Assembly (NCBI GenBank): GCA_025358925.1
Contig: JANYHT010000017.1
Coordinates: forward strand, 62,001 to 126,000
Direction: 5' to 3'
DNA: 64,000 bases
DNA from: Gemmatimonadaceae bacterium
GTDB lineage: Bacteria > Gemmatimonadota > Gemmatimonadetes > Gemmatimonadales > Gemmatimonadaceae
Below the pieces are notes generated by a model that saw nothing but the letters and a program-made list of their open reading frames with translations, was not told where the DNA came from and did not search any database. Made by a program: the position numbers and the translations under genes. Shown here piece after piece: positions 1-64,000 of this stretch (the stretch's first letter is position 1; the number at the start of each line of letters is the position of its first letter).

Positions 1-308
1 TCGACGAACCGGGAGATCACGCGGGCGAATTAGAAACGAGCGCCATTTTGCACGTGGCACCGCATTTGGTTGCCGAACGTGACACGTGGGGCGACGGGGC
101 CGCACGTGACAGTATTTTCGAGGGCGTGCGCAATGGTTGGGCGTGGGTCCCGCGTCGATGGACGCAGGTCACGGCGGACACGGGCGTCGGTAATCCGCGC
201 GCCGCCACCGCAGAAAAAGGTTCCCGATTTGTTGCGCAGGCGGTGGAACGCATCACGCAACTCTGCTGTGAACTCGCGGTTGCCGATTCGTCGGCGTTGT
301 ATCGCTGA
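1..308 (+). CDS. Creatininase-family amidohydrolase, 3' end only
   Basis: This is the C-terminal part of a creatinine amidohydrolase (creatininase) family protein. The reading frame is open from base 3 and the 5' end lies outside the window. The visible start DEPGDHAGELETS carries the family's HAGE-ETS signature, whose His and Glu belong to the divalent-metal site. A conserved-looking tail follows, including the stretch DTGVGNPRAATAEKG. The family hydrolyses cyclic or linear amides such as creatinine or formamidopyrimidine-type intermediates, and the substrate here cannot be told. The gene ends 38 bases before the convergent nadE stop, and I see no terminator hairpin in that gap. The family call is fairly sure; the specific reaction is not. 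Confidence 0.8.
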   Translation, partial: DEPGDHAGELETSAILHVAPHLVAERDTWGDGAARDSIFEGVRNGWAWVPRRWTQVTADTGVGNPRAATAEKGSRFVAQAVERITQLCCELAVADSSALYR

Positions 309-346
309 CCTACTTTTTATGCGCGGAATTTCCCGGTGAAATGTTC

Positions 347-2272
347 TTAGTAGTCTACCGGCCGCAGATACGACTCGCCGATTCCCGAATGACTCACCAA
401 CGCGGTTGCCGGCGGACGGCGTTTCCAATGTGTCCCATCAAGCCGTCGTTTCACGAGCGCTAATTCGTCCAGTTGAAATCCCCGCGAACGCATGGCTTCA
501 TGTGAAAATCCGTGCAGTAATCCGTTGAGAATGTCGTCAGCGCGCGCGTAACTAATGCCGAGATCCGCCTCGTCGGTCTGTCCAACAATCAAATCTGCCG
601 TTGCCGGTTTGTTCACGATCACCGATGGCACACCGAGATGTCGCGCGAGCTGCCACACTTGCGTTTTGTATAGATCGCCGATGGGATTGACCGGCGGTGA
701 ATCATCGGCGTGCCACGTGAAGTAGCCGAACAGTCGTTCGGTCTTGTTGCCGGTGCCGAGCGGCAGTGCGTGATAGCGCGCGGACAAATCGAAGAGTGCC
801 ATCATGCGCGTACGCGCCATGACGTTGCCGCGGCGTCCAACATCGGCCTCCGGTTCGTTGCCGAAGTATCCGTCCACCGCTCCTGAGATATCAAGCGTGC
901 GTGATTCGATGCCGAGTGCGTCGATCACGAGTTGCGCGTGTTCGAGCGATTCACTGCTGGATGTGCGATACGGCAGTCGCACGCCAATCACGTTGGTTTT
1001 ACCGAGTGCACGAACAGCAAGGTATGCCGCGACGGCCGAGTCGACGCCGCCTGATAGTCCGATCACAGCACGCGCAAAGCCGCGTCGCGTCATCTCTTCG
1101 CGAAGAAAGCCGACGAGCCAAGCTTCCGTGAGATCGACATCAATGTCGAGCGGTGGCGGTCCACCTTGCTCGCCAACATTGTGTCGGATGACCGGAATGG
1201 AATCGGGCACGGTACGCACGCGCGCGTTCGCGAGCTTCAGCGCTTCCATGGGTACTTGAAATTCGCCGGTCGTGAATCCGCGTGTACCGCTGAGTAAATC
1301 AGCGGCCGCAGGTTCAGGTCCATCATACATGAGCGGAGCGGAGATGCCCTCTTGGACTCGACGCACGGTTTCCAAGACGTGTGGAAGCGCAACGCGGAGA
1401 TCGCTTAACAACGGCGCGTCTGCGCGAGCGCGGACGAGGTCGTCGAGATCAATCGTGATCGAAAGAAAACTTTCGGTCCACACTGGCGAGCGACCACGCA
1501 CATCACCACCCGGACCCACGAGCATTGACGTACCGAAGAAACGTTTTCCACCCTCCGTGCCGACGAGATTGGATAAGCTGGCGTATACGCCGTGTTCTTC
1601 GGCGATATCGCGCATCAAGCGTTCCCATCGTGCAGCGCTGTACGGGCCTGGAATGCCATCATCACGCGGCCACAGTCCGCGCGCCGGTGCCGCCGCACAG
1701 ACGAAAATCAGTTGCGCGCCATCGAGGGCGGCAATCATGCCCGCGATGGAATGCCAAGCGTCTTCGCACACGAGAATTGCCGCTCTGCCCCACGGTGTTT
1801 CAAAGGCACGAATTTCGCTACCCCGTTCGACAAATCGTTCTTCGTCAAACAAGCCGTACGTTGGCAAAAAGTTCTTTCGATGCACATGCCGCAATACGGG
1901 TGGACCATCGTCGAGGCCGATGGTGATGTAGGCGGCACTGTTGTGCAAGGTGTCGCGCCACCGTTCGTAAAATCCGACGACGACATCGGTCGGCACAGAC
2001 ACGATGTCCATAGCGGCACAGGCGACGCGATAGGCCTCGTCCAGGTCGTTTGCCAGTGCGCCTGCAGTCATCGCGACTTCGCGAACCGCACCCTCCACGA
2101 AGTATCCAGAGAGCGCAGTCTCGGGGAAATGCAGGACTTGCGGTCGAGGATCGAGCGTCGCCGCTTGAGCGCAGAGCGCACCGAGTCGCGAGAGGTTGGC
2201 GGTCGGGTCACCCTTTTTCGGGGCGAATTGGCAGACGGCTAGCGTCAGGGGGCGAATCGGTTCTGCAGACAT
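347..2272 (-). CDS. nadE: Glutamine-dependent NAD+ synthetase
   Basis: This protein of 641 aa makes NAD+ from nicotinic acid adenine dinucleotide, ATP and glutamine in the cytoplasm. The N-terminal half is a nitrilase-type glutaminase with a visible Glu (HFPETALSGYF), Lys (RKNFLPTYGLFDEERF) and Cys (ILVCEDAWHS). The C-terminal half is the ammonia-dependent synthetase with the P-loop IGLSGGVDSAV. The length fits the two-domain form. The ATG at 2272 (MSAEPIRPL) is chosen because the frame upstream is non-protein-like and would run into the divergent penicillin-binding protein gene. Only 65 bases separate the two start codons, so the promoters must lie back to back there. Confidence 0.95.
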   Translation of the reverse strand: MSAEPIRPLTLAVCQFAPKKGDPTANLSRLGALCAQAATLDPRPQVLHFPETALSGYFVEGAVREVAMTAGALANDLDEAYRVACAAMDIVSVPTDVVVGFYERWRDTLHNSAAYITIGLDDGPPVLRHVHRKNFLPTYGLFDEERFVERGSEIRAFETPWGRAAILVCEDAWHSIAGMIAALDGAQLIFVCAAAPARGLWPRDDGIPGPYSAARWERLMRDIAEEHGVYASLSNLVGTEGGKRFFGTSMLVGPGGDVRGRSPVWTESFLSITIDLDDLVRARADAPLLSDLRVALPHVLETVRRVQEGISAPLMYDGPEPAAADLLSGTRGFTTGEFQVPMEALKLANARVRTVPDSIPVIRHNVGEQGGPPPLDIDVDLTEAWLVGFLREEMTRRGFARAVIGLSGGVDSAVAAYLAVRALGKTNVIGVRLPYRTSSSESLEHAQLVIDALGIESRTLDISGAVDGYFGNEPEADVGRRGNVMARTRMMALFDLSARYHALPLGTGNKTERLFGYFTWHADDSPPVNPIGDLYKTQVWQLARHLGVPSVIVNKPATADLIVGQTDEADLGISYARADDILNGLLHGFSHEAMRSRGFQLDELALVKRRLDGTHWKRRPPATALVSHSGIGESYLRPVDY

Positions 2273-2337
2273 ATGTGGAAAGTGCGTCACGCGACGCGGG
2301 CGATCAACTGATCTCGCGCGGTGTATTTTGCTGCCAT

Positions 2338-4383
2338 ATGCACTGTCCCTTGCGTCTTCGCCCCGGCGTCGCACTCGCCGTCCTGCTCGTGGGCCACATC
2401 GGCATACTTTCGGCGCAAACGGTCGGCAATGATGCATGGCGCATCATCACGCCGCCGCAGGCGACGCTGGTGTTGGGTCGTGACGGGTCGCTCATCGGCC
2501 AAATGGGTCGGGAGCGACGACTGAGTGTGCCGGTGCGCACCCTGCCAAAATATGTAGGGCAGGCGTTCATCGCGGTCGAAGACAAGCGGTTCTATCAACA
2601 CGACGGCGTCGATCTCGTCGGCGTGGCGGGTGCGCTGAAAGATGCCGTGAAGGGGAATGTGCGCGGGGCCAGTACGATCACGCAGTTGCTCGTGGGCAAT
2701 ATGCATCCCGACTTGATTGATCGGCGTGATCGTTCGATCGGACGAAAGCTGCGTGAACAGCAAGCGGCGCGCGAGATGGAGAAGCACTACACCAAGGAGC
2801 AGATTCTCGAAGCATTCCTGAATCAAATTTCGTTTGGTCGCGGCGCCTATGGCATCGAAATGGGTGCGCGACAGTATTTCGGCAAAGGCGCGGCCGAGCT
2901 CACGTTGTCCGAAGCGGCATCGCTGGCGTCGATGCCGAAGAGTCCGATGCAGTATGACCCTGCACGCTTTCCTGATCGCAATCGCGAACGTCGCAATACA
3001 GTGCTCGCGTTGATGGCAGGTCAAGGATACATCACGGCCACGCAGGCCGCGGCAGCGCAACGGGACGCCGTGCATACCGTTGCCGTTGGCGCGATGCCTG
3101 CACCGTGGGTAACGGACGTGGTGCGCGTGCAGGCAACGCGGGCGGGCATCGATGTGATGCAAGGTGGATTTCGTATTCATACGACTATTGAACCGAGCAC
3201 GCAGCAAGCCGCACAACTGGCGCTGTCAAGTGGATTGGATGAGATCGAAACGCGCCCAGGTTTTCGCGGCATACCGTGCGCGAAGGGCGCGACGGTGGAT
3301 ACCACATCGTTGTCCAAGCGCCGCCCCGCAAAAGTGCAAGCGTGCCTTGAAGGAGCCGCCGTCGTGCTCGACCCTACGAGCGGCGAAGTGCGCGCGCTTA
3401 TTGGAGGTCGCGACTATGGGCGCTCGTCGTTTGATCGCGCCGTGGACGGCAATCGACAGCCAGGGTCCGCCTTCAAAGCGTTCGTATATGCGCAGGCACT
3501 CACGTCGGGACTCACGGCGAGTAGCATGGTGGCTGACACAGCACTGCACATTCGCTTGGATAACGGACAGATCTATAGTCCTGAAAACGCGGACAATACG
3601 TTTTTGGGTGCGATCACGATGCGCGAAGCGATGACGCACTCGCGGAATCCAGTTGCCGTACAGTTGGCGATGGGCGTTGGTATGGATTCTGTGATCGCGT
3701 TAGCGCATCGTGCTGGCCTGCGCTCACCGATTGCGCCGTATCCGTCAAGCGCATTGGGCGCATCCGCGGTGCAACCACTCGACTTTGTCGCGGCGTATGC
3801 CACGTTCGACAATGGGGGAGTGGCAATCGAACCGCGCTTCATCACGCACATTGATGATCGCAACGGACGCACTATTTTCACACCGCAGTTTGCCGCGCCG
3901 CGCCCCGCGATGGATCCGCGCATTGCATTTATTGTGCGCGATATGATGCAGGATGTGGTCACGCGCGGAACGGCGACGGCGTTACGTCGTATCGTGCCGG
4001 CGCGGATCGCTGTCGCCGGCAAAACGGGCACCACGAATGACAATACCGACGTCTGGTTTGTCGGCATGACCCCAGAACTGGTCACCGGCGTGTGGATTGG
4101 GTTCGACAAACCAGCGATGATCTCGCCCGGCGCCGTTGGTGGAACGCTGGCCGCGCCGATCGCGGGTCGCATTATCGCCGCTGTGTACGGCGGACGGACT
4201 AGCGCGACATGGACTCCGCCACCCGGCGTTGTTGGAGTCGAAGTGGATCGATTGAATGGACGTCCGGCAGTGGCCGCGACGCCTGCGGATCGACGGTACA
4301 CGGAGTGGTATCTGCAAGGCACCGAGCCCGGCGCCGCAGTGTGGCCGTGGAGTTTGTTTCGCCTAGGACCAATTGGAAATTGA
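2338..4383 (+). CDS. Class A penicillin-binding protein (glycosyltransferase/transpeptidase)
   Basis: This bifunctional peptidoglycan synthase of 681 aa resembles PBP1A. Residues 1-26 are hydrophobic and end in ILSAQ, so the N-terminus acts as a signal peptide or membrane anchor. A GT51 glycosyltransferase domain follows, with the catalytic-glutamate motif EDKRFYQHDGVD (Glu about 81) and the ASTITQ and QISFGRGAYGIE segments. The transpeptidase domain has SAFK (nucleophile Ser about 377), SRN and KTGTTND. It polymerises lipid II and crosslinks stem peptides in the periplasm. The ATG at 2338 is preferred over an upstream in-frame extension because the signal sequence starts there. Divergent from nadE. 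Confidence 0.93.
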   Translation: MHCPLRLRPGVALAVLLVGHIGILSAQTVGNDAWRIITPPQATLVLGRDGSLIGQMGRERRLSVPVRTLPKYVGQAFIAVEDKRFYQHDGVDLVGVAGALKDAVKGNVRGASTITQLLVGNMHPDLIDRRDRSIGRKLREQQAAREMEKHYTKEQILEAFLNQISFGRGAYGIEMGARQYFGKGAAELTLSEAASLASMPKSPMQYDPARFPDRNRERRNTVLALMAGQGYITATQAAAAQRDAVHTVAVGAMPAPWVTDVVRVQATRAGIDVMQGGFRIHTTIEPSTQQAAQLALSSGLDEIETRPGFRGIPCAKGATVDTTSLSKRRPAKVQACLEGAAVVLDPTSGEVRALIGGRDYGRSSFDRAVDGNRQPGSAFKAFVYAQALTSGLTASSMVADTALHIRLDNGQIYSPENADNTFLGAITMREAMTHSRNPVAVQLAMGVGMDSVIALAHRAGLRSPIAPYPSSALGASAVQPLDFVAAYATFDNGGVAIEPRFITHIDDRNGRTIFTPQFAAPRPAMDPRIAFIVRDMMQDVVTRGTATALRRIVPARIAVAGKTGTTNDNTDVWFVGMTPELVTGVWIGFDKPAMISPGAVGGTLAAPIAGRIIAAVYGGRTSATWTPPPGVVGVEVDRLNGRPAVAATPADRRYTEWYLQGTEPGAAVWPWSLFRLGPIGN

Positions 4384-4496
4384 TCGGGACCGCGTAATTG
4401 AGAAGTCGGAAGGGAGAGGCAGGCGTAGCGCCGCGTACGGCCCCCTCCGTAATCCACCCAATGGTGCGCCACACGCGCACAAGGTTACATGCTTTA

Positions 4497-5660
4497 ATGA
4501 CCATTCGCGAACACGCTGTGATGCCGCATAAACAGCAGTCCAGCCCACAACATATGCCGACCCGTAGCGGTACGGGCATCGTCATGCTCAATCTTGGGGG
4601 ACCGGAAACGCTCGCCGATGTCGAACCGTTTCTGCTGCGATTGTTCGTCGACCGCGAGCTGCTGCGACTGCCATGGCAAGACGTGTTGGGGCGTGTTATC
4701 GCGAAACGCCGCGCGCCGCGTGTGCGGGACTTGTACGCAGCGATTGGTGGCGGATCCCCCATTCTACGGTGGACGCGCGAGCAGGGTGCGGGCATGTGCG
4801 AACGGCTCGACGCGCTATCACCTGAAACCGCGCCGCATCGGTTTTACGTCTCGTTTCGCTACGTCGCCCCCTTTGCCGATGACGCAGTGCTAGCCATGAA
4901 AGCAGACGGTATCCAGCGCGCCATCGCGTTCACGCAATACCCGCAGTGGTCGTGTGCCACGACGGGTTCGAGCCTCAACGAGCTGTGGCGTGCTTTGCGT
5001 CGGCAACAGCTCGACGATGTATTCGAGTGGAGCATTATTGATCGCTGGGGCGAGCACGACGGATTTGTGCGCGCGGTCGCTGGCGCGGTGCGCGAAGGCT
5101 TGCAATTGTATGCGCCGCATGAACGTGATGACGTGCTGCTTCTGTACAGCGCGCACTCGCTGCCCCTCTCGGTCATTGATCGCGGCGATGCATATCCTGC
5201 CGAAGTGGCAGCGACGGTCAGCCGCGTGACAACGGCGCTCGCGTTGCCAAATCCGCATCTGCTCTGTTACCAGTCGGACGTCGGACCCGTGCGCTGGCTT
5301 GGCGCCAGTACCGAGAGCGTCATCCGCAATCTCGCGGCGCAAGGGCGTAAGAACGTGCTTGTGGTGCCCATCGCGTTCACCAGCGATCATATCGAAACGC
5401 TCTCGGAAATCGACATTGAGTATGCGCATCTCGCGCAATCACTTGGCATGAGCGGTTTTCGTCGCGCGCCGTCGCTGAACGCGCGTCCGGACTTTCTTGA
5501 TGCCCTCGCCGATATTGTTGGCGATCATTTGCAGGATGGCATGGCGTACTCGCGCCAGTATAGCACGCGCTGTCCCGGCTGCTCGAACTCCGCCTGCCGT
5601 GGTGTGCCCTCACGCGTCAGGTGTGCCCGCACTGGCGACCGCCAAACAATGGGTTCGTAG
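4497..5660 (+). CDS. hemH: Ferrochelatase with [2Fe-2S]-cluster cysteines
   Basis: Ferrochelatase (387 aa from this start) inserts Fe2+ into protoporphyrin IX, the last step of protohaem synthesis. The core starts at GTGIVMLNLGGPETL. The catalytic His lies in LLYSAHSLPLSVIDRG (about 220) and the acidic site in IAFTSDHIETLSEIDIEY (Glu about 300). Unusually, Cys153 sits in YPQWSCATTGSSLNE and three cysteines follow near the C-terminus as CPGCSNSAC (359, 362, 367). That is the internal Cys plus C-x2-C-x4-C layout which binds the [2Fe-2S] cluster in the mammalian enzyme. The start is uncertain: ATGs at 4497, 4521 and 4554 are all in frame and none has a good ribosome-binding site. The last 20 residues look unstructured. 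Confidence 0.93.
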   Translation: MTIREHAVMPHKQQSSPQHMPTRSGTGIVMLNLGGPETLADVEPFLLRLFVDRELLRLPWQDVLGRVIAKRRAPRVRDLYAAIGGGSPILRWTREQGAGMCERLDALSPETAPHRFYVSFRYVAPFADDAVLAMKADGIQRAIAFTQYPQWSCATTGSSLNELWRALRRQQLDDVFEWSIIDRWGEHDGFVRAVAGAVREGLQLYAPHERDDVLLLYSAHSLPLSVIDRGDAYPAEVAATVSRVTTALALPNPHLLCYQSDVGPVRWLGASTESVIRNLAAQGRKNVLVVPIAFTSDHIETLSEIDIEYAHLAQSLGMSGFRRAPSLNARPDFLDALADIVGDHLQDGMAYSRQYSTRCPGCSNSACRGVPSRVRCARTGDRQTMGS

Positions 5661-5713
5661 TCGCCACGGCCCCGCGAGGTCGACGTCCAGCGCGTGCGTT
5701 CGACGACGCTTCA

Positions 5714-6967
5714 ATGCAGATTCCTCGCATGCTAAATCAACTGCATGCGCTCGCGATTCTCGTCTTGGCGGGCGCGTTTTTCACGCCCGCCCGAGCAGCA
5801 ACGCCTGTGATCGCCGCCGGGACCAGTATCTCTGTGCGACTCGCGACGCCCACCGGCAGCGACGCAAGGTTCGCGAACACGAGAATCTGGGCTATCGTGA
5901 CAGCCCCCGTACTGGTAGACGGTCGGATCGCAATCGCGCCCGGTACAACCGTGTGGGGTCGCGTGACGCAAACTGGACGCGATACAAAATCTCGACATAT
6001 TCTCCAACTCACGTTCGATTCACTCGCGCTCGGCGATATCAGAATTGCGCTCGGCATGCGCATCACCGGCGTCGACAACGCGCGCGAATTCGTTCGCGAC
6101 GACGGACTTATTCTCGGCGCGCCGGCCGTTAGCGTTGCGCGTTCGCGCGAAACGTGGGCGCTCATGATGCTCGGCGCTTTCCATCCTGTAGCGGCGGCGG
6201 TGCTCTTCGCCGAAGCTCGCGTTCAATCGCATGCGCGCGCGGCGCCAATCAGCTATGGCGTTGGTACCGATCTATCGGCGCAATTCACCCGCGACATCAC
6301 CTTACCCGCCTGGACGATGGCGACCGCGCCGCCCGCGATGAGCAGCAGCGATTCCATCCGACGTCGTGTTCATGATTGGCCGCTGCGCGCAGCGGCATTT
6401 GCCGGGCGCTCGCCGTCAGATTTGCTCAATGTAGCGCTAATTGGCGATAGCGCAGTGCTGACTAACGCCTTCACGGCCGCAGGGTGGAATCTGCCGGAAC
6501 GCATGTCCGTGCACGCGGATTTTAAAACGTTTGTTAACGCGGCGGTCGGCCGTGGCTACGCGCACCAACCCGTCTCGCAACTCTTACTTGACGGCCGCCC
6601 GCCCGATTTGCTCTTCCAGAAAGTGAACAATACGTTTGCGAAGCGACATCATGTGCGACTCTGGCGGTGGCCGTCACCGCTTGATTCGCTCCCGCTCTAT
6701 CTCGCGGGCGCGACTCACGACGTCGCCGTGGAATTTCTCACTCACCGCAAACACTTCACACATCGCGTGGACCCGGCGATTGACGCGGAACGCGACAAGA
6801 TCGTAAATGATTTATGGACCGCAGGGTGTGTGGCGGAGTTGTCTCGAGTGCCGCGTCAGATTCCGAGCGGACTCACGGTGAACAACGGGCGGGACGCCGT
6901 CGTCACTGACGGTATGATCGCCGTTATCAAACTTCGCGCGAGCTGCGACGTAACCTCGGCGCACTAG
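5714..6967 (+). CDS. Exported LssY C-terminal domain protein
   Basis: Protein of 417 aa. The N-terminus (MQIPRMLNQLHALAIL to PARAA) is a signal peptide. The next 170 residues look like a beta-rich domain resembling TrbI/conjugation-type OB segments (SISVRLATPTGSDA, VTAPVLVDGRIAIAPGTTVWGRV). The C-terminal 170 residues match the LssY C-terminal domain: LNVALIGDSAVLTNAFTAAGW, then a DLLFQK segment and HHVRLWRWP. That domain is often attached to phosphatase or lipid-related membrane proteins, and its function is not known. The start is chosen at the signal peptide; the ATG at 5729 is an alternative. It follows hemH by about 50 bases on the same strand, so it may be co-transcribed. Confidence 0.7.
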   Translation: MQIPRMLNQLHALAILVLAGAFFTPARAATPVIAAGTSISVRLATPTGSDARFANTRIWAIVTAPVLVDGRIAIAPGTTVWGRVTQTGRDTKSRHILQLTFDSLALGDIRIALGMRITGVDNAREFVRDDGLILGAPAVSVARSRETWALMMLGAFHPVAAAVLFAEARVQSHARAAPISYGVGTDLSAQFTRDITLPAWTMATAPPAMSSSDSIRRRVHDWPLRAAAFAGRSPSDLLNVALIGDSAVLTNAFTAAGWNLPERMSVHADFKTFVNAAVGRGYAHQPVSQLLLDGRPPDLLFQKVNNTFAKRHHVRLWRWPSPLDSLPLYLAGATHDVAVEFLTHRKHFTHRVDPAIDAERDKIVNDLWTAGCVAELSRVPRQIPSGLTVNNGRDAVVTDGMIAVIKLRASCDVTSAH

Positions 6968-6998
6968 GCGACAATCTCCGCTGGGCGATGGCACAACA

Positions 6999-7036
6999 GG
7001 GCGAACATGCGTCAAGTGTTGCACGCGTGTTCGCCC
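6999..7036. terminator. Hairpin between convergent genes
   Basis: GGGCGAACA at 6999-7007 pairs perfectly with TGTTCGCCC at 7028-7036, and the stem continues inward with GCGT/ACGC after one T-G pair. This gives about 14 paired positions around a 10-base loop. It sits between the convergent LssY-C gene and lon, so it is a likely two-way transcription stop. There is no long T tract on either side. Confidence 0.6.
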
Positions 7037-7082
7037 CTATTGTCACCACTGCGGTATCGTGCATGTCACAGCACCGCGTTGC

Positions 7083-9644
7083 TTACACGCCGACGAGTTC
7101 TCCTTCTTCGATCTCGACCGGCGCGCGCCCGCCATCAACCAACGCTATCTCGAGTACGTCGCTTAACATCTGCACCGGATAAAACGTGAGTTGATCACGC
7201 ACTTCCTGCGGCACATCTTCCAAATCACCTTCGTTGGCCTTCGGAATGATGACGTGCTTAATGCCCGCGCGATGCGCGCCAAGCACCTTTTCCTTCAAAC
7301 CACCGATGGGCAACACACGGCCACGGAGCGTGATCTCGCCTGTCATCGATACGTCACGCCGCACCTTACGACCTGACATTTCACTGACTAACGCCGTCGC
7401 AATGGCGATGCCCGCACTTGGACCATCTTTCGGAATGGCACCGGCAGGCACGTGAATATGCGCTTCACTTGCGGTCGCCACGCGATCGGCCGGTATGCCC
7501 AACATCTCCGCGTTGTTCGTTGCGTACGTGAGCGCAGCACGCGCGCTCTCTTTCATCACGTCGCCTAACTGACCTGTGAGAATTAGCGAGATCGGACCGA
7601 CGCGCACCACGTCATGTTCCGTTTCACGCGGCACGCGCGATTGGCCACGACGAATGGACGCTTCGACGAACATGATGTCGCCGCCCATCGGCGTGTAATA
7701 CATACCGGTGGAAATACCCACTTCGTCGTGCTCTGCGGCGCGTTCGGGATGCACTTTCGGACGTCCCAAAAGATCTCGGACTTCTTCGGCGCTGATCACT
7801 TTATCCTCGATCGTCGCCTGATCACCGGTGGCGACTCGACGCGCCACTTTACGCGTCACCGCACCAAGCTGCCGCTCCAACTGTCGCACGCCGCTTTCGC
7901 GTGTGTACTTGCTGATAATGCTCATCACCGCGTCGTCAGTAAACGCGAGGTCACGTCCACCAAGGCCCGACTCTTCGAGTTGTCGCGGAATGAGATACGT
8001 CTTTGCGATGGCCGCTTTTTCCTTCTCAGTGTAACCGCTAAAATCAACGACTTCCATGCGGTCCAACAATGGACCTGGAATGTTCTGAATGAAGTTCGAT
8101 GTCGCGATGAACAACACTTCGCTCAAGTCGAACGGCACGCCGAGATAGTGATCAGTAAATGAATCGTTCTGTGCTGGATCGAGCACTTCAAGCAGCGCGC
8201 TTGACGGATCGCCTTGGAACGATGTGCCTAGCTTATCCACTTCGTCGAGCAAAAACACCGGATTTTTCGTACCGGCGTGCTTCATCCCCTGCAGGATGCG
8301 ACCGGCCATCGCACCAACGTAGGTGCGTCGATGTCCACGAATGTCTGCTTCGTCGCGCGCACCACCGAGGGCAACGCGCACATACTCGCGGCCCAGTGCA
8401 CGCGCGATGGATTTCGCAATGGATGTTTTACCAACTCCGGGTGGTCCGTTAAACAGCAAAATAGGACCACGCGCCATCACCCGTGCCTTCGCCTCTCGCG
8501 TATCAGTGATGGTCCGACTTTCGGACGCACCGCTCGCTGATGGCGTGCTGTCCGGGTCATCAGCTTTGAGCCGCGCGACCGAGAATTCGCCAGTGGTTGC
8601 GACCTCGGCGGCAACTTGCGCCGCCCGTAATTGACGTACGGCCAAAAACTCAAGAACGCGATCCTTCACATCTTTCAAACCGTAGTGATCTTCCTCGAGA
8701 ATCTCAGAGGCACGCGTCAGATCAAGCAAATCGTCAGACCGCTTGCTCCACGGCAACTCAGCGATCCACTCGAGATACGTGCGAATCACTTGCGCTTCCA
8801 TCGATTCTCGGCCAGCGCGCTCCAGACGACCGATTTCACGCTCCACTTCGGCGCGCGCTTCTTTCGGCAGCTCAAGTTTCGTGAGCTTCTCGCGCAACTC
8901 TGCGACTTCTTTCGACTGATCGTCGTCGCCAAGTTCCTTCTGAATGGCCTTGAGCTGTTCACGCAAGAACATCTCGCGTTGCCGCTCGCCGAGCTCTTCC
9001 TGTACTTGTGACTTGATGTCTTCTTGCGCTTCGAGCAAACCGATTTGACGCTGCACGTGCACCAGCACGCGACGCAACCGCTCTTCAACAGACAGCGTTT
9101 CGAGGAGCCCCTGCTTTTCTGGAACCGTCAGTTCGATATATCCAGCAACAAGGTCGGAGAAGCGACCGGCGTCATCTACGGAATCGAGCACTTGATGCAC
9201 GACTTCTTCCGGCAAACCACGCTTCTCACCAAGCTCAGCGGCGCGTTCGCGCGCTTCCTTGTGCAGCGCTTCGAACGCAGCGTTCTTTGGGTCGAGGGGC
9301 ATCATCTCTTCGGCGGGCACGATGACCGCGGTGAGATAGCCGTCAACTTCGACATACTGCAACGCAACCGCGCGCTGTTCGCCCTGGAGCAGGAGCTGAA
9401 CGCCGCCTAATCCGCGTTGGATTTGTCCAATGCGGGCGATGACGCCAGTGGTGAAGAGAATGTCCGACGTCGGCTCCTCGCTATTGTCGCGCTGTGCGAC
9501 GGCGAAGACGAGTCGATCGCCCTTGAGTGCCGTCTCAATGGCGCGAAGCGTGCCGGGACGTCCGGCCGCGATTGGCGCGGTGATGCCGGGGAAGATGACC
9601 GTCCCGCGAAGCGGGAGGACGGGAAGTGTTTGGCGCTGGCCCAT
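7083..9644 (-). CDS. lon: ATP-dependent protease Lon
   Basis: Lon (853 aa) is a cytoplasmic AAA+ serine protease that degrades damaged and regulatory proteins. The N-terminal substrate-binding domain begins LPVLPLRGTVIFPG. A coiled-coil helical region spans about 190-290. The AAA+ module has Walker A GPPGVGKTS near residue 400 and Walker B VFLLDEVDK. The protease domain has the catalytic dyad Ser743 (KDGPSAG) and Lys786 (EKVLGAHR). Their spacing of 43 equals that of the E. coli enzyme (679/722). The ATG at 9644 has AAGGA eight bases upstream. A poorly conserved insert rich in Ser, Asp and Pro lies before Walker A. No heat-shock promoter is obvious. Confidence 0.97.
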   Translation of the reverse strand: MGQRQTLPVLPLRGTVIFPGITAPIAAGRPGTLRAIETALKGDRLVFAVAQRDNSEEPTSDILFTTGVIARIGQIQRGLGGVQLLLQGEQRAVALQYVEVDGYLTAVIVPAEEMMPLDPKNAAFEALHKEARERAAELGEKRGLPEEVVHQVLDSVDDAGRFSDLVAGYIELTVPEKQGLLETLSVEERLRRVLVHVQRQIGLLEAQEDIKSQVQEELGERQREMFLREQLKAIQKELGDDDQSKEVAELREKLTKLELPKEARAEVEREIGRLERAGRESMEAQVIRTYLEWIAELPWSKRSDDLLDLTRASEILEEDHYGLKDVKDRVLEFLAVRQLRAAQVAAEVATTGEFSVARLKADDPDSTPSASGASESRTITDTREAKARVMARGPILLFNGPPGVGKTSIAKSIARALGREYVRVALGGARDEADIRGHRRTYVGAMAGRILQGMKHAGTKNPVFLLDEVDKLGTSFQGDPSSALLEVLDPAQNDSFTDHYLGVPFDLSEVLFIATSNFIQNIPGPLLDRMEVVDFSGYTEKEKAAIAKTYLIPRQLEESGLGGRDLAFTDDAVMSIISKYTRESGVRQLERQLGAVTRKVARRVATGDQATIEDKVISAEEVRDLLGRPKVHPERAAEHDEVGISTGMYYTPMGGDIMFVEASIRRGQSRVPRETEHDVVRVGPISLILTGQLGDVMKESARAALTYATNNAEMLGIPADRVATASEAHIHVPAGAIPKDGPSAGIAIATALVSEMSGRKVRRDVSMTGEITLRGRVLPIGGLKEKVLGAHRAGIKHVIIPKANEGDLEDVPQEVRDQLTFYPVQMLSDVLEIALVDGGRAPVEIEEGELVGV

Positions 9645-9804
9645 GCGAACGATCCTTGGAGAAGTGGTCTACTCAGGCCTTTACTTGGCACAATTCGCAC
9701 CATGCGGTGTCCGCCATCGCGGCAGGGTTTGCAACTTTTCCCTGACCGCGTGACGTAAGGGCTGCGAGACCTATGCCGCGACGGCTGGGATGCTGAGTTT
9801 GATG

Positions 9805-9834
9805 TTGTCGTGGCTCCACTCCCGGTGCTACACT
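9805..9834 (+). promoter_or_regulatory. Possible sigma-70 promoter of the kinase pair
   Basis: TTGTCG (9805-9810) and TACACT (9829-9834) are spaced by 18 bases and lie 35 bases before the GTG start of the first kinase. Each hexamer matches the consensus at about four of six positions. An 8-base palindrome CGGTACCG follows just downstream. This is a weak call from pattern only. Confidence 0.35.
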
Positions 9835-9868
9835 AACGGTACCGGTTAGCCCCCCCATTCCAGAGCGA

Positions 9869-11968
9869 GTGCCCGATTCCGCAGCCCCGTCCTCCGAGGA
9901 CGCCGAACTTCGCGCCCATGTTCAAGAAGCGCTGAGCGCATCTTATGATGTGGAGCAGGAGATTGGCCGCGGCGGTATGGGTATCGTTTACCGGGCGCGC
10001 GACAAGCGTCTGAAGCGTCACGTTGCGATTAAGCTCCTGCCGCCGGAGCTGTCGTTTCGACGCGACATTCGCTCGCGTTTTTTGCGTGAAGCCGAGACCG
10101 CCGCGCAGCTCAGCCATCCGAACATCGTGCCCATCTATTCGGTCGACGAAGTTGGGAATTTGGTCTTTTTTGTGATGGCCTGCATTGATGGCGACAACCT
10201 TGCCACACTCCTGCAGAAGCGCGGGCCGCTGCCGATTGAAAATGTCCGGCGGTGGTTCACGGAAGTTGCGGACGCAATGTCGTATGCACACGCGCGCGGT
10301 GTCATTCATCGCGACATCAAGCCCGACAATATTTTGCTGGATGGGATTGATGGGCGCGCGCTGGTCACTGATTTCGGCATAGCGCGCGCGATGATCGATA
10401 GTGGTGAGACGTCACGTCTTACTGCCACGGGCATGGCCATTGGAACGCCCGCGTACATGTCGCCGGAGCAGGCATCGGGTGATCGCGATCTCGATGGGCG
10501 GAGCGACCTGTATTCGTTGGGCGTTGTGGCGTACCAAATGCTGGTGGGCGAACCCCCGTTTATCGGTGGCACGACGCCGGCGTTACTGGTGAAGCATCTT
10601 GCCGAACTTCCGGTGCCCGTATCATTACGTCGCCCGGACGTACCGGCCGACTTGGCCATGATCGTGATGCGCTTGCTCGAGAAAAATCCGGACAATCGTT
10701 TTCAAAGTGCAGTCGAAGTGGTGCAAGCGCTGAAAACGGGTATCGTGCCACCGGCTCCCAGTGTCGCGTTCACTGCAGGATCGCCGGGAGCACTTCGTGG
10801 TGCCCCGGGAAGCGGCATGTCCTTCGGGGGGCTGCCTCAGAATGCTGGACGTACGGCCAATAGCGCCTCCGCATATTCGCCGCCGAGTTATCAGGCGCCA
10901 ACGTATCAGGCAAATACAGCGCAATCGTCGGGGAACGCGTACCCACCGCAGCAGTACAGCGGGGATGATCGCGACCATCAGCCGACCACCTCGGACATCG
11001 CACGATGGGAAGCGCCGCTTGTCATAAAATTTCGCAAGCGGCTCGCGCCGTATTTGTTCATCAACGGCGCGTTGCTGGTGGTAAGCATTTTTGGTGGTAA
11101 AGAGTTTTTTGGCTTCAGCACGCTGTGGACCATTTGGATCGCCTGGAAGTACGCCAAACTGTGGTCGGACGGATATGACTGGAAGGACGTGCTGCGCCAA
11201 CCGCGTCATCGCATGTTTGGGGAGGTGCTCTCCGACGTCTTCGATAGCGTTGCGGCCACCTTTAGTCGCACCAAGCGAGAGGAATTGCGCGCGCAGGGAC
11301 GACGCAGTCGACTGAGTGGCGTACTTACGCCATCGTTTCCGTCGTTGGGCGGTGCGAGCACTGTCTCCAACAACAAGGGCTACACCGCGACCGCAGCCCC
11401 TGCACGCGAGGACGAACTCGGCGAGTACGCGACCACCGTCCGTGCGGCGCGCGCCGACCGGGAGGAGATCGGCCGTCTCCTTGCGACGATTCCTGCAGGC
11501 GAGCGCGCACGTATTTCCGAGGTGGCGAAGACGTCCGTCGAACTCGTCAACAAAATCGAAATCATAGCGCTCGATCTCGCGCGCTCGGATCGCGAACAGG
11601 GCAATGACCGCGCGCTCGCAGTTGATGCGGAAATCGCGTCGCTCGAACTGGAGGCCAATCCGCTCGACGTGCAACGCAGTGAAACACGTGTACGTCGATT
11701 GGCGCAATTACGGCGGGATCGTCGCGCGATTGCCGAATCTGTACGTCGTCGTGATCTACGTCGCGGACAGCTGGAGAGCTGCCGTATCGCGCTTGAGAAC
11801 GTGCGCCTCGACCTCGTGCGACTCCGCACCGGCAACAGTTCGGTGCAAAGTGTCACGCTCGTTGCGGAGCAAGCAATGGCGCTCGCGCGCGAAGTCGATA
11901 TTGCCGTGCAAGCGGCCGGTGAAGTGCGCGACGCTACGCGCTCGCGCACCGCTCACGTCGCAGGCTGA
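9869..11968 (+). CDS. Ser/Thr protein kinase with membrane and coiled-coil tail
   Basis: Protein of 699 aa from a GTG start. The Hanks-type kinase domain (about 26-290) is complete: glycine loop EIGRGGMGIVY, VAIK Lys (about 54), HRDIKPDN (147-154), DFG (168-170) and the GTPAYMSPEQ activation-loop end. A Pro/Tyr/Gln-rich linker follows (YSPPSYQAPTYQ). Next is a two-helix membrane domain of the 2TM type (FINGALLVVSIFG, FSTLWTIWIAWKYAKLW). The last 150 residues are a charged coiled coil ending in the pattern ENVRLDLVRLRTGN...EVDIAVQAAGEVRD. Topology suggests a cytoplasmic kinase held at the membrane. The second kinase begins eight bases after its stop and shares its architecture. Targets are unknown. 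Confidence 0.92.
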   Translation: MPDSAAPSSEDAELRAHVQEALSASYDVEQEIGRGGMGIVYRARDKRLKRHVAIKLLPPELSFRRDIRSRFLREAETAAQLSHPNIVPIYSVDEVGNLVFFVMACIDGDNLATLLQKRGPLPIENVRRWFTEVADAMSYAHARGVIHRDIKPDNILLDGIDGRALVTDFGIARAMIDSGETSRLTATGMAIGTPAYMSPEQASGDRDLDGRSDLYSLGVVAYQMLVGEPPFIGGTTPALLVKHLAELPVPVSLRRPDVPADLAMIVMRLLEKNPDNRFQSAVEVVQALKTGIVPPAPSVAFTAGSPGALRGAPGSGMSFGGLPQNAGRTANSASAYSPPSYQAPTYQANTAQSSGNAYPPQQYSGDDRDHQPTTSDIARWEAPLVIKFRKRLAPYLFINGALLVVSIFGGKEFFGFSTLWTIWIAWKYAKLWSDGYDWKDVLRQPRHRMFGEVLSDVFDSVAATFSRTKREELRAQGRRSRLSGVLTPSFPSLGGASTVSNNKGYTATAAPAREDELGEYATTVRAARADREEIGRLLATIPAGERARISEVAKTSVELVNKIEIIALDLARSDREQGNDRALAVDAEIASLELEANPLDVQRSETRVRRLAQLRRDRRAIAESVRRRDLRRGQLESCRIALENVRLDLVRLRTGNSSVQSVTLVAEQAMALAREVDIAVQAAGEVRDATRSRTAHVAG

Positions 11969-11975
11969 GCGACAC

Positions 11976-14342
11976 GTGGCCGACGAGTCGGCGCGGAGCG
12001 CGGATTTGCAGCGTGCATCCGACAAGCGTCGAGCGGACGATGCGATCGATGCGAACGCTTTGCGTGATCGCGTCACGGCAGCGTTTGGCGACCACTATCT
12101 CGTCGAGCAAGAAGTTGGTCGCGGCGGTATGGCGGTGGTGTACGCGGCCACGGATGTTCGCTTGCAGCGCGTGGTCGCACTCAAAGTGCTGCCTCCGGAG
12201 CTCGCCTTTCGATCGGATGTGCGTGAACGTTTTGTGCGCGAAGCACAAACGGCGGCGCGACTCAATCACCCGCATATCGTGCCTATTTATGCGGTGCATG
12301 AGCACGCAGGGCTGGTGTGCTTTGCCATGTCACTTGTCACTGGCGAAAGTCTGGCGGCGCGTATCGCGCGCGAACCGCGTCCGTCATTCGAATTCATTGC
12401 CAGCATTCTCGAACAGGTCGCCGACGCGCTGGCGTATGCGCACGCCGCTGCGGTTGTGCATCGCGACATCAAGCCCGACAACATCTTACTTGATAAGGAG
12501 TCCGGTCGTGCGTTAGTCACGGACTTTGGCATCGCGCGTGCGGCAGAAAGTGGCTCGCGGCTTACACAAACAGGCATCGCGGTTGGCACGCCAGCGTTCA
12601 TGAGCCCCGAGCAAGCCACCGGAGAACGCGATGTCGATGGTCGCAGCGACGTTTACTCACTGGGTGTCGTCGGCTATCTGATGCTCGCGGGTCGATTGCC
12701 ATTTGAAGCCGCCACAACGCCGGCCATGTTGGTCAAGCACGTGAGCGCTACGCCGCCGCCGATTCGCTCGGTGCGCGCTGATGCGCCGGACGTGCTCGTG
12801 AATATTCTCGAACGTTGTCTTGCCAAACGTCCAACCGATCGATGGGAAAATGCGCTCGCGATGCGGGACGCGTTGCGCCGTGCGCTACGCGATGGCTCGC
12901 TGTCCGCACGTCCGTCGCCATACCAGTTTCCACCTCGCGCAGCGCCACAGATGCAACCCGCCACCGTGCGCGCCGCACAAGGATACACGGACAAGTACGG
13001 ACACCGCCACGAAGACTGGTCGCCGCAGATCGCTTCATCACCAGCGCCACAGATGTTAGCGCCGCAGCTGCCGGTCTTACCGCCATTGCCCGTCGGCGCC
13101 AGTCGCGAGGAATATCGAGAGTGGCGCCACGCCGTGCGCGACCAGCGTCGTGACTACCGTGATCAACTGAAAGACCAGCAGCGGCAATTGGTGCAAGGGT
13201 TGCAGTTTGACGGCCTCGAGCGCTTGAGCACCCGCCCGCTATCTCGCCAGATCTCGGCATTCCGATATCAGGTCATTTCGAACGGCGCCATCATGATTTT
13301 TCTTGGCTTATTAAATTCACGGATCGGCGGTTTCCCGTGGGCAGTGTTCCCGGCGATTGGGATGAGTATGGGCATCTTGTCGGTGTATTCGCGACTTCGC
13401 GAGCGTGGCGCGACGTGGGCACAAATACTCGGCAGCGAGTCTGCGGGTGAGACAGAGGTCGAGGCGCGACGCGTTGCGCTGAGCACGCAGCCGCTGTCAA
13501 CGCCGCAACGCCTGACAAACGCGGTCAACTCATTGAAACGACGCGTGAAATGGGTTGCGGGCTCGGTTGCCGTCGCGGCGGCGTCATTGGTGGCCGGTAC
13601 CACATTCCATCTCAACCCGTTGCAAGTGCCGTTCGCCGCTGCGATTGTCACCGGGCTTATATCACTGCAACTCTCGATCGTTGCAGGCGTGCGCGTCCGA
13701 CGACTCGGTATCCCGCTGACCGCTGCGCTAGGGGATCGATGGCGCGAACTCGCGCGCGCGGTAGATGACCGTCCGCACGATGTGCAATTGCGTGAAGCGA
13801 TTGATCGCCTTGCTGGTGCATCCGTGCTCGCCTCGCCGTTTGGAGATACGCTGCGCACAGCAGTCGAAGATCGCCTTGCGATCAAGGATGCCGCATCGAG
13901 ACTCACTGACGCTGATCGCACGCTGGTGCCGGATGTCGAGCCAACTGCGGATGCGTTACTAGAGCGTGTTGGTGCGCTCGCCAATGGACTTGAGCGGCTT
14001 GATCGAGATATGCCATCCGATGCGATGTCGACGCTGGACGTGCGCATCGCCGCTGCGGAAGCCGAGCCGGACACCGCGCCAGATCACGAGCGGCGTTTGA
14101 CGCTGCTCACTCGACAACGCGCGTCACTACAGGAACTCGTCGAACGCCGCGAAACCATGCTGCGGCAACTCGACAATGCGTCAATGGCACTCCGTACGTT
14201 ACGTCTTGACATGGTCAAGCTACGCACGCTCGGCATCGGCGCGGTGATTAACGACGTGACAAGCGCAACACAGGAAGCGCGCGCGCTCTCGGTGGACATA
14301 AAACGCGCGCTGCAGGCGGCGGATGAAGTTCGACGACTCTGA
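11976..14342 (+). CDS. Second Ser/Thr protein kinase, paralogue of the preceding one
   Basis: Protein of 788 aa. The GTG at 11976 (VADESARSADLQ) is chosen because the longer open frame overlaps the first kinase. The kinase domain is intact: EVGRGGMAVVY, VALKVLPPE, HRDIKPDNILLD, VTDFGIARA and GTPAFMSPEQ. A basic linker with DQRRDYRDQLKDQQRQ follows. Then come a 2TM pair (NGAIMIFLGLLNSRIGGFPWAVFP) and a second pair of hydrophobic helices (VAGSVAVAAASLVAGTTF, AAAIVTGLISLQLSIVAGV). The C-terminal coiled coil contains ALRTLRLDMVKLRTLG...ALQAADEVRRL, clearly related to the tail of the upstream kinase. It is probably co-transcribed with that gene and arose by duplication. Confidence 0.9.
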   Translation: MADESARSADLQRASDKRRADDAIDANALRDRVTAAFGDHYLVEQEVGRGGMAVVYAATDVRLQRVVALKVLPPELAFRSDVRERFVREAQTAARLNHPHIVPIYAVHEHAGLVCFAMSLVTGESLAARIAREPRPSFEFIASILEQVADALAYAHAAAVVHRDIKPDNILLDKESGRALVTDFGIARAAESGSRLTQTGIAVGTPAFMSPEQATGERDVDGRSDVYSLGVVGYLMLAGRLPFEAATTPAMLVKHVSATPPPIRSVRADAPDVLVNILERCLAKRPTDRWENALAMRDALRRALRDGSLSARPSPYQFPPRAAPQMQPATVRAAQGYTDKYGHRHEDWSPQIASSPAPQMLAPQLPVLPPLPVGASREEYREWRHAVRDQRRDYRDQLKDQQRQLVQGLQFDGLERLSTRPLSRQISAFRYQVISNGAIMIFLGLLNSRIGGFPWAVFPAIGMSMGILSVYSRLRERGATWAQILGSESAGETEVEARRVALSTQPLSTPQRLTNAVNSLKRRVKWVAGSVAVAAASLVAGTTFHLNPLQVPFAAAIVTGLISLQLSIVAGVRVRRLGIPLTAALGDRWRELARAVDDRPHDVQLREAIDRLAGASVLASPFGDTLRTAVEDRLAIKDAASRLTDADRTLVPDVEPTADALLERVGALANGLERLDRDMPSDAMSTLDVRIAAAEAEPDTAPDHERRLTLLTRQRASLQELVERRETMLRQLDNASMALRTLRLDMVKLRTLGIGAVINDVTSATQEARALSVDIKRALQAADEVRRL

Positions 14343-14365
14343 CGCGCGCCTGCGTTGCCGAAAAA

Positions 14366-14674
14366 TTACGACTGCTCCGCAAGCGCTTCCAGTTCCATTA
14401 CCAATGCACCATGTCCGTAGCGTTGGGCCGCCGCGATACCGTTGGCGATCGCCGTACTGGCGTCATCAGACCGTCCAAGTTTTTGAAGCGCATCAGCGTA
14501 ACGCAACCAGCCGTTGCCTTCGTCGTCGTAGCGCGACAAATACGCGGCGAGTTCATCGACGGCTTCGTCTAGCAAGCCTGCCTTCAGCAGTTCATTCGCG
14601 AGACCAAAGCGCGCGAGCGGGTTGTCCGGTTGCTTTGCGGCCATCGTGCGCATCGTGGCTAGCCGATCGATCAT
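14366..14674 (-). CDS. Small TPR-repeat protein
   Basis: Protein of 102 aa made of about two and a half tetratricopeptide repeats (NPLARFGLANELLKAGLLDEAVDELAAYL and GNGWLRYADALQKLGRSDDASTAIANGI). There is no signal peptide, so it is cytoplasmic and probably a protein-binding adaptor. It ends 23 bases from the convergent kinase stop. It lies downstream of the alpha/beta hydrolase gene on the same strand with a 12-base gap, so the two are likely co-transcribed. Confidence 0.75.
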   Translation of the reverse strand: MIDRLATMRTMAAKQPDNPLARFGLANELLKAGLLDEAVDELAAYLSRYDDEGNGWLRYADALQKLGRSDDASTAIANGIAAAQRYGHGALVMELEALAEQS

Positions 14675-14686
14675 ATGTTTCTCGCG

Positions 14687-15541
14687 TCAACGGGTGAGCA
14701 ATGCAGCGATAATTGCGCCGAGTCGGTCGGGTGCTTCTTCTGGTGCGACATGGGCGACGCCGGGAATGCATTGCGACGTACACGTATCGTTCGTTGCGTC
14801 GCGTAACGCGTCGAGCAAGCGCGTGGCGCGAGCTGGCGGAAGAAATGGATCGCTCGTCCCCATCGCAATGGATGTTGGGCAGGTGATCGCACCGTGCGTT
14901 AAGGCACGCGCCGTATCGTGGTGTGATGCTGCAATCGCGCGCAATTGCGCGCAGGCCGCTGCGCGTCCGTCCCGCGTTTGGAATGTCTTGAGATAAAAGT
15001 CAAGCGATCGCGCACCTACATCGCGCTGAGAGTACGACGATAACAGCGCGGCGTGCAGCGCTGATGCGAGCCACTGCGGAGACAGTAGCTGCCATAGCGG
15101 TACAAACCACGCCAGCCGAGCAAGGCGTCCAATCACACGCGCGTCGCGGGGGTTGCGCGCGAGCAATGTGGGATTGATGAGCGCTAAATGCGCGACGCGG
15201 TGGGGATGTGTGGCGGCGACGAGTGCGCACACGGCTGCACCCATTCCATGACCAACGAGGGACGCGCGCTCGACACCCATCACATCCAAAAGCACGGCTA
15301 CACGCGACGCGTGCGCCGCGACGGTCATGGATGCCGCATTTGGCGGATCGCTCCGTCCGTGCCCCAAGAGGTCGAGCACCAGCACTCGATGTCCCGGTGG
15401 CAGACGCGGCAGCAAGTCCTGCCAAACGTGCGAGGACGTGAATGCGCCGTGCACGAGCACGATCGGGTCCCCCGCGCCACGGGACCCGAAGGCGTAGCAA
15501 TAGAGGCGGACGCCCCCCAGGTCAACGAATTCGCCGCGCAT
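14687..15541 (-). CDS. Alpha/beta hydrolase-fold protein without the nucleophilic serine
   Basis: Protein of 284 aa with the alpha/beta hydrolase fold. The oxyanion region IVLVHGAFTSSHVWQDLL and DLLGHGRSDPP are typical. A late Asp (MGTSDPF) and His (PGVAHVAPEEAPDRL) are where the acid and base of the triad belong. The nucleophile elbow, normally G-H-S-M-G, reads G-H-G-M-G: codon GGA at 15245-15247 encodes Gly99. Unless another residue takes over, the usual hydrolytic mechanism is lost, so this may be a pseudo-enzyme or a non-hydrolytic member. The reading frame is otherwise intact and well conserved. The TPR gene follows closely. Confidence 0.8.
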   Translation of the reverse strand: MRGEFVDLGGVRLYCYAFGSRGAGDPIVLVHGAFTSSHVWQDLLPRLPPGHRVLVLDLLGHGRSDPPNAASMTVAAHASRVAVLLDVMGVERASLVGHGMGAAVCALVAATHPHRVAHLALINPTLLARNPRDARVIGRLARLAWFVPLWQLLSPQWLASALHAALLSSYSQRDVGARSLDFYLKTFQTRDGRAAACAQLRAIAASHHDTARALTHGAITCPTSIAMGTSDPFLPPARATRLLDALRDATNDTCTSQCIPGVAHVAPEEAPDRLGAIIAALLTR

Positions 15542-15585
15542 GGTGTCGATGGCAATCTTGCCCGACGCCGTGCGGGGGACAAGCG

Positions 15586-15617
15586 ACGACGGGGACGCCG
15601 CTTGGCGTCCCCGTCGT
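15586..15617 (-). terminator. Perfect 14-bp hairpin
   Basis: Bases 15586-15599 and 15604-15617 are perfect inverted complements around a GCTT loop. The hairpin lies between the end of the Spy-like gene (minus strand) and the start of the alpha/beta hydrolase gene. It therefore probably stops or attenuates transcription from the Spy-like gene. No U tract follows on the minus strand, so it could instead stabilise the mRNA 3' end. Confidence 0.55.
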
Positions 15618-15648
15618 TCACGTTGGAGTAGCGAAACTACGAATGGCC

Positions 15649-16041
15649 TTAGGCGCCTGGGCCGCGACGCGCTGCGCGCATAGCTTCGGCGTTCTTCTCG
15701 TACGCCGCCACTTGCTCAGCAGTGAGAATCGCCTTCACCGCCTTCGTGGTCTCGGCTGTCATGGCCTGACGCTTGGCCATCATTTCTGGCGAACGCATGT
15801 CACCGCCCGCCGCCATCATTTCCTGCTGCATCTTTGCCTGCGACGCGTAGACCTCATCGACCTTCTTGGTTTGTTCAGCCGTCAGCGTGATGCCTTCGAA
15901 AGCGCGAGTGCGTTGTGCGGCCGCTCGCTCTGCCTGGCTCATGCCACCGCCACCGCCGCCACCACCGCCACCTTGGGCTTGAGCAACGGAAGCGCAGGCA
16001 AACGCCAGCGCGAAGGCAACGATCTTCAGGGGGGTCTTCAT
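15649..16041 (-). CDS. Small periplasmic Spy/CpxP-like protein with polyglycine run
   Basis: Protein of 130 aa. Residues 1-23 (MKTPLKIVAFALAFACASVAQAQ) are a signal peptide. A run of ten glycines follows, then a helical, Met- and Gln-rich domain (AEQTKKVDEVYASQAKMQQEMMAAGGDM, LTAEQVAAYEKNAEAMR). The repeated LTxEQ pattern is that of LTXXQ/Spy-type periplasmic chaperones and metal-response proteins, and the assignment rests on this resemblance only. The ATG at 16041 is used because the signal peptide starts there; GGAA lies just upstream. A strong hairpin follows the gene. Confidence 0.7.
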   Translation of the reverse strand: MKTPLKIVAFALAFACASVAQAQGGGGGGGGGGMSQAERAAAQRTRAFEGITLTAEQTKKVDEVYASQAKMQQEMMAAGGDMRSPEMMAKRQAMTAETTKAVKAILTAEQVAAYEKNAEAMRAARRGPGA

Positions 16042-16277
16042 AAGGAATTCCGAGGTGAAAACGTGCAACACGGCGAAGCACGCGGACGCGCACCTGCCCT
16101 GGGACACAAGAATAGACGCAGCACCTTTCAAAAGCGTTAATGATCGAGCGCCGCCGAATTGGCTGACGGTGATATACTTCGATACCCGGTTAAATCGCAT
16201 GGTTCCTGTATGAACCGCGCGAAACGTGGCGATCGACCTCTGGCGGAATGAGTTGTCGCGGGTACAATAGCGAACCT

Positions 16278-17426
16278 GTGACTCTCCCCAATTCGCTCCC
16301 GTCGATTTTACTGCCCAGTCCGCCATCGGCCACTGGCACCCCGCTGTCTTCAACGGCGCCGACGTCCTTTGCTATCGGCTGGATGTTGAAGCATGCGTCT
16401 CCTGCGCTCCAGTATCGGGCGCTCGTTGATGTCGCGAAGTATCGCGCCGACGATGCACGTCTGGCTGTGGTTCCCTACGCGTCCCATCAAGGGCTGCGGT
16501 TACTGATGATGCAGGATTCGGACGGTTCGTGGCCTGGTGGCATGCTAAGCGTGCCAAAGAGCGGCGAACTCGTTGGTGTTGGCACCATCTTGGCATACCG
16601 ACGTCTGCTCGAGCTTGGTTGGGATCCGGAGTCTCCGGCACTCTCCGCCACAAAACGACTGCTCTTTCGGCTCCTCGCGGAGGACGAGAATCCGGCCTAT
16701 TTGTCCGAGATGGCGGTTACAGCCACAGACGATGATCTAGTGAAACGCGGGCGTTTCATGCTGCGCGAGGCCGCTGCGGCCGCGCTGGCGCAAGCCGGAT
16801 ACGAAAGTGACCCGCGGCTTCGTGGCGCCGCGCGTCGTTTGACCGACCGCATCGGCCTATACCTGCGGTCACCGTTGGCGCAGAAACCTTGGATCCGACT
16901 CGGCAACCAGCATGTGTTACCGGCTGAGGTTGCCGCGCCGTCCTTTCACACGCTGTTGATGCTTGCGCATATGCCACAGTTCCGCAGCGAGCATCATGAA
17001 GTTATGGATCGGTTGCAGACCTATCTCGCGCAGCCGTGGCCACGGCAGCAGCCCATTCAGCAAGTCGGCGCGCACCTCATCGAACAGCCACACCTCGTGC
17101 TGGGCGACTTTATGCCGACAAGAAATTCGATGGACGCGGACATGCCCTCGTCGTTGGCGTGGATCGAAATCATGGCGCGACTTGGCTTCCTTCGAAAACA
17201 CGAGGGATGGTCACGTTTGCTCGAACGTCTGCTTGATGATCGGGATCGCAAGGGCATTTGGCACGCGCCGCGGTCGGTGGTGATGCCTGAGCATGTTCCC
17301 GCGTGGTCGTGGCCTGTTATGCCGCTGAGCGACGGCGGTGGTAGCGTTGACCCAACATCGATCGACGTCACTTTCCGTCTTGGACTTATCGCCCGTCTTT
17401 CGGGTCGCGCTATAGAATTGCTGTAG
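16278..17426 (+). CDS. Conserved hypothetical protein, possible alpha/alpha-toroid fold
   Basis: Protein of 382 aa from a GTG start; an in-frame ATG at 16248 is the alternative. No signal peptide and no membrane helices. The phrases LQYRALVDVAKYR, LLMMQDSDGSWPGGMLSVP and VGTILAYRRLLELGWDPES have the spacing of the helical repeats of prenyltransferase or squalene-cyclase-type toroids (Q..DGSW motifs). Catalytic residues of those families are not evident, so I do not assign an enzyme activity. It ends 78 bases before the DEAD-box helicase start on the same strand. Confidence 0.6.
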   Translation: MTLPNSLPSILLPSPPSATGTPLSSTAPTSFAIGWMLKHASPALQYRALVDVAKYRADDARLAVVPYASHQGLRLLMMQDSDGSWPGGMLSVPKSGELVGVGTILAYRRLLELGWDPESPALSATKRLLFRLLAEDENPAYLSEMAVTATDDDLVKRGRFMLREAAAAALAQAGYESDPRLRGAARRLTDRIGLYLRSPLAQKPWIRLGNQHVLPAEVAAPSFHTLLMLAHMPQFRSEHHEVMDRLQTYLAQPWPRQQPIQQVGAHLIEQPHLVLGDFMPTRNSMDADMPSSLAWIEIMARLGFLRKHEGWSRLLERLLDDRDRKGIWHAPRSVVMPEHVPAWSWPVMPLSDGGGSVDPTSIDVTFRLGLIARLSGRAIELL

Positions 17427-17504
17427 CGGCACGCATTGTTGGCCCGCGTGAACCTGTCCAACGTCGCCTCGCAGCCCAGCGGGGGATTAAGTTGTTCGCA
17501 TCTC

Positions 17505-18695
17505 ATGACTGCACCTGCGAACGACAACGCTTCCGGCGACGACATCAAGTTTGCCGATCTGGGCTTGGCCCAACCACTGCTCGACGCGCTGCATGACGCG
17601 GGCTATGAACGTCCAACGCCGATTCAACGCGAAGCCATTCCGATCGCGCTGAAGGGGCGCGACCTTATTGGCTTGGCACAGACGGGTACTGGCAAAACCG
17701 CGAGCTTCACGTTGCCCATTGTGCACCGTCTGCTCAACGGGCCGCGCCGAACACGGGTGCTGATTCTCACGCCAACGCGCGAACTGTGCCTGCAGGTGGA
17801 AGAAAGTTTTCGGAAGTATTCGAAGTACGCACCGATTGATGTGATTCCGGTGTTTGGCGGCGTGGGATATGAACCGCAGGAGAAGGCCTTGCGAAGCGGG
17901 GTTGATGCGGTGGTCGCAACACCTGGTCGACTGCTCGATCATCTTGAAAAACGTAATGTGGATTTTTCGTATCTCGAGACGCTGGTGCTCGACGAAGCGG
18001 ATCGCATGTTGGACATGGGATTCGCGCCGCAACTCAATCGCATTGTTGAACAGATTCCGCGCTATCGGCAAACCATGCTGTTCAGCGCAACCATGCCGCC
18101 CGAAGTTGAAGCGTTGAGTCGCAAGTATCTGCGTAAACCGGTGGTGGTACAGGTGGGACGGCGCTCGTCCGCCGCAACCACGGTGACACACGCGGTATAT
18201 CCGGTGCCACGGCAGCGAAAAAACGAATTGCTGGTGCATTTGTTGTCGGCGGCCGATCACGACTCGGTGTTGGTATTTACGCGCACGAAGTCGGGGGCGG
18301 ACCGCGTGGTTCGAGACCTGGAGCAAGCAGGCATCGACGCGGGCGCGATGCATGCCGATAAATCGCAGCAGCAGCGCATGAAGGCGTTGGAAGATTTTAA
18401 GTCGGGCAAACTGCGCGTGCTGGTGGCGACGGATATTGCGCAACGTGGTTTGGACATTTCTGGCATTACGCACGTGATCAACTATGACGTGCCGCAGCAG
18501 CCAGAAGACTACGTGCATCGTATTGGCCGCACCGGCCGCGCCGCGTCGACTGGTGATGCGTACACGTTCATGTCCGCAGAAGAGATTGGTATGGTGCGCA
18601 CGATCGAGCGCACGATCGGTCAGGAAATTCCTCGAGTGTCGGTGCCCGGTTTTGACTTCGGCACCACGGCCGTGGCTGCGCGAACAACGGTGTAG
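17505..18695 (+). CDS. DEAD-box ATP-dependent RNA helicase (RhlE-like)
   Basis: Protein of 396 aa with every DEAD-box motif in order: Q motif (F-DLGL..PLLDALHDAGYERPTPIQ), I AQTGTGKT, Ia PTRELC, Ib TPGRLLDH, II DEADRMLD, III SATMP, IV VLVFTRT, V ATDIAQRGLDI and VI HRIGRTGRA. The protein ends soon after motif VI, so it lacks the basic tail usual in RhlE. It unwinds short RNA duplexes in ribosome assembly or mRNA decay, and the specific role is open. The ATG at 17505 is chosen because it directly precedes the conserved region; a longer in-frame form would start at 17436. Confidence 0.93.
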   Translation: MTAPANDNASGDDIKFADLGLAQPLLDALHDAGYERPTPIQREAIPIALKGRDLIGLAQTGTGKTASFTLPIVHRLLNGPRRTRVLILTPTRELCLQVEESFRKYSKYAPIDVIPVFGGVGYEPQEKALRSGVDAVVATPGRLLDHLEKRNVDFSYLETLVLDEADRMLDMGFAPQLNRIVEQIPRYRQTMLFSATMPPEVEALSRKYLRKPVVVQVGRRSSAATTVTHAVYPVPRQRKNELLVHLLSAADHDSVLVFTRTKSGADRVVRDLEQAGIDAGAMHADKSQQQRMKALEDFKSGKLRVLVATDIAQRGLDISGITHVINYDVPQQPEDYVHRIGRTGRAASTGDAYTFMSAEEIGMVRTIERTIGQEIPRVSVPGFDFGTTAVAARTTV

Positions 18696-18730
18696 GCGCG
18701 GCAGCATTGTTGCGCGCGGTGATCGACGAC

Positions 18731-19150
18731 TCATCGACGGACGCGACCAAGACGAGACACGGTGACCGTATCGGCGGTGAGTCCGCGTTGCAAAATCACG
18801 CGCAAGTTCGCGGCACCAAAACCCAATCCCGAGGCGCCGTACGCCATTGAATCGCGCGACGCGGTGAGGTGTACATCGCTGTGTTGTGTGAGGTCGAGTC
18901 GGGCGATGGTATCAGCCTCCGCATACACGAGTACGCGTCCCTGCGCTGCATCGAGCCGCACGGCCGTGCGCATGCCTGACGCCACTGCCTGATCACGCGC
19001 TAAGGCGAAGAGATCTGCCACATCGCGCGACGCGGCATGCACGTTCGCGGCATCAACCAGATGGACGCCGGAACGCACCGTAATTGCAGCCAGTGTTCCG
19101 ACGACGCTGATAATGCACAGTTGTTCAACGAGTGTACTGCCACGACGCAT
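18731..19150 (-). CDS. Orphan GspH-like pseudopilin
   Basis: Protein of 139 aa with a type IV prepilin-like start: a short basic leader, a Gly at position 4, Ser at +1 and Glu at +5 (RRGSTLVEQL), then a hydrophobic helix (CIISVVGTLAAITV). A prepilin peptidase would cut after Gly4. The remainder (ASRDVADLFALARDQAVASGMRTAVRLD) resembles the GspH/FimT minor pseudopilin body. No other pilus or type II secretion gene is nearby, so it must work with a machine encoded elsewhere. It is divergent from the lipoprotein gene at 19249 and convergent with the DEAD-box gene. Confidence 0.72.
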   Translation of the reverse strand: MRRGSTLVEQLCIISVVGTLAAITVRSGVHLVDAANVHAASRDVADLFALARDQAVASGMRTAVRLDAAQGRVLVYAEADTIARLDLTQHSDVHLTASRDSMAYGASGLGFGAANLRVILQRGLTADTVTVSRLGRVRR

Positions 19151-19248
19151 AAGTTCCCTCCGTTCGGGTTGACCGTTATATCACTGCAGTCATGCATCGA
19201 TGCATCATCCATTGCACGCGGCCCCCATCACGCGAACGCCGAGCTCCC

Positions 19249-19554
19249 GTGTCAATTTCTTGTAAGCGTGCGTTGTGTCGATCTCGGGCTCTGCTGACGC
19301 TGGGCGCGATTGTCGTTACCACCGCGATCGCCGCATGCAACGGCGCAATACCATCCGCGTCGTCGAATATGTCGTCAGGCGAGGCACTCAACGACCTTGG
19401 CGCTGTCATCTCGCAGTTGCGCGAAGAGAACGCGCAGATGCAGTCCGAGATCGACTCGTTGCGCGGTGCTGTGACGTATCAAGACAGCGTGTTGCGACAA
19501 CTTGCTGTCACCGCTGGTGTCGCCATGCGTCCTTTGGGCACACCCATTCCTTGA
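19249..19554 (+). CDS. Small coiled-coil lipoprotein
   Basis: Protein of 101 aa from a GTG start. The hydrophobic leader ends in TTAIAACNG, a plausible lipobox with Cys as the lipidated residue. The mature part is a short coiled coil (LGAVISQLREENAQMQSEIDSLRGAV) followed by a short tail. It is probably a periplasmic membrane-tethered spacer or assembly factor, and no family is recognised. A longer ATG form from 19192 is possible but would place extra charged residues before the leader. pfkA starts 26 bases downstream. Confidence 0.62.
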   Translation: MSISCKRALCRSRALLTLGAIVVTTAIAACNGAIPSASSNMSSGEALNDLGAVISQLREENAQMQSEIDSLRGAVTYQDSVLRQLAVTAGVAMRPLGTPIP

Positions 19555-19580
19555 TCATTCCTCGTTCGTCCTCTTCGATC

Positions 19581-20660
19581 ATGCGCATCGCACTTTCAAC
19601 GGGAGGCGGCGATGCTCCCGGCCTCAATGCGGTTATTCGCGCCGCCGTTCTCTCCGCGCGTACGCGTGGCTGGGACGTTCTCGGCATCAAGCGCGGGTAT
19701 GCCGGACTGCTGGGCGAAGATGAGGTGGTGCCGCTGACGGCGGAAAGTGTGCGTGGGATCGCGGGCACGGGCGGCACCATACTGCGCACAACAAATCGCG
19801 GCAGCCCGTTTGCCTACCCCATGCAACAACCCGACGGGACATGGATCGAAGTGGATCGCTCCGACGAACTGGTGGAGAATGCGCGCAACCTCGGCATCGA
19901 GGCGATTATTTCCATCGGCGGCGACGGGTCGTTGAAAATCGCGTCACAATTGGCCGCGAAAGGCATGCGCATTGTGAGCGTGCCGAAAACCATTGACAAT
20001 GATGTCCCGGGTACCGTCACGACATTTGGTTTTGACACCGCGGTGAACACCGCGCTCGAGGCCATCGACAAATTGCACACAACTGCGGAGTCGCATGATC
20101 GTGTGATGGTGTTGGAAGTGATGGGCCGTGACGCGGGCTTCATTGCATTACACGCGGGCGTTGCTGGGACTGCGGATGTGATTCTCATTCCTGAGATCGC
20201 GTGGGAGATTGAGAAAGTGTGTGAGAAAATCATGGCGCGTGACGCCGCCGGTCACCGATTCAGCATTGTTGTGGTGGCCGAAGGATCGAAACCGCGTGGA
20301 GGCCATGAGTCCATTATTGGTGCGTCGCTGCCGGGACAGGACAGACGGCTTGGTGGGATCGCCGATCGGTTGGGCTACGACATTCAGCAGCGCACAGGAA
20401 AAGAGACCCGATCCATGGTCCTCGGCCATTTGCAGCGTGGTGGACCGCCGACGGGATACGATCGGCTGCTTGCGACGCGGTTTGGTGCGGCAGCGGTGCA
20501 GGCGATTGCGGACAAACGGTGGGGGCACATGGTCGCGCTCCAGTCGCCGCATTTGGTGTGTATTCCCATCGAAGAGGTGTTGCGGGAAACGAAGCAGGTG
20601 GATCCGGAGCATGACGTCGTACAGGCCGCACGAATGATCGGGATCAGCTTCGGGGACTAA
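19581..20660 (+). CDS. pfkA: 6-phosphofructokinase, mixed-signature type
   Basis: Protein of 359 aa of the PfkA family, phosphorylating fructose 6-phosphate at C1 in glycolysis. Visible motifs are STGGGDAPGLN (nucleotide binding), GGDGS (113-117), PKTIDND (135-141, catalytic Asp139), MGRDAGFIAL and LGHLQRGG. The residue equal to E. coli Gly104 is Gly116, as in ATP-dependent enzymes. The residue equal to E. coli Gly124 is Lys136, as in pyrophosphate-dependent enzymes. This Gly/Lys combination is known in some ATP-using PFKs, including trypanosomatid and actinobacterial ones. ATP is therefore the likelier donor, but this should not be taken as settled. No close SD is visible at the ATG. Confidence 0.92.
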   Translation: MRIALSTGGGDAPGLNAVIRAAVLSARTRGWDVLGIKRGYAGLLGEDEVVPLTAESVRGIAGTGGTILRTTNRGSPFAYPMQQPDGTWIEVDRSDELVENARNLGIEAIISIGGDGSLKIASQLAAKGMRIVSVPKTIDNDVPGTVTTFGFDTAVNTALEAIDKLHTTAESHDRVMVLEVMGRDAGFIALHAGVAGTADVILIPEIAWEIEKVCEKIMARDAAGHRFSIVVVAEGSKPRGGHESIIGASLPGQDRRLGGIADRLGYDIQQRTGKETRSMVLGHLQRGGPPTGYDRLLATRFGAAAVQAIADKRWGHMVALQSPHLVCIPIEEVLRETKQVDPEHDVVQAARMIGISFGD

Positions 20661-20788
20661 AACGTCATGCGATTGCCTGCGTCGCCGCGTCACCCCAGCG
20701 GGACGGACGCTGTCTATGGCCGGAGACGACGAACGTTCGTGGATTCCTCACCACTATCCTCAGATGCCCGTGGTGCCGATACTTACGA

Positions 20789-20856
20789 GCAGTCTCGGAA
20801 AGCCGCGCTCGTGGCACAGACACTGCTTTAGTGTCAGACGAGGGATTTCCGACTGC
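20789..20856 (+). ncRNA. Predicted folded leader RNA (three nested stems)
   Basis: The 238-base gap between pfkA and the secreted TSP3 protein holds a compact fold. The outer stem is GCAGTC..GGAAA (20789-20801, two-base bulge) with TTTCCGACTGC (20846-20856). Inside it are CTCGT (20808-20812) with ACGAG (20838-20842), and GACACT (20819-20824) with AGTGTC (20830-20835) around a five-base loop. The fold ends 32 bases before a strong GGAGG. No known riboswitch class is recognised. It could be a regulatory 5' leader or the pfkA terminator. Confidence 0.5.
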
Positions 20857-20898
20857 TTTCCGTGGTGGACAGCACGCGTCGTCCTGCTGGAGGTATAT

Positions 20899-21885
20899 AT
20901 GTCACATCGTCGGTGGATCATCCTGCTATCCGTCACCGCGCTCGGCACTACGCTAGGTGGTGTTGATCGGGCGTTGGCGCAGCCCGCGCGATCCGTGCGG
21001 AGCGACAGTGTTCCTCGCGAGTATCGCCCGCCTTCGGGTATGTGCCGCGTGTGGGTTGCAGGTGTACCAGCGGCGCAGCAGCCTGCACCAACGGACTGTG
21101 GCAGCGCAGTGCGCAGCAAACCAACGAACGGAAAAGTTGTGTACGGTGACGACGCATCAAAGGGCAGTAAGCAGCCCACGGTACCGATCAAAGGGTTTAC
21201 GAAGCCCGTTGAGAAAAAGAGTGCTCCACTCATTCCCCCCGACGTTCCAAGCATAGATCCGCGCGTGCAGCGGGAGCATTGGGAGAGTAAACGTATTTCT
21301 GATGAGCAGTTGTTTGGTGACAGGCCGGCAAATTCGCCGGCTTCGTCATTTCCAGGAATGACGCCGTCACCGTCTGGGCCGATGGGGTCATATAGCGGGT
21401 ATGTCGGGCCTAACGGCACAGTGATCGGCACGGGCCCCATCAACGATCCGCGTTACTTCAACAATAATCCCAACGTGAAGCCGCCGGGATATGGCTCCTC
21501 GGTGTGTCTGGATCGGGACGGCGACGGTTGGTGCGACGATTCGCGCTACGGTCCGCCTGTGTGCCTCGACAAGGATCAGGACGGGCGTTGTGATGATCTG
21601 CCGGCCTACGCATCACAGGCATATCCCCAAACACTGCCGCATATGCGTTCGGTGCTTGATGTTATTCAAGGGCGTCAGTCCACCGAAATCATGACGTGGC
21701 TTGGCACGAATGAATTCACGCTGCGCGTGCCGGATCAGGGACGTGGGGGTACGCCATGGCGTGCAATTTTTCTTGATCAGGCTGGTGCGTTACTGCAAGT
21801 GTGGACAGACACCAATCGCGATGGGATAGCTGATCGCGTAGAAGTGTTCAAGAACGGACAGCGAGTGAAGTTGCTTCAACGCTAG
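20899..21885 (+). CDS. Secreted protein with thrombospondin type 3-like calcium repeats
   Basis: Protein of 328 aa with a signal peptide (MSHRRWIILL to RALAQ). Residues about 35-60 contain REYRPPSGMCRVWVAGVPAAQQPAPTDC in two pieces, a Cys-bounded CRVW motif that recurs in exported proteins of this phylum (from memory). A Pro/Gly/Ser-rich middle follows. Then come two Asp-rich repeats, CLDRDGDGWCDD and CLDKDQDGRCDD, which look like thrombospondin type 3 calcium-binding motifs. Near the end DTNRDGIADRVEVF is a third Asp-rich motif. The start ATG has GGAGG six bases upstream. Function unknown; likely envelope-associated and calcium-stabilised. It ends in a 4-base overlap with the convergent tag gene. 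Confidence 0.72.
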   Translation: MSHRRWIILLSVTALGTTLGGVDRALAQPARSVRSDSVPREYRPPSGMCRVWVAGVPAAQQPAPTDCGSAVRSKPTNGKVVYGDDASKGSKQPTVPIKGFTKPVEKKSAPLIPPDVPSIDPRVQREHWESKRISDEQLFGDRPANSPASSFPGMTPSPSGPMGSYSGYVGPNGTVIGTGPINDPRYFNNNPNVKPPGYGSSVCLDRDGDGWCDDSRYGPPVCLDKDQDGRCDDLPAYASQAYPQTLPHMRSVLDVIQGRQSTEIMTWLGTNEFTLRVPDQGRGGTPWRAIFLDQAGALLQVWTDTNRDGIADRVEVFKNGQRVKLLQR

Positions 21886-22463
21886 TGGCGATAGTACGCG
21901 CAGGTCACGAGATGATCGTTGACCATCCCCGTGGCTTGCATGTACGCATAACACATCGTTGAACCAACAAATTTGAAACCGCGCTCGAGCAGGTCCTTGC
22001 TCATGGCATCCGATTGAACGGTGCGCGCCGGTATCTGTCGTGACTCGGTCCACGCGTTCACCCGTGGAGCGCCGTCGACAAATTGCCAGACGTACTGATC
22101 GAACGACCCCAACGACGATTGCACCGCAAGAAATGCTCGCGCATTGTGCACCACACTATTGATTTTGAGTCGATTGCGGACAATGCCGGCGTTCTGCATC
22201 AAACGCTCAATGTCTGCGTCGTTGAGGCGTGCGATGCGCGCAACATCCCAATCGAAAAACGCGGCGCGGTAGTGTTCGCGTTTATTCAAAATGGTGCTCC
22301 AGCTGAGACCGGCCTGCGCACCTTCAAGGGTGAGAAACTCGAAGCGCACTGCGTCATCGTGCACAGGCACGCCCCATTCGATATCGTGATAAACGATATC
22401 GAGCGGCTTCGTTGCCCACGCACAGCGTACGATCGTGGGCGTACGCTGTGCGGCGTCGGTCAC
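21882..22463 (-). CDS. tag: DNA-3-methyladenine glycosylase I
   Basis: Protein of 193 aa of the Tag family. It removes 3-methyladenine from alkylated DNA in base-excision repair. The zinc-site residues are seen as RCAWA (Cys), YHDIEWG (His) and the C-terminal NDHLVTC (His and Cys). The core segments EGAQAGLSWSTILNKR and NAGIVRNRLKI are typical. Its stop codon shares the palindrome CTAG with the stop of the convergent TSP3-like gene. Its start overlaps the stop of the upstream 115-aa gene by 4 bases (ATGA), suggesting translational coupling. Confidence 0.94.
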   Translation of the reverse strand: MTDAAQRTPTIVRCAWATKPLDIVYHDIEWGVPVHDDAVRFEFLTLEGAQAGLSWSTILNKREHYRAAFFDWDVARIARLNDADIERLMQNAGIVRNRLKINSVVHNARAFLAVQSSLGSFDQYVWQFVDGAPRVNAWTESRQIPARTVQSDAMSKDLLERGFKFVGSTMCYAYMQATGMVNDHLVTCAYYRH

Positions 22464-22807
22464 GACGGTCGCTTCACGCCGTGCGTCGCGAGTGCAGCAG
22501 CACGCGCTGAGAGAATATTCGTATTTTCATAGCGCCCCGCGTTGTGTTCAACTTCACTCTGCAGGAGCAACAGTTCTGCCCACAGTTGCACGCGTTCAGG
22601 ATCGCCGAGCAAGTTGGCGGCGGACCAGCCGTCGAGTCGCTCCAGCAGCATGCGTTGCGGCCCTAGCAAGGTGCCGATCGCCACACTGATTTCGCGACTG
22701 AGCACGTCAGTGCTCTCGTCGCCGACGAGTCGTTCACGAAAGAGCTTCAATGCTGCCTTCGCCTGCTGAATCAGGCGAAGGAGATGGTCGTCGCGCGCGC
22801 CGGGCAT
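22460..22807 (-). CDS. Hypothetical helical protein
   Basis: Protein of 115 aa, mostly helical and soluble (LLRLIQQAKAALKLFRERLVG, AELLLLQSEVEHNAGRYENTNILSARAAALA). No signal peptide or motif is recognised. It lies between the DUF2007 gene (6-base gap) and tag (4-base overlap) on the same strand, so the three form a likely operon. A link to DNA repair is only a guess from this position. Confidence 0.6.
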   Translation of the reverse strand: MPGARDDHLLRLIQQAKAALKLFRERLVGDESTDVLSREISVAIGTLLGPQRMLLERLDGWSAANLLGDPERVQLWAELLLLQSEVEHNAGRYENTNILSARAAALATHGVKRPS

Positions 22808-22813
22808 GTGATT

Positions 22814-23104
22814 TCAGGGCGAGATCGGTTCGTCATCGACGTACTCCTCGTCGTCGACCAACGCGGTATTGGCGAGCAACGCGCGCGCGCGATCCGCTTC
22901 GGGTGAGGGCACACGTAGCGTGATGCCGCCGGAGACGGCACCTTGAAATGCCAGTCCAAAAATCCCAGCGGCATTGCTTTGTACGAATACTGGAATCTCA
23001 GCGCGCTCTAGCACGTCGCGCGCGATGTCAGCATCAAGGCCAGTCGCGAACGAACCAATGTCGATCCATTCGGCGCGATCGCCGATTTCCTCTGATGCGC
23101 TCAT
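22814..23104 (-). CDS. DUF2007-type putative signal-transducing protein
   Basis: Protein of 96 aa from the ATG at 23104 (MSASEEIGDRAEW). The segment DIARDVLERAEIPVFVQSN and the PSPEADRARALL end match the small DUF2007 domain, a ferredoxin-like fold proposed to bind signals, with no proven function. The frame stays open to an ATG at 23224, which would add 40 plausible residues (SYAHTARYRGYTFEANG) but overlap the divergent helicase start. GGGAGG lies near that upstream ATG but about 15 bases away. The start is therefore undecided. Confidence 0.65.
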   Translation of the reverse strand: MSASEEIGDRAEWIDIGSFATGLDADIARDVLERAEIPVFVQSNAAGIFGLAFQGAVSGGITLRVPSPEADRARALLANTALVDDEEYVDDEPISP

Positions 23105-23209
23105 GGTCCGGTCCGGAAAGAGTTCATCCCACAACGGGCTTGTCGCTTGCGTCACAGTTGTAAACCTGTGGCCGTTCGCCTCGAATGTATACCCGCGATA
23201 TCTTGCGGT

Positions 23210-25915
23210 GTGCGCATAACTCAAGATCGCTACCTCCCACCCGACCGCGAAGCTTACGCTGCAGCGAAGCCGCCCACGGGTCGTATCATCGTCATCGCGC
23301 CTACGCGCGCGGCCTGCGAGACCATCGAACTCGCGGTTGGCTTGCGTCTCGACACCTTTCTCGAACGGACCAAAGGCCCGGAGTTGCGGGCGCTTGCGGC
23401 GAGCGGCAGTGGGTTTGGAATCGTGGCAGGAACGGGCACTGGGAAAACACTCGCCATTCGCCCGATTGCAGAAACGATTCTCGGTACCATCGACCTCCGC
23501 GTCGGTGTGGTGAATCGCGAGCGCGAAGCGACGCCGGAAACGTCAACGTGGAACGTGGTGATCGTGACCACGGGCATTGCTCGGCGTTGGTTCCAGGATG
23601 GTGACATTCAGCCGTCGGACACGCTCATCGTCGACGAGATCCATCAAACCAGCGCCGAGCTGGAGTTATGCCTTGCGCTCGGCAAGCGTGTCGGATGTCG
23701 GTACATTTGGCTTTCTGCCACGGTCGATCCGGCCTTCTATTCGCAGTATTTACGGAGCGCCGATGTTTTGCAGGTGTCGGCGTTTGATGCGAAGCGTGCG
23801 GCCAAAGTTGAGGTGGAGCGGAAACAACCGCTCGCCTTTCTCGATGAAAAGTTTTTGCAGCAACTCGCAAAATCGCAGCGTGGTGTGGCGATGTTCTTGC
23901 CAACACGGGCCATGGTGGAAGAAGCCGCTGAGTGGGTGCGCGCGCGATATCCGCGCATCGCTGCGGCGCATTATCACGGTGGCGAGCCAATTCGTGTGAT
24001 TCGGCCGTTTCTGGAAGGCACCATTCCTAAACCGTTTTTTCTGGCCATGACGGCGGCTGGACAAAGTGCACTGAATGTGCCGGGTCTCGATACGGTAATC
24101 ATCGACGATACGCGATTTACCAACGTGATTGATCGCGGGCGTAATGTGCTGACGCGCGTGCATTTGGGGTCGAACGAAATTTTGCAGATGGCGGGACGCG
24201 TGCATGGACGTGTGGAGCACGGTCGTGTGTATATCCTGAGCGATCGCGACATTCGTTTTGAGACACTCCGCCCGACTGAACCGGAATTCCAATTGGCCGG
24301 CGATTCGGAGCGTGTTGCGCTCACGTGTGCGGGTTTGGGGGTGCGTGCGGACGATCTCGAACTGCCGGTTCCGCTCGACAAGGTGGCGTATCGTCGAGCC
24401 GTCGCGCACTTGGAAACGCGTGGCCTGATTGAAGCGGGGCGACTCACGAGGTACGGACGGGCGGTCGAGGCGTTGCCCGTTGATCGCGCGTGGGGCGAAC
24501 TCATCGTGAATGGTGACGATGACTTGTTGCCTGTGATCGCCGTGATGAGCGGAATCGATTCGCTGCACCGAATGACACGTGACGGACGCGACCTCGAAGG
24601 TATCGTCGTGCGGGGCAGCGATCACCTCACCGCATACAACTTGTATGCGGAAGGCTACGGGGTCGCGGGTTATGTGGGAGAAGTGTACGGACTGGCGCGT
24701 CATATGTTTGATGCCGAGCGCATTGCGACATGGTCGGAGCGTCGCGGTGTGTTGGTGAAGTCGTTGGAGGACGCGGCACTGGCGATGGCGAGTGTGTACC
24801 GCAGCGTTGGTCTGCCATTACCCACGTCGTTGCCGCTTGCGCGTGAAAGTACGCTGCGACGATTCGCGGATTTGCTCGCGCGATTCATGCCGTTTGACTT
24901 GGTCATTGAAGAGCAAACGGCAGACGGGCACGAAGCGCGCGTCTCGAAGACCAGCGTGTGTGGAAGTTGGGGTGCGGTGGCGGGCACACTACGCTATTTC
25001 GCCGATCGACAAGGCGTTGCGCGTGCCGGCATCGAAGGAACGCAGCTGCCGATTGACCTGATCAAGCAGTACGCCGAGCGTCATGCAGCGGAGCTGGCGC
25101 TGGATGTGGAGCGCAAGCATTCGCCGGTGTTGCTTCGGCGTCGCGTGACGTACTATGGCTTTGAGTTGTCGCGCGAGAGTGAGCCGCTTGCGGAGTTTCC
25201 GGCGGAATTGGCGGACGCAGCGCGACGATTGCTGGCTGATGGTGCAGCACGTGGTGAATTGCGTCATCAGGCCGTGCGCCGCAATCAACCGGTGGTAGAA
25301 GAAATTCGCGAAGTGTGGCGACGCTTGGGTGGTGTGACGCCGCGTTTCGGGCAAGCCGAGTTGGCGTCGTGGTATGCGCACGCATTTGGTGACGCGAATG
25401 ATTGGGAAACGATTCGTGCGTTGCCGCTCAAGCTTGATCGTCGCGCGTTTGTTTCTGATGCGCAATTGGCGGAGGTGCGTGCGTTACCTGGTACCGTTGA
25501 GATTCGTGATCGTACGGTAGCGCTTGAGTACGATGTTGAAGAGCATGAACGTGGCTCGCAGGCGGTGGTCCGTCTGCGACTTCCGGAAAAATTGGCGCGA
25601 ACGATGGTGCAGGAAGAGGTGCCGACACTTGATCGTCCGGTGCGCTATGTGGTGCCGCGCGGACAGCGTGGCTCTGTGCGTGCAAATGATCTTGCGACGT
25701 TGCAGGAGAAACTTGATCTGCCGTTTACGGACGATGAGCGTCATGCGACACCAGCTGTTCGTCGCGAGGAAGAGGGAGGACGTCGTCGTGAGCGCGAAGT
25801 GCGCCACGTACGCGGCGAACCAAGTCGACACGGCAAGCATGGTGGACCAAGTGGTCGCGCCGGAGGATCGGGCGGCCGTGGTCGCGGCGCGGCCGGCAAG
25901 GGGAAACGCCGTTAG
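23210..25915 (+). CDS. DEAH-like superfamily 2 helicase, divergent
   Basis: Protein of 901 aa from a GTG start; no in-frame ATG exists near it. Walker A is AGTGTGKT (73-80), Walker B DEIH (142-145), motif III LSATVDP, and motif VI a variant QMAGRVHGR. The order is odd: an Ia-like stretch (IVIAPTRAACETIELAV, 27-43) lies before Walker A. The place where Ia normally sits reads VGVVNREREATPE. The middle (LETRGLIEAGRLTRYGRAVEALPV) resembles the winged-helix/ratchet part of HrpA/HrpB. The C-terminus is a basic Arg/Gly-rich tail, typical of RNA binding. Best call: RNA helicase of HrpA/HrpB type, substrate unknown. Confidence 0.8.
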   Translation: MRITQDRYLPPDREAYAAAKPPTGRIIVIAPTRAACETIELAVGLRLDTFLERTKGPELRALAASGSGFGIVAGTGTGKTLAIRPIAETILGTIDLRVGVVNREREATPETSTWNVVIVTTGIARRWFQDGDIQPSDTLIVDEIHQTSAELELCLALGKRVGCRYIWLSATVDPAFYSQYLRSADVLQVSAFDAKRAAKVEVERKQPLAFLDEKFLQQLAKSQRGVAMFLPTRAMVEEAAEWVRARYPRIAAAHYHGGEPIRVIRPFLEGTIPKPFFLAMTAAGQSALNVPGLDTVIIDDTRFTNVIDRGRNVLTRVHLGSNEILQMAGRVHGRVEHGRVYILSDRDIRFETLRPTEPEFQLAGDSERVALTCAGLGVRADDLELPVPLDKVAYRRAVAHLETRGLIEAGRLTRYGRAVEALPVDRAWGELIVNGDDDLLPVIAVMSGIDSLHRMTRDGRDLEGIVVRGSDHLTAYNLYAEGYGVAGYVGEVYGLARHMFDAERIATWSERRGVLVKSLEDAALAMASVYRSVGLPLPTSLPLARESTLRRFADLLARFMPFDLVIEEQTADGHEARVSKTSVCGSWGAVAGTLRYFADRQGVARAGIEGTQLPIDLIKQYAERHAAELALDVERKHSPVLLRRRVTYYGFELSRESEPLAEFPAELADAARRLLADGAARGELRHQAVRRNQPVVEEIREVWRRLGGVTPRFGQAELASWYAHAFGDANDWETIRALPLKLDRRAFVSDAQLAEVRALPGTVEIRDRTVALEYDVEEHERGSQAVVRLRLPEKLARTMVQEEVPTLDRPVRYVVPRGQRGSVRANDLATLQEKLDLPFTDDERHATPAVRREEEGGRRREREVRHVRGEPSRHGKHGGPSGRAGGSGGRGRGAAGKGKRR

Positions 25916-26045
25916 GGAATAAAGACTGACCGGTCCTAGTTTTTCAAAAAATTAGTGTTTGCCGTGCGCGTATCGAACAAAGCGTAGACCATGTAAAGAT
26001 ATGATTCACATAATGTTACGAAATTGTAATGAGAGGCCTTGCTTT

Positions 26046-26063
26046 TAGGACCATACGGTCCTA
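26046..26063. promoter_or_regulatory. Palindromic operator upstream of the TetR gene
   Basis: TAGGACC-ATAC-GGTCCTA is a perfect 7+7 inverted repeat with a 4-base spacer. It ends 10 bases before the TetR start codon, in an unusually AT-rich 158-base gap. Size and position are those of a TetR-family autoregulatory site, and the shape recalls the NemR-type box (TAGACC-N4-GGTCTA). A related piece, GACCGGTCCTAG, lies at 25928-25939, just after the helicase stop. Confidence 0.72.
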
Positions 26064-26073
26064 ATTTAGTGAT

Positions 26074-26691
26074 ATGCCTGATCGCCGATCGCAAATCCTT
26101 GACGCTGCTGCTGCGCTGATTGCAGAGCATGGCTTCACGTCCACCTCCGTGGATGACGTGATCAAGGGCGCGAAGTTGAGTGGCAAGAGTCACTTCTATC
26201 ATTACTTCAAGTCCAAAGACGAACTGGGCTATGAGGTGTTGAATCGGCAGTTTGAGCGTTTCTCGGAGCGCGGCCTAGCCGTGCTGCGGGAGCCAATGAT
26301 TGACCCGCTGGAGCGATTGAATCTCTTCATCGATTCCGTCGTTGCGCTGCAGGCGGAGAGCGGTGGTCGCCGCGGTTCACCGTTCGGCAATTTGGCGGCG
26401 GAATTAGCGGACGCGCACGAAGGATTTCGCGTGCGCATTGAAGCGGTCTTCGAACGCTGGGCTAGTCAAATTCGATCGTTATTGTGGGAAGCACGACCGC
26501 AGCTGCAGGACGATGTCGATGCGGTGCGGCTTTCCCGCTTTATCATCGCCGCGTTGGAAGGCGCGGTCCTTATGACGCGTGTCAAGCGCGACATGGCAAT
26601 GCTGGAAGGCATCGCCTTCGATCTCAAGCGCTTCATTGCGATGCACGGCCGTGATGCGCTGGTGGTACCCGTTGTGCGCACCTCTGAATAG
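26074..26691 (+). CDS. TetR/AcrR-family transcriptional regulator
   Basis: Protein of 205 aa. The N-terminal helix-turn-helix is clear (RSQILDAAAALIAEHGF, STSVDDVIKGAKLSGKSHFYHYFKSKDELGYEVL). The C-terminal ligand domain (about 75-195) is helical, ending AMLEGIAFDLKRFIAMHG. It is probably a repressor of its own gene through the palindrome at 26046-26063 (inference from position). The neighbours do not reveal the ligand. The sigma-factor gene begins 12 bases after its stop, so both may lie in one transcript and the TetR protein may control the sigma factor. Confidence 0.9.
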   Translation: MPDRRSQILDAAAALIAEHGFTSTSVDDVIKGAKLSGKSHFYHYFKSKDELGYEVLNRQFERFSERGLAVLREPMIDPLERLNLFIDSVVALQAESGGRRGSPFGNLAAELADAHEGFRVRIEAVFERWASQIRSLLWEARPQLQDDVDAVRLSRFIIAALEGAVLMTRVKRDMAMLEGIAFDLKRFIAMHGRDALVVPVVRTSE

Positions 26692-26703
26692 CAGCAAGGA
26701 GAC

Positions 26704-27375
26704 ATGATGGTCAGCACGAACGAAGACGCGCTACGGCAGGCCGTAGTGCAACACGACATCACGCCTGCCGATCGTGGTGCGCGTCGCGACCAGTTCGAGC
26801 GCGAGGCGTTGGTGCATCTGGACGCGATGTACTCGTTTGCACTTAAATTGGCGCGGTCACGCGACGACGCTGAGGACTTAGTGTCGGACACGTTTCTCCG
26901 CGCGCTCGAGCGATGGGAGCAGTATCACCTCGGCACCAACATTCGCGCCTGGTTGTTCACGATCCTCTATCATGTCTTCGTGAGTCGGAAGCGTCGCATC
27001 GATGCGCGCGAGGTGCAGCAACCCGAAGACACTGAAGGCTGGGCACTCTTTGAAGCCGTCGGTGAAGTGGATCCGGAGGGTCGCTTTTACGATTCCTTCT
27101 TGGATGACGAAGTCACGCGTGCGATTCGCGCGTTGCCCGAGGAATATCGATCGGCGGTAGTGTTGAGCGATCTGCAAGGGTTGCGGTACGCGGAGATTGC
27201 CGACGTGCTCGGTGTACCAGAGGGCACCGTCAAATCGCGGTTGTTTCGCGGCCGTCGATTGTTGCAGCGCAAACTTGCGGGCTACGCTGTGGAAATGGGT
27301 TACCTCAAAGAGTCGGTGGTACGTGCTGCCCTCACACCGTCGAGTGCATCGACGATAACGGTCGCTACCGCGTAG
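26704..27375 (+). CDS. ECF-type RNA polymerase sigma factor
   Basis: Protein of 223 aa. Region 2 is seen in AMYSFALKLARSRDDAEDLVSDTFLRALERWEQY and TNIRAWLFTILYHVFVSRKRR. Region 4 is seen in RAIRALPEEYRSAVVLSDLQGLRYAEIADVLGVPEGTVKSRLFRGRRLL. It resembles the SigR/RpoE-like group. AAGGAG precedes the ATG-ATG start. No anti-sigma gene is adjacent; the preceding gene is a TetR regulator, an uncommon partner. About 28 C-terminal residues beyond region 4 (GYLKESVVRAALTPSS) are extra. It overlaps the convergent coiled-coil gene by 11 bases. Confidence 0.92.
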   Translation: MMVSTNEDALRQAVVQHDITPADRGARRDQFEREALVHLDAMYSFALKLARSRDDAEDLVSDTFLRALERWEQYHLGTNIRAWLFTILYHVFVSRKRRIDAREVQQPEDTEGWALFEAVGEVDPEGRFYDSFLDDEVTRAIRALPEEYRSAVVLSDLQGLRYAEIADVLGVPEGTVKSRLFRGRRLLQRKLAGYAVEMGYLKESVVRAALTPSSASTITVATA

Positions 27376-28063
27376 GTGGATCGTGGCGGGCAAGTGTGCC
27401 CGCTGCGATCGCCAGCTCGTGCAACGCGCGCTCGACGGTTCCGCTCCAACGACCCAGCCGTTCGCGCAGCGCGCCGAGTTGGGCGCGGGAGAGGGTCGCA
27501 TTGCGCGATGCATCATCGTGCAGGAGGGCGAGTTCGCTGACACGTGCGCGCATGACGTTCAACGCGATCGACAGCTCGTCGCGTTCTCTCTCTGTTTCTT
27601 CGAGCAGTTCGTGAACGCGCGCGCGCGTTTGTGTCAGCAATGTGCACATGGCCCGCCACGCATCGCGCTCAGTCGCCAGTTGGCGTCGCGACGCAGTGTC
27701 TGCAGCAAGTCGTTCGCGGAGTTTTGCCAATCGTTGCACTAATGAGCCGTTGCCGTTCACAGCTGTTCCGGGTCCGAGCATCGCCATTGCTGCTTGCAAT
27801 TCCCGATCAAGTTCATTGGCGCGAATGGCGTACTCGTCGCGTGCTGCGCGTGTTTCATCGAGTGTCGCGAGCGCTTCGCGAAGCGCGCGAAGTTCGACCG
27901 CGATGCGGCGAACGCCGCGTGCGTCTCCCTCGGACACCAGCCAGCGCAGCGAGGCGACGAAGCCGCGTTCTAACGTGAGGTCTGCTGCGGAGTCAACGCG
28001 CTCCACCGGTTGCGTCGGCGTGCGTGAGCTTGGTGGCGTGTACGGCGTATGCGGAGTGTCCAC
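27365..28063 (-). CDS. Coiled-coil hypothetical protein
   Basis: Protein of 232 aa from a GTG start that shares one base with the stop of the upstream CGNR gene (TAGTG), so translation is probably coupled. The first 25 residues are Pro/Thr-rich and disordered. The rest is long charged helices with heptad character (RRIAVELRALREALATLDETRAARDEYA, RARVHELLEETERERDELSIALN). No signal peptide and no recognised family. A longer frame to 28153 exists but lies inside the CGNR gene. Function unknown. Confidence 0.62.
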   Translation of the reverse strand: MDTPHTPYTPPSSRTPTQPVERVDSAADLTLERGFVASLRWLVSEGDARGVRRIAVELRALREALATLDETRAARDEYAIRANELDRELQAAMAMLGPGTAVNGNGSLVQRLAKLRERLAADTASRRQLATERDAWRAMCTLLTQTRARVHELLEETERERDELSIALNVMRARVSELALLHDDASRNATLSRAQLGALRERLGRWSGTVERALHELAIAAGTLARHDPPTR

Positions 28064-28755
28064 TAACCGGCGTGCGGTTCGCGGGACGGCACTACGTTGC
28101 CGCGCAGCATATCCTTGGCGCGATGGCGAGCTGCCTTGGCGCGGTTGCCACACGTGCCCATGTCACACCAGCGGCGACGTCCGTTTTTTGTGGTGTCCAC
28201 TAGCACGCGATGACAACGCGGGTCCGCGCAGCGACGAATGCGTCCGAGCTCATCGGCGGCGAGTGAATCGGACGCCGCTTCAACCACGGGTATCATAAGT
28301 CCCATGAACGCGTCTCCCGTTGGCACGAATGCTCGCACATACGTGCCGTCGGACAATCGATCGAGTCGACGCGTCCCAGCGCTCCGCCCCAACACGCGAT
28401 TGATCTCGACGATGGTTTCGTCGCGCACGCGTTCGGACGTAGCGCCACGTTCGGCGAGGAAGCGCAAGGCTGCCCGTACGCGACGCGCATCGACTAACGC
28501 GGCGGCCGCCGCCGCCGGCTGCAGAAGCGCGCGACGGCGAATACCAGACGTTCGCTCTTCGTCGAGCGTGCCTTCGGTGTGCAGCCAAGAGAGCAGAGCA
28601 TCAAAGGTGCGTAACAAGTCTCCACGCGATGCTTGCGCGGCGGAATCGGTATTGACGAAGGCCAGCCAGAGCCGCGCGCTGGTTGGCAGCGGCAAGTGGC
28701 TTACCGGGTGGTCGGGCTCGTCGGCCCTCTGGCCTGCTGCTGAGGAGACGGGCAT
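28063..28755 (-). CDS. CGNR zinc-finger protein (ABATE domain)
   Basis: Protein of 230 aa. The N-terminal part (LWLAFVNTDSAAQASRGDLLRTFDALLSWL) is like the ABATE domain that accompanies CGNR fingers. The C-terminal finger is complete: CADPRCHRVLVDTTKNGRRR then WCDMGTCGNRAKAARHR, with four Cys. Such proteins are thought to be DNA-binding regulators; the target is unknown. The downstream coiled-coil gene is translationally coupled. It starts 89 bases from the divergent yjjX homologue. Confidence 0.85.
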   Translation of the reverse strand: MPVSSAAGQRADEPDHPVSHLPLPTSARLWLAFVNTDSAAQASRGDLLRTFDALLSWLHTEGTLDEERTSGIRRRALLQPAAAAAALVDARRVRAALRFLAERGATSERVRDETIVEINRVLGRSAGTRRLDRLSDGTYVRAFVPTGDAFMGLMIPVVEAASDSLAADELGRIRRCADPRCHRVLVDTTKNGRRRWCDMGTCGNRAKAARHRAKDMLRGNVVPSREPHAG

Positions 28756-28844
28756 GGCGAAACGCTACGTTAGCCGGATACGTGGCTGCGAGCAAGCGAG
28801 CCGTGCAGATTGATGTCGTCGCTTCTACTCCGCCACACTACGTC

Positions 28845-29402
28845 ATGACTACACACCCGTTTTTTCGAGTCGTTGTTGGGTCGTCCAATCCCGTCAAACT
28901 CGCCGCGGTGCGCGCGGTGCTCGAGCGATTTCTACAAAACGTGCACGTGAGCGGAGTTGCCGTCGAGAGTGGGGTCGCCGCACAACCGATGAGCGATGAG
29001 GAAACGCAAATTGGCGCTGAGACGCGCGCCCGATCCGCGCTCGCATCGAGTGATGCGACCCTCGCGGTTGGCCTCGAAGGCGGCGTGGTACTGTTGGCAG
29101 ACGGCCAGATGCGCACCTGCGCGTGGGCCGTGGCTGTTGATCGACACGGCGTGCGCGGCATTGGTGGCTCGCTCGCGATGCCACTCCCCGAGAGCGTGGC
29201 ATCGCGCATTCGCGCCGGCGAAGAGCTGGGCTACGCGATGGACGCAGTCGCGAACACCGTTGGCACTAAACATGGGCGCGGCGCGGTTGGCATCCTCACG
29301 GCGGGTTTAATTGATCGACAACGCGCGTACGAAACGCTGGTGACGTACGCATTTGCACCGTGGCTCGCGTCCGACTACTTCGCCGCTTCGTCGGGTCGAT
29401 AG
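28845..29402 (+). CDS. yjjX: Inosine/xanthosine triphosphatase, YjjX/DUF84 family
   Basis: Protein of 185 aa. The start RVVVGSSNPVKLAAVRAVLERF and the later QPMSDEETQIGAETRARSAL and VGLEGGV segments are diagnostic of the DUF84/YjjX family. These Mg2+-dependent enzymes hydrolyse ITP and XTP to clean the nucleotide pool. The end GTKHGRGAVGILTAGLIDRQRAYE is also conserved. The ATG at 28845 is chosen because it directly precedes the conserved strand. The gene overlaps the convergent universal stress gene by 28 bases. Confidence 0.88.
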   Translation: MTTHPFFRVVVGSSNPVKLAAVRAVLERFLQNVHVSGVAVESGVAAQPMSDEETQIGAETRARSALASSDATLAVGLEGGVVLLADGQMRTCAWAVAVDRHGVRGIGGSLAMPLPESVASRIRAGEELGYAMDAVANTVGTKHGRGAVGILTAGLIDRQRAYETLVTYAFAPWLASDYFAASSGR

Positions 29403-30289
29403 ACCAACATCGGCAGCGGCGAGTGACGCAGTAATTCATCGGCAACGCTGCCGAGTATCAAGCGTACAATGCCGCCACGGCCGTGCGTCGCGATCGCGAT
29501 GGCGCCGGCGTGGATGGCTTCTGCCTCATCGAGAATTGAACGCGCGGCACTTACCCCCGTACTGACGCGAATGGTGGTGCCCACGGGGCAGCGTGGCAGC
29601 ATATCGGTGAGATAGCTAGCGAGTCTCGCTTCCTCGTTATCAAGGGCGTTGACGTCTGCCAGCATTTCCGTGCCAAATGGGGCCATCGGCATCGCTTGTG
29701 GGATTGCCACGGACACTAGGGCAAGTCGCATCTGCAGCACAGCGGCGAACGTTGTGGCGTGCGGGACGATGCCTTCAGCGAACGGTGACGCGTCGAGTGC
29801 GCACAGGAGCGTCCCCGTCGGGAGCAGTGGCGGTGTGACCTCATCGGCACTGCGGACGAGCAAGATCGGCGCAATCGCGCGCGTCAGATACGCGGCGGCT
29901 ACGCTGCCTAAACGGAGTCGCGTAAATCCGCCGCGACCATGCGTGGTCATCACCGTCAGATCGACGTCAAGCGTGACCGCCAACTCGGCAAGCACTTCGG
30001 CTACAATGCCTTCAACGAGATGTCCCGTGACGCGGATACCCTGTGCCGTGATCGCGGCCACCTCAGCATCCAACACCGCCTGATCACGATCGCGCTGTTC
30101 CTTCAGCAGCCCAGCGTCGTACACGGGAATCGTGACTTCGCCAGGTACGAAAGGGATGTACGTACTTGGGTCGAGCACGAACGCGAGGTGTAGCGCGGCG
30201 CCCGTGCGACGAGCAATCTCCACGGCAATCGGCACGGCATGCGCGCTAAAACGCGAGCCGTCGAGCGGTACAAGCAGTGTGTGATACAT
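29375..30289 (-). CDS. Tandem-domain universal stress protein
   Basis: Protein of 304 aa with two UspA domains. Each starts with a beta strand and Asp-rich loop (TLLVPLDGSRFSAHAVPIA and LLCALDASPFAEGIVPHA). Each ends with the ATP-binding pattern G-x2-G-x9-GS: HGRGGFTRLRLGSVA in the first and HGRGGIVRLILGSVA in the second. Both copies keep the motif, so both should bind ATP. These are cytoplasmic stress proteins. The gene is divergent from the thioesterase gene with a 133-base gap that holds no other gene. Confidence 0.92.
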   Translation of the reverse strand: MYHTLLVPLDGSRFSAHAVPIAVEIARRTGAALHLAFVLDPSTYIPFVPGEVTIPVYDAGLLKEQRDRDQAVLDAEVAAITAQGIRVTGHLVEGIVAEVLAELAVTLDVDLTVMTTHGRGGFTRLRLGSVAAAYLTRAIAPILLVRSADEVTPPLLPTGTLLCALDASPFAEGIVPHATTFAAVLQMRLALVSVAIPQAMPMAPFGTEMLADVNALDNEEARLASYLTDMLPRCPVGTTIRVSTGVSAARSILDEAEAIHAGAIAIATHGRGGIVRLILGSVADELLRHSPLPMLVYRPDEAAK

Positions 30290-30422
30290 AAGTCAAGAAT
30301 CCTGGGTTCAAGACGAGAACTTCACCAGCAGGGAAACCCTGACGCACCGTCCTCTCAGTAGCTTGCACATCGCGAGCCGTGGCGCACGACCCGAATCTCG
30401 CTCACTCTTCGTTTCGTTACAT

Positions 30423-30893
30423 ATGACCGCTTCGCAGCCGTTCGTCATGCAAGATCGCGTGCGCTGGGCCGACGTGGATTTGGTGAGCATTATGCGCTTC
30501 AGCGCCTTCACGAGACTGGTCGAAGTGGCCGAGCAGGAGCTAATGCGCGATGCGGGACTTTCGTTTAAAGAGGCGTTTGATGCGCCGACCGTGTGGATGC
30601 CGCGTCGTCATCTGAGTATTGACTACTTCGCACCGGCGCGCATCGACGACGCTCTCACATTGGTGACATACGTGTCGCGACTAGGCGACACGTCGGCCAC
30701 ATTCAACGTCGATGTTCGTTTGACCGAGCGCGATGTGCTGATTGCGGCCGCCGCGATGGTGGTGGTGTGCGTCAGCGTGGCAACGTTCGAAAAACGCGCG
30801 CTCCCGGCGGAATTTCGGACGGCGCTGGCGCCGTATCTTTGCTCGGTCGAGAAGGCACGGTCAATTTCGCCTCCCCCCGCTCGGCCTCGCTAG
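30423..30893 (+). CDS. Hotdog-fold acyl-CoA thioesterase
   Basis: Protein of 156 aa of the 4-hydroxybenzoyl-CoA thioesterase/YbgC type. RVRWADVDLVSIMRFSAFTRLVEVAEQELMRDAG contains the family's helix with the catalytic-site Asp region (split as RVRWADVDLVSIM and FSAFTRLVEVAEQEL). HLSIDYFAPARIDDALTLVTYV is the typical central strand pair. It probably cleaves an aromatic or medium acyl-CoA, substrate unknown. The ATG at 30423 is in frame with TTG alternatives upstream and has no clear SD. ispH begins 9 bases downstream, so the two are likely co-transcribed. Confidence 0.82.
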   Translation: MTASQPFVMQDRVRWADVDLVSIMRFSAFTRLVEVAEQELMRDAGLSFKEAFDAPTVWMPRRHLSIDYFAPARIDDALTLVTYVSRLGDTSATFNVDVRLTERDVLIAAAAMVVVCVSVATFEKRALPAEFRTALAPYLCSVEKARSISPPPARPR

Positions 30894-30902
30894 ATTCCCC
30901 CT

Positions 30903-32201
30903 ATGGCTGATACTGCTTATACACCGGACGGATCGGCGATTGCGCCGGCATTGACCTATGTGCGCAAGGGGTTCGGCCTTAAGGCAGAAGTCCAAGATAC
31001 GCTCGCCGCCGATTACACCGGACATCTCGTCGATTTGCTGCGCACGCTGGAGTACACACTCACGGCGGGCGACACTACCGTGCGGCTCGCAAAAGAATTT
31101 GGTTTTTGTTACGGCGTCGAGCGGGCGGTCGACTATGCGTATCAAACGCGTCGTAAATTTCCGGAGCGTCGAATTTTTCTCGCCGGTGAAATCATTCATA
31201 ATCCGCACGTGAATGCGAAATTACGCGAGATGGGTGTCGTCTTTCTCGCGGCCAGTGGCAAGGGCTTTGACTACGCGCAGGTACGAGCGGCAGATGTCGT
31301 GATTTTGCCAGCGTTTGGCGTAACCATGCAAGACTTTCAGACGCTGCGCGAACTGGGCTGCGTTGTGGTGGACACCACGTGTGGTTCCGTGCTGAATGTG
31401 TGGAAGCGCGTGGAGGTGTACGCGCGCGATGGTTTTACATCACTCATTCACGGCAAGTACTATCATGAGGAAACGCGCGCCACGGCCTCGCAAGTGGAGA
31501 AGTATCCGGGCGGCCAATACCTCGTGGTGCGCGACATGGCCGAAGCCGAATTGGTGATGCACTACATCGCGGCGCGCGCGGGAAAGATTTCAGACGAACC
31601 GGCGTTGTCACGTGACGCATTTCTGGCGCGATTTGCGAAGGGCGCATCGGATGGATTTGATCCTGATGTGCATTTGGATCGCATCGGTGTGGCGAATCAA
31701 ACCACCATGTTGGCGAGGGAGTCGCTGGCCATTGGTGCGGCGGTAGGAGCGGCCATGACGCGCGCGTACGGCGAGGCGCACCGGTCCGAGCACTTTCGCA
31801 CGTTCGATACGATCTGCAGCGCCACGCAAGACCGACAAGATGCGGTGGTTGAACTCTTGCGCGAGCCACTCGACTTGATGGTGGTGGTCGGCGGCTACAA
31901 CTCGAGCAACACGATCTCGCTTGCGGCGCTCTGCGCCGAGCAAGTGCTGACGTATCACATTGCGGATCCAGATGAGATTGATGTCGCCACTAATAGCGTG
32001 CGCTATCGCTTAATTGGGCCGCATCACACCGAGACAACACGCGAAAACTGGCTGCCAGTCGTTGGAGCGTTGCGCGTGGGGATTACGGCGGGCGCGAGTA
32101 CGCCGAACAACAAGATTGGCGACGCGGTGGCGCGCATCTTTGCGATTCGCGGTGACGATCCGTTAGTGAATCCGGGAGCGGGAACGGATGATACAGTTTG
32201 A
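30903..32201 (+). CDS. ispH: 4-hydroxy-3-methylbut-2-enyl diphosphate reductase, long form
   Basis: IspH (LytB) catalyses the last step of the MEP isoprenoid pathway, making IPP and DMAPP with a 4Fe-4S cluster. Three cysteine ligands are seen: Cys69 (FGFCYGVERA), Cys160 (VDTTCGSV) and Cys305 (TICSATQDRQ). IHNPHVNAKL, HGKYYHEET, NQTTMLARES and GGYNSSNT are conserved. At 432 aa it is about 100 residues longer than the E. coli enzyme. It has an N-terminal extension and an insert around 215-260, as in cyanobacterial and plant enzymes. The dienelactone hydrolase gene starts inside its last 14 bases. Confidence 0.93.
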   Translation: MADTAYTPDGSAIAPALTYVRKGFGLKAEVQDTLAADYTGHLVDLLRTLEYTLTAGDTTVRLAKEFGFCYGVERAVDYAYQTRRKFPERRIFLAGEIIHNPHVNAKLREMGVVFLAASGKGFDYAQVRAADVVILPAFGVTMQDFQTLRELGCVVVDTTCGSVLNVWKRVEVYARDGFTSLIHGKYYHEETRATASQVEKYPGGQYLVVRDMAEAELVMHYIAARAGKISDEPALSRDAFLARFAKGASDGFDPDVHLDRIGVANQTTMLARESLAIGAAVGAAMTRAYGEAHRSEHFRTFDTICSATQDRQDAVVELLREPLDLMVVVGGYNSSNTISLAALCAEQVLTYHIADPDEIDVATNSVRYRLIGPHHTETTRENWLPVVGALRVGITAGASTPNNKIGDAVARIFAIRGDDPLVNPGAGTDDTV

Positions 32202-32868
32202 ATCGGGTGGAGAGATGGCGAACGGGTATCTCGCGATACCGCCGTCGGGAATAGGCCCCGGTGTGCTGTTGCTGCAGGAGTGGTGGGGATTGACGGGACA
32301 CATTACATCGGTGGCGGATCGACTGGCGGCAGCTGGATTCGTGGTGCTCGCGCCGGATCTCTATCGTGGCGAATCGGCCTCGCATCCAGATGACGCAAAG
32401 CGTTTGCTGATGGCGATGGATATGCAACAAGCCGCGAGCATGTTGCGCGCGGGCGCGGCGTACCTTCTCGCTCACGCCGCCGTGGCACCGAAGCGTGTGG
32501 CGGCCGTTGGGTTTTGCTTGGGCGGACAGCTGGCGTTGTATGCGGCCACCGCGCATCCGGATGTGATCGATGCCGTGGTGGATTTCTACGGAATTTTCAG
32601 TCCCAAGATTCCTGTGGACCTTTCGGCGCTTCGCGCACGAGTGCTCGCGCACTTTGGCACACGGGATGGATCGATCTCGGTTCAGCAAGTCGAAGGATTG
32701 TTGGCGGGAATTACCGCGAGCGGCGCGACCTGTGAGGTGCATTGGTATGACGCTGGTCATGCGTTTTTCAACGACGGCCGACCGACGGCGTACGATGATC
32801 GTGCCGCGGCGTTGGCGTGGGAGCGGACGATTGAATTTTTGACTCGAACGGTCGGCGCGAGGGGATAG
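32188..32868 (+). CDS. Dienelactone hydrolase-family protein
   Basis: Protein of 226 aa with the alpha/beta fold. The triad is Cys110 (VGFCLGGQ), Asp160 (FGTRDGSI) and His191 (DAGHAFFND). A Cys nucleophile with the GFCLGG elbow is the mark of the dienelactone hydrolase family. The QEWWGL stretch near residue 31 contains the Glu that switches the Cys in this family. No aromatic ring-cleavage genes lie nearby, so the natural ester or lactone is unknown. The gene overlaps ispH by 14 bases and the nucleotidase gene starts 4 bases after its stop. Confidence 0.9.
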   Translation: MIQFESGGEMANGYLAIPPSGIGPGVLLLQEWWGLTGHITSVADRLAAAGFVVLAPDLYRGESASHPDDAKRLLMAMDMQQAASMLRAGAAYLLAHAAVAPKRVAAVGFCLGGQLALYAATAHPDVIDAVVDFYGIFSPKIPVDLSALRARVLAHFGTRDGSISVQQVEGLLAGITASGATCEVHWYDAGHAFFNDGRPTAYDDRAAALAWERTIEFLTRTVGARG

Positions 32869-32872
32869 GCGA

Positions 32873-34429
32873 TTGCGGAGCGGTGTGTGCGGCCTCGTTG
32901 CAATCAGTGCGCTCGCGCTCAGCGCGATCGGGTGCGCGCGTAGTGTTTCCCGTGCGGGTGGCGCTTCCGTTGCGCGCGGCGTCAGAAACGGCACTGTGGT
33001 GCGCATATTGCTCGTGAACGACGTATACGTGATTGATACGTTGCGCGACGGCCGTGGCGGGTTGGCGCGCGTGGCGCATCTGCGCGATTCAATTGAGCGC
33101 ACGACCAAAGCGCCGCTGCTGTTTGTTTTGGCGGGAGATTTTCTGTCGCCCAGCGTGCTGGGGAAGTGGTACGGTGGTGCGCAGATGGTGGACGGATTCA
33201 ACGCAGCGCGACTTGATGTGGCGGTGCTGGGCAATCACGAGTTTGATGGTTCGCGAACGGCGCTCCTCGCGCGCATCGGGGAATCGCATTTTCGCTGGCA
33301 GTCGGGCAACTGCAGCGAGGCCAACGGTCGCGCATTTCCGAGTGTGCGCGGGTGGGATACGCTCCGGGTGAACGGCGTGCGGGTTGGCATTTTTGGCACC
33401 ACGGTCGTGCGTGATTACCCAGCGTACGTGAAGTGTCGTGATGCCGATATGGCAACGACGGCTCTCGTGGATACGCTGCAAGGTGTCGGCGCAGAACTCA
33501 TTGTTGCGCTCACACACCGCAATATGTTTGAGGACACCGCGACGCTCATCCACGAACCGCGCGTCACGGCGATCCTCGGTGGACACGATCACAACGGTCG
33601 CCGTTTTGTCTACGACGGACGGTTGTTGATCAAGGCGATGTCGAATGCACGCACGGCGGCACTGGTCACGTTTACGCGTGTTGGTAATCGGTGGCGCGTA
33701 CAAGACACACTGTTCCGTATCGAAGCCGGTATGATCGATGAGCCAAAAACGCGCGTTGTGGTCCAGGCGTGGCGGGACACGTTGATTCGGCGTATTGGGC
33801 CAGATCGCGTGTTGGGTGTCGCGGCTGCACCCATCAATGCGATCGATTCGATATCGAAACGCGAGAGTCCGTTTGGCAACATGATTGTGGATGCGATGCG
33901 CATCGGATCGAAGTCGGACGTGGCGATGATTAATTCCGGCGCGCTACGCTTCGACGACGTGATGGCCGCAGGCCCCATCACGCGGCACATGATTGAAGGC
34001 ATATTCTTGTTTGCTGATGAAACACGCGCGTTGACGTTTTCGCTTACCGGTGCCCGGTTACGCGCATTATTAGAGCACGGGGTTGGCGTTGGCAGTCTAG
34101 CCAACGGACCGTATCCGCAAGTTAGCGGTGTCCATTTCGCATTCGATGCGCGCAAACCAACGGGCGCACGACTCGTTGGTGAGCTCACGCGCGCTGATGG
34201 CCGTGTGATCACGCCCACGGAGACCGTGCGCGTCACGTTCGTCAGCTATCCGGCGTGTCGCGCTGGCGACGGATACAACATTCCTGAAGCCGCTGCTGCG
34301 TGCAAAACGCTTGAGGCAACGCCAACCGCATGGCCACGCACGGCTGATCTCGTGCTGCAGCACCTAGAGTCGATGCAGGGGCGGATTGTTGCGCCACCCA
34401 TCGGACGTGTCACGCGCCTTGACCGATAG
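32873..34429 (+). CDS. Lipoprotein 5'-nucleotidase/metallophosphoesterase
   Basis: Protein of 518 aa. The TTG at 32873 has GGGGA seven bases upstream; a GTG at 32885 is possible. The leader ends in ALSAIGCAR, a lipobox, so the protein is anchored in the envelope. The metallophosphoesterase domain has LVNDVY, LAGDFLSPS, LGNHEFD, THRN and GGHDHNG. The first motif has Tyr where UshA-type enzymes usually have His (ND-x-H). The C-terminal nucleotidase domain includes ESPFGNMIVDAMR and NSGALRFDD. It likely hydrolyses extracytoplasmic nucleotides or UDP-sugars to recover phosphate. It is probably in one transcript from the thioesterase gene onward. Confidence 0.87.
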   Translation: MRSGVCGLVAISALALSAIGCARSVSRAGGASVARGVRNGTVVRILLVNDVYVIDTLRDGRGGLARVAHLRDSIERTTKAPLLFVLAGDFLSPSVLGKWYGGAQMVDGFNAARLDVAVLGNHEFDGSRTALLARIGESHFRWQSGNCSEANGRAFPSVRGWDTLRVNGVRVGIFGTTVVRDYPAYVKCRDADMATTALVDTLQGVGAELIVALTHRNMFEDTATLIHEPRVTAILGGHDHNGRRFVYDGRLLIKAMSNARTAALVTFTRVGNRWRVQDTLFRIEAGMIDEPKTRVVVQAWRDTLIRRIGPDRVLGVAAAPINAIDSISKRESPFGNMIVDAMRIGSKSDVAMINSGALRFDDVMAAGPITRHMIEGIFLFADETRALTFSLTGARLRALLEHGVGVGSLANGPYPQVSGVHFAFDARKPTGARLVGELTRADGRVITPTETVRVTFVSYPACRAGDGYNIPEAAAACKTLEATPTAWPRTADLVLQHLESMQGRIVAPPIGRVTRLDR

Positions 34430-34492
34430 TGCGATCGTGATCGAACGCGCAATATTGTTGTAGTCACTGTCGCCTTTTCGCCCGGAGTTCTT

Positions 34493-35293
34493 GTGTCAAG
34501 TCACGAGCCCCTTGTGCCACCTGCCGTGGACGCCATCGCGCGCATGCGACTCACTGACAAAGTGGCCATCGTAACGGGTGGCACGCGAGGCATCGGATTG
34601 GCCATCGCGACGACGCTCGCGCGTGCGGGCGCGAACGTGGTCATTTCCAGTCGCAAGGTGGAGCATGTTGACGCCGTGGTGAAGTTATTGCGAGACGAGG
34701 GGCTGACTGTAGTTGGTATTCCCGCGCACATGGGTAAAGCCACCGATGCGCACGAACTTGCGGCGCGAACCGTCGAGCACTTTGATGGCATCGACATCAT
34801 TGTCAACAACGCGGCGACCAATCCGATCTTCGGTCCGCTGCAGCAGACCAGCGATGATGCATTCGAGAAGATCTTTGGCGTCAATGTGAAGGGCCCACTC
34901 GAACTGTGTCGGGCGGCACACTCGGTGATGGCAGAACGGGGTGGCGGATCGATCGTGAATATCGCGAGCATCGGCGGAGTGTCGCCCGAAGCTGGGCTAG
35001 GCTTGTACAGTGTGAGTAAAGCTGCGCTCATTTCGCTCACGAAAGTAATGGCGCAGGAGTGGGGCGCTGACGGCATTCGTGCGAACGCGATCTGCCCTGG
35101 GCTCATAAAGACGAAATTCAGTCAGGCGCTGTGGCAAGACGCGCACATCGCGAATCAAGTACTCGGGCATCAACCTATTCGGCGCATTGGTGCCCCGGAC
35201 GACGTCGCAGGGCTCGCACTCTTTCTTGCTTCGGATGCGGCGTCGTACTGCACTGGTGGTGTGTACATGGTGGACGGAGGGTATCTCACATGA
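34493..35293 (+). CDS. Short-chain dehydrogenase/reductase
   Basis: Protein of 266 aa from a GTG start with GGAG five bases upstream. A classical SDR: GGTRGIG nucleotide site, NNAATNP, IVNIAS with the catalytic Ser, and Y-S-V-S-K (Tyr/Lys). It ends CTGGVYMVDGGYLT, as in FabG-like enzymes. Its stop overlaps the acyl-CoA dehydrogenase start (ATGA). By analogy with the lva pathway of Pseudomonas, an SDR next to an ACAD and an APH-type kinase could reduce a 4-keto acyl-CoA to the 4-hydroxy form (inference). Related proteins in animals are peroxisomal DHRS4-like enzymes. Confidence 0.9.
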   Translation: MSSHEPLVPPAVDAIARMRLTDKVAIVTGGTRGIGLAIATTLARAGANVVISSRKVEHVDAVVKLLRDEGLTVVGIPAHMGKATDAHELAARTVEHFDGIDIIVNNAATNPIFGPLQQTSDDAFEKIFGVNVKGPLELCRAAHSVMAERGGGSIVNIASIGGVSPEAGLGLYSVSKAALISLTKVMAQEWGADGIRANAICPGLIKTKFSQALWQDAHIANQVLGHQPIRRIGAPDDVAGLALFLASDAASYCTGGVYMVDGGYLT

Positions 35294-36525
35294 CCAGCGG
35301 ATCCATAGCGTCAGCCGATCTCGACGCACTGCTCGTGACCGCACGCACGTTTGTTCGCGACGAGCTCGTGCCGCTCGAACCAACACTCCTGCACGGTTCG
35401 TGGGCGAGTATCGAACCCGCGTTAGCGAAACTCCGCGTACGCGCGCGCGCGCTTGGTCTGTGGTCACCCTTCTTGCCGAAATCGCTTGGCGGACTTGACC
35501 TACCGCTCGACGCGTACGCACGTCTCTCCGAAGTGCTTGGTTGGACGCCGTTTGGTCCGTACGTCTGCAATTGCCAAGCACCCGACGTGGGCAATATGGA
35601 ACTGCTTCTACAATTTGGTACCTCCGATCAAAAGTCGCGATTTCTCGACCCACTCACACGGGGCGATATTCGCAGCTGTTTCGCGATGACGGAGCCTCAG
35701 CATGCCGGTTCCAATCCGGTCTGGATGTCTACGCGTGCAGTACGCGATGGCGATGAGTGGGTGATTTCGGGACACAAATGGTTCACGTCAAGCGCTGATG
35801 GCGCCGCGTTTGTCATTGTGATGGCCGTGACCGACCCCGACGCACAGGCGCCGCATGCACGAGCCAGTCAAATCCTAGTTCCACTTCCCATACCGGGATA
35901 TTCGCTCGTACGCAATATCTCCGTGATGGGTGACGTCGGCGGTGGGTGGGCGAGCCATGCTGAAGTGCGTTTCGATCACGTACGCGTGCCGGTCACCAAT
36001 CTGCTCGGACCGCAAGGACACGGATTTGCGTTGGCGCAAGAACGACTCGGACCAGGACGCATCCATCACTGCATGCGATGGATCGGTATCTGCGAGCGGG
36101 CCTTCGACTTGATGTGTCGACGCGCCGTTGCGCGTGAGCTCGCACCTGGCGATCCGTTAGCCAACAAACAGGCGGTGCAGTTCTGGATCGCAGAATCACG
36201 TATCGAAATTCATGCATCGCGTTTGATGGTGCTTGATGCGGCCGCGCGCATCGCGAACGAAGGACAAGAAGCGGCGCGCGAGCAGATTGCGTACATCAAA
36301 GTTTTTGTGGCGAATACATTGCAACGCGTACTAGATCGCGCAATTCAGGCGCACGGCGCGCTTGGGATGACCGACGACACACCGCTGGCGTGGTGGTATC
36401 GTCACGAGCGCGCGGCACGCATTTATGACGGTGCCGACGAAGTGCATAAAACGGTCATCGCGCGGCGTGCGCTCAAGCCATATTTCAACGCGCAGGTGCG
36501 GGCCGCGCACGCGCCGCCAGCGTGA
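35290..36525 (+). CDS. ACAD10/11-like acyl-CoA dehydrogenase
   Basis: Protein of 411 aa with the acyl-CoA dehydrogenase fold. FAMTEPQHAGSNP and ISGHKWFTSSADG form the FAD site. QAHGALGMTDDTPLAWWYRHERAARIYDGADEVH closes the domain (seen as QAHGALGMTDD and RIYDGADEVHKT). The YDGADEVH end replaces the YEGTSxIQ of ordinary fatty acyl dehydrogenases. As I recall, that ending is typical of ACAD10/ACAD11, which act on 4-phosphoacyl-CoA. The start overlaps the SDR stop and the end overlaps the kinase start (GTGA), so the three are translationally coupled. The order and company support work on 4-hydroxy acids rather than plain beta-oxidation. Confidence 0.88.
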   Translation: MTSGSIASADLDALLVTARTFVRDELVPLEPTLLHGSWASIEPALAKLRVRARALGLWSPFLPKSLGGLDLPLDAYARLSEVLGWTPFGPYVCNCQAPDVGNMELLLQFGTSDQKSRFLDPLTRGDIRSCFAMTEPQHAGSNPVWMSTRAVRDGDEWVISGHKWFTSSADGAAFVIVMAVTDPDAQAPHARASQILVPLPIPGYSLVRNISVMGDVGGGWASHAEVRFDHVRVPVTNLLGPQGHGFALAQERLGPGRIHHCMRWIGICERAFDLMCRRAVARELAPGDPLANKQAVQFWIAESRIEIHASRLMVLDAAARIANEGQEAAREQIAYIKVFVANTLQRVLDRAIQAHGALGMTDDTPLAWWYRHERAARIYDGADEVHKTVIARRALKPYFNAQVRAAHAPPA

Positions 36526-37610
36526 ACGACACGATTGCGGTGCGCGATGGCGAGCAAGTCGACACCATCGCACTCCGTCGATGGCTGGCGCTCGTGCGGC
36601 CCGATTTGGTGCCGGCTGGTGGGGCCGTCCTAGTCACACAATTCCCAAGCGGCTTTTCGAATCTGACGTATCTCGTGCGCATTGAGCACGAAGACGGGGT
36701 TCGGTCGTACGTATTGCGGCGCCCTCCGTACGGAGTGAAGCCAGGTATCGCACACGATGTCGGACGCGAGCACGATATCCTCGCCGCGCTCTATCCGCTT
36801 GGTGTTCCAGTACCACAACCCATTACGCGCTGCGACGACGTTGCGGTGATCGGTGCGCCCTTCTATCTGATGGAGCACGTCAACGGGTTAATTCTGCGCG
36901 GAAAGCCGCCAGTCGAACTGGCGGCGAATGTGGAGGAGATGCCCGTTATTCTCGCCGCGCTCTCGCGGACGTTTGTGTCCACGCTGGTACAACTTCACTC
37001 GGTGGATATTTCGCGCCCACCGCTTTCGTCACTCGGCAAGCCCGACGGCTACGCGCGTCGGCAAGTGGCGGGTTGGACTCGACGTTGGCACGCGGCGCGC
37101 ACGCAAGAAGTTCCGGACATTACGATGGTAGCACAGTGGCTTGATGCGCATTGTCCGCCGGAGCATGCGGCATGTCTGGTACACAATGATTACAAATTCG
37201 ACAACCTCGTGCTCGATCAAAACGATCTCACGCGCGTGCTCGCGATTCTCGACTGGGAGATGGCCACCATTGGCGATCCGATGATGGACCTCGGCACCAG
37301 CCTCGCGTACTGGGTTGAAGCCGGTGACGATCCAGTCTTTCGTTCGCTCGGACTCGGTGTCACGGCGCTGCCCGGCATGGCGACGCGCGCCGAACTCGTA
37401 CACGCGTACGCTGCCGCCAGTGGCCGAGACGTCAGCGACGCGCCGTTTTATTATGCGTTTGGACTTTTCAAAGTTGCGGTTATTGCGCAACAGATTTTCG
37501 CACGCTTTGAACAGGGCCTCACGCGCGATGTTCGATTTGGTGCATTGGGCAACGTGGTGCAGGCCCTTGGCAACGCAGCTGCTACGGTGATCGACCGTGG
37601 ATCGATCTAG
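36522..37610 (+). CDS. APH-family acyl-CoA kinase (ACAD10/11 N-domain or LvaA type)
   Basis: Protein of 362 aa from a GTG start. The aminoglycoside-phosphotransferase fold is clear: SGFSNLTYLV, VLRRPP (ATP Lys/Arg region), LVHNDYKFDNLVL (catalytic H-x-D...N) and ILDWEMATIGDPMMDLG (metal-binding Asp). Full APH-like proteins of this type next to an ACAD are not drug-resistance enzymes. In animals the same domain is fused to ACAD10/11, and in Pseudomonas putida LvaA phosphorylates 4-hydroxyvaleryl-CoA. Here the two functions are separate but coupled genes. The gene ends 16 bases from the convergent plug-domain gene. Confidence 0.88.
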   Translation: MNDTIAVRDGEQVDTIALRRWLALVRPDLVPAGGAVLVTQFPSGFSNLTYLVRIEHEDGVRSYVLRRPPYGVKPGIAHDVGREHDILAALYPLGVPVPQPITRCDDVAVIGAPFYLMEHVNGLILRGKPPVELAANVEEMPVILAALSRTFVSTLVQLHSVDISRPPLSSLGKPDGYARRQVAGWTRRWHAARTQEVPDITMVAQWLDAHCPPEHAACLVHNDYKFDNLVLDQNDLTRVLAILDWEMATIGDPMMDLGTSLAYWVEAGDDPVFRSLGLGVTALPGMATRAELVHAYAAASGRDVSDAPFYYAFGLFKVAVIAQQIFARFEQGLTRDVRFGALGNVVQALGNAAATVIDRGSI

Positions 37611-37626
37611 TCGGCCGACAACATGG

Positions 37627-38358
37627 CTACATCGTCGTGATGGAGATCGCGCCACACGCCGGATTGGCGCGCACCGACAATAGTTCTGGCGCCATCGTAA
37701 CTCCGTCGCGATACACCACCATCAGTTTGATCGACCGCGTTGACACGTTATTGAGCGGGTAACCCGGAAGGGCCAGACCATCAAGAAAAAGCGTTGGCGC
37801 ACAGCGGCCGCGTGTGCTGAGCACCGACGCGCCGGATCCACTGCCGATAATCACAAATCCAGAGGTGTTTTGCAGTAGATCCGTTGTGAACTGCGCGTGC
37901 CGTTCGTCGATGTCACGTTCGGTGGTGACTGTCCCAAAGCGCGATGCGTCCACGGCGGATGCAAAGCGGCGAAGATCGCGCTCCCACGAAGCGTCCGCAC
38001 GCCGTTGCACGCGCACCGTATCCAAGCGCTGTCCGATGTGATCGAGCGTAAACTGCACCGTATCGGTTGGCGTAAAACGAATGAGGTCCGCGAGCGGCAA
38101 AAACCCGATGCGCCGCGCGCCAATATCGAGAAGGCCAACCGGTACGTTCGCTATACGGAATCGACCATCGGCATCGGAAAGCACCGCTTGATCACGACCA
38201 CGCACGCGGACTTCGGCGCCTTCCAGCGGCCGACCCAAGTCGTCTTTCACGAAACCGATCAGCATCGCTCCTTGCGCCTGTCCGAGCGCAGGAACAACCG
38301 AACCAGCGGCAAACAGCATAGCGACGAGATGTGTGCGAACTGCGCGTGGCGTGTTCAT
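37627..38358 (-). CDS. Exported carboxypeptidase-regulatory plus plug-domain protein
   Basis: Protein of 243 aa with a signal peptide (MNTPRAVRTHLVAMLFAAGSVVPALGQ). Residues 30-110 are a carboxypeptidase-regulatory-like beta sandwich (IGFVKDDLGRPLEGAEVRVRGRDQAVLSDADGRF in two parts). Residues 135-243 resemble a TonB-receptor plug (TTDLLQNTSGFVI, GRCAPTLFLDGLAL, YRDGVTMAPELLS). There is no beta barrel, although such plugs normally sit inside one. It has the shape of N-terminal parts of SusC-like receptors, and the frame is intact. The thiolase gene ends 25 bases upstream of its start. Confidence 0.75.
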   Translation of the reverse strand: MNTPRAVRTHLVAMLFAAGSVVPALGQAQGAMLIGFVKDDLGRPLEGAEVRVRGRDQAVLSDADGRFRIANVPVGLLDIGARRIGFLPLADLIRFTPTDTVQFTLDHIGQRLDTVRVQRRADASWERDLRRFASAVDASRFGTVTTERDIDERHAQFTTDLLQNTSGFVIIGSGSGASVLSTRGRCAPTLFLDGLALPGYPLNNVSTRSIKLMVVYRDGVTMAPELLSVRANPACGAISITTM

Positions 38359-38383
38359 GGCATGCTCCGTGGTGGACGACGTA

Positions 38384-39553
38384 TTAGCCCTTGTACACCT
38401 CAAAAATGCCAGCGGCTCCCATGCCTCCGCCAATGCACATTGTAACTAGCCCGTAACCACCACCACGACGCTGCAACTCATGCACCAATTGCGTGGTCAG
38501 TTTCGCACCCGTCGCCCCAAGCGGGTGTCCAAGCGCGGTGGCGCCGCCGTTCACGTTTGTGATGGACGGATCGATACCGAGTTCTTGAATAACGGCCAGT
38601 GCTTGCGCGGCGAATGCCTCGTTCAGTTCGATGAGCGTGATATCGCCGAGCGAAAGCCCGGCACGCTTGAGCGCCTTTGGTACGGCCTTGATTGGACCAA
38701 TGCCCATGATGTCGGGCGAAACGCCTGCGGTGGCAAAGCTCACGAAGCGAGCAAGTGGTTTGAGTCCCAGTTCCTTGGCCCGGTCCGCACTCATCACGAG
38801 TACCGCCGCAGCACCATCGGAATACGGACTCGCATTGCCTGCAGTGACAGAACCTGTCGCCATGAACGCCGGTCGCAGTTTGGCGAGCCCTTCGACAGTG
38901 GTATCTGCACGCGGGCATTCATCGGTGTCAAACATCACCTCCGTCACGATTTTTTCTGCGCCCATCCACGCGAACCGTTGCGTAGCGATCGGAATGATCT
39001 CTGGACGAAATACACCGGCCGCGATTGCTTTCACAGCTTTTTGCTGACTCTCATACGCAAATTGATCTTGCGCAGTGCGCGAGATATTCCATTGCCTCGC
39101 CACACGTTCGGCGGTGAAGCCCATGCCGATGTAGCTCTCCGTCATGTCTGGCGATAGTCGCGCATTGTAACCCGACATAGGCACCTGGCTCATCAACTCC
39201 GTACCTCCTGCGAGCACGGTGTCACCCATCCCGGCGATGATGGCCTGCGCCGCGTAGGCAACCGATTGGAGTCCGGACGAACAAAAACGATTAATGGTGG
39301 CGGCCGACGTTTCGACCGGCAACCCGCCGCGCAGCCACGCGAGCCGCGCGTGATTGAGACCTTGCGACGCTTCAGGCATCGCGCAGCCCCACTGCACATC
39401 TTCGACGATCGCCGGGTCGATGCCCGCGCGATCAATAGCTGCCTTCATCACAATGGATGTGACATCCACCGGATGTGTGCCAGCGAGCGAACCGTCTGCC
39501 TTACCACGGGCGACGGCGCTGCGCACGGCACTGACGATCACGACTTCGGTCAT
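38384..39553 (-). CDS. fadA: Acetyl-CoA acyltransferase (thiolase), FadA type
   Basis: Protein of 389 aa. Thiolase catalyses the last step of beta-oxidation, cleaving 3-ketoacyl-CoA. Cys91 in NRFCSSGLQSV is the nucleophile. GGATALGHPLGATGA holds the active-site His and CIGGGMGAAG the C-terminal Cys. NEAFAAQALAV is conserved. The ATG at 39553 (MTEVVIVSAV) is chosen because thiolases begin right there. It lies 34 bases downstream of the fadN-like gene on the same strand, the order seen in the Bacillus subtilis fadN-fadA operon. Confidence 0.93.
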   Translation of the reverse strand: MTEVVIVSAVRSAVARGKADGSLAGTHPVDVTSIVMKAAIDRAGIDPAIVEDVQWGCAMPEASQGLNHARLAWLRGGLPVETSAATINRFCSSGLQSVAYAAQAIIAGMGDTVLAGGTELMSQVPMSGYNARLSPDMTESYIGMGFTAERVARQWNISRTAQDQFAYESQQKAVKAIAAGVFRPEIIPIATQRFAWMGAEKIVTEVMFDTDECPRADTTVEGLAKLRPAFMATGSVTAGNASPYSDGAAAVLVMSADRAKELGLKPLARFVSFATAGVSPDIMGIGPIKAVPKALKRAGLSLGDITLIELNEAFAAQALAVIQELGIDPSITNVNGGATALGHPLGATGAKLTTQLVHELQRRGGGYGLVTMCIGGGMGAAGIFEVYKG

Positions 39554-39587
39554 CTGCGAATGCTCCATGCAGCGCAATGAGGGAGGC

Positions 39588-41897
39588 TCAATTGCGCAGC
39601 GGCTTGCCGGTCTTGAGAGTGTACGCGATGCGGTCTTGTGTCTCCTTCGTGCCGAGAAGACTCAGGAACTGTTCGCGCTCGAGGTCCAACAGGTCCTGTT
39701 CCGTCACATCGCGCGGTGTCCCATCACCGCCGCACAACACATAACCAATGGCGCGACCCACACGCACATCATGCGCTGATGCTTGTCCCGCTTCTTTCGC
39801 TGCCCACAACGCGTACTCTAAGTTGCCTAGGCCGTCGCGGCCTAACGCACGCACTGTGCGTTCGATAGGTGGCAAGTAGCCCGGTGCGAGGTCCAGTACG
39901 CGCGCCTTCGCGTCGGCGAGTTGATGATCACGATTCATGCTGATGCGATCGGTGCTGCGCAAATATCCAAGTGCGCGCGCTTCGTGCGCACTCGTGCTGG
40001 TGGTGGCAAATGCGATGATTTTGAATGCTCGTTTGACGGCAGCGAAGAGATCAACCTCTTCAAAGTTTTGTAACTCGGCGGTGAAGCGCATCAGAAGCTC
40101 TTTCGTGCCGCCGCCACCCGGCAACAAGCCAACACCGGCCTCCACGAGGCCCATGTATGTCTCCGCGTACGCTTGCACACCATCACCGTGTAGCGTGAAC
40201 TCCGCGCCACCGCCCAGCGTCATTCCCGCCGGTGCAACAACCACTGGAAACGGTGCACGTCGAATGGACATGACGCTGTCTTGAAATGCTTTACAGGACG
40301 CCGCAATGTCATCCCACGCACCGGCCGCCATCGCGAATGATACCTGCGAAAGATCCGCGCCAACACTGAATGCGCGCGCATCCTCGTTGCCAATCACGAG
40401 GCCAGCAAACCCGCTCTTCTCGACTTTTCGCAAGGCGTTCGCGAGACCTGTGAGCACGCCTTCGCCCAGGCTATTCATCTTCGAGCGGAACTCGAAACAC
40501 GCGACACCATCACCCAAGTCAATCAGGCGCGACAGCCCGTTGTCTTCGAGAATGCGTCCACTCTTGGCCAAGCTTGCGAGCGCGAGACGACCCGGAATAC
40601 TTGGCACGGGCTCGTACGTCCCGTCAAATGTGAGATACTCGCCGTCGCGATAAAAGCTGCCGTGCGCTTGTTCTAGGAACGCCGGCACCGCGAGCGCACG
40701 TGCTTTGAATTCTTTCGCGAGCCAATCGAGGCCGAGCGCGTCCATGACTTGAAACGGCCCCGCCTCCCACCCGTAGCCCCACTCCATCGCGCGATCAATC
40801 GCGACGATATCGTATGCAAGTGTTGCGGCAACTGTGAGCGTGTAATGGGCAGCGTCAACGAGATGATCACGCAAGAACGCACCTTGCGCAGCGGGCGTTT
40901 GAATTGCCGCAGGCAAGCGTTGCGCGATTGGGAGGCGAATGGCTTGACCTAGATCTCCGCCCTCCAGTCGCTGTTGCTTCGCGTATGATTTTGTTTTCCA
41001 ATCGTACGTGAGCGTGCCGTCTTTCGCCTTCGTATAAAAGCCGCCTGCCGTTTTGTCGCCGAGTTTTCCTTGTGCCACTAACTCAAGCACCCAGTCGGGC
41101 AACATCATATCTTCACCAGTCGCGCTGCCGATGCCCTTAGTCACGTGGGCCAGCACATCCAATCCGGAGAGATCGGCGGTGCGCATGGTCGCACTGCGCG
41201 CGCGACCAATGAGAGAACCGGTCAGTCCATCGACTTCGTCGATCGTGAGTCCGTGCTCCATCATGCGACGCATCGTGCCGACCATACCGTAGACGCCGAG
41301 TCGGTTCGCGATAAAGCCTGGTACATCCTTCGCGATCACAATGCCTTTGCCAAGCGTACGTTCGGCAAATTCGCGCATCGCGCCAATGACGGCATGATCC
41401 GTCTCTCGCGTGGGGATGATTTCCAACAAATGCATGTAGCGCGGCGGATTGAAGAAGTGCGTGCCGAGAAAACGACGACGAAACTTTTCGCTCCGACCTT
41501 CGAGTAACGTCGACATCGGGATGCCTGACGTGTTCGACGAGATGATAGCCGTGGGCTTCATCAATGCTTCGATACGTGCAAAGAGCTGTTGCTTCGGACC
41601 CGCGAGTTCGATGATGGCTTCGCAAATCCAATCGCACTCGGAGAGCATCGCGAGATGATCTTCGGTGTTGCCCGTGCGAACGCGGGCAACGGCGGCGGCT
41701 TCCATAAACGACACGGGCTTCGACTTGCTGGCTTTCAGCAATCCGTTGTTGGCGGGGGCACTACGATTGGGCGACTTGGGATCGGTGTCGCCCGGGATGT
41801 CGAGCAACACGACGCGGCAGCCAGCCGACGCGGCAAGGGCGGCAATCCCGCTCCCCATCGCGCCAGCGCCCACCACGCCGACAGTCGTCACGCGCAT
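39588..41897 (-). CDS. fadN: 3-hydroxyacyl-CoA dehydrogenase/enoyl-CoA hydratase, FadN type
   Basis: Protein of 769 aa. The N-terminal part is the NAD-dependent 3-hydroxyacyl-CoA dehydrogenase (VGVVGAGAMGSGIAALAASAG; SSNTSG; GTHFFNPP; KDVPGFIANR). The C-terminal part is an enoyl-CoA hydratase-like domain (FEFRSKMNSLG, GNEDARAFSVGADL, GMTLGGGAEFTLHGD, ETYMGLVEAGVGLLPGGGGT). Dehydrogenase first and hydratase last is the FadN order, the reverse of E. coli FadB. AGGAG lies six bases before the ATG. It is transcribed with the thiolase and would turn the enoyl-CoA made by the facing ACAD operon into acetyl-CoA products. Confidence 0.92.
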   Translation of the reverse strand: MRVTTVGVVGAGAMGSGIAALAASAGCRVVLLDIPGDTDPKSPNRSAPANNGLLKASKSKPVSFMEAAAVARVRTGNTEDHLAMLSECDWICEAIIELAGPKQQLFARIEALMKPTAIISSNTSGIPMSTLLEGRSEKFRRRFLGTHFFNPPRYMHLLEIIPTRETDHAVIGAMREFAERTLGKGIVIAKDVPGFIANRLGVYGMVGTMRRMMEHGLTIDEVDGLTGSLIGRARSATMRTADLSGLDVLAHVTKGIGSATGEDMMLPDWVLELVAQGKLGDKTAGGFYTKAKDGTLTYDWKTKSYAKQQRLEGGDLGQAIRLPIAQRLPAAIQTPAAQGAFLRDHLVDAAHYTLTVAATLAYDIVAIDRAMEWGYGWEAGPFQVMDALGLDWLAKEFKARALAVPAFLEQAHGSFYRDGEYLTFDGTYEPVPSIPGRLALASLAKSGRILEDNGLSRLIDLGDGVACFEFRSKMNSLGEGVLTGLANALRKVEKSGFAGLVIGNEDARAFSVGADLSQVSFAMAAGAWDDIAASCKAFQDSVMSIRRAPFPVVVAPAGMTLGGGAEFTLHGDGVQAYAETYMGLVEAGVGLLPGGGGTKELLMRFTAELQNFEEVDLFAAVKRAFKIIAFATTSTSAHEARALGYLRSTDRISMNRDHQLADAKARVLDLAPGYLPPIERTVRALGRDGLGNLEYALWAAKEAGQASAHDVRVGRAIGYVLCGGDGTPRDVTEQDLLDLEREQFLSLLGTKETQDRIAYTLKTGKPLRN

Positions 41898-42001
41898 TCG
41901 GTTCTCCTGTAAGGACTCGTGAAAACTCCCGCGAGGACCGACAGGAGGGAAGGGGGATTACACACAAAACACGACGCTACCGTCACATTACTGCAATCGG
42001 C

Positions 42002-44503
42002 CTACGGATTGAACCAATACGAGAACTTGACGAGCAGGGTGTTGGACGGACGTGAGGCGAATAAATCGCCAACATCACGCGTTGCCTCAAACGTGCCGGG
42101 GTTGCGCGAATTCTGCGCACGTCCCTGTTGCCACACGAGAAACACCGTACTCGCCGGACGATACTCCCAGCGCAACACCGCATTGGAATTGAACTGCTTC
42201 AGATTGAAACTGCTCGGCAGTGCGGTACCACCGTACGACCGAAAGCGATCAGCGTATTGATTCGCGCGTGGGGCGGCGATTTGCCGCCATTCGGCATACG
42301 CACCCGTTGTGACGAACGGCTGCGCGTACACTTGTAACGAAAGTGTCGGCGTGGCCGTCCAGTTCGCGCGTGCCGTGATCGACAGAATATTTTGCGCGAG
42401 CCGTGCGAACGTGTAGTGCGTGCTGTCTTGCAGAATGGCGCCGTAGTTCCCAACCCACTGCTGATCATTGGTCACGAAATCATACGACGCGAATAACGAG
42501 GTGGAGAAGCGACTCGCGACGCGTGCATCGGCGCCAAGATCCGCGCCGCGATACCATGAGCGACCTTCATCGCTGCGTCCAACTCGAAACGCGATCTTCG
42601 GTACGACGGACGGTCGTGGGTCGCCAACGAGATCGAATCGAATGCCGTTCTTCGCCGACTGTCGCAGTGCTGGGCCGCCCCGCGCACAACTGACGCAGTG
42701 TGTACCGCCCACGTCGCTCAGGGAATAGGTGATCGCGCCACCCCAGTTGTTACGCAAACTCGCGCTCGTATGGAGCGAAAACGTCTGGCTCGCGAGCAAC
42801 CCACCGCTGGTCCAATGCGTTTCAAGCGACGACGTCGAAAATGCGGAGCGAAACAGTTTGGTCGGCTTGAGTTGTGTCAGGTCAAGTGACTGCCTGAACT
42901 GCACGTCGTTGATGAGCGTGACGAATCCCAAATCATTTTGCTCCAGTCCGGTGCTGGCAAAACGAAAAAAACTCTCGTAGCGCACGCGCCCGCCAACTTG
43001 TTTCAATCCAACGGCGCCAGCAAATCCGCTCATCGATGTGCGCGTCGAATCGTACGTCGCTTCATGATCTGGGCGTTGAAAGAAATGCACACTGTTGCGC
43101 TGCGTGGCCGCAATCGCTGCCGCCGTGCCTTGCACGCCGTTGAAGGCGGTGAACCCATTCAATTCCCACCGCGTCGCAAATCTTGTGTAGCCTTGCAAGA
43201 GCAACGTAGTTGCAGAGCGTCGGAGGACGGGCGCCGTCACGGCGTCGAGCTGTCGGCGTACGTCCATGAACTGCGCGCCAATTTGTGTTCGACCGCCGCG
43301 CATTTCGCGAAGGGCACGCGCCACGAGGTAGTTTGTTTGCGGCTCGATCGTACGCCCGCTCACCCCGCGCACGCGTTCGGTGGATGCATCGACGAGGCCG
43401 AACGCCACGCCATTGGCGAAGCGTCCTGAGACCTTCGCTGCACCGGTAATGTTCGTAAACCCAGGATCAGCATCAGACGTACGCAACTGCGGCGTTCGTC
43501 CAATACGACGTGTGTAAAAAAGTCCTTCACACGGTCCGCCGCAGCGATATAAGCCCGCACCCTCCTGGAAAAACGGACGACGTTCGTCAAAGCGAATTTC
43601 GAAGGCCGAGAGATTCAGTACTGCCGGATCTGCTTCGACCTGCCCGAAGTCCGGGTGCACGGTTGCATCCACAGTGACACTGGGACCCAACCCTGCTTTT
43701 ATGTCGAGGCCGCCGGTTAGTGCTACAACGTTTCCGCCGGTAGATGACACGACATTGGGCACGCTCTTGGCGACCGAGTACGGGAGTAGTTCAAGCCGAC
43801 GCGCCGGCGCGATGCCTTCAATGCCCGTGACGAGGCCCATCTGCGACATCAGCGTGCGCGCGGACCTGCGGTATGTCGGCCATGCGTCCCGTTGATTGCG
43901 GCGCGCGATATCACGCCACACGCCAAAGCCGAATTCGTGCGCATCCTTTGCCGTGAAGCGCAGTTGACTGAATGGCACGCGAAACTCCGCAACCCAACCA
44001 GCGCTGTCAATGCGCGCAGCCGCGTCCCAGACACCGTCCCACGTCGGGTCTTCCACGTTGTCGGAGTAGACGGAAAAATCTTGTTTGACGCCAGCTGGAT
44101 TAATCGCCAGTTCCACGCCCGTGCGTCGGTCGTGATAGGCGTCAATGATGATCTTGATCTGATCACTGGTCGTCTTGACGTCGCGCCGACTGAGCAAGCT
44201 GCTGATGCTATCGGGGTGCGGATCAAATGCGCGCACCAGCACGTACAGATAGTGATCATCGAACGCGACACGCGCTTCCGTGCGAAATGCGGTGGGCTGA
44301 TCTTCCCCAGGATCAAACTGGCGAAAGTCGGTGATTGCCGGGGTGGATTGCCAAACGGCATCGTTTGCTTTCCCGTCAATCACTGGCGCGAACAACGCGC
44401 GTACTGCGCGACTCGTCGTGCTTTGCGCGGTGGCTGCGGTCGTGCCGAAGCACAGCAGCAGACCACTGACAAACAACACCCAAGGCGTGATTCGCAATGT
44501 CAC
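42002..44503 (-). CDS. DUF5916 exported protein with CBM9-like domain and beta-barrel
   Basis: Protein of 833 aa. A signal peptide (to TAATAQ) is followed by a CBM9-like domain (about 35-230: PVIDGKANDAVWQSTPAITDF, EARVAFDDHYLYVLVRAFDP, WVAEFRVPFSQLRF). The rest is a run of amphipathic strands typical of DUF5916, predicted to form an outer-membrane barrel (FFQEGAGLYRCGG, VSGRFANGVAFGLVDAS). It probably binds a carbohydrate or peptide ligand at the cell surface; the ligand is unknown. Its ATG overlaps the acyltransferase stop by 4 bases (ATGA). Confidence 0.82.
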   Translation of the reverse strand: MTLRITPWVLFVSGLLLCFGTTAATAQSTTSRAVRALFAPVIDGKANDAVWQSTPAITDFRQFDPGEDQPTAFRTEARVAFDDHYLYVLVRAFDPHPDSISSLLSRRDVKTTSDQIKIIIDAYHDRRTGVELAINPAGVKQDFSVYSDNVEDPTWDGVWDAAARIDSAGWVAEFRVPFSQLRFTAKDAHEFGFGVWRDIARRNQRDAWPTYRRSARTLMSQMGLVTGIEGIAPARRLELLPYSVAKSVPNVVSSTGGNVVALTGGLDIKAGLGPSVTVDATVHPDFGQVEADPAVLNLSAFEIRFDERRPFFQEGAGLYRCGGPCEGLFYTRRIGRTPQLRTSDADPGFTNITGAAKVSGRFANGVAFGLVDASTERVRGVSGRTIEPQTNYLVARALREMRGGRTQIGAQFMDVRRQLDAVTAPVLRRSATTLLLQGYTRFATRWELNGFTAFNGVQGTAAAIAATQRNSVHFFQRPDHEATYDSTRTSMSGFAGAVGLKQVGGRVRYESFFRFASTGLEQNDLGFVTLINDVQFRQSLDLTQLKPTKLFRSAFSTSSLETHWTSGGLLASQTFSLHTSASLRNNWGGAITYSLSDVGGTHCVSCARGGPALRQSAKNGIRFDLVGDPRPSVVPKIAFRVGRSDEGRSWYRGADLGADARVASRFSTSLFASYDFVTNDQQWVGNYGAILQDSTHYTFARLAQNILSITARANWTATPTLSLQVYAQPFVTTGAYAEWRQIAAPRANQYADRFRSYGGTALPSSFNLKQFNSNAVLRWEYRPASTVFLVWQQGRAQNSRNPGTFEATRDVGDLFASRPSNTLLVKFSYWFNP

Positions 44504-45186
44504 GGTTGTTGTGCCGGATTGTATCCGCGCACCCCGGCGAAGTAGCCGCGAAAGCGTGCGATGCCGACAGCGGCATCATCTTCGGTGGCCATGGCAGTTG
44601 GCCCGAGGCGAACAACTTTGCGTTCCCAATCAAGCGCCACGCAGCATATCGGCACACCAGCGGCTTTTGCTACATGCCAAAATCCACTGCGCCATCCACT
44701 CACCTTTTTTCGTGTACCCTCTGGAGCGAGCACGAGTACGAATGCTTCGCGCAAATGAAACACGTGCACCGATTGTTCGACAACGTTTTGTCGATTGTGT
44801 CGGTCGACAGGGACGCCGCCGTTCGCACGCATGAACCAGCCAAGCGGCGGGCGAAACAACGTGTCCTTCCCAAGCCAGCCGGCATTCAGCCCCAAGGCCC
44901 ATTTGGATAAAAGGCCGATGAGGAAATCCCAATTCGACGTGTGCGGCGCGACGATCACGACAAACCGCGGCAGGTTTGGCATCGCGCCTTCAAATCGCCA
45001 CCCCGCGATTTGCAGGCCCCACTGACCGATACGGCGCAGCAGAGTACCGCGCGATTGCGGAATACGCGGACCGAGACGCCACGCACTACCCGCATGCGGT
45101 GCGCCGGTCACGGGATGCTCGAATGTCGTGTCGACAGGAGCTGGTAGCGTGGGGACGCTGGCGAGGTGTGTGCTCATCGCGTTCAT
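44500..45186 (-). CDS. 1-acyl-glycerol-3-phosphate acyltransferase-like protein
   Basis: Protein of 228 aa. HTSNWD (His-x4-Asp) and [26 protein letters not shown] are the catalytic and acceptor motifs of the PlsC/lysophospholipid acyltransferase family. There is no clear membrane helix apart from weak hydrophobicity around 80-105. It may transfer an acyl chain to a lysophospholipid, ornithine lipid or lipid A-like acceptor. In-frame ATGs at 45195, 45186 and 45177 compete and none has a good SD. It overlaps the downstream DUF5916 gene by 4 bases and is divergent from the msrB remnant. Confidence 0.8.
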
Positions 45187-45193
45187 TTGACGC

Positions 45194-45390
45194 ATGATCG
45201 AGAAGATACGCAAGACCACCGAACAATGGGCTGCCGGTCTGACTGCGGAGCAATTCCGCGTGGCACGCGAACGGAGGTTCACTGCGCGCGCTGCGAGGCC
45301 CACCTGGGGCAGCGCTTCGATGACGGACCCGCTCCGACACGCCTGCGCGATTGCATAAATTCTGCGTCGCTGACTTTTGTCGCCGCGACG
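45194..45390 (+). pseudogene. msrB: Decayed msrB (methionine-R-sulfoxide reductase B) remnant
   Basis: Two parts of an MsrB lie in different frames with the middle missing. From the ATG at 45194 the first frame gives [20 protein letters not shown] then FRVARER, the MsrB N-terminus. Right after this the frame one base earlier continues [20 protein letters not shown] then [16 protein letters not shown], the MsrB C-terminus with the catalytic Cys of the CINSAS motif. About 60-65 central residues, including the first zinc CxxC and the FDSGCGWPSF region, are gone. The original ends share a short ACGGAG-like sequence, so a microhomology deletion is likely. The product would not be functional. Confidence 0.78.
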
Positions 45391-45457
45391 GCTCATCACC
45401 CTGCTCCTTCGGCTCTTCCACTCGACCAGATGAATACTGTCAACTTCGGGGTTGTTG

Positions 45458-46402
45458 ATGAGGCTCGCTAAGTGCGTCCGGTCTCTGTGCACAGCAGTGA
45501 TGCTGCTCCTGATGATCAACACGGCCCGTGCGCACGCGCAGCGGCTTGGCGAAGGTCCGTTGGTGCTGCGCGTACCGTCGAGCGCGAGACTGGCGGCGAT
45601 GGCGAACGCCGGGATCGCGTCAAGCGACGGTGATGCTTTTTTGTACAACCCAGGCATGTTGTCCGTGGCGCGTGGTATGGCCGCCTCCGTACAACGTTAC
45701 GGATCAAATGGCACGGCAGGGGCAATCGGCAATGTCACGACCAGTGGCTCACTCACGCTCGGCGTTGGCGCGCAATTTGTGGATTGGCGCGCGCCCGCCA
45801 ATACCTCCTACGCCAATGCGGTGCGTTACGCCCCCGCGCGATTGAGCGATAGCGGCGCGGTCGCCGCGTCGAGCAGCGCATTTACGTTAGGCATTGGTCG
45901 CACGATTAAAGGCTATCGGATCGGCGTAAATATCAAGTATGTGGAAGATCGATTTGGTGCGGCGCACGATGGCGCAGTGGCGTTTGACGTTGGTGCAATG
46001 CTGTCCGTTGGTGCAGGGACGTTGGCCTTCACCGCACAAAACCTCGGTGCGGGATTGCGCCTTGGTGGAAGCGATGGTCCGTTGCCGCGTCGCGTAGGGA
46101 TTGGGTATGGCACGGGGCTGCTGTCGATGTTTGAGCATTGGGATCTCGGAGCGCAGATGCAACTCACGCTCGAAAACAATTGGTTCGTGCGACCGGCTGG
46201 CGGTGTTGAATTTGGGTATGTCCCAATCGAAGGCGTGTCACTCGTGATGCGCGCGGGACTGCGGTTGCCGCGTGAGCGTGACGAGTCGCTAGTCACCGGT
46301 GGATTGGGCATTGTGTTCGACCGTATTTCGGTGGACTACGCGGCCGAACCATTTCGGGGCGGTCGACCCGTGTCACATCGGGTGGGCGTGAGGCTGCGAT
46401 AG
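45458..46402 (+). CDS. PorV/UPF0164-like outer-membrane protein
   Basis: Protein of 314 aa with a signal peptide ([28 protein letters not shown]). The mature start [30 protein letters not shown] fits the N-terminus of PorV/PorQ-like barrels of the FadL superfamily (seen in parts as [12 protein letters not shown] and [11 protein letters not shown]). The remainder alternates Gly-rich strands and ends in Leu-Arg. It is probably an outer-membrane barrel or secretion accessory. Two TTG codons directly precede the ATG in frame and are not used in this call. It ends 6 bases from the convergent sigma-factor stop. Confidence 0.78.
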
Positions 46403-46408
46403 GAGAAA

Positions 46409-47005
46409 CTAGTCGGCGTCTGGCATCCACTGCGCGAGACGCTCACGCAGCATACGCAGCGCGCGACTCATATTGGCTTCAACCGCTTTTACTGACACGT
46501 TCAGCGCCTCGGCGATTTCGCTGTAGCGCATGTTCCGTTCACGGCTCATGACAAACACTTCGCGGGTGCGCGGTGGGAGATCAGCAATCGCCTTCGTGAG
46601 TGCGGCGGCAAGTTCGCCAGCATCGAGAGCCGCATCGGCTCGTTCTGCGGGCTCAGACAGCGCTTCCACGTACACCGCGCTCTTTTTTTGCACTTGTAAG
46701 TGGCGCAGATGGTTCAGTGCGCGATTGCGAACGGCCTGCATGAGATAACCGGCAACGCTGCTCTCGGGTGCCAGCGTTTCGCGACGACGCCAGAATTCAA
46801 GAAACACGTCCTGCGATAGCTCCTCGGCGATTCCGGGATCGTGCAGCACTCGATTGGCCGAGCGAACGACAGGTTCGTACCATTGACGAAAGATTTCGTC
46901 GAACGCCGCGTGATCGCCATCGCGGAGTCGGGCGAGTTGGTCGTGATCGTTCACGAAGCGGTTTGAGGTGGCGGCAAGCGCGGAGGAGTGAGAAGGGTCG
47001 GGCAC
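46409..47005 (-). CDS. ECF sigma factor of the FecI-like signalling set
   Basis: Protein of 198 aa. Region 2: DHAAFDEIFRQWYEPVVRSANRV then IAEELSQDVFLEFWRRR. Region 4: LPPRTREVFVMSRERNMRYSEIAEALNVSVKAVEANMSRALRML. This region 4 is the type found beside FecR and TonB receptors. No in-frame ATG exists between 47095 and the conserved part. The GTG at 47005 is chosen; the GTG at 46954 is another option. It is divergent from fecR, whereas fecI-fecR pairs usually run the same way. The shared gap holds TATACT at 47025-47030. Confidence 0.88.
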   Translation of the reverse strand: MPDPSHSSALAATSNRFVNDHDQLARLRDGDHAAFDEIFRQWYEPVVRSANRVLHDPGIAEELSQDVFLEFWRRRETLAPESSVAGYLMQAVRNRALNHLRHLQVQKKSAVYVEALSEPAERADAALDAGELAAALTKAIADLPPRTREVFVMSRERNMRYSEIAEALNVSVKAVEANMSRALRMLRERLAQWMPDAD

Positions 47006-47072
47006 CGGACCCGCCGATACGAGGTATACTACAACACATGTCGCCCCCGCCGCGTGGGGGTAGGGTGGTGCG

Positions 47073-48164
47073 ATGTTTCCGTGTTCCCAGAGCATGCAGA
47101 ACGAATCTCAGCCGCAGCGAACTAGCAACGACAACGCCGATTGGGACGCGATTGGCCGCTTCGTCGCGGGAGAGAGCGATCCTGCCGAAGCGTTGATCGT
47201 CGAGGCGTGGCTGATGCATCATTCGTTGGACGCGGAAGTGGTGCGGCTCGTACAGGCGCGTGCGGCCCGCTTTGCCGCGCAGGATTACGTTCGCGTCGAT
47301 ATCGATGGCGCCCTATCTCGGGTGCGCGGCAGGATAGCCGATGAGACGCCGCGCCTGACTGTGGTGCGAGGCGGTGTAGTGGGACACTCGTCCGCGAAGG
47401 CGAGCTGGCTGCGTTCGTGGCGCAGCGCGGCGGTTGTGGCGGCGGCCGGTGTGGCCATGTATGTGGGCGTGACACGATGGGAAGGGCGCCGCGCGATGGT
47501 CGATGCGACAGTGTTCGCCACGAACGTCGGAGCGCGTGATTCTCTCACGTTATCGGATGGTACGCACGTTATTCTTGCACCCGGATCACGATTAACTGTT
47601 GCGGCGGGCTACGGTGCGTCCACGCGCGAAGTCACGCTGGACGGCGCGGCGTTCTTCGACGTACAGCACGATGCGCGGCATCCGTTTATGGTGCGCGCGC
47701 GGGGCACACAAATTCGCGATATTGGTACCGCATTTTCGGTGAATACTGATGCAAGTGGCGGTGTCGCGGTTGCTGTCATGCACGGTATCGTGGCGCTCCG
47801 TGATTCGACGGCGGGCGCGGCATCGGCGGTCGAACTGCACGCAGGTGATCGCGGCGTGGTGCGCGGCGGCGCGATTGCGGTTGCGCGCGGTATCGTAACG
47901 GTCGATGACATTGCTTGGACGCGCGGACATCTGACCTATCGTGATGCTCCGTTGACGGAGGTGCAAGCGGATCTCCAACGCTGGTACGGAATCGATCTAC
48001 GCGTAATCGACGCGACGTTGTTGCAGCGCACGGTGAACGGCACCAACCCCGGTGATTCGGCGGCCGCGACCGTAAAGTGGATCGCACTTATCCTGGGCGC
48101 CGATGTCGTTCAACGCGGCGATACCGTCTTTCTTCAACTCGCGGGACACGGCACAACGCCCTGA
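47073..48164 (+). CDS. FecR-family anti-sigma factor
   Basis: Protein of 363 aa from the ATG at 47073 (AGGGTGG seven to eight bases upstream). The ATG at 47094 (MQNESQPQR) is a good alternative. The N-terminal cytoplasmic part (DWDAIGRFVAGESDPAEALIVEAWL) fits sigma binding. A membrane helix lies at about 118-134 (AAVVAAAGVAMYVGV). The periplasmic FecR domain follows: LSDGTHVILAPGSRLTV and EVTLDGAAFFDVQHDARHPFMV. The C-terminal part (DAPLTEVQADLQRWYGIDLRV) contacts the receptor in known systems. It pairs with the receptor gene that begins 5 bases later. Confidence 0.92.
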   Translation: MFPCSQSMQNESQPQRTSNDNADWDAIGRFVAGESDPAEALIVEAWLMHHSLDAEVVRLVQARAARFAAQDYVRVDIDGALSRVRGRIADETPRLTVVRGGVVGHSSAKASWLRSWRSAAVVAAAGVAMYVGVTRWEGRRAMVDATVFATNVGARDSLTLSDGTHVILAPGSRLTVAAGYGASTREVTLDGAAFFDVQHDARHPFMVRARGTQIRDIGTAFSVNTDASGGVAVAVMHGIVALRDSTAGAASAVELHAGDRGVVRGGAIAVARGIVTVDDIAWTRGHLTYRDAPLTEVQADLQRWYGIDLRVIDATLLQRTVNGTNPGDSAAATVKWIALILGADVVQRGDTVFLQLAGHGTTP

Positions 48165-48169
48165 CGCGC

Positions 48170-50782
48170 ATGCGGGTAACCAGTGTGGTGCGGCGGTGCG
48201 TCGTCGCGGGCGCGATCACATTGTTGATCGTGCCCGCGGCGTCTGCGCGTGCGGATGATCCGGTGTGCGCGGCGCGCGTGTCGATTCCGGATCGCGCATC
48301 CCTGTGGGGTTCTCCGCTTGACCGCATTGTCTCTGTACGGCTCACCGATTCGCCATTACGTGAAGCGCTCGAACGCGTTGCTGCAGATGCGAAAGTTGAA
48401 CTCTCGTATAGCAACGAACTGCTGCCGCGCGACAAACGTATCTGTCTCGCTCTCGATCATGTGCCGATTGGTGCGGTGCTCGAAACATTACTTGCCGGAA
48501 CGACGCTGCGACCGGTGGTCATGGGTACGTCGCAGATTGTGCTTGCGCCATCGCGGAGCACTGCGGGTGTTGACATCGCACCGAATACGCGCCGCGCGAG
48601 CGTGCTGGATCGGGTTGTTGTCACTGGCACGCCGGACGGCGCATCGCAGCGCGGATCGCCATTTGCTCTCGACGTCATTGATGGCGCGACGTTGGCCAAG
48701 CAACGTGCCACGTCGCTCGGTGAAGCGCTCGATCTTGCGGTGCCCGGAATGTGGTCGTGGGCGACGAGTGCTGGTTCACTCTCGGCGCGGTATGGCAGTA
48801 TTCGTGGTGCGAGTTCGTTTGGTGTGAGCGCGCCAAAGATTTATCTCGATGGCATCGAAGTCGCGAACCCGTTGCTTATCACGCAACTCGATCCGTCTCG
48901 TGTCGAGCGCGTCGAAGTGATTCGGGGTCCGCAGGGAGCGGCGCTGTACGGCGCCGACGCGATCAGCGGTGTGGTGAACATCCTCACACGTCACGACGGC
49001 TCAGCCACTGGCGCCCCGCTGCTGCAGCTGTCGACGAATGCCGGACTGTCGTCGACGGCATACGCGCCGCGTGATGCGTTTGTGCAAGAGCATGCGCTGT
49101 CGCTGCGCGGCGGCACCGGTGATCGCACCTATGGTGTAGGCGTCACGCTCGGCACCGTTGGCGCGTATGTGCCGGGGGCATCCGAACGGCGTGTGCTCGC
49201 CGACGCCGATCTGCGGATGGTTCGTGCCAGCGCCGTGTTCACCGGTACCGCACGGCTGTCGTTGCAACGGGCAAATGCGAGCACGAATCTTATCTTCGGT
49301 GGGCTCGCACCGACGCTCTCCGTCGTGGCACACAACGATGAAGGACGTGACGTGCGGCAAATTGCTGCATCCGTGGCCGATTCGGCCCTGGGCCATCCGC
49401 CGTCAGACACGACGCGGTTTGCTGGCGATAGCGCGACAGGACAGGACATGTCTCAGTACACGGTTGGCGGAACCGTGTCGATGATGCCGTCGCTTCGATG
49501 GACCAACACAGTCATTGCGGGCGTCGACGGCTATCGCTTGCATGGATTTTCGAACGCGGGTTTGCCAACGCCTGCGTCATCGTTCACCGACTATGCGAAC
49601 GCGCAGGGCGGCGCTGATCGCGGTACGTTGCGGCTGCGATCCGTAGGCCGATTTGATGTCGCGAATCGCACTACAATGAATGTCACCTTCGCTGCTGAGC
49701 AGACGCTGACGAAGCAAGTCGACGACAACACCTTCGTTGCGGGAGCGGCGCGTGGCGCGCCGACCACCATCGCGCCGCCTGTACACGCTCCAACTTCCAC
49801 GTCGCTGCGCACAACGTGGACCAATAGTGTTGGTGTATCGGCGCAAGCGAACGTGGCGTGGCATGATGCAGTGTTTTTCGTCGCCGGCGGTCGTGTGGAG
49901 CGGAACACGGGCAGCACGCCCAACGCACAGCTCTCGTTGCTACCCATGCTTGGGGTTGCCTATGTTCACGATGTCAATGGCGTGGTGCTCAAATTGCGCA
50001 CCGCGTATGGCACCGGCATTCGTCCCGCGAACAGTTTGACGCGCGGCACCACATGGATGGCGCGTGCCGCGAACAGCACCACCGCTACGCTCCAACCAGA
50101 AACACAGTCGGGTACTGAATTGGGTGGCGACGTGCTTTTTGGTCGGGCGTTGTCGCTGCACGTGACGCGTTTCGATCAACGTGCATCTGGACTCATTCAA
50201 CCAGTTGCGTACACGAGCACGACGCCGACGGGCAACGGTCGTTGGGCGCGCACGGTCGCGTACACGTTGGAAAATGTTGGCGCGATCGACAACCACGGAT
50301 GGGAATTGCAAGGCGGGACGCAATTCAATCGACTCGCGCTGGCTGGCGCCGTCACGTTGGTCGAGAGTCGCGTGTCGCGTGTCGCTCGCGGATATGGCGG
50401 GGACTTGCGTGTCGGCGATCGCATGCTGGATGTGCCGGCGCGTACGGCGAGTCTAAACGCAACGTGGAACGCGGCGCGTTGGTCACTCACGACCGGCGTC
50501 ACACGCGCTGAAGACTGGGTCAGCTATGATCGCATTGCGATAGGTCGTGCGCTCGCTGAACAGGGCCATGAGCGCGATATCGGGGGGGCACGTCTGCGAG
50601 ATTTCTGGACCACGTACGGTGGCGTTACGCGCGTGCGTGCGAACGTGAGCTACCGGGTGCTTGGCGATCTCTCGGCGCTACTGGACGGCGAGAATTTACT
50701 GAATGTGCAGCGCGGATCGCCAGACAACGGGACGGTCACTGCGGGGCGGACGTTGACGTTCGGGTTGCGTACGACGTTTTAG
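48170..50782 (+). CDS. TonB-dependent receptor with STN signalling domain
   Basis: Protein of 870 aa with a signal peptide (to SARADD). Residues about 40-125 are a secretin/TonB short N-terminal (STN) domain (LTDSPLREALERVAADAKVELSYSN, VPIGAVLETLLAGTTLRP). That domain contacts the FecR protein in ligand-signalling receptors. A TonB plug follows at about 145-270 (ALDLAVPGMWSW, PKIYLDGIEVANP, VERVEVIRGPQGAALYGADAISGVVNIL in parts), then a 22-stranded-type barrel to the C-terminal Phe. No SusD-like gene follows. The cognate sigma and anti-sigma genes lie just upstream. The ligand is unknown. Confidence 0.9.
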   Translation: MRVTSVVRRCVVAGAITLLIVPAASARADDPVCAARVSIPDRASLWGSPLDRIVSVRLTDSPLREALERVAADAKVELSYSNELLPRDKRICLALDHVPIGAVLETLLAGTTLRPVVMGTSQIVLAPSRSTAGVDIAPNTRRASVLDRVVVTGTPDGASQRGSPFALDVIDGATLAKQRATSLGEALDLAVPGMWSWATSAGSLSARYGSIRGASSFGVSAPKIYLDGIEVANPLLITQLDPSRVERVEVIRGPQGAALYGADAISGVVNILTRHDGSATGAPLLQLSTNAGLSSTAYAPRDAFVQEHALSLRGGTGDRTYGVGVTLGTVGAYVPGASERRVLADADLRMVRASAVFTGTARLSLQRANASTNLIFGGLAPTLSVVAHNDEGRDVRQIAASVADSALGHPPSDTTRFAGDSATGQDMSQYTVGGTVSMMPSLRWTNTVIAGVDGYRLHGFSNAGLPTPASSFTDYANAQGGADRGTLRLRSVGRFDVANRTTMNVTFAAEQTLTKQVDDNTFVAGAARGAPTTIAPPVHAPTSTSLRTTWTNSVGVSAQANVAWHDAVFFVAGGRVERNTGSTPNAQLSLLPMLGVAYVHDVNGVVLKLRTAYGTGIRPANSLTRGTTWMARAANSTTATLQPETQSGTELGGDVLFGRALSLHVTRFDQRASGLIQPVAYTSTTPTGNGRWARTVAYTLENVGAIDNHGWELQGGTQFNRLALAGAVTLVESRVSRVARGYGGDLRVGDRMLDVPARTASLNATWNAARWSLTTGVTRAEDWVSYDRIAIGRALAEQGHERDIGGARLRDFWTTYGGVTRVRANVSYRVLGDLSALLDGENLLNVQRGSPDNGTVTAGRTLTFGLRTTF

Positions 50783-50803
50783 TCGCGCACGGAAGCGTTG
50801 CGC

Positions 50804-52759
50804 TTAGCGCCCCGTCACACCAACATCATCGAGCATGATCGCACCGACGCGCTTGAGATCAAACACGAGGCGGATTGCGCGTAGCGACGACGGATCGAAC
50901 GCTGCGTTGGCCTTCACAAACGCGTCTGCTGGCAGCAAGTACGTTTGCATCACTGGTTCGGCCAATGTCGGAAAATTTGTTTTGTCCTTTCCCGCGCGCC
51001 GATAGATATAGCTTTCGAGCGGACGACGCACTTCACCAAACGCCGACAACGGAAGTCGCGCAAGATGTCCTGCGGCGTCTTCCATCTCGATAGTGAAATC
51101 GGCCGACGTGGAGTCTTTCGGTGGTTTGAGCTTCGCGCGGGCCTTCGCGGCTTTCGCGGCACTGTCGCTGGCGGGTGTTCGCGCGACTTTGCCTTTGGAC
51201 TTGGACGCACTGTCTGACTTGGCGGCCGTATCGCGCGGCAACTTGCGCGGCCCGGGGGTTTGATCGGTCGCGCCGATGGTCATCAAAAACGTGCTCGTGC
51301 TCCCGACATGCCACGCCGTGCGAAGTGAATCGGGGACGCTGATCGTGTAACGCGCGGGCGCACGTACCTTGGTGGTGTCTTTGCCAATTGGTGTGTTGTT
51401 CCAGCCCAGTGTGGCGACGTTGCTACGAAAAGTGCCGCCGCGCGCGCGTGCAGGTACATCGTTCTCCTTCCACAGTGAGAGCGAATCGGCGGTGATGCGT
51501 ACACCAGGCGCGGTGCCGGTTGACACGTCTACGTCTTCATCAAACGTGGCGAGATAGTGCGACTTCGCGTCGCCGTACCGTTGCAGATACATCGTGGGCG
51601 GCAGCCAATTACCAGCGCTCCGATGATCGCGGAAGATCGCGCGATACTCGTCTTTCCCGTGTAATGTTGCCTCAAGAAACCCACCGATCACGACGCGTCC
51701 AAACTGGCGCTGCTGCTCACCGGGAATAAGCGCCTTGAGATTGAGCGAGCGCACTGAGTAATCGCCGTTATCATGATTATTCCACACCGTGTTCCACTGT
51801 CCATGATTGGCGCGGTACATCCAAATGGCGCTCTTGAACATGTTGCTTGGTGCGGTGAATCGGAAACGGTTGTACTGCGAGAGTCCACTAAATGACGACA
51901 CATCGCCATCGTGCGAGCCGTGAATGACGAGATAGTTGTAGTCGGCCACCGGCGTTGGCTGGTCGGCCGGTCGATATTGGCCGTCTACTGGAGCGATGGC
52001 GACGATGGCCTTGATATCAAAATTGAAATTGAACTTCTGTGTGGCGTCGTCCGGGTAATTTGGCAGGCGATTAAATGCGCCGGCGATGGAGACCGCTTCA
52101 CCGCCCCGCGAATGCCCCATGAGGCCGATGCGCGCCATGTCAATTTTGTGAAACAGCGGCTTGCCAGCGCTGTCGTTGAGCGAACGAAACGCTTCAAGAT
52201 GCTTAAGCAACATCCAACCGCGCGCATCGTTCTCGCCGCGTAAACCACCATTCAGAAAATTCTCGTCGATCGACGCGAGTATAAACCCGCGCGACGCGAG
52301 GAGTTCGCCGAGCCATTGGTAACCGGGGTCGGAGAAATCTTTCATGTCGTGATTGCCGTGCACAACGAGTACGAGCGGGAACGGTCCGTCGCCTTCCGGA
52401 TACCAAACGCGCGCGTTAAGCGGAAATTTGGTGTTGTCGAAGCCCCAATATTTCTTTCGACTTTTCGCGACATCTGGCTCGGCCTTGGCGTAAGGCGATG
52501 CGTCGACCGTGCGCGTTTTGTAAGTCAGTGAATCACGATATTCGGGGCGACGTGTGTCGCCGCCGCTTCCGTAATACAGTTTCTTCACCGTGAAGCTGCC
52601 CTTCTCGCCCGGATTCGGCGCGGTGATGGTGCGATGCGCGAGTACACGATCTGCATCATTAGGCGCGAGCGTGAGCGGCTGTACGCAGCCAGATCCCACA
52701 AGGACCAGTATCGCGAGAACGAAAGGGCGGGGAACGGTATGACCGCGGGAAGCGCGCAT
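50804..52759 (-). CDS. Exported alpha/beta hydrolase lipoprotein
   Basis: Protein of 651 aa from the ATG at 52759; an in-frame ATG at 52789 gives a longer form. The leader ends in LVLVGSGCVQ, a lipobox. The hydrolase domain (about 130-430) has PLVLVVHGNHDMKDF for the oxyanion region and GLMGHSRGGEAV for the nucleophile elbow. The C-terminal half carries a Lys/Ala/Ser-rich low-complexity stretch (SDSASKSKGK, AKAAKARAKLK) and a beta-rich end. It is likely an envelope esterase or peptidase. It ends 21 bases from the convergent TonB receptor gene and may act on the same nutrient (inference from position only). Confidence 0.78.
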   Translation of the reverse strand: MRASRGHTVPRPFVLAILVLVGSGCVQPLTLAPNDADRVLAHRTITAPNPGEKGSFTVKKLYYGSGGDTRRPEYRDSLTYKTRTVDASPYAKAEPDVAKSRKKYWGFDNTKFPLNARVWYPEGDGPFPLVLVVHGNHDMKDFSDPGYQWLGELLASRGFILASIDENFLNGGLRGENDARGWMLLKHLEAFRSLNDSAGKPLFHKIDMARIGLMGHSRGGEAVSIAGAFNRLPNYPDDATQKFNFNFDIKAIVAIAPVDGQYRPADQPTPVADYNYLVIHGSHDGDVSSFSGLSQYNRFRFTAPSNMFKSAIWMYRANHGQWNTVWNNHDNGDYSVRSLNLKALIPGEQQRQFGRVVIGGFLEATLHGKDEYRAIFRDHRSAGNWLPPTMYLQRYGDAKSHYLATFDEDVDVSTGTAPGVRITADSLSLWKENDVPARARGGTFRSNVATLGWNNTPIGKDTTKVRAPARYTISVPDSLRTAWHVGSTSTFLMTIGATDQTPGPRKLPRDTAAKSDSASKSKGKVARTPASDSAAKAAKARAKLKPPKDSTSADFTIEMEDAAGHLARLPLSAFGEVRRPLESYIYRRAGKDKTNFPTLAEPVMQTYLLPADAFVKANAAFDPSSLRAIRLVFDLKRVGAIMLDDVGVTGR

Positions 52760-52875
52760 TTGAGCGGGAGCGAGGGCAGAAGGCATCACTTGGGGACGTT
52801 ACGGGCTCGCGCTCGCTTGCGCCACGGCACGACCTGCTCTCGCGCGCTCCCCACCACGGCACCATCTTCGAGCAC

Positions 52876-54240
52876 ATGGACCGTCGCCATTTTGTCACTG
52901 CGTTGGCTGGAGTCTCGGCCGCCCCCGCTGTTGCCGCTGCTGCGGCGCCGACGTTCGCGTCCGGCGCTATTCGTCGCCTCCTTGATGCCGCCGATGTAGC
53001 GAAGAGTCGCGGCGTGCTGTTATTGGACCCGCACGCCGAGCGTTGGCGAGGCAGTGCGTCGCAGGATACGGCGTTTGCGAGCGACGAAGACTTTTGGGAG
53101 CCGATTCAGCGCGCGTTCGACTTGGATCGAACGTGGATCAACCTGAATAACGGCGGTTGCTCGCCCGCACCATCGCACGTGATGGAGCAGATGTTTCGCG
53201 ATCTACGCTACTCCAACGAGTTGCCCGTGATTCAGATGTGGCGCGACTTGGAACCGCGCATCGAGATCGTGCGTCGCGAACTCGCAACAGAGTTTGGGTG
53301 CGACGCGGAGGAGATGGCGATCACGCGCAATGCCACTGAAGCGCTGACCGCCGTGATTTTCGGTATGGACCTGAAGGCCGGTGATGAGGTGATCATCAGC
53401 AACCAAAACTATCCACGTATGGTGAGTGCGTGGCGTCAGCGTGTGCGGCGCGACGGCATCGTGTTGAAAGAGATCTCGTTTCCCGTTCCAACGACATCAC
53501 CGCACGTGATCGTGGACAAGTTTTCCGCAGCAATCACGCCACGCACTAAGGTGATGGAGTTTACCCACATCACGAACCTCACTGGACAAATTTTGCCTGT
53601 GCGTGAGTTGGTCGCTTTGGCGCGCGCGAACCATATCGAAGCCGTCGTCGACGGCGCGCATGCATTCGCGCAATTTCCGTTTAAACGCGACGACCTTGAT
53701 GTGGACTACTACGGAACGAGTTTGCACAAATGGTTGCTCGCACCGATTGGCACCGGATTTCTGTACGTGCGCAAATCAAAAATTAAATCGATTTGGCCGT
53801 TGATTGGGGCAACGGCGGATCAAGACGACAACATTCGGAAGTTTGAAGAGATTGGTACACATCCCGCGGCGAACCACAACGCGATTGCGGTCTCGCTGGC
53901 CTTTCATCGCGCGATCGGTGCGGGGCGCAAGTTTGCGCGCTTGGTGTATCTACGGGATCGGTGGGCGAATCGATTGCTCGCCGAGGGGAACGGTCGCGTG
54001 AAGCTGCTCACGCCAATGCATTCAGCGTGGGGAGGAGGGATTGGTAACTTTTCTGTTGACGGCCTTGATCCGGTAAAGCTTGGTGGGTGGCTGCACGGAC
54101 AACATCGCGTGGTGCAAACGCCCATTGTGCATCCCGAGTTTGGCGGGATCCGTGTTACGCCCAACGTGTATACCACGCTGGACGAGATTGATCGCTTCAG
54201 CGAATTGGTGTTGCGCGCGATGAAGTCTGGTGTTGGTTGA
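52876..54240 (+). CDS. Tat-exported class V aminotransferase-fold protein
   Basis: Protein of 454 aa. The N-terminus MDRRHFVTALAGVSAAPAVA is a twin-arginine-type signal (RRxF followed by a weakly hydrophobic stretch). The body is the class V PLP fold: NNGGCSPAPSHVMEQ, TRNATEALTAVIFG, THITNLTGQILPVRELVALA, VVDGAHAFAQFPF, and SLHKWLLAP with the PLP-binding Lys285. It resembles isopenicillin-N epimerase and cysteine-lyase-like enzymes. A PLP enzyme folded before export would explain the Tat signal. The substrate is unknown. A fully cytoplasmic protein cannot be excluded. Confidence 0.85.
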   Translation: MDRRHFVTALAGVSAAPAVAAAAAPTFASGAIRRLLDAADVAKSRGVLLLDPHAERWRGSASQDTAFASDEDFWEPIQRAFDLDRTWINLNNGGCSPAPSHVMEQMFRDLRYSNELPVIQMWRDLEPRIEIVRRELATEFGCDAEEMAITRNATEALTAVIFGMDLKAGDEVIISNQNYPRMVSAWRQRVRRDGIVLKEISFPVPTTSPHVIVDKFSAAITPRTKVMEFTHITNLTGQILPVRELVALARANHIEAVVDGAHAFAQFPFKRDDLDVDYYGTSLHKWLLAPIGTGFLYVRKSKIKSIWPLIGATADQDDNIRKFEEIGTHPAANHNAIAVSLAFHRAIGAGRKFARLVYLRDRWANRLLAEGNGRVKLLTPMHSAWGGGIGNFSVDGLDPVKLGGWLHGQHRVVQTPIVHPEFGGIRVTPNVYTTLDEIDRFSELVLRAMKSGVG

Positions 54241-54310
54241 GAGTTTTTTGTTAGCGCGCGTGTACAGTGTTTTCCGTACAATGTTTTCTCGCTTTCCTTC
54301 GGTTACGTTC

Positions 54311-54985
54311 ATGTCCAACTGTCGTCTCGTTGCCGCATTCGCGACCATCGTCGCCAGCATGTCATACGCCGCTGCATCACTCGCTGCGCAGGCCTTCGAA
54401 GGTGTCATCACCGTCAAGATTACCGGGCGTGGTACGGCGCGTGGCGAGGCCATCGCACCGCAGCTCGTCGAGTTCCTGAGCCGTGGTACGCGCGGCACGC
54501 GGGTGAATATCACGGGTCAGATGGGCAGCATGAGCATGCTCACTCTTCCGGCGGAGAAAAAGATGTTCATGCTTCTGGAGTCGCGAAGCATGTATGTCGA
54601 GATGCCGTTGGCAGAGGATGGTCTGCCCGCCGGAACGCCAAATATTCCGGTGCCGAAGATCACACGTACTGGCAAGACGGAAACCATCGCCGGGTATTCG
54701 TGCGAGCACGTTTCAATCGAGGCGGAGCACGAAACGAATGATGTCTGCATGACGAAGGGACTCGGTGCGTTCATGAACTTGTCAGGCGGCATGGGTCTGA
54801 AAAACGCGCCGTCGTGGCAACGCTCGCTCGCCGCTGACGGCGCCTTTCCGCTGAAAGTGACGAATGCAGCGGGCGTGACAACTTTGGAAGTCACGAAGAT
54901 CGAAAAGAAAAAGCTCAGCGATGCGCTCTTCACGATTCCGTTGAATTACACGAAGATGGCGGGCGCCGGTCGTCGTCCGTCGTGA
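54311..54985 (+). CDS. Exported DUF4412-type protein
   Basis: Protein of 224 aa with a signal peptide (MSNCRLVAAFATIVASMSYAAASLAAQA). The start AFEGVITVKITGRG, the middle LTLPAEKKMFMLLESRSMYVEMP and TETIAGYSCEHVSIEAEHETNDVCMTKGLGAF (in two parts) match the DUF4412/LolA-like beta fold. Such proteins are periplasmic with no proven role and may bind lipids. ATGs at 54281 and 54230 would add non-signal residues, so 54311 is preferred. It runs the same way as, and 71 bases after, the aminotransferase gene. Confidence 0.7.
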   Translation: MSNCRLVAAFATIVASMSYAAASLAAQAFEGVITVKITGRGTARGEAIAPQLVEFLSRGTRGTRVNITGQMGSMSMLTLPAEKKMFMLLESRSMYVEMPLAEDGLPAGTPNIPVPKITRTGKTETIAGYSCEHVSIEAEHETNDVCMTKGLGAFMNLSGGMGLKNAPSWQRSLAADGAFPLKVTNAAGVTTLEVTKIEKKKLSDALFTIPLNYTKMAGAGRRPS

Positions 54986-55132
54986 GTGTGTGCGTAGTCT
55001 TACGCGTTTCTGAAGGACACGCCTTGGAGCGAGTGAAACCTCAGTCGCGTAGTCACGTTAGGTGACAAGAAGCGCGCTGGTGCAGGTTATCTCGTCTGTA
55101 GCGCGCGCTGGTCGGATCACTCGGAGGAATTC

Positions 55133-55435
55133 ATGTTTACGATACTCGCATTTCTCGCGTCGTTCGCAGTCGCCAGCATACTCGCCATTCTATTGCACGG
55201 CGGAACGCGACGGTTTGTGCGCAATCGATTGCGGTACGTTGATGCCGTACAAAAAGGCTCAGCGCCGTACCTCGCCGGCGGTGCGGTGTTTCTCGCTTCG
55301 TTGGTAATCGTGGCTGTGTTGCCGTTGGTGGGGCTCGGTACGGCGCTCACTGTTGCGCTCGCGGTTGGCTCGGGCGTTGCCGCTGGCGCGCGCGACATTC
55401 GTAACGGTACGCTGCCGATTGTATACGGCAGTTAA
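55133..55435 (+). CDS. Small membrane protein
   Basis: Protein of 100 aa with a strong GGAGG five bases before the ATG. It has two to three hydrophobic segments (FTILAFLASFAVASILAILL; LAGGAVFLASLVIVAVLPLVGLG; ALTVALAVGSGVAAG) separated by a basic loop (RRFVRNRLRYVD). No family is recognised. An inverted repeat 10 bases after the stop probably ends transcription. It is convergent with the CPBP protease gene. Confidence 0.68.
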   Translation: MFTILAFLASFAVASILAILLHGGTRRFVRNRLRYVDAVQKGSAPYLAGGAVFLASLVIVAVLPLVGLGTALTVALAVGSGVAAGARDIRNGTLPIVYGS

Positions 55436-55444
55436 ATGGCAAAC

Positions 55445-55471
55445 GCACTCGCGCGACGACTGCGCGAGTGC
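55445..55471. terminator. 10-bp hairpin between convergent genes
   Basis: GCACTCGCGC (55445-55454) and GCGCGAGTGC (55462-55471) pair perfectly around a 7-base loop. It lies 10 bases after the small membrane protein and 12 bases from the end of the CPBP gene, so it may stop both transcripts. No T tract is present. Confidence 0.6.
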
Positions 55472-55482
55472 TTCCGTGTGTG

Positions 55483-56145
55483 CTACATCCAAAATTCGTA
55501 GCGACCGGAGATGAGTACAAAGGCCGAGAGCGCACCGTTGGTCACCGCATGTACCAGCACGACATCTCCCAATGATTTGGTGCGCCAGAGCCACCAATTG
55601 TAGATCAATCCGCAAAGTAGTCCAACTTCCCAATACGGACCGTGCTCGCTGGCGAACAATGCCGCGGTGCCAACAAATGCGAGGGTGTTGTACGTGCCAA
55701 TTGGCACCTTCTGCCAATCGTTGTCCACGATCCAACGCGGCAACCATCCACGCCAAAATAACTCTTCAATGATCGGAACGAGCAGCGCCGCGCGTGTGAT
55801 GCGGAGTACGACCACCAGCGGATTGGCTAGCTCTGCCGGAGGAATGGATGTTTTGAGTACGCCGGTAATACTGTTCTGAAATAACCAGTGCGCGCGCCAA
55901 TCCGGCAGCAATAAATCGGGCGCGACCCACATGGCGCAGACGGCGAGACCGAGTAGGACACTTGTCACCACATGACGCACGCGCAACGTGCGGACAACGC
56001 CACCAGATACGAAAATGAGTACGGCCGTAAGGATACCGACGCGCACCAAGGACTCCCACGGTTGTCCGAAGGGCAAGGATGGTGCGAGGGCCAACAGCGC
56101 CATGAATACGGCGAATGGGGCGATCCACGGGATTGCGGGAGGCAT
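55483..56145 (-). CDS. CPBP-family (CAAX-type) intramembrane protease
   Basis: Protein of 220 aa, very hydrophobic. The active-site motifs are seen in order: EELFWRGWLPRW (Glu-Glu...Arg), FASEHGPYWEVGLLCGLIYN (His) and LVHAVTNGALS (His/Asn). These are the CPBP/Rce1-like metalloprotease motifs. Some members of this type occur with PEP-CTERM/exosortase systems, and a PEP-CTERM protein lies 5.6 kb away. That link is a guess. The ATG at 56145 is directly followed upstream by a G-rich repeat array, so it has no normal ribosome-binding site. The neighbouring 101-aa gene also ends at a repeat. Confidence 0.78.
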   Translation of the reverse strand: MPPAIPWIAPFAVFMALLALAPSLPFGQPWESLVRVGILTAVLIFVSGGVVRTLRVRHVVTSVLLGLAVCAMWVAPDLLLPDWRAHWLFQNSITGVLKTSIPPAELANPLVVVLRITRAALLVPIIEELFWRGWLPRWIVDNDWQKVPIGTYNTLAFVGTAALFASEHGPYWEVGLLCGLIYNWWLWRTKSLGDVVLVHAVTNGALSAFVLISGRYEFWM

Positions 56146-56184
56146 GGGCTAGGGACTAGGGACTAGGGGGCTAGGGGGCTAGGG
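56146..56184. repeat. G-rich tandem repeat, arm A (GGGACTA units)
   Basis: Five G runs of 3-5 bases are joined by CTA or ACTA (GGG-CTA-GGG-ACTA-GGG-ACTA-GGGGG-CTA-GGGGG-CTA-GGG). It touches the CPBP start codon. The plus strand can form G-quadruplexes. Its inverted partner is arm B, 50 bases away. Confidence 0.85.
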
Positions 56185-56234
56185 AACGGCACCCTCAGCA
56201 GTAGACAGTTTATCGGCGATGCGCGCAACCCAAT

Positions 56235-56265
56235 CCCTAATCCCCCATCCCTAATCCCTAATCCC
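56235..56265. repeat. G-rich tandem repeat, arm B (inverted, GGGATTA units)
   Basis: CCCTAATCCCCCATCCCTAATCCCTAATCCC on the plus strand is the degenerate inverted copy of arm A. On the minus strand it reads telomere-like GGGATTA. It overlaps the last codons of the 101-aa gene. Together with arm A it can form a long hairpin with G-T pairs. It is probably a dispersed repeat. Confidence 0.8.
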
Positions 56266-56556
56266 GAGCTCCCGTACCAGCACTGCCTGCGGCCCTGCAA
56301 AATCGAGCACCAGCACATCGCCGGCGCCGTGAGAAAAACGCACGGCCATCACATGAGGAGCCGATGGATTCTCCGTGTGAAGGAAGTCGTCTTCAACGCG
56401 ATAGATCAACGTGAGCACCTGATCACGACCGCCAACGTCGACGTGGTAACGGAGCTGTCCGCCATCGCGAAATTCCATGCGAACACCGGGTGCGAAGTCG
56501 AGCGACGGATCGGCGCGAAGCAAGCGCCAGATGCCGAAGAGCCAAGGCGGGGTCAT
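56251..56556 (-). CDS. Hypothetical small protein
   Basis: Protein of 101 aa from the ATG at 56556 (MTPPWLFGIWRLLRADPS). An in-frame ATG at 56619 is possible but overlaps the divergent DUF547 region more. It looks like a small beta-sandwich (GVRMEFRDGGQLRYHVDVGG, QVLTLIYRVEDDFLHTENP, DVLVLDFAGPQAVLVREL). No family is recognised and no signal peptide. Its end lies inside a G-rich repeat arm, so its C-terminus may have been changed by the repeat. Confidence 0.5.
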   Translation of the reverse strand: MTPPWLFGIWRLLRADPSLDFAPGVRMEFRDGGQLRYHVDVGGRDQVLTLIYRVEDDFLHTENPSAPHVMAVRFSHGAGDVLVLDFAGPQAVLVRELGIRD

Positions 56557-56633
56557 AAGGGAATCGTAGCAGGCAAGAGGGAACAAGGCATAGGCCGTTG
56601 CGTCACCATTGGCTCGCACGCATCGTGTTCCAC

Positions 56634-57440
56634 ATGAAAGACGAAAATCGACTACGCAATTTGTATCGAATCGCGTGCGTAATCACGACGGTATTGCTGA
56701 GCGTTGCAGCCCACCCGCTGCGCGCGCAGACAGGTATCGTCGACCATGCGGTATTCGATGCGTTGCTCCATGCGCATGTCGTGAACGGGCTCGTGGACTA
56801 TCCGGCGTTCGCCGGAGACGCAGCATTTGCGCGATATCTCGCGTCGCTCAACGCCGTCCAAGAAAAAGCACTGGAGCCGCAAGAGCGACTCGCGTTTTGG
56901 ATCAACGTATACAATGCGTTCACAATCCAGTTGGTCGCGTCGCGCGGGGAGACGCGATCCATTCGGAATATCGACAAAACATTCGGTGTGCTCCGCCTGA
57001 AAGGCCCGTGGAGCGATCCAATAGTGCGCGCCGCCGGACGTACAGTCACGCTCGACGACGTTGAGCACACAATAATTCGCAAAGAATATCGCGAGCCACG
57101 TGTACACTTTGCATTGGTGTTCGCGGCGCTTGGCTCTCCACCACTGCGGAGCGAGGCGTACACCGGCGCCAAGCTGGACGCGCAACTCGACGATCAAGCG
57201 CGGGTCTTCCTCACACAGTCACCGACAAAGAATCGCACGGAACGATTCGCGCTCTTTCTCAGTCCTATCTTCACGTACTACCGCGCTGACTTCGGCACGA
57301 CGCGTCTCGAACTCGGCCAATTTCTCGCGCCGTGGTTTGATGGCGACCAACGCAAGCGACTGGAAAAGGGCGCGTTCGGCATCCGCGAAACGGACTTTGA
57401 TTGGACCCTCAACAGTCAGGGTAAAGCGCGTCTGCCGTGA
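56634..57440 (+). CDS. DUF547 protein lacking the usual cysteines
   Basis: Protein of 268 aa with a signal peptide (to HPLRAQ). DUF547 marks are LVDYPAFAG, LAFWINVYNAFTIQLV, the DDVEHTIIRKEYREPRVHFAL helix-strand and the FDWTLN end. In most members the central motif has Cys residues in an N-C-A-x-x-S-C-PPL-like stretch. Here it reads LVFAALGSPPLR, with Phe and Ser where Cys is usual. If the family's Cys is catalytic, this member would be inactive. The ATG at 56634 is used because the leader starts there. Confidence 0.8.
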   Translation: MKDENRLRNLYRIACVITTVLLSVAAHPLRAQTGIVDHAVFDALLHAHVVNGLVDYPAFAGDAAFARYLASLNAVQEKALEPQERLAFWINVYNAFTIQLVASRGETRSIRNIDKTFGVLRLKGPWSDPIVRAAGRTVTLDDVEHTIIRKEYREPRVHFALVFAALGSPPLRSEAYTGAKLDAQLDDQARVFLTQSPTKNRTERFALFLSPIFTYYRADFGTTRLELGQFLAPWFDGDQRKRLEKGAFGIRETDFDWTLNSQGKARLP

Positions 57441-57495
57441 CCTGACACGTGGTTGCGGCGTCACCTCTCACACCCCATGCCACGGAGGCCGTCTT

Positions 57496-57633
57496 ATGCA
57501 ACCGTCCGAAAAAGAATCCAGCACGCCGTCCACTCCTACTCACGCACTCCGACTCGATGTCGCTTCCATCGGGCAGGCCGGCCTCGCCTTTCTGTTGGCG
57601 TTCCTCATCGCATTCGTGCTCAAAGGCACTTGA
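57496..57633 (+). CDS. Small single-span membrane protein (45 aa)
   Basis: This 45-aa frame has GGAGG eight bases before the ATG. The first 25 residues are polar (MQPSEKESSTPSTPTHALRL). The rest is one hydrophobic helix ending Lys-Gly-Thr (AGLAFLLAFLIAFVLKGT). It lies 55 bases downstream of the DUF547 gene on the same strand. No family is recognised; the SD and the clean helix support translation. Confidence 0.6.
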   Translation: MQPSEKESSTPSTPTHALRLDVASIGQAGLAFLLAFLIAFVLKGT

Positions 57634-57683
57634 ACGCGCCGTGGTGACCGCAGCGGCACCGTCACTGAATCGTCGGCAAACAG

Positions 57684-60149
57684 CTAACGCCACGCCGCGG
57701 TGACCACACCAGACGCATCCTTCGCGTACGGCACCCACGCCAAGGCCACCAACTGCACGCGGACGTCACCGCTCTTCGCCGTGATTGGCGTGCGGTCAAG
57801 CGTTTCCTGCTGCGCGTCGTAGGACGCGCCAAGCGCATCGATTTCTGTTTGTAGCTGCGTTTCTAAATCACTGTACTGTGTTTGTAACGCGCCCACGCTT
57901 TCGGATGCGCGCGTGACGTCACCGCTTTGCTGCACCGCACGACCCGCACCACGCATCGCCGTGCCAACTTTGCCAACGGTCGATGCAGAAATCTTTCCGC
58001 GACCGAAAACGGCGCCCAATATCGCGCTGCCAACCGAAATGATCGTATCGACCTTCGCCTGACCGGCCTGCGCTTGCTCGCGGGATACGGCCTGCTCCGC
58101 ACGACGAATCCGCTCTTGCAACGCTGACAGTCGCGTTGCGTACTTGCCGCGTAACGTCTCCACTTTCGCGTCGCGCATTTCGCGCGAAAGATTTTGCAAA
58201 CGGATGCGAAAATCGCGCTCGGATTCTCCGGACGAAGACGTAAGTCTCAACGCTGGACTGCTGAGTAGTTCCACTTGCTCGTTCGTGACAATCCATTTTT
58301 GAAATGTCTTCGACCATGTCGCATAGTTTTTTGCTGTGGTCGCAGCTTTCGGCAGCGCACCAAACACGGCACCGTCGCGTGCGCCACGCTCCAATACATT
58401 GACGTCTAATTCGACACGTTCAGCACCATCCCATTCGAGCGTAATTGGTCCATCATCCATTGCCGCAAGGAGTGAGACTCGTCGTTGCTCGGTGACGCCA
58501 AGCTTTGCGTTGTTAAACGACACGTCGGCAACGCCGAGTATGACCGGGTTGTAGGAGATGGAGCCTAGATCGGTGGTAGGCGGGAGAAAATACTGTGGGA
58601 TATCCGGCGATAGCACGGGCGCGTGCGCGACCGCTGTTGCATCAAGCGCCGAGAGACCACCGCCCGACGCCGATGCTATGACGTTGGAATTCGACAGCGT
58701 TGCCGCTGCATTGGTACCTGACGTACTCGTTTGAGACAACGCTGGTGCTTGTCCCTGCAGCATCTTGATTTGCTCACGCGTCATCGGGCCAGCGAGATAC
58801 GACATGGTCCAGCGTGTTTCGAAGATGAGCGGCGCGGGTTCGTGCACACTATGCATCAAGAAGACGCGCTTGCCCAAACCCGCAATCGTTTTCTCCATCG
58901 CGTCGCGATCAAACGGCTGTCCTCCCGACGCACCCTCGAGCCCTTCCATCACGCGCATTTTATCGCGCTCGGTTTGCAAACGGCCGATAAACCACGTACC
59001 CATGTTCGAGAGGCCGCGATAATCCAAGTCCACGGGATTTTGCGTGGCGAGCACCACGCCCAGCCCGAACGCGCGCGCCTGCTTGAGCAAGGTGAGCAAC
59101 AAGACTTTCGACGGCGGACTCGCCACGGGTGGCATATACCCGAACAGCTCGTCGATGTACAAGATGGCGCGCAATGATCCGGTACCCGGTTGCGAGCGCA
59201 CCCACGCGAGAATGTCCGCCAGCAACAGCGTCACGAAGAACATGCGCTCGGCGTCACCAAGATGGGCGATGGAAATGATGGAACCCTTTGGTTTTCCGTT
59301 CGCATCGTACAGCAGATTCGCTGTACTGAGCGGCTCGCCTTTCATCCAATTTTGAAAACCTGGTGCGGCCAGCAGGTTGTTCAACTTCATCGCGAATGCC
59401 ATCCGATCTTTCGGCGGAAATACTGTGTCGAGCGGCATCACGCCAACCTGGTTGAATGGCGGCGACTGAATGCCGCTAATCATGCCCGCGAGATCGAGAT
59501 CGCGTCCTTCATTCCACGCAGCCGAGAGCAAGTTGGCGAGCAGAATATGTTCGCGGCTGGAGATCGGATCGGCGTCGATCCCGAGCAGGGCGAGAACGCT
59601 CGTTGCGGTCGCATCGACCCGTTCACGGAACGCTTCGCTGTCGTCGCGCAGTGCCGCCGGCGGTGCAACGAAAGCGCGCAGCAACGAGAGCGGGCGGCCC
59701 GCCGTGCTGCCCGGGGTGTAAATCGTGACTTCGGCCGCCTCGTGCAGTCGCTGAATGCGTTCGCCGTCCTCACCCCAAGCGGCCAGCCCGTCTTTCCATA
59801 ATTTTGCTTGCTGCTCCGCGAATGCTTCCGGCGTGGACCCCGCGTTGGCTGCCTGTTGTGGATCAATCCACGGACGAAAGTCCGACGCTTCGAGATTGGG
59901 AAACCGTAGCGCCAAGTTGCCGAGATCACCTTTCGGGTCTATCGCAATCACGGGCACTTTGTCGATGAGCGCTTCTTCGATCAGATCGATGCCAAGGCCG
60001 GTTTTTCCGCTGCCGGTCATGCCAATGATCACCGCATGCGTGGTGAGATCTTTCGCATCGTATAACACGAGCTCCTCGCCGCGCGTACGGGTTGCGAGAT
60101 CGTAGCGTTTGCCGAGGTAAAAGGCGCCGAGCTTTTCGAAATCAGTCAT
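57684..60149 (-). CDS. HerA-like ATPase (DUF853)
   Basis: Protein of 821 aa. The HerA/FtsK-type P-loop is IIGMTGSGKTGLG (residues 41-53). PVIAIDPKGDLGNLALRFPNLEASDF (in two parts) and the Walker B LRAILYIDELFGYMPP follow. The sensor-like GVVLATQNPVDLDYRGLSNMGTWFIGRLQ is also seen in two parts. The first 500 residues match the stand-alone DUF853 HerA-like helicases. The last 300 residues contain a coiled coil (SALQERIRRAEQAVSREQAQAG) and an Ala/Gly-rich segment. HerA translocates DNA, usually with the nuclease NurA, but no nurA lies here. It is probably a DNA-processing motor, partner unknown. Confidence 0.88.
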   Translation of the reverse strand: MTDFEKLGAFYLGKRYDLATRTRGEELVLYDAKDLTTHAVIIGMTGSGKTGLGIDLIEEALIDKVPVIAIDPKGDLGNLALRFPNLEASDFRPWIDPQQAANAGSTPEAFAEQQAKLWKDGLAAWGEDGERIQRLHEAAEVTIYTPGSTAGRPLSLLRAFVAPPAALRDDSEAFRERVDATATSVLALLGIDADPISSREHILLANLLSAAWNEGRDLDLAGMISGIQSPPFNQVGVMPLDTVFPPKDRMAFAMKLNNLLAAPGFQNWMKGEPLSTANLLYDANGKPKGSIISIAHLGDAERMFFVTLLLADILAWVRSQPGTGSLRAILYIDELFGYMPPVASPPSKVLLLTLLKQARAFGLGVVLATQNPVDLDYRGLSNMGTWFIGRLQTERDKMRVMEGLEGASGGQPFDRDAMEKTIAGLGKRVFLMHSVHEPAPLIFETRWTMSYLAGPMTREQIKMLQGQAPALSQTSTSGTNAAATLSNSNVIASASGGGLSALDATAVAHAPVLSPDIPQYFLPPTTDLGSISYNPVILGVADVSFNNAKLGVTEQRRVSLLAAMDDGPITLEWDGAERVELDVNVLERGARDGAVFGALPKAATTAKNYATWSKTFQKWIVTNEQVELLSSPALRLTSSSGESERDFRIRLQNLSREMRDAKVETLRGKYATRLSALQERIRRAEQAVSREQAQAGQAKVDTIISVGSAILGAVFGRGKISASTVGKVGTAMRGAGRAVQQSGDVTRASESVGALQTQYSDLETQLQTEIDALGASYDAQQETLDRTPITAKSGDVRVQLVALAWVPYAKDASGVVTAAWR

Positions 60150-60162
60150 GACGAGAAGTGGT

Positions 60163-60663
60163 TCAAGGGCGAGGTACGGCCTGACGGGCGAGGGTCAGCA
60201 ATTGTTGTGCATGGCGACGCGCATTATCGATTTCATACGATTGAACAGGACGTTCTGCGCCGTCAACCTGTTTACTCGTACGCGTGGCCGAGTCGTTGGC
60301 AAATTCAATGACGAGTAATGAGCGCAGCGTGATTGGCGAGCTGTTGCCCGATTGCACCGTTTGCTCACGAGTGTCCGACATACTGATCAAGTGCCCAGCA
60401 CTGTCGAACAAAAACATGCGCGATGCCCGTGAGTCTGCGCCAAACGTTGCGGTTTCGTCGATGCGCAACGCGTTCGCAACAATACGGGTCGCGATCCAGG
60501 TCGACTTCTCGTCCGCATCACTCCACGTACCGGAGCGCGGCGTTGCATCGATCACGGCACTGGCGGATTCGCCGCGCCGAACCGATTTCGCATCACTGCC
60601 CGCGGTACATGCAACGCAGACAAGCAATGCGAAACAACGTGACATGACAGAGAGTGGAGGCAT
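60163..60663 (-). CDS. Hypothetical lipoprotein
   Basis: Protein of 166 aa from the ATG at 60663 (ATG at 60645 also in frame). The leader RCFALLVCVACTAG ends in a lipobox with Cys. The mature part has a two-layer beta look (SADEKSTWIA-like start DADEKSTWIATRIVANALRI, MFLFDSAGHLISMSD, LLVIEFANDSATRTS). No family is recognised. It starts 6 bases after the DUF2071 stop, so it is likely in the same transcript with the small gene at 61421-61600. Confidence 0.6.
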   Translation of the reverse strand: MPPLSVMSRCFALLVCVACTAGSDAKSVRRGESASAVIDATPRSGTWSDADEKSTWIATRIVANALRIDETATFGADSRASRMFLFDSAGHLISMSDTREQTVQSGNSSPITLRSLLVIEFANDSATRTSKQVDGAERPVQSYEIDNARRHAQQLLTLARQAVPRP

Positions 60664-60668
60664 TGGTT

Positions 60669-61415
60669 TCAAATCGGTTGACCGGGATACACGGCGATCG
60701 CCGAGCCTCCAGCGACAAACGTTGATGCGGGTGGGGTATTGAATGCGTCGGCAAACTGTCGGCCGTAGAGTGTCGTAAGATCGGCTTCGATGAGACAGTC
60801 TGCGGCGAGACTGATATTCCATCGCGGATGCGACACTTGGTATTCAAGCGTGGGTTTGCCAGGGCGGCGTGTGTAGCCCCAGTAGTGCTCTGCGACAAAC
60901 TCCTCGATGCTGCCGCCTCGCATCGGACGTGGTGGCGCATTGACGAGCGTGAGGACGCGTTCCCATCCGCCGTCGCGTTTCCACTCGTAAACCAACGAAC
61001 GCGTAGCGGACGATGTGGGGTCGGAGAGCGGCGCTTCAGGTACGGCGGCGCGACGCATCGGTCGCGCGACGTACGGCTCACCATACAGGGTGCGCGCCAC
61101 AAATGCGATGGCGGAGCGAGGTACCATCTCCTGAATAAACGTGACGCCGCGCCGCCACGAGCCATCCAGCATTTTGCGCTTCACGTAAAAGCGAAGATTG
61201 ACTTCAGGGAAACGTACGTGGAACGGAATGCGGTGACCGAGAATGCGCGTGTCGCGAAAATCGAAGGCGACGATACTCGCGAGGGCGTCACCTTTGAAAA
61301 TGTCGAGCTCAGTGCCCGCTGCAACGAATGGTTTCAGTAGTTTCGGATCGACTGCCCAACTGACCATCACAATGTCGCGCCATGCAGCGGTGAGAAATGG
61401 TCGGCTCTCGTGCAC
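60669..61415 (-). CDS. DUF2071 (YqjF-like) protein
   Basis: Protein of 248 aa. DUF2071 marks are PFLTAAWRDIVMVSWAVDPKLLKPFVAAGTELD (in parts), VAFDFRDTRILGHRIPFHVRFPEVNLRFYV and MVPRSAIAFVARTLYGEPY. These form an acetoacetate-decarboxylase-like beta barrel, and function is not settled. The TRRPGKPTLEYQVSHPRW segment is also typical. The gene sits between a 59-aa gene (5-base gap) and a lipoprotein gene (5-base gap), suggesting an operon. Confidence 0.86.
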   Translation of the reverse strand: MHESRPFLTAAWRDIVMVSWAVDPKLLKPFVAAGTELDIFKGDALASIVAFDFRDTRILGHRIPFHVRFPEVNLRFYVKRKMLDGSWRRGVTFIQEMVPRSAIAFVARTLYGEPYVARPMRRAAVPEAPLSDPTSSATRSLVYEWKRDGGWERVLTLVNAPPRPMRGGSIEEFVAEHYWGYTRRPGKPTLEYQVSHPRWNISLAADCLIEADLTTLYGRQFADAFNTPPASTFVAGGSAIAVYPGQPI

Positions 61416-61420
61416 GTCGC

Positions 61421-61600
61421 TTAAAATTCTCGCCGCTTCATCTCTTTAAAAATCTCTTCCGCTTCCGACCCAGACAACGGCTCGGCACCGCCGCGCGTCG
61501 CCTCGAGGGTGGAGTCGAATGAGGGGCGCGGCTGCTTTTTTGGTTGAGCGGCCTTCGCTGTGGTTTTTTTGATCAACGCCTTCAGCTGCGAATCCTTCAC
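61421..61600 (-). CDS. Small basic protein (59 aa)
   Basis: This 59-aa frame starts with GTG at 61600, with GGAG six bases before it. It reads MKDSQLKALIKKTTAKAAQP, a Pro/Thr-rich middle, and a charged helix ending GSEAEEIFKEMKRREF. The composition is unlike a random frame and the SD is good. It ends 5 bases before the DUF2071 start codon. No family is recognised; it may be a small nucleic-acid- or protein-binding factor. Confidence 0.62.
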   Translation of the reverse strand: MKDSQLKALIKKTTAKAAQPKKQPRPSFDSTLEATRGGAEPLSGSEAEEIFKEMKRREF

Positions 61601-61720
61601 GTTTGCTCCGATCCAGAGGTTACTTGAGGTTGGCGTGCGGAGCGCCGCATGTAAAGCGGACCTCCCTTCGAAAGAGTGGCGGCCCGCTTCGAAATTACAT
61701 GAAGACGTGACGCGAGCGCG

Positions 61721-62482
61721 TTACGCTTGCGGCCGACGTTTGCGGAGCAAGAGGAGGATGGCCAAGCCCGAGCAGAATAGCACGCCGGTGGTAGGCTCCG
61801 GCACGATGGTTCCAGTAAAATCGGCAGTGAATGCTAAGTCGGCGGCGCTCGCGTTTTCAAACGCGCCGTTGAGCGACAAATTACTGAGCGTGCCGACGGC
61901 GTTGGAGCGCAGCGCGCGGCCCCCGGTGTACTGATTCACACTCGAGGCTTCGATGGAGTTTGATGCGCCGATGGGCAGCGCCGAAAACGTTGACGCCCCA
62001 ACACCGAGCGTCGTGAGCACGATCGCGTACGTTTTACTCGCGGCGAGTCCGAGATTGAGCGCGTTTGACGTGTTTGAAAACACATACGTATCAAACGGCT
62101 TCAGCGGGTTGGCGCCGAGATTAATGCTGCCCGTCTGCACGACACTAGAAAACAGCGGCGTGCTCACCAATCGATAATTAATGACGTCAAACTCAAAGAC
62201 GTGCGCGGTGAACTTGAGGTCTGCCCCTTGTCCGAAGTCGTCAGACAAGAAAATCGAAAACCGTTGCAGATACGGCGCTGTCGCTGGCGTGACGAAGGTC
62301 TGTGCGAACGTGGGGAACGTGCCACCGTCGGAAAACTTTCCGAACGAGCCGTCGAACGTGCTCAGGCCGTTAAATCCTATCGTTGTGGTTTGCGCGTGTC
62401 CGGTTGCGGCGAACAGGGCGCAGCCGAAAAACACAGCAGCAGCACGCGCAGACTTGGTGTACAGGCAGGCTATCGTTGTCAT
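61721..62482 (-). CDS. PEP-CTERM-anchored exported protein
   Basis: Protein of 253 aa. The N-terminal signal peptide ends near ATGHAQ. The middle is a repetitive beta domain (TTTIGFNGLSTFDGSFGKFSDGGTFPTF, SIFLSDDFGQGADLKFTAHVF in parts). The C-terminus is a PEP-CTERM sorting signal: VPEPTTG, a hydrophobic helix (VLFCSGLAILLLL) and a basic end RKRRPQA. Such proteins are cut and released or anchored by an exosortase in the envelope or biofilm matrix. No exosortase is in the window. The secreted nuclease gene is three bases upstream and probably co-transcribed. Confidence 0.88.
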   Translation of the reverse strand: MTTIACLYTKSARAAAVFFGCALFAATGHAQTTTIGFNGLSTFDGSFGKFSDGGTFPTFAQTFVTPATAPYLQRFSIFLSDDFGQGADLKFTAHVFEFDVINYRLVSTPLFSSVVQTGSINLGANPLKPFDTYVFSNTSNALNLGLAASKTYAIVLTTLGVGASTFSALPIGASNSIEASSVNQYTGGRALRSNAVGTLSNLSLNGAFENASAADLAFTADFTGTIVPEPTTGVLFCSGLAILLLLRKRRPQA

Positions 62483-62485
62483 AAC

Positions 62486-64000
62486 TCAGGGTGTGACGGT
62501 GACGGTGACTGACGAGGATCCAATACCGCCATCCTTGTCCCGAATCGAGAGTGTAACAACGTACGTACCGGGCGTGCTCCAACTCATTGCGCGCAGCATT
62601 GGTCGGGTTTTCGCCGGGAGTGCGGTGACACTTCCTGCATACGTTGTGCCGTCGGCCCAGTCGTACGTGAATGCCCAAGGGGCGTCTTTCGTGCCGACAT
62701 CAGTACCGCTTGCGCCGAACGTCACGCTTTGGCCAACCGACACGGTGGTTGGTGTGCGCGCAATCAGCAGCGCAACCGGAGCAACATTGCTGATCACAAT
62801 GGAGCGCGACAATGACTTTGGCCAACCAAACTTATCCGTAACCGTGAGCGTCACGCTGTACGTCCCGTTATCGGCAAACGTTTTTGTTGGTGACACCTCC
62901 GACGCGCTCGTGCCATCGCCGAAATCCCACGCGTACGTGAGTACTTCGCCGAAACCGTTCACGAGTAAGTCGGGATCCGTCGATGCGGATCCGTTGAAGG
63001 TGACCGCCGTTCCTTCAACACTGGTCGTTGCGCCGGTAAACGATGCGACGGGAGGACGGTCACCCGCTTCGACTGCGGTCTGATACGAGTCTTGTAAGCG
63101 CGACAACATATCGTATCCCGTCGAGGCTTCAATTTTGTCGACGGTCGTCAAATAGTTTTGCCACGGATCGTTTCGAATACCCGATATGTTTGGCATGTTG
63201 ACCGCGAGTACCGTGGTGTTGGAAAGATCAGCCCAACTGTTGATATTGCCGCGCGTGAATGGATTGCCAGTGGTGTACGGACCAATAAACGCAACTTTCC
63301 ACGTCGAGTCGGGAATCTGCACTTTGTTCAGGTTGCGCAGCCACCGTGGTGTGGCACCGGCAGCGTAGAGAGGCCCGGTGATGATGTACACAGCACGACC
63401 ACCGAGCCTCGCAGAATCACCTAACGCATTTTCGAACGATGCCCACACACCTTGATTGAGATCGGCCATTTGCGGCACGATGTTCGTCAGATAAAACGTG
63501 GAGGCATTGTCAACGTTGGCGACGGTGCGATCAAACGAACGCGTCATATGGCCGCGATCAAATCCACCTGTGGTGTAGTCCGAGGTCAGAATCTGCGCCG
63601 AGACCGGCAAGTTTGGGTCGGCGGAAAAACAGTTGCAGCGATCCTGACCAGACACCATGTGTCGTGCATCTAATTCATAGCTCACCCAGTTCGGTGTACC
63701 GCGTGTCTGATTGTAGGAGAGCACGTATTGCGGACGGGCGATCAGAAAATCGATGGGCGAAGTTCCTGCGGCCGTGGGTCGGCCGAATTCATCATTCGCG
63801 CCGTATGTGCCGAGTGGCGCCGTAACTGGTATTTCGACAGTGATCGGCGTGAGCGTATCAGTGAACGTGGCGCCGCCGCCAACGGGCGTTGCGGTGACCT
63901 CAATACGCGGACGCGTCGCGCTGCCAGACACGCCGGTGACGATGCCCGTATTTTCGACGACCGTCGCCGTTGCGATGCTTGGGTCGATGGACCGGAACGT
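62486..64000 (-). CDS. Secreted DNA/RNA non-specific endonuclease with Ig-like and PKD domains, 5' end missing
   Basis: The frame is open to the right edge, so at least 504 residues are seen and the N-terminus is missing. The first visible part (TFRSIDPSIATATV, VTGVSGSATRPRIEVTATPVG) fits a bacterial Ig-like (Big_2) domain. The nuclease domain follows with DRGHMTRSFDR (catalytic His and Arg) and IVPQMADLNQGVWASFENALGD (Mg-binding Asn), as in NucA/EndA. Two PKD beta domains close the protein (LTYAWDFGDGTSASEVSPTKTF; FTYDWADGTTYAGSVTALPAK), without a membrane anchor. It likely degrades extracellular nucleic acids. Confidence 0.9.
   Translation of the reverse strand, partial: TFRSIDPSIATATVVENTGIVTGVSGSATRPRIEVTATPVGGGATFTDTLTPITVEIPVTAPLGTYGANDEFGRPTAAGTSPIDFLIARPQYVLSYNQTRGTPNWVSYELDARHMVSGQDRCNCFSADPNLPVSAQILTSDYTTGGFDRGHMTRSFDRTVANVDNASTFYLTNIVPQMADLNQGVWASFENALGDSARLGGRAVYIITGPLYAAGATPRWLRNLNKVQIPDSTWKVAFIGPYTTGNPFTRGNINSWADLSNTTVLAVNMPNISGIRNDPWQNYLTTVDKIEASTGYDMLSRLQDSYQTAVEAGDRPPVASFTGATTSVEGTAVTFNGSASTDPDLLVNGFGEVLTYAWDFGDGTSASEVSPTKTFADNGTYSVTLTVTDKFGWPKSLSRSIVISNVAPVALLIARTPTTVSVGQSVTFGASGTDVGTKDAPWAFTYDWADGTTYAGSVTALPAKTRPMLRAMSWSTPGTYVVTLSIRDKDGGIGSSSVTVTVTP

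Follow-up and report, generated by a model that had tools for sequence, protein, structure and literature searches.

A split, LvaB-free ACAD10/11-type operon of Gemmatimonadota as a probable route of 4-hydroxyacyl-CoAs into beta-oxidation

What does a kinase of the APH fold do in one operon with an acyl-CoA dehydrogenase (ACAD) homologue and an SDR? The question is raised by three plus-strand genes (34493-37610) of the window, the 64,000-nucleotide stretch analysed here, which covers positions 62001-126000 of one contig of a Gemmatimonadaceae genome (4.0 Mb assembly, 72 contigs). The closest relatives with names are MAGs of Gemmatimonas and Gemmatimonadetes, and the genome is probably that of a Gemmatimonas relative. 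The 4-base overlap reported at each junction by the initial annotation was read again from the sequence (ATGA and GTGA, Table 1); the exact overlap recurs in some relatives, and short gaps take its place in others. A promoter and terminator scan of 32000-38500 gave counts not above those of shuffled sequences. From the coupling of the genes, the diagnostic residues, the joint occurrence of kinase and ACAD and the neighbourhood, we conclude that the trio is very probably a catabolic module through which 4-hydroxyacyl-CoAs enter beta-oxidation. Such a module would let the cell burn fatty acids blocked by a carbon-4 hydroxyl, via the phosphorylate-and-eliminate route of ACAD10/ACAD11 and the Pseudomonas levulinate operon.

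Table 1. Features of the trio and its neighbours (positions in the window)
Feature	Position	Strand	Basis or remark
Dienelactone-hydrolase-family protein	32188-32868	+	PF01738; two genes upstream of the trio
DHRS4-type SDR, 266 aa, putative NADPH-dependent 4-oxoacyl-CoA / carbonyl reductase	34493-35293	+	Pfam PF13561/PF00106 (adh_short_C2), PDB search, tree
ATGA overlap, SDR stop / ACAD start	35290-35293	+	Sequence
ACAD10/11-LvaC-type ACAD homologue, 411 aa, putative 4-phosphoacyl-CoA eliminase	35290-36525	+	Pfam Acyl-CoA_dh_N/M/1, PDB search, residues
GTGA overlap, ACAD stop / kinase start	36522-36525	+	Sequence
APH-fold kinase, 362 aa, putative 4-hydroxyacyl-CoA kinase	36522-37610	+	PF01636, PDB search, aligned residues
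Small CarboxypepD_reg/Plug gene	37627-38433	-	Pfam; between APH and FadA
FadA-type thiolase, general beta-oxidation neighbour	38384-39577	-	In place also in trio-less congeners
FadN-type 3-hydroxyacyl-CoA dehydrogenase/enoyl-CoA hydratase, general beta-oxidation neighbour	39588-41897	-	Pfam; in place also in trio-less congeners

The ACAD has its best PDB match in mouse/human ACAD11 (289 bits), followed by 4hr3, a putative acyl-CoA dehydrogenase (286 bits), the next different group reaching 169 bits, and it is 44% identical to mouse ACAD11 and 38% identical to LvaC. The signature motif RRHCMRD and the residues R252, R257, H260, C261, M262 and R263 are present. Alignment places R252, H260 and R263 at R626, H634 and R637 of mouse ACAD11, P90 at the helix-breaking P463 of human ACAD11, and the catalytic D380 at mouse D753, an Asp where ordinary ACADs carry Glu. 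In mouse ACAD11, R626, H634, R637 and the catalytic D753 are required for conversion of 4-phosphoacyl-CoA to 2-enoyl-CoA, and plain acyl-CoAs gave no activity with ACAD10/11 in the same assay (Rashan et al. 2025, PMC12440821). Among the six other PF00441 proteins of the genome, the five paralogues alignable at these positions have the catalytic Glu and lack the HCMR motif. Every one of the 56 ACADs linked to a kinase among 60 Gemmatimonadota loci has the R-H-R-D set, and so have 65 out of 65 signature ACADs adjoining kinases in 80 named loci from many phyla, collected with the kinase alone as seed; in the other 15 of these loci, some on short contigs, no ACAD was matched up to 4.5 kb from the kinase. 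The diagnostic residues, the nearest solved relatives and the co-occurrence with the kinase thus strongly support assignment of this putative enzyme to the ACAD10/11-LvaC kind.

The kinase retrieved 9o56 first in the PDB search (277 bits, 41% identity) and the ACAD11 kinase domain second (169 bits; 34% identity to the mouse domain), and is 32% identical to LvaA over 203 residues only. In a comparison that left aside R86 of the published kinase numbering, its D223 and N228 aligned with the catalytic Asp/Asn of mouse ACAD11 (D220 and N225) and its R180 with the CoA-side Arg (R176). It is the only match of such type in the genome (E<=0.001), and its assignment to the ACAD10/11-LvaA kind, as a putative 4-hydroxyacyl-CoA kinase, is strongly supported. 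Pfam-level annotation alone, APH being a broad superfamily, would also allow an ordinary acyl-CoA dehydrogenase operon next to an unrelated APH-fold kinase, for example one phosphorylating a drug or another small molecule. However, antibiotic kinases match the window kinase at about 25 bits or less, against the 277 and 169 bits given above, the ACAD has D380 instead of the usual Glu together with the R/HCMR motif, and the occurrence of kinase and ACAD is linked over a set of 298 genomes, which makes that reading extremely improbable. The reading as a drug-resistance kinase was rejected in view of the weak PDB matches, and APH-fold kinases of this kind, which databases call aminoglycoside phosphotransferases, most likely serve metabolism rather than resistance.

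The kinase is present in 79 of the 298 Gemmatimonadota genomes and the ACAD in 76, every ACAD genome being at the same time a kinase genome (76 of 76 and 76 of 79; Fisher 5e-68, in a test that ignores kinship). In 56 of the 60 loci from this phylum no more than 3 kb separates the ACAD from the kinase, and the arrangement is therefore not due to chance. In the genus itself, kinase and ACAD are both present in 12 genomes and both missing from four; a G. phototrophica MAG (L166) is a carrier of the trio. In these four congeners IspH adjoins FadA-FadN with no trio gene between them (a 5'-nucleotidase gene accompanies IspH in one), so that the trio is there or missing as a block, and FadN-FadA is independent of it. 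Elsewhere the kinase and the signature ACAD are also found in reversed order, on opposite strands or apart (L104, L105, L106, L227 and others), and the pair persists.

The initial annotation had proposed that the trio carries out the pathway of the Pseudomonas lva operon (lvaABCDE), the chemistry of which was described by Rand et al. 2017, as relayed in PMC6692424 and PMC11342911. Both systems have an APH kinase, an ACAD with RRHCMRD and an SDR in one operon, and the route expected for both runs from 4-oxo- through 4-hydroxy- and 4-phospho- to enoyl-CoA. On the other hand, the window operon is devoid of LvaB and LvaE, and its SDR belongs to another clade than LvaD. The lva reference came from a P. 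aeruginosa plasmid whose annotation names lvaB, and its LvaB was confirmed as DUF6285; no LvaB was detected in the source genome or in any of the 298 Gemmatimonadota genomes, Caulobacter and Thermus serving as positive controls. Window-type kinases, if working, would therefore do so without LvaB, like ACAD10/11. A genome-wide search with PF00501 placed all the AMP-dependent ligases it found on contigs other than that of the window, in agreement with the earlier remark that the window has no acyl-CoA ligase and that activation must be encoded elsewhere. The lva analogy was thus right as to mechanism, the kinase and ACAD being of the proposed kind by residues, relatives and co-occurrence, and wrong as to membership, and a strict lva operon was rejected because there is no LvaB, because the SDR has closer kin than LvaD and because the locus does not encode LvaE.

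Levulinate (4-oxopentanoate) catabolism proper, with the SDR acting as LvaD, the kinase as LvaA, the ACAD as LvaC and the ligase supplied from elsewhere, could still be argued from the three enzyme classes common to the trio and lva, from an LvaE-like ligase (46%) on another contig and from the P. citronellolis cluster, which also has no LvaB (PMC6692424). This is unlikely, since LvaB (DUF6285) is found in 0/298 genomes, the kinase is closer to ACAD11 than to LvaA (179 vs 88 bits), the SDR groups with DHRS4 and not with LvaD, and the ligase match is weak because such ligases are promiscuous. A literature search on Gemmatimonas and levulinate yielded nothing useful. The operon is well supported as a putative LvaB-free system of the ACAD10/11 type, with levulinate and longer 4-hydroxy acids as candidate substrates between which the sequence does not discriminate.

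In the pathway that we propose, a ligase encoded elsewhere would make the CoA thioester, and the DHRS4-type SDR may then reduce 4-oxoacyl-CoA to 4-hydroxyacyl-CoA with NADPH. This is the weakest step, and context together with homology to DHRS4 and LvaD gives the SDR about an even chance of having this part in the pathway. By homology to ACAD10/11 and LvaA, the APH-fold kinase would phosphorylate the 4-hydroxyl with ATP. As in ACAD11, D380 of the ACAD-fold enzyme is predicted to take the alpha proton of the 4-phosphoacyl-CoA while R252, H260 and R263 hold the phosphate; departure of the phosphate and return of the hydride from FAD would leave 2-enoyl-CoA with no net oxidation. The breakdown could then be completed by the usual enzymes of beta-oxidation, including FadN and FadA.

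Instead of supplying the 4-hydroxy compound, the SDR might invert its configuration, oxidising the S-4-hydroxy form and re-reducing it to the R form preferred by the kinase, alone or with a second SDR. The ACAD10 kinase does prefer the R form about fourfold (PMC11342911), and many clusters elsewhere have two different SDRs, but the window operon has a single one and stereo-inversion seems quite unlikely.

The SDR, tentatively assigned here to reduction of 4-oxoacyl-CoA, has DHRS4 (3o4r) as its best PDB match (222 bits, against 160 bits for the next non-DHRS4 family) and is 33% identical to LvaD; the Arg residues of its Gly motif (TGGTRGIG) and, following the second strand, of SSRK suggest a preference for NADP(H). 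In a tree of 72 SDRs, mammalian DHRS4 falls within a clade of SDRs adjoining ACAD-APH pairs (support 97/84) from Gemmatimonadota, Bacteroidota, Chloroflexota and Planctomycetota, a clade that includes the window SDR and in which the predominance of linked SDRs is partly by construction, the sampling having been seeded by the kinase. LvaD and the SDR paralogues of the genome itself lie outside the clade, the exact placement of LvaD being unsure given limited outgroup sampling and long outgroup branches. DHRS4-type SDRs adjoin kinase-ACAD pairs in five phyla (window; L264-L270, L273, L192, L174, L200). When, as an independent test, plasmids were searched with the SDR alone, an APH kinase or a signature ACAD adjoined it in 8 of the 12 loci examined (Azospirillum, Croceicoccus, Bosea, Haematobacter, Azoarcus, Caballeronia, Sulfitobacter and Burkholderia), as opposed to 0/8 with a control SDR of the same genome (Fisher 0.005, with matches that are not independent, one locus being common to several Rhizobiaceae). 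Among the 37 Gemmatimonadota genomes with a DHRS4-type SDR, 34 have the kinase, the SDR being on another contig in several. Many pairs in other genera are devoid of a DHRS4-type SDR, some genera having another SDR or none found, and this SDR is therefore a frequent but not an obligatory partner.

DHRS4 is an NADPH-dependent peroxisomal carbonyl/retinal reductase; it provides the closest solved relatives of the window SDR and shares one clade with the linked bacterial SDRs. The window protein, of putative activity, differs from DHRS4 in being bacterial and in standing in an operon with the kinase-ACAD pair. Mammalian ACAD11 is also peroxisomal (PMC12440821). This common location, together with the DHRS4-type SDRs standing beside the pair, leads to the prediction that DHRS4 serves 4-hydroxyacid catabolism. 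It is possible, though we advance it tentatively and consider it doubtful, that reductases of the DHRS4 type work specifically with the ACAD10/11-type pair, making or stereo-correcting 4-hydroxyacyl-CoA, and that human DHRS4 would then act in 4-hydroxy/4-oxo acid catabolism. If so, the bacterial operon would be a surviving record of a DHRS4-ACAD11 link. The recurrent SDR offers a concrete and testable guess as to what human DHRS4 does physiologically and where ACAD11 may obtain 4-hydroxy acids. The literature consulted documents no 4-oxoacyl-CoA reduction by a DHRS4-type enzyme, and papers naming DHRS4 and ACAD11 together appear, from the few mentions and from titles and abstracts, to be proteome or expression studies.

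The convergent fadN-fadA pair had been proposed initially as the finishing part of the pathway set. FadA-FadN is near the kinase in 8/8 testable loci of the genus, convergent with the trio, and in 17/30 loci of other genera of the family, and FadN is the only full-length copy of its type in the genome, all of which could point to dedicated finishing enzymes. Nevertheless, the two genes are on the opposite strand to the trio, keep their position unchanged in the four trio-less congeneric genomes and are near the kinase in only one of the 14 loci outside the family that had enough flank. FadN-FadA as a part of the module was thus rejected and such a dedicated role is very unlikely: the pair is ordinary resident beta-oxidation, linked to the trio by position rather than specifically. 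The small CarboxypepD_reg and Plug protein encoded between the kinase and FadA, absent from the initial annotation, is too short for a TonB-receptor barrel.

The chemistry of ACAD10/11 and of the Lva pathway is already known; the additions made here concern the group of organisms, the division into separate proteins and the partner of the DHRS4 type. The ACAD10/11 chemistry has been worked out in mice and in Pseudomonas, and Gemmatimonadota very probably have it as well, as a split, LvaB-free and patchily distributed module. Compared with mammalian ACAD10/ACAD11 (PMC12440821, PMC11342911), kinase and ACAD are homologous throughout and all phosphate-handling and catalytic residues are kept, whereas the animal domains are fused, kinase first, and here there are two separate translation-coupled proteins, ACAD then kinase, with an additional SDR gene and with neither HAD domain nor organelle. 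Burkholderia orthologues of the pair substituted for the ACAD10 domains in vitro (PMC11342911). The proteobacterial APH-SDR-ACAD-histidine phosphatase clusters (Burkholderia, Caballeronia, Azoarcus and Azospirillum) have the same SDR, kinase and signature ACAD adjoining, in another gene order and with an extra phosphatase. In other loci (L090, L109, L110, L264, L268 and L269) the pair is often joined by a histidine phosphatase, perhaps a repair enzyme for stray 4-phospho compounds; there is none in the window operon.

In one Gemmatimonadota family (L090, 3473-7013) the pair is preceded by two ATPases and a binding protein with the look of a branched-chain-amino-acid-type ABC transporter, possibly an importer of the substrate. 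The dienelactone-hydrolase-family gene keeps its upstream position in most loci of the genus; it may be speculated that its product opens gamma-lactones to 4-hydroxy acids, its membership in the module being conjectural. Further along the window, at 46409-50782, genes for an ECF-like sigma factor, a FecR-domain protein and a Plug-domain protein follow one another, an arrangement resembling a surface-signalling system with its TonB-type receptor.
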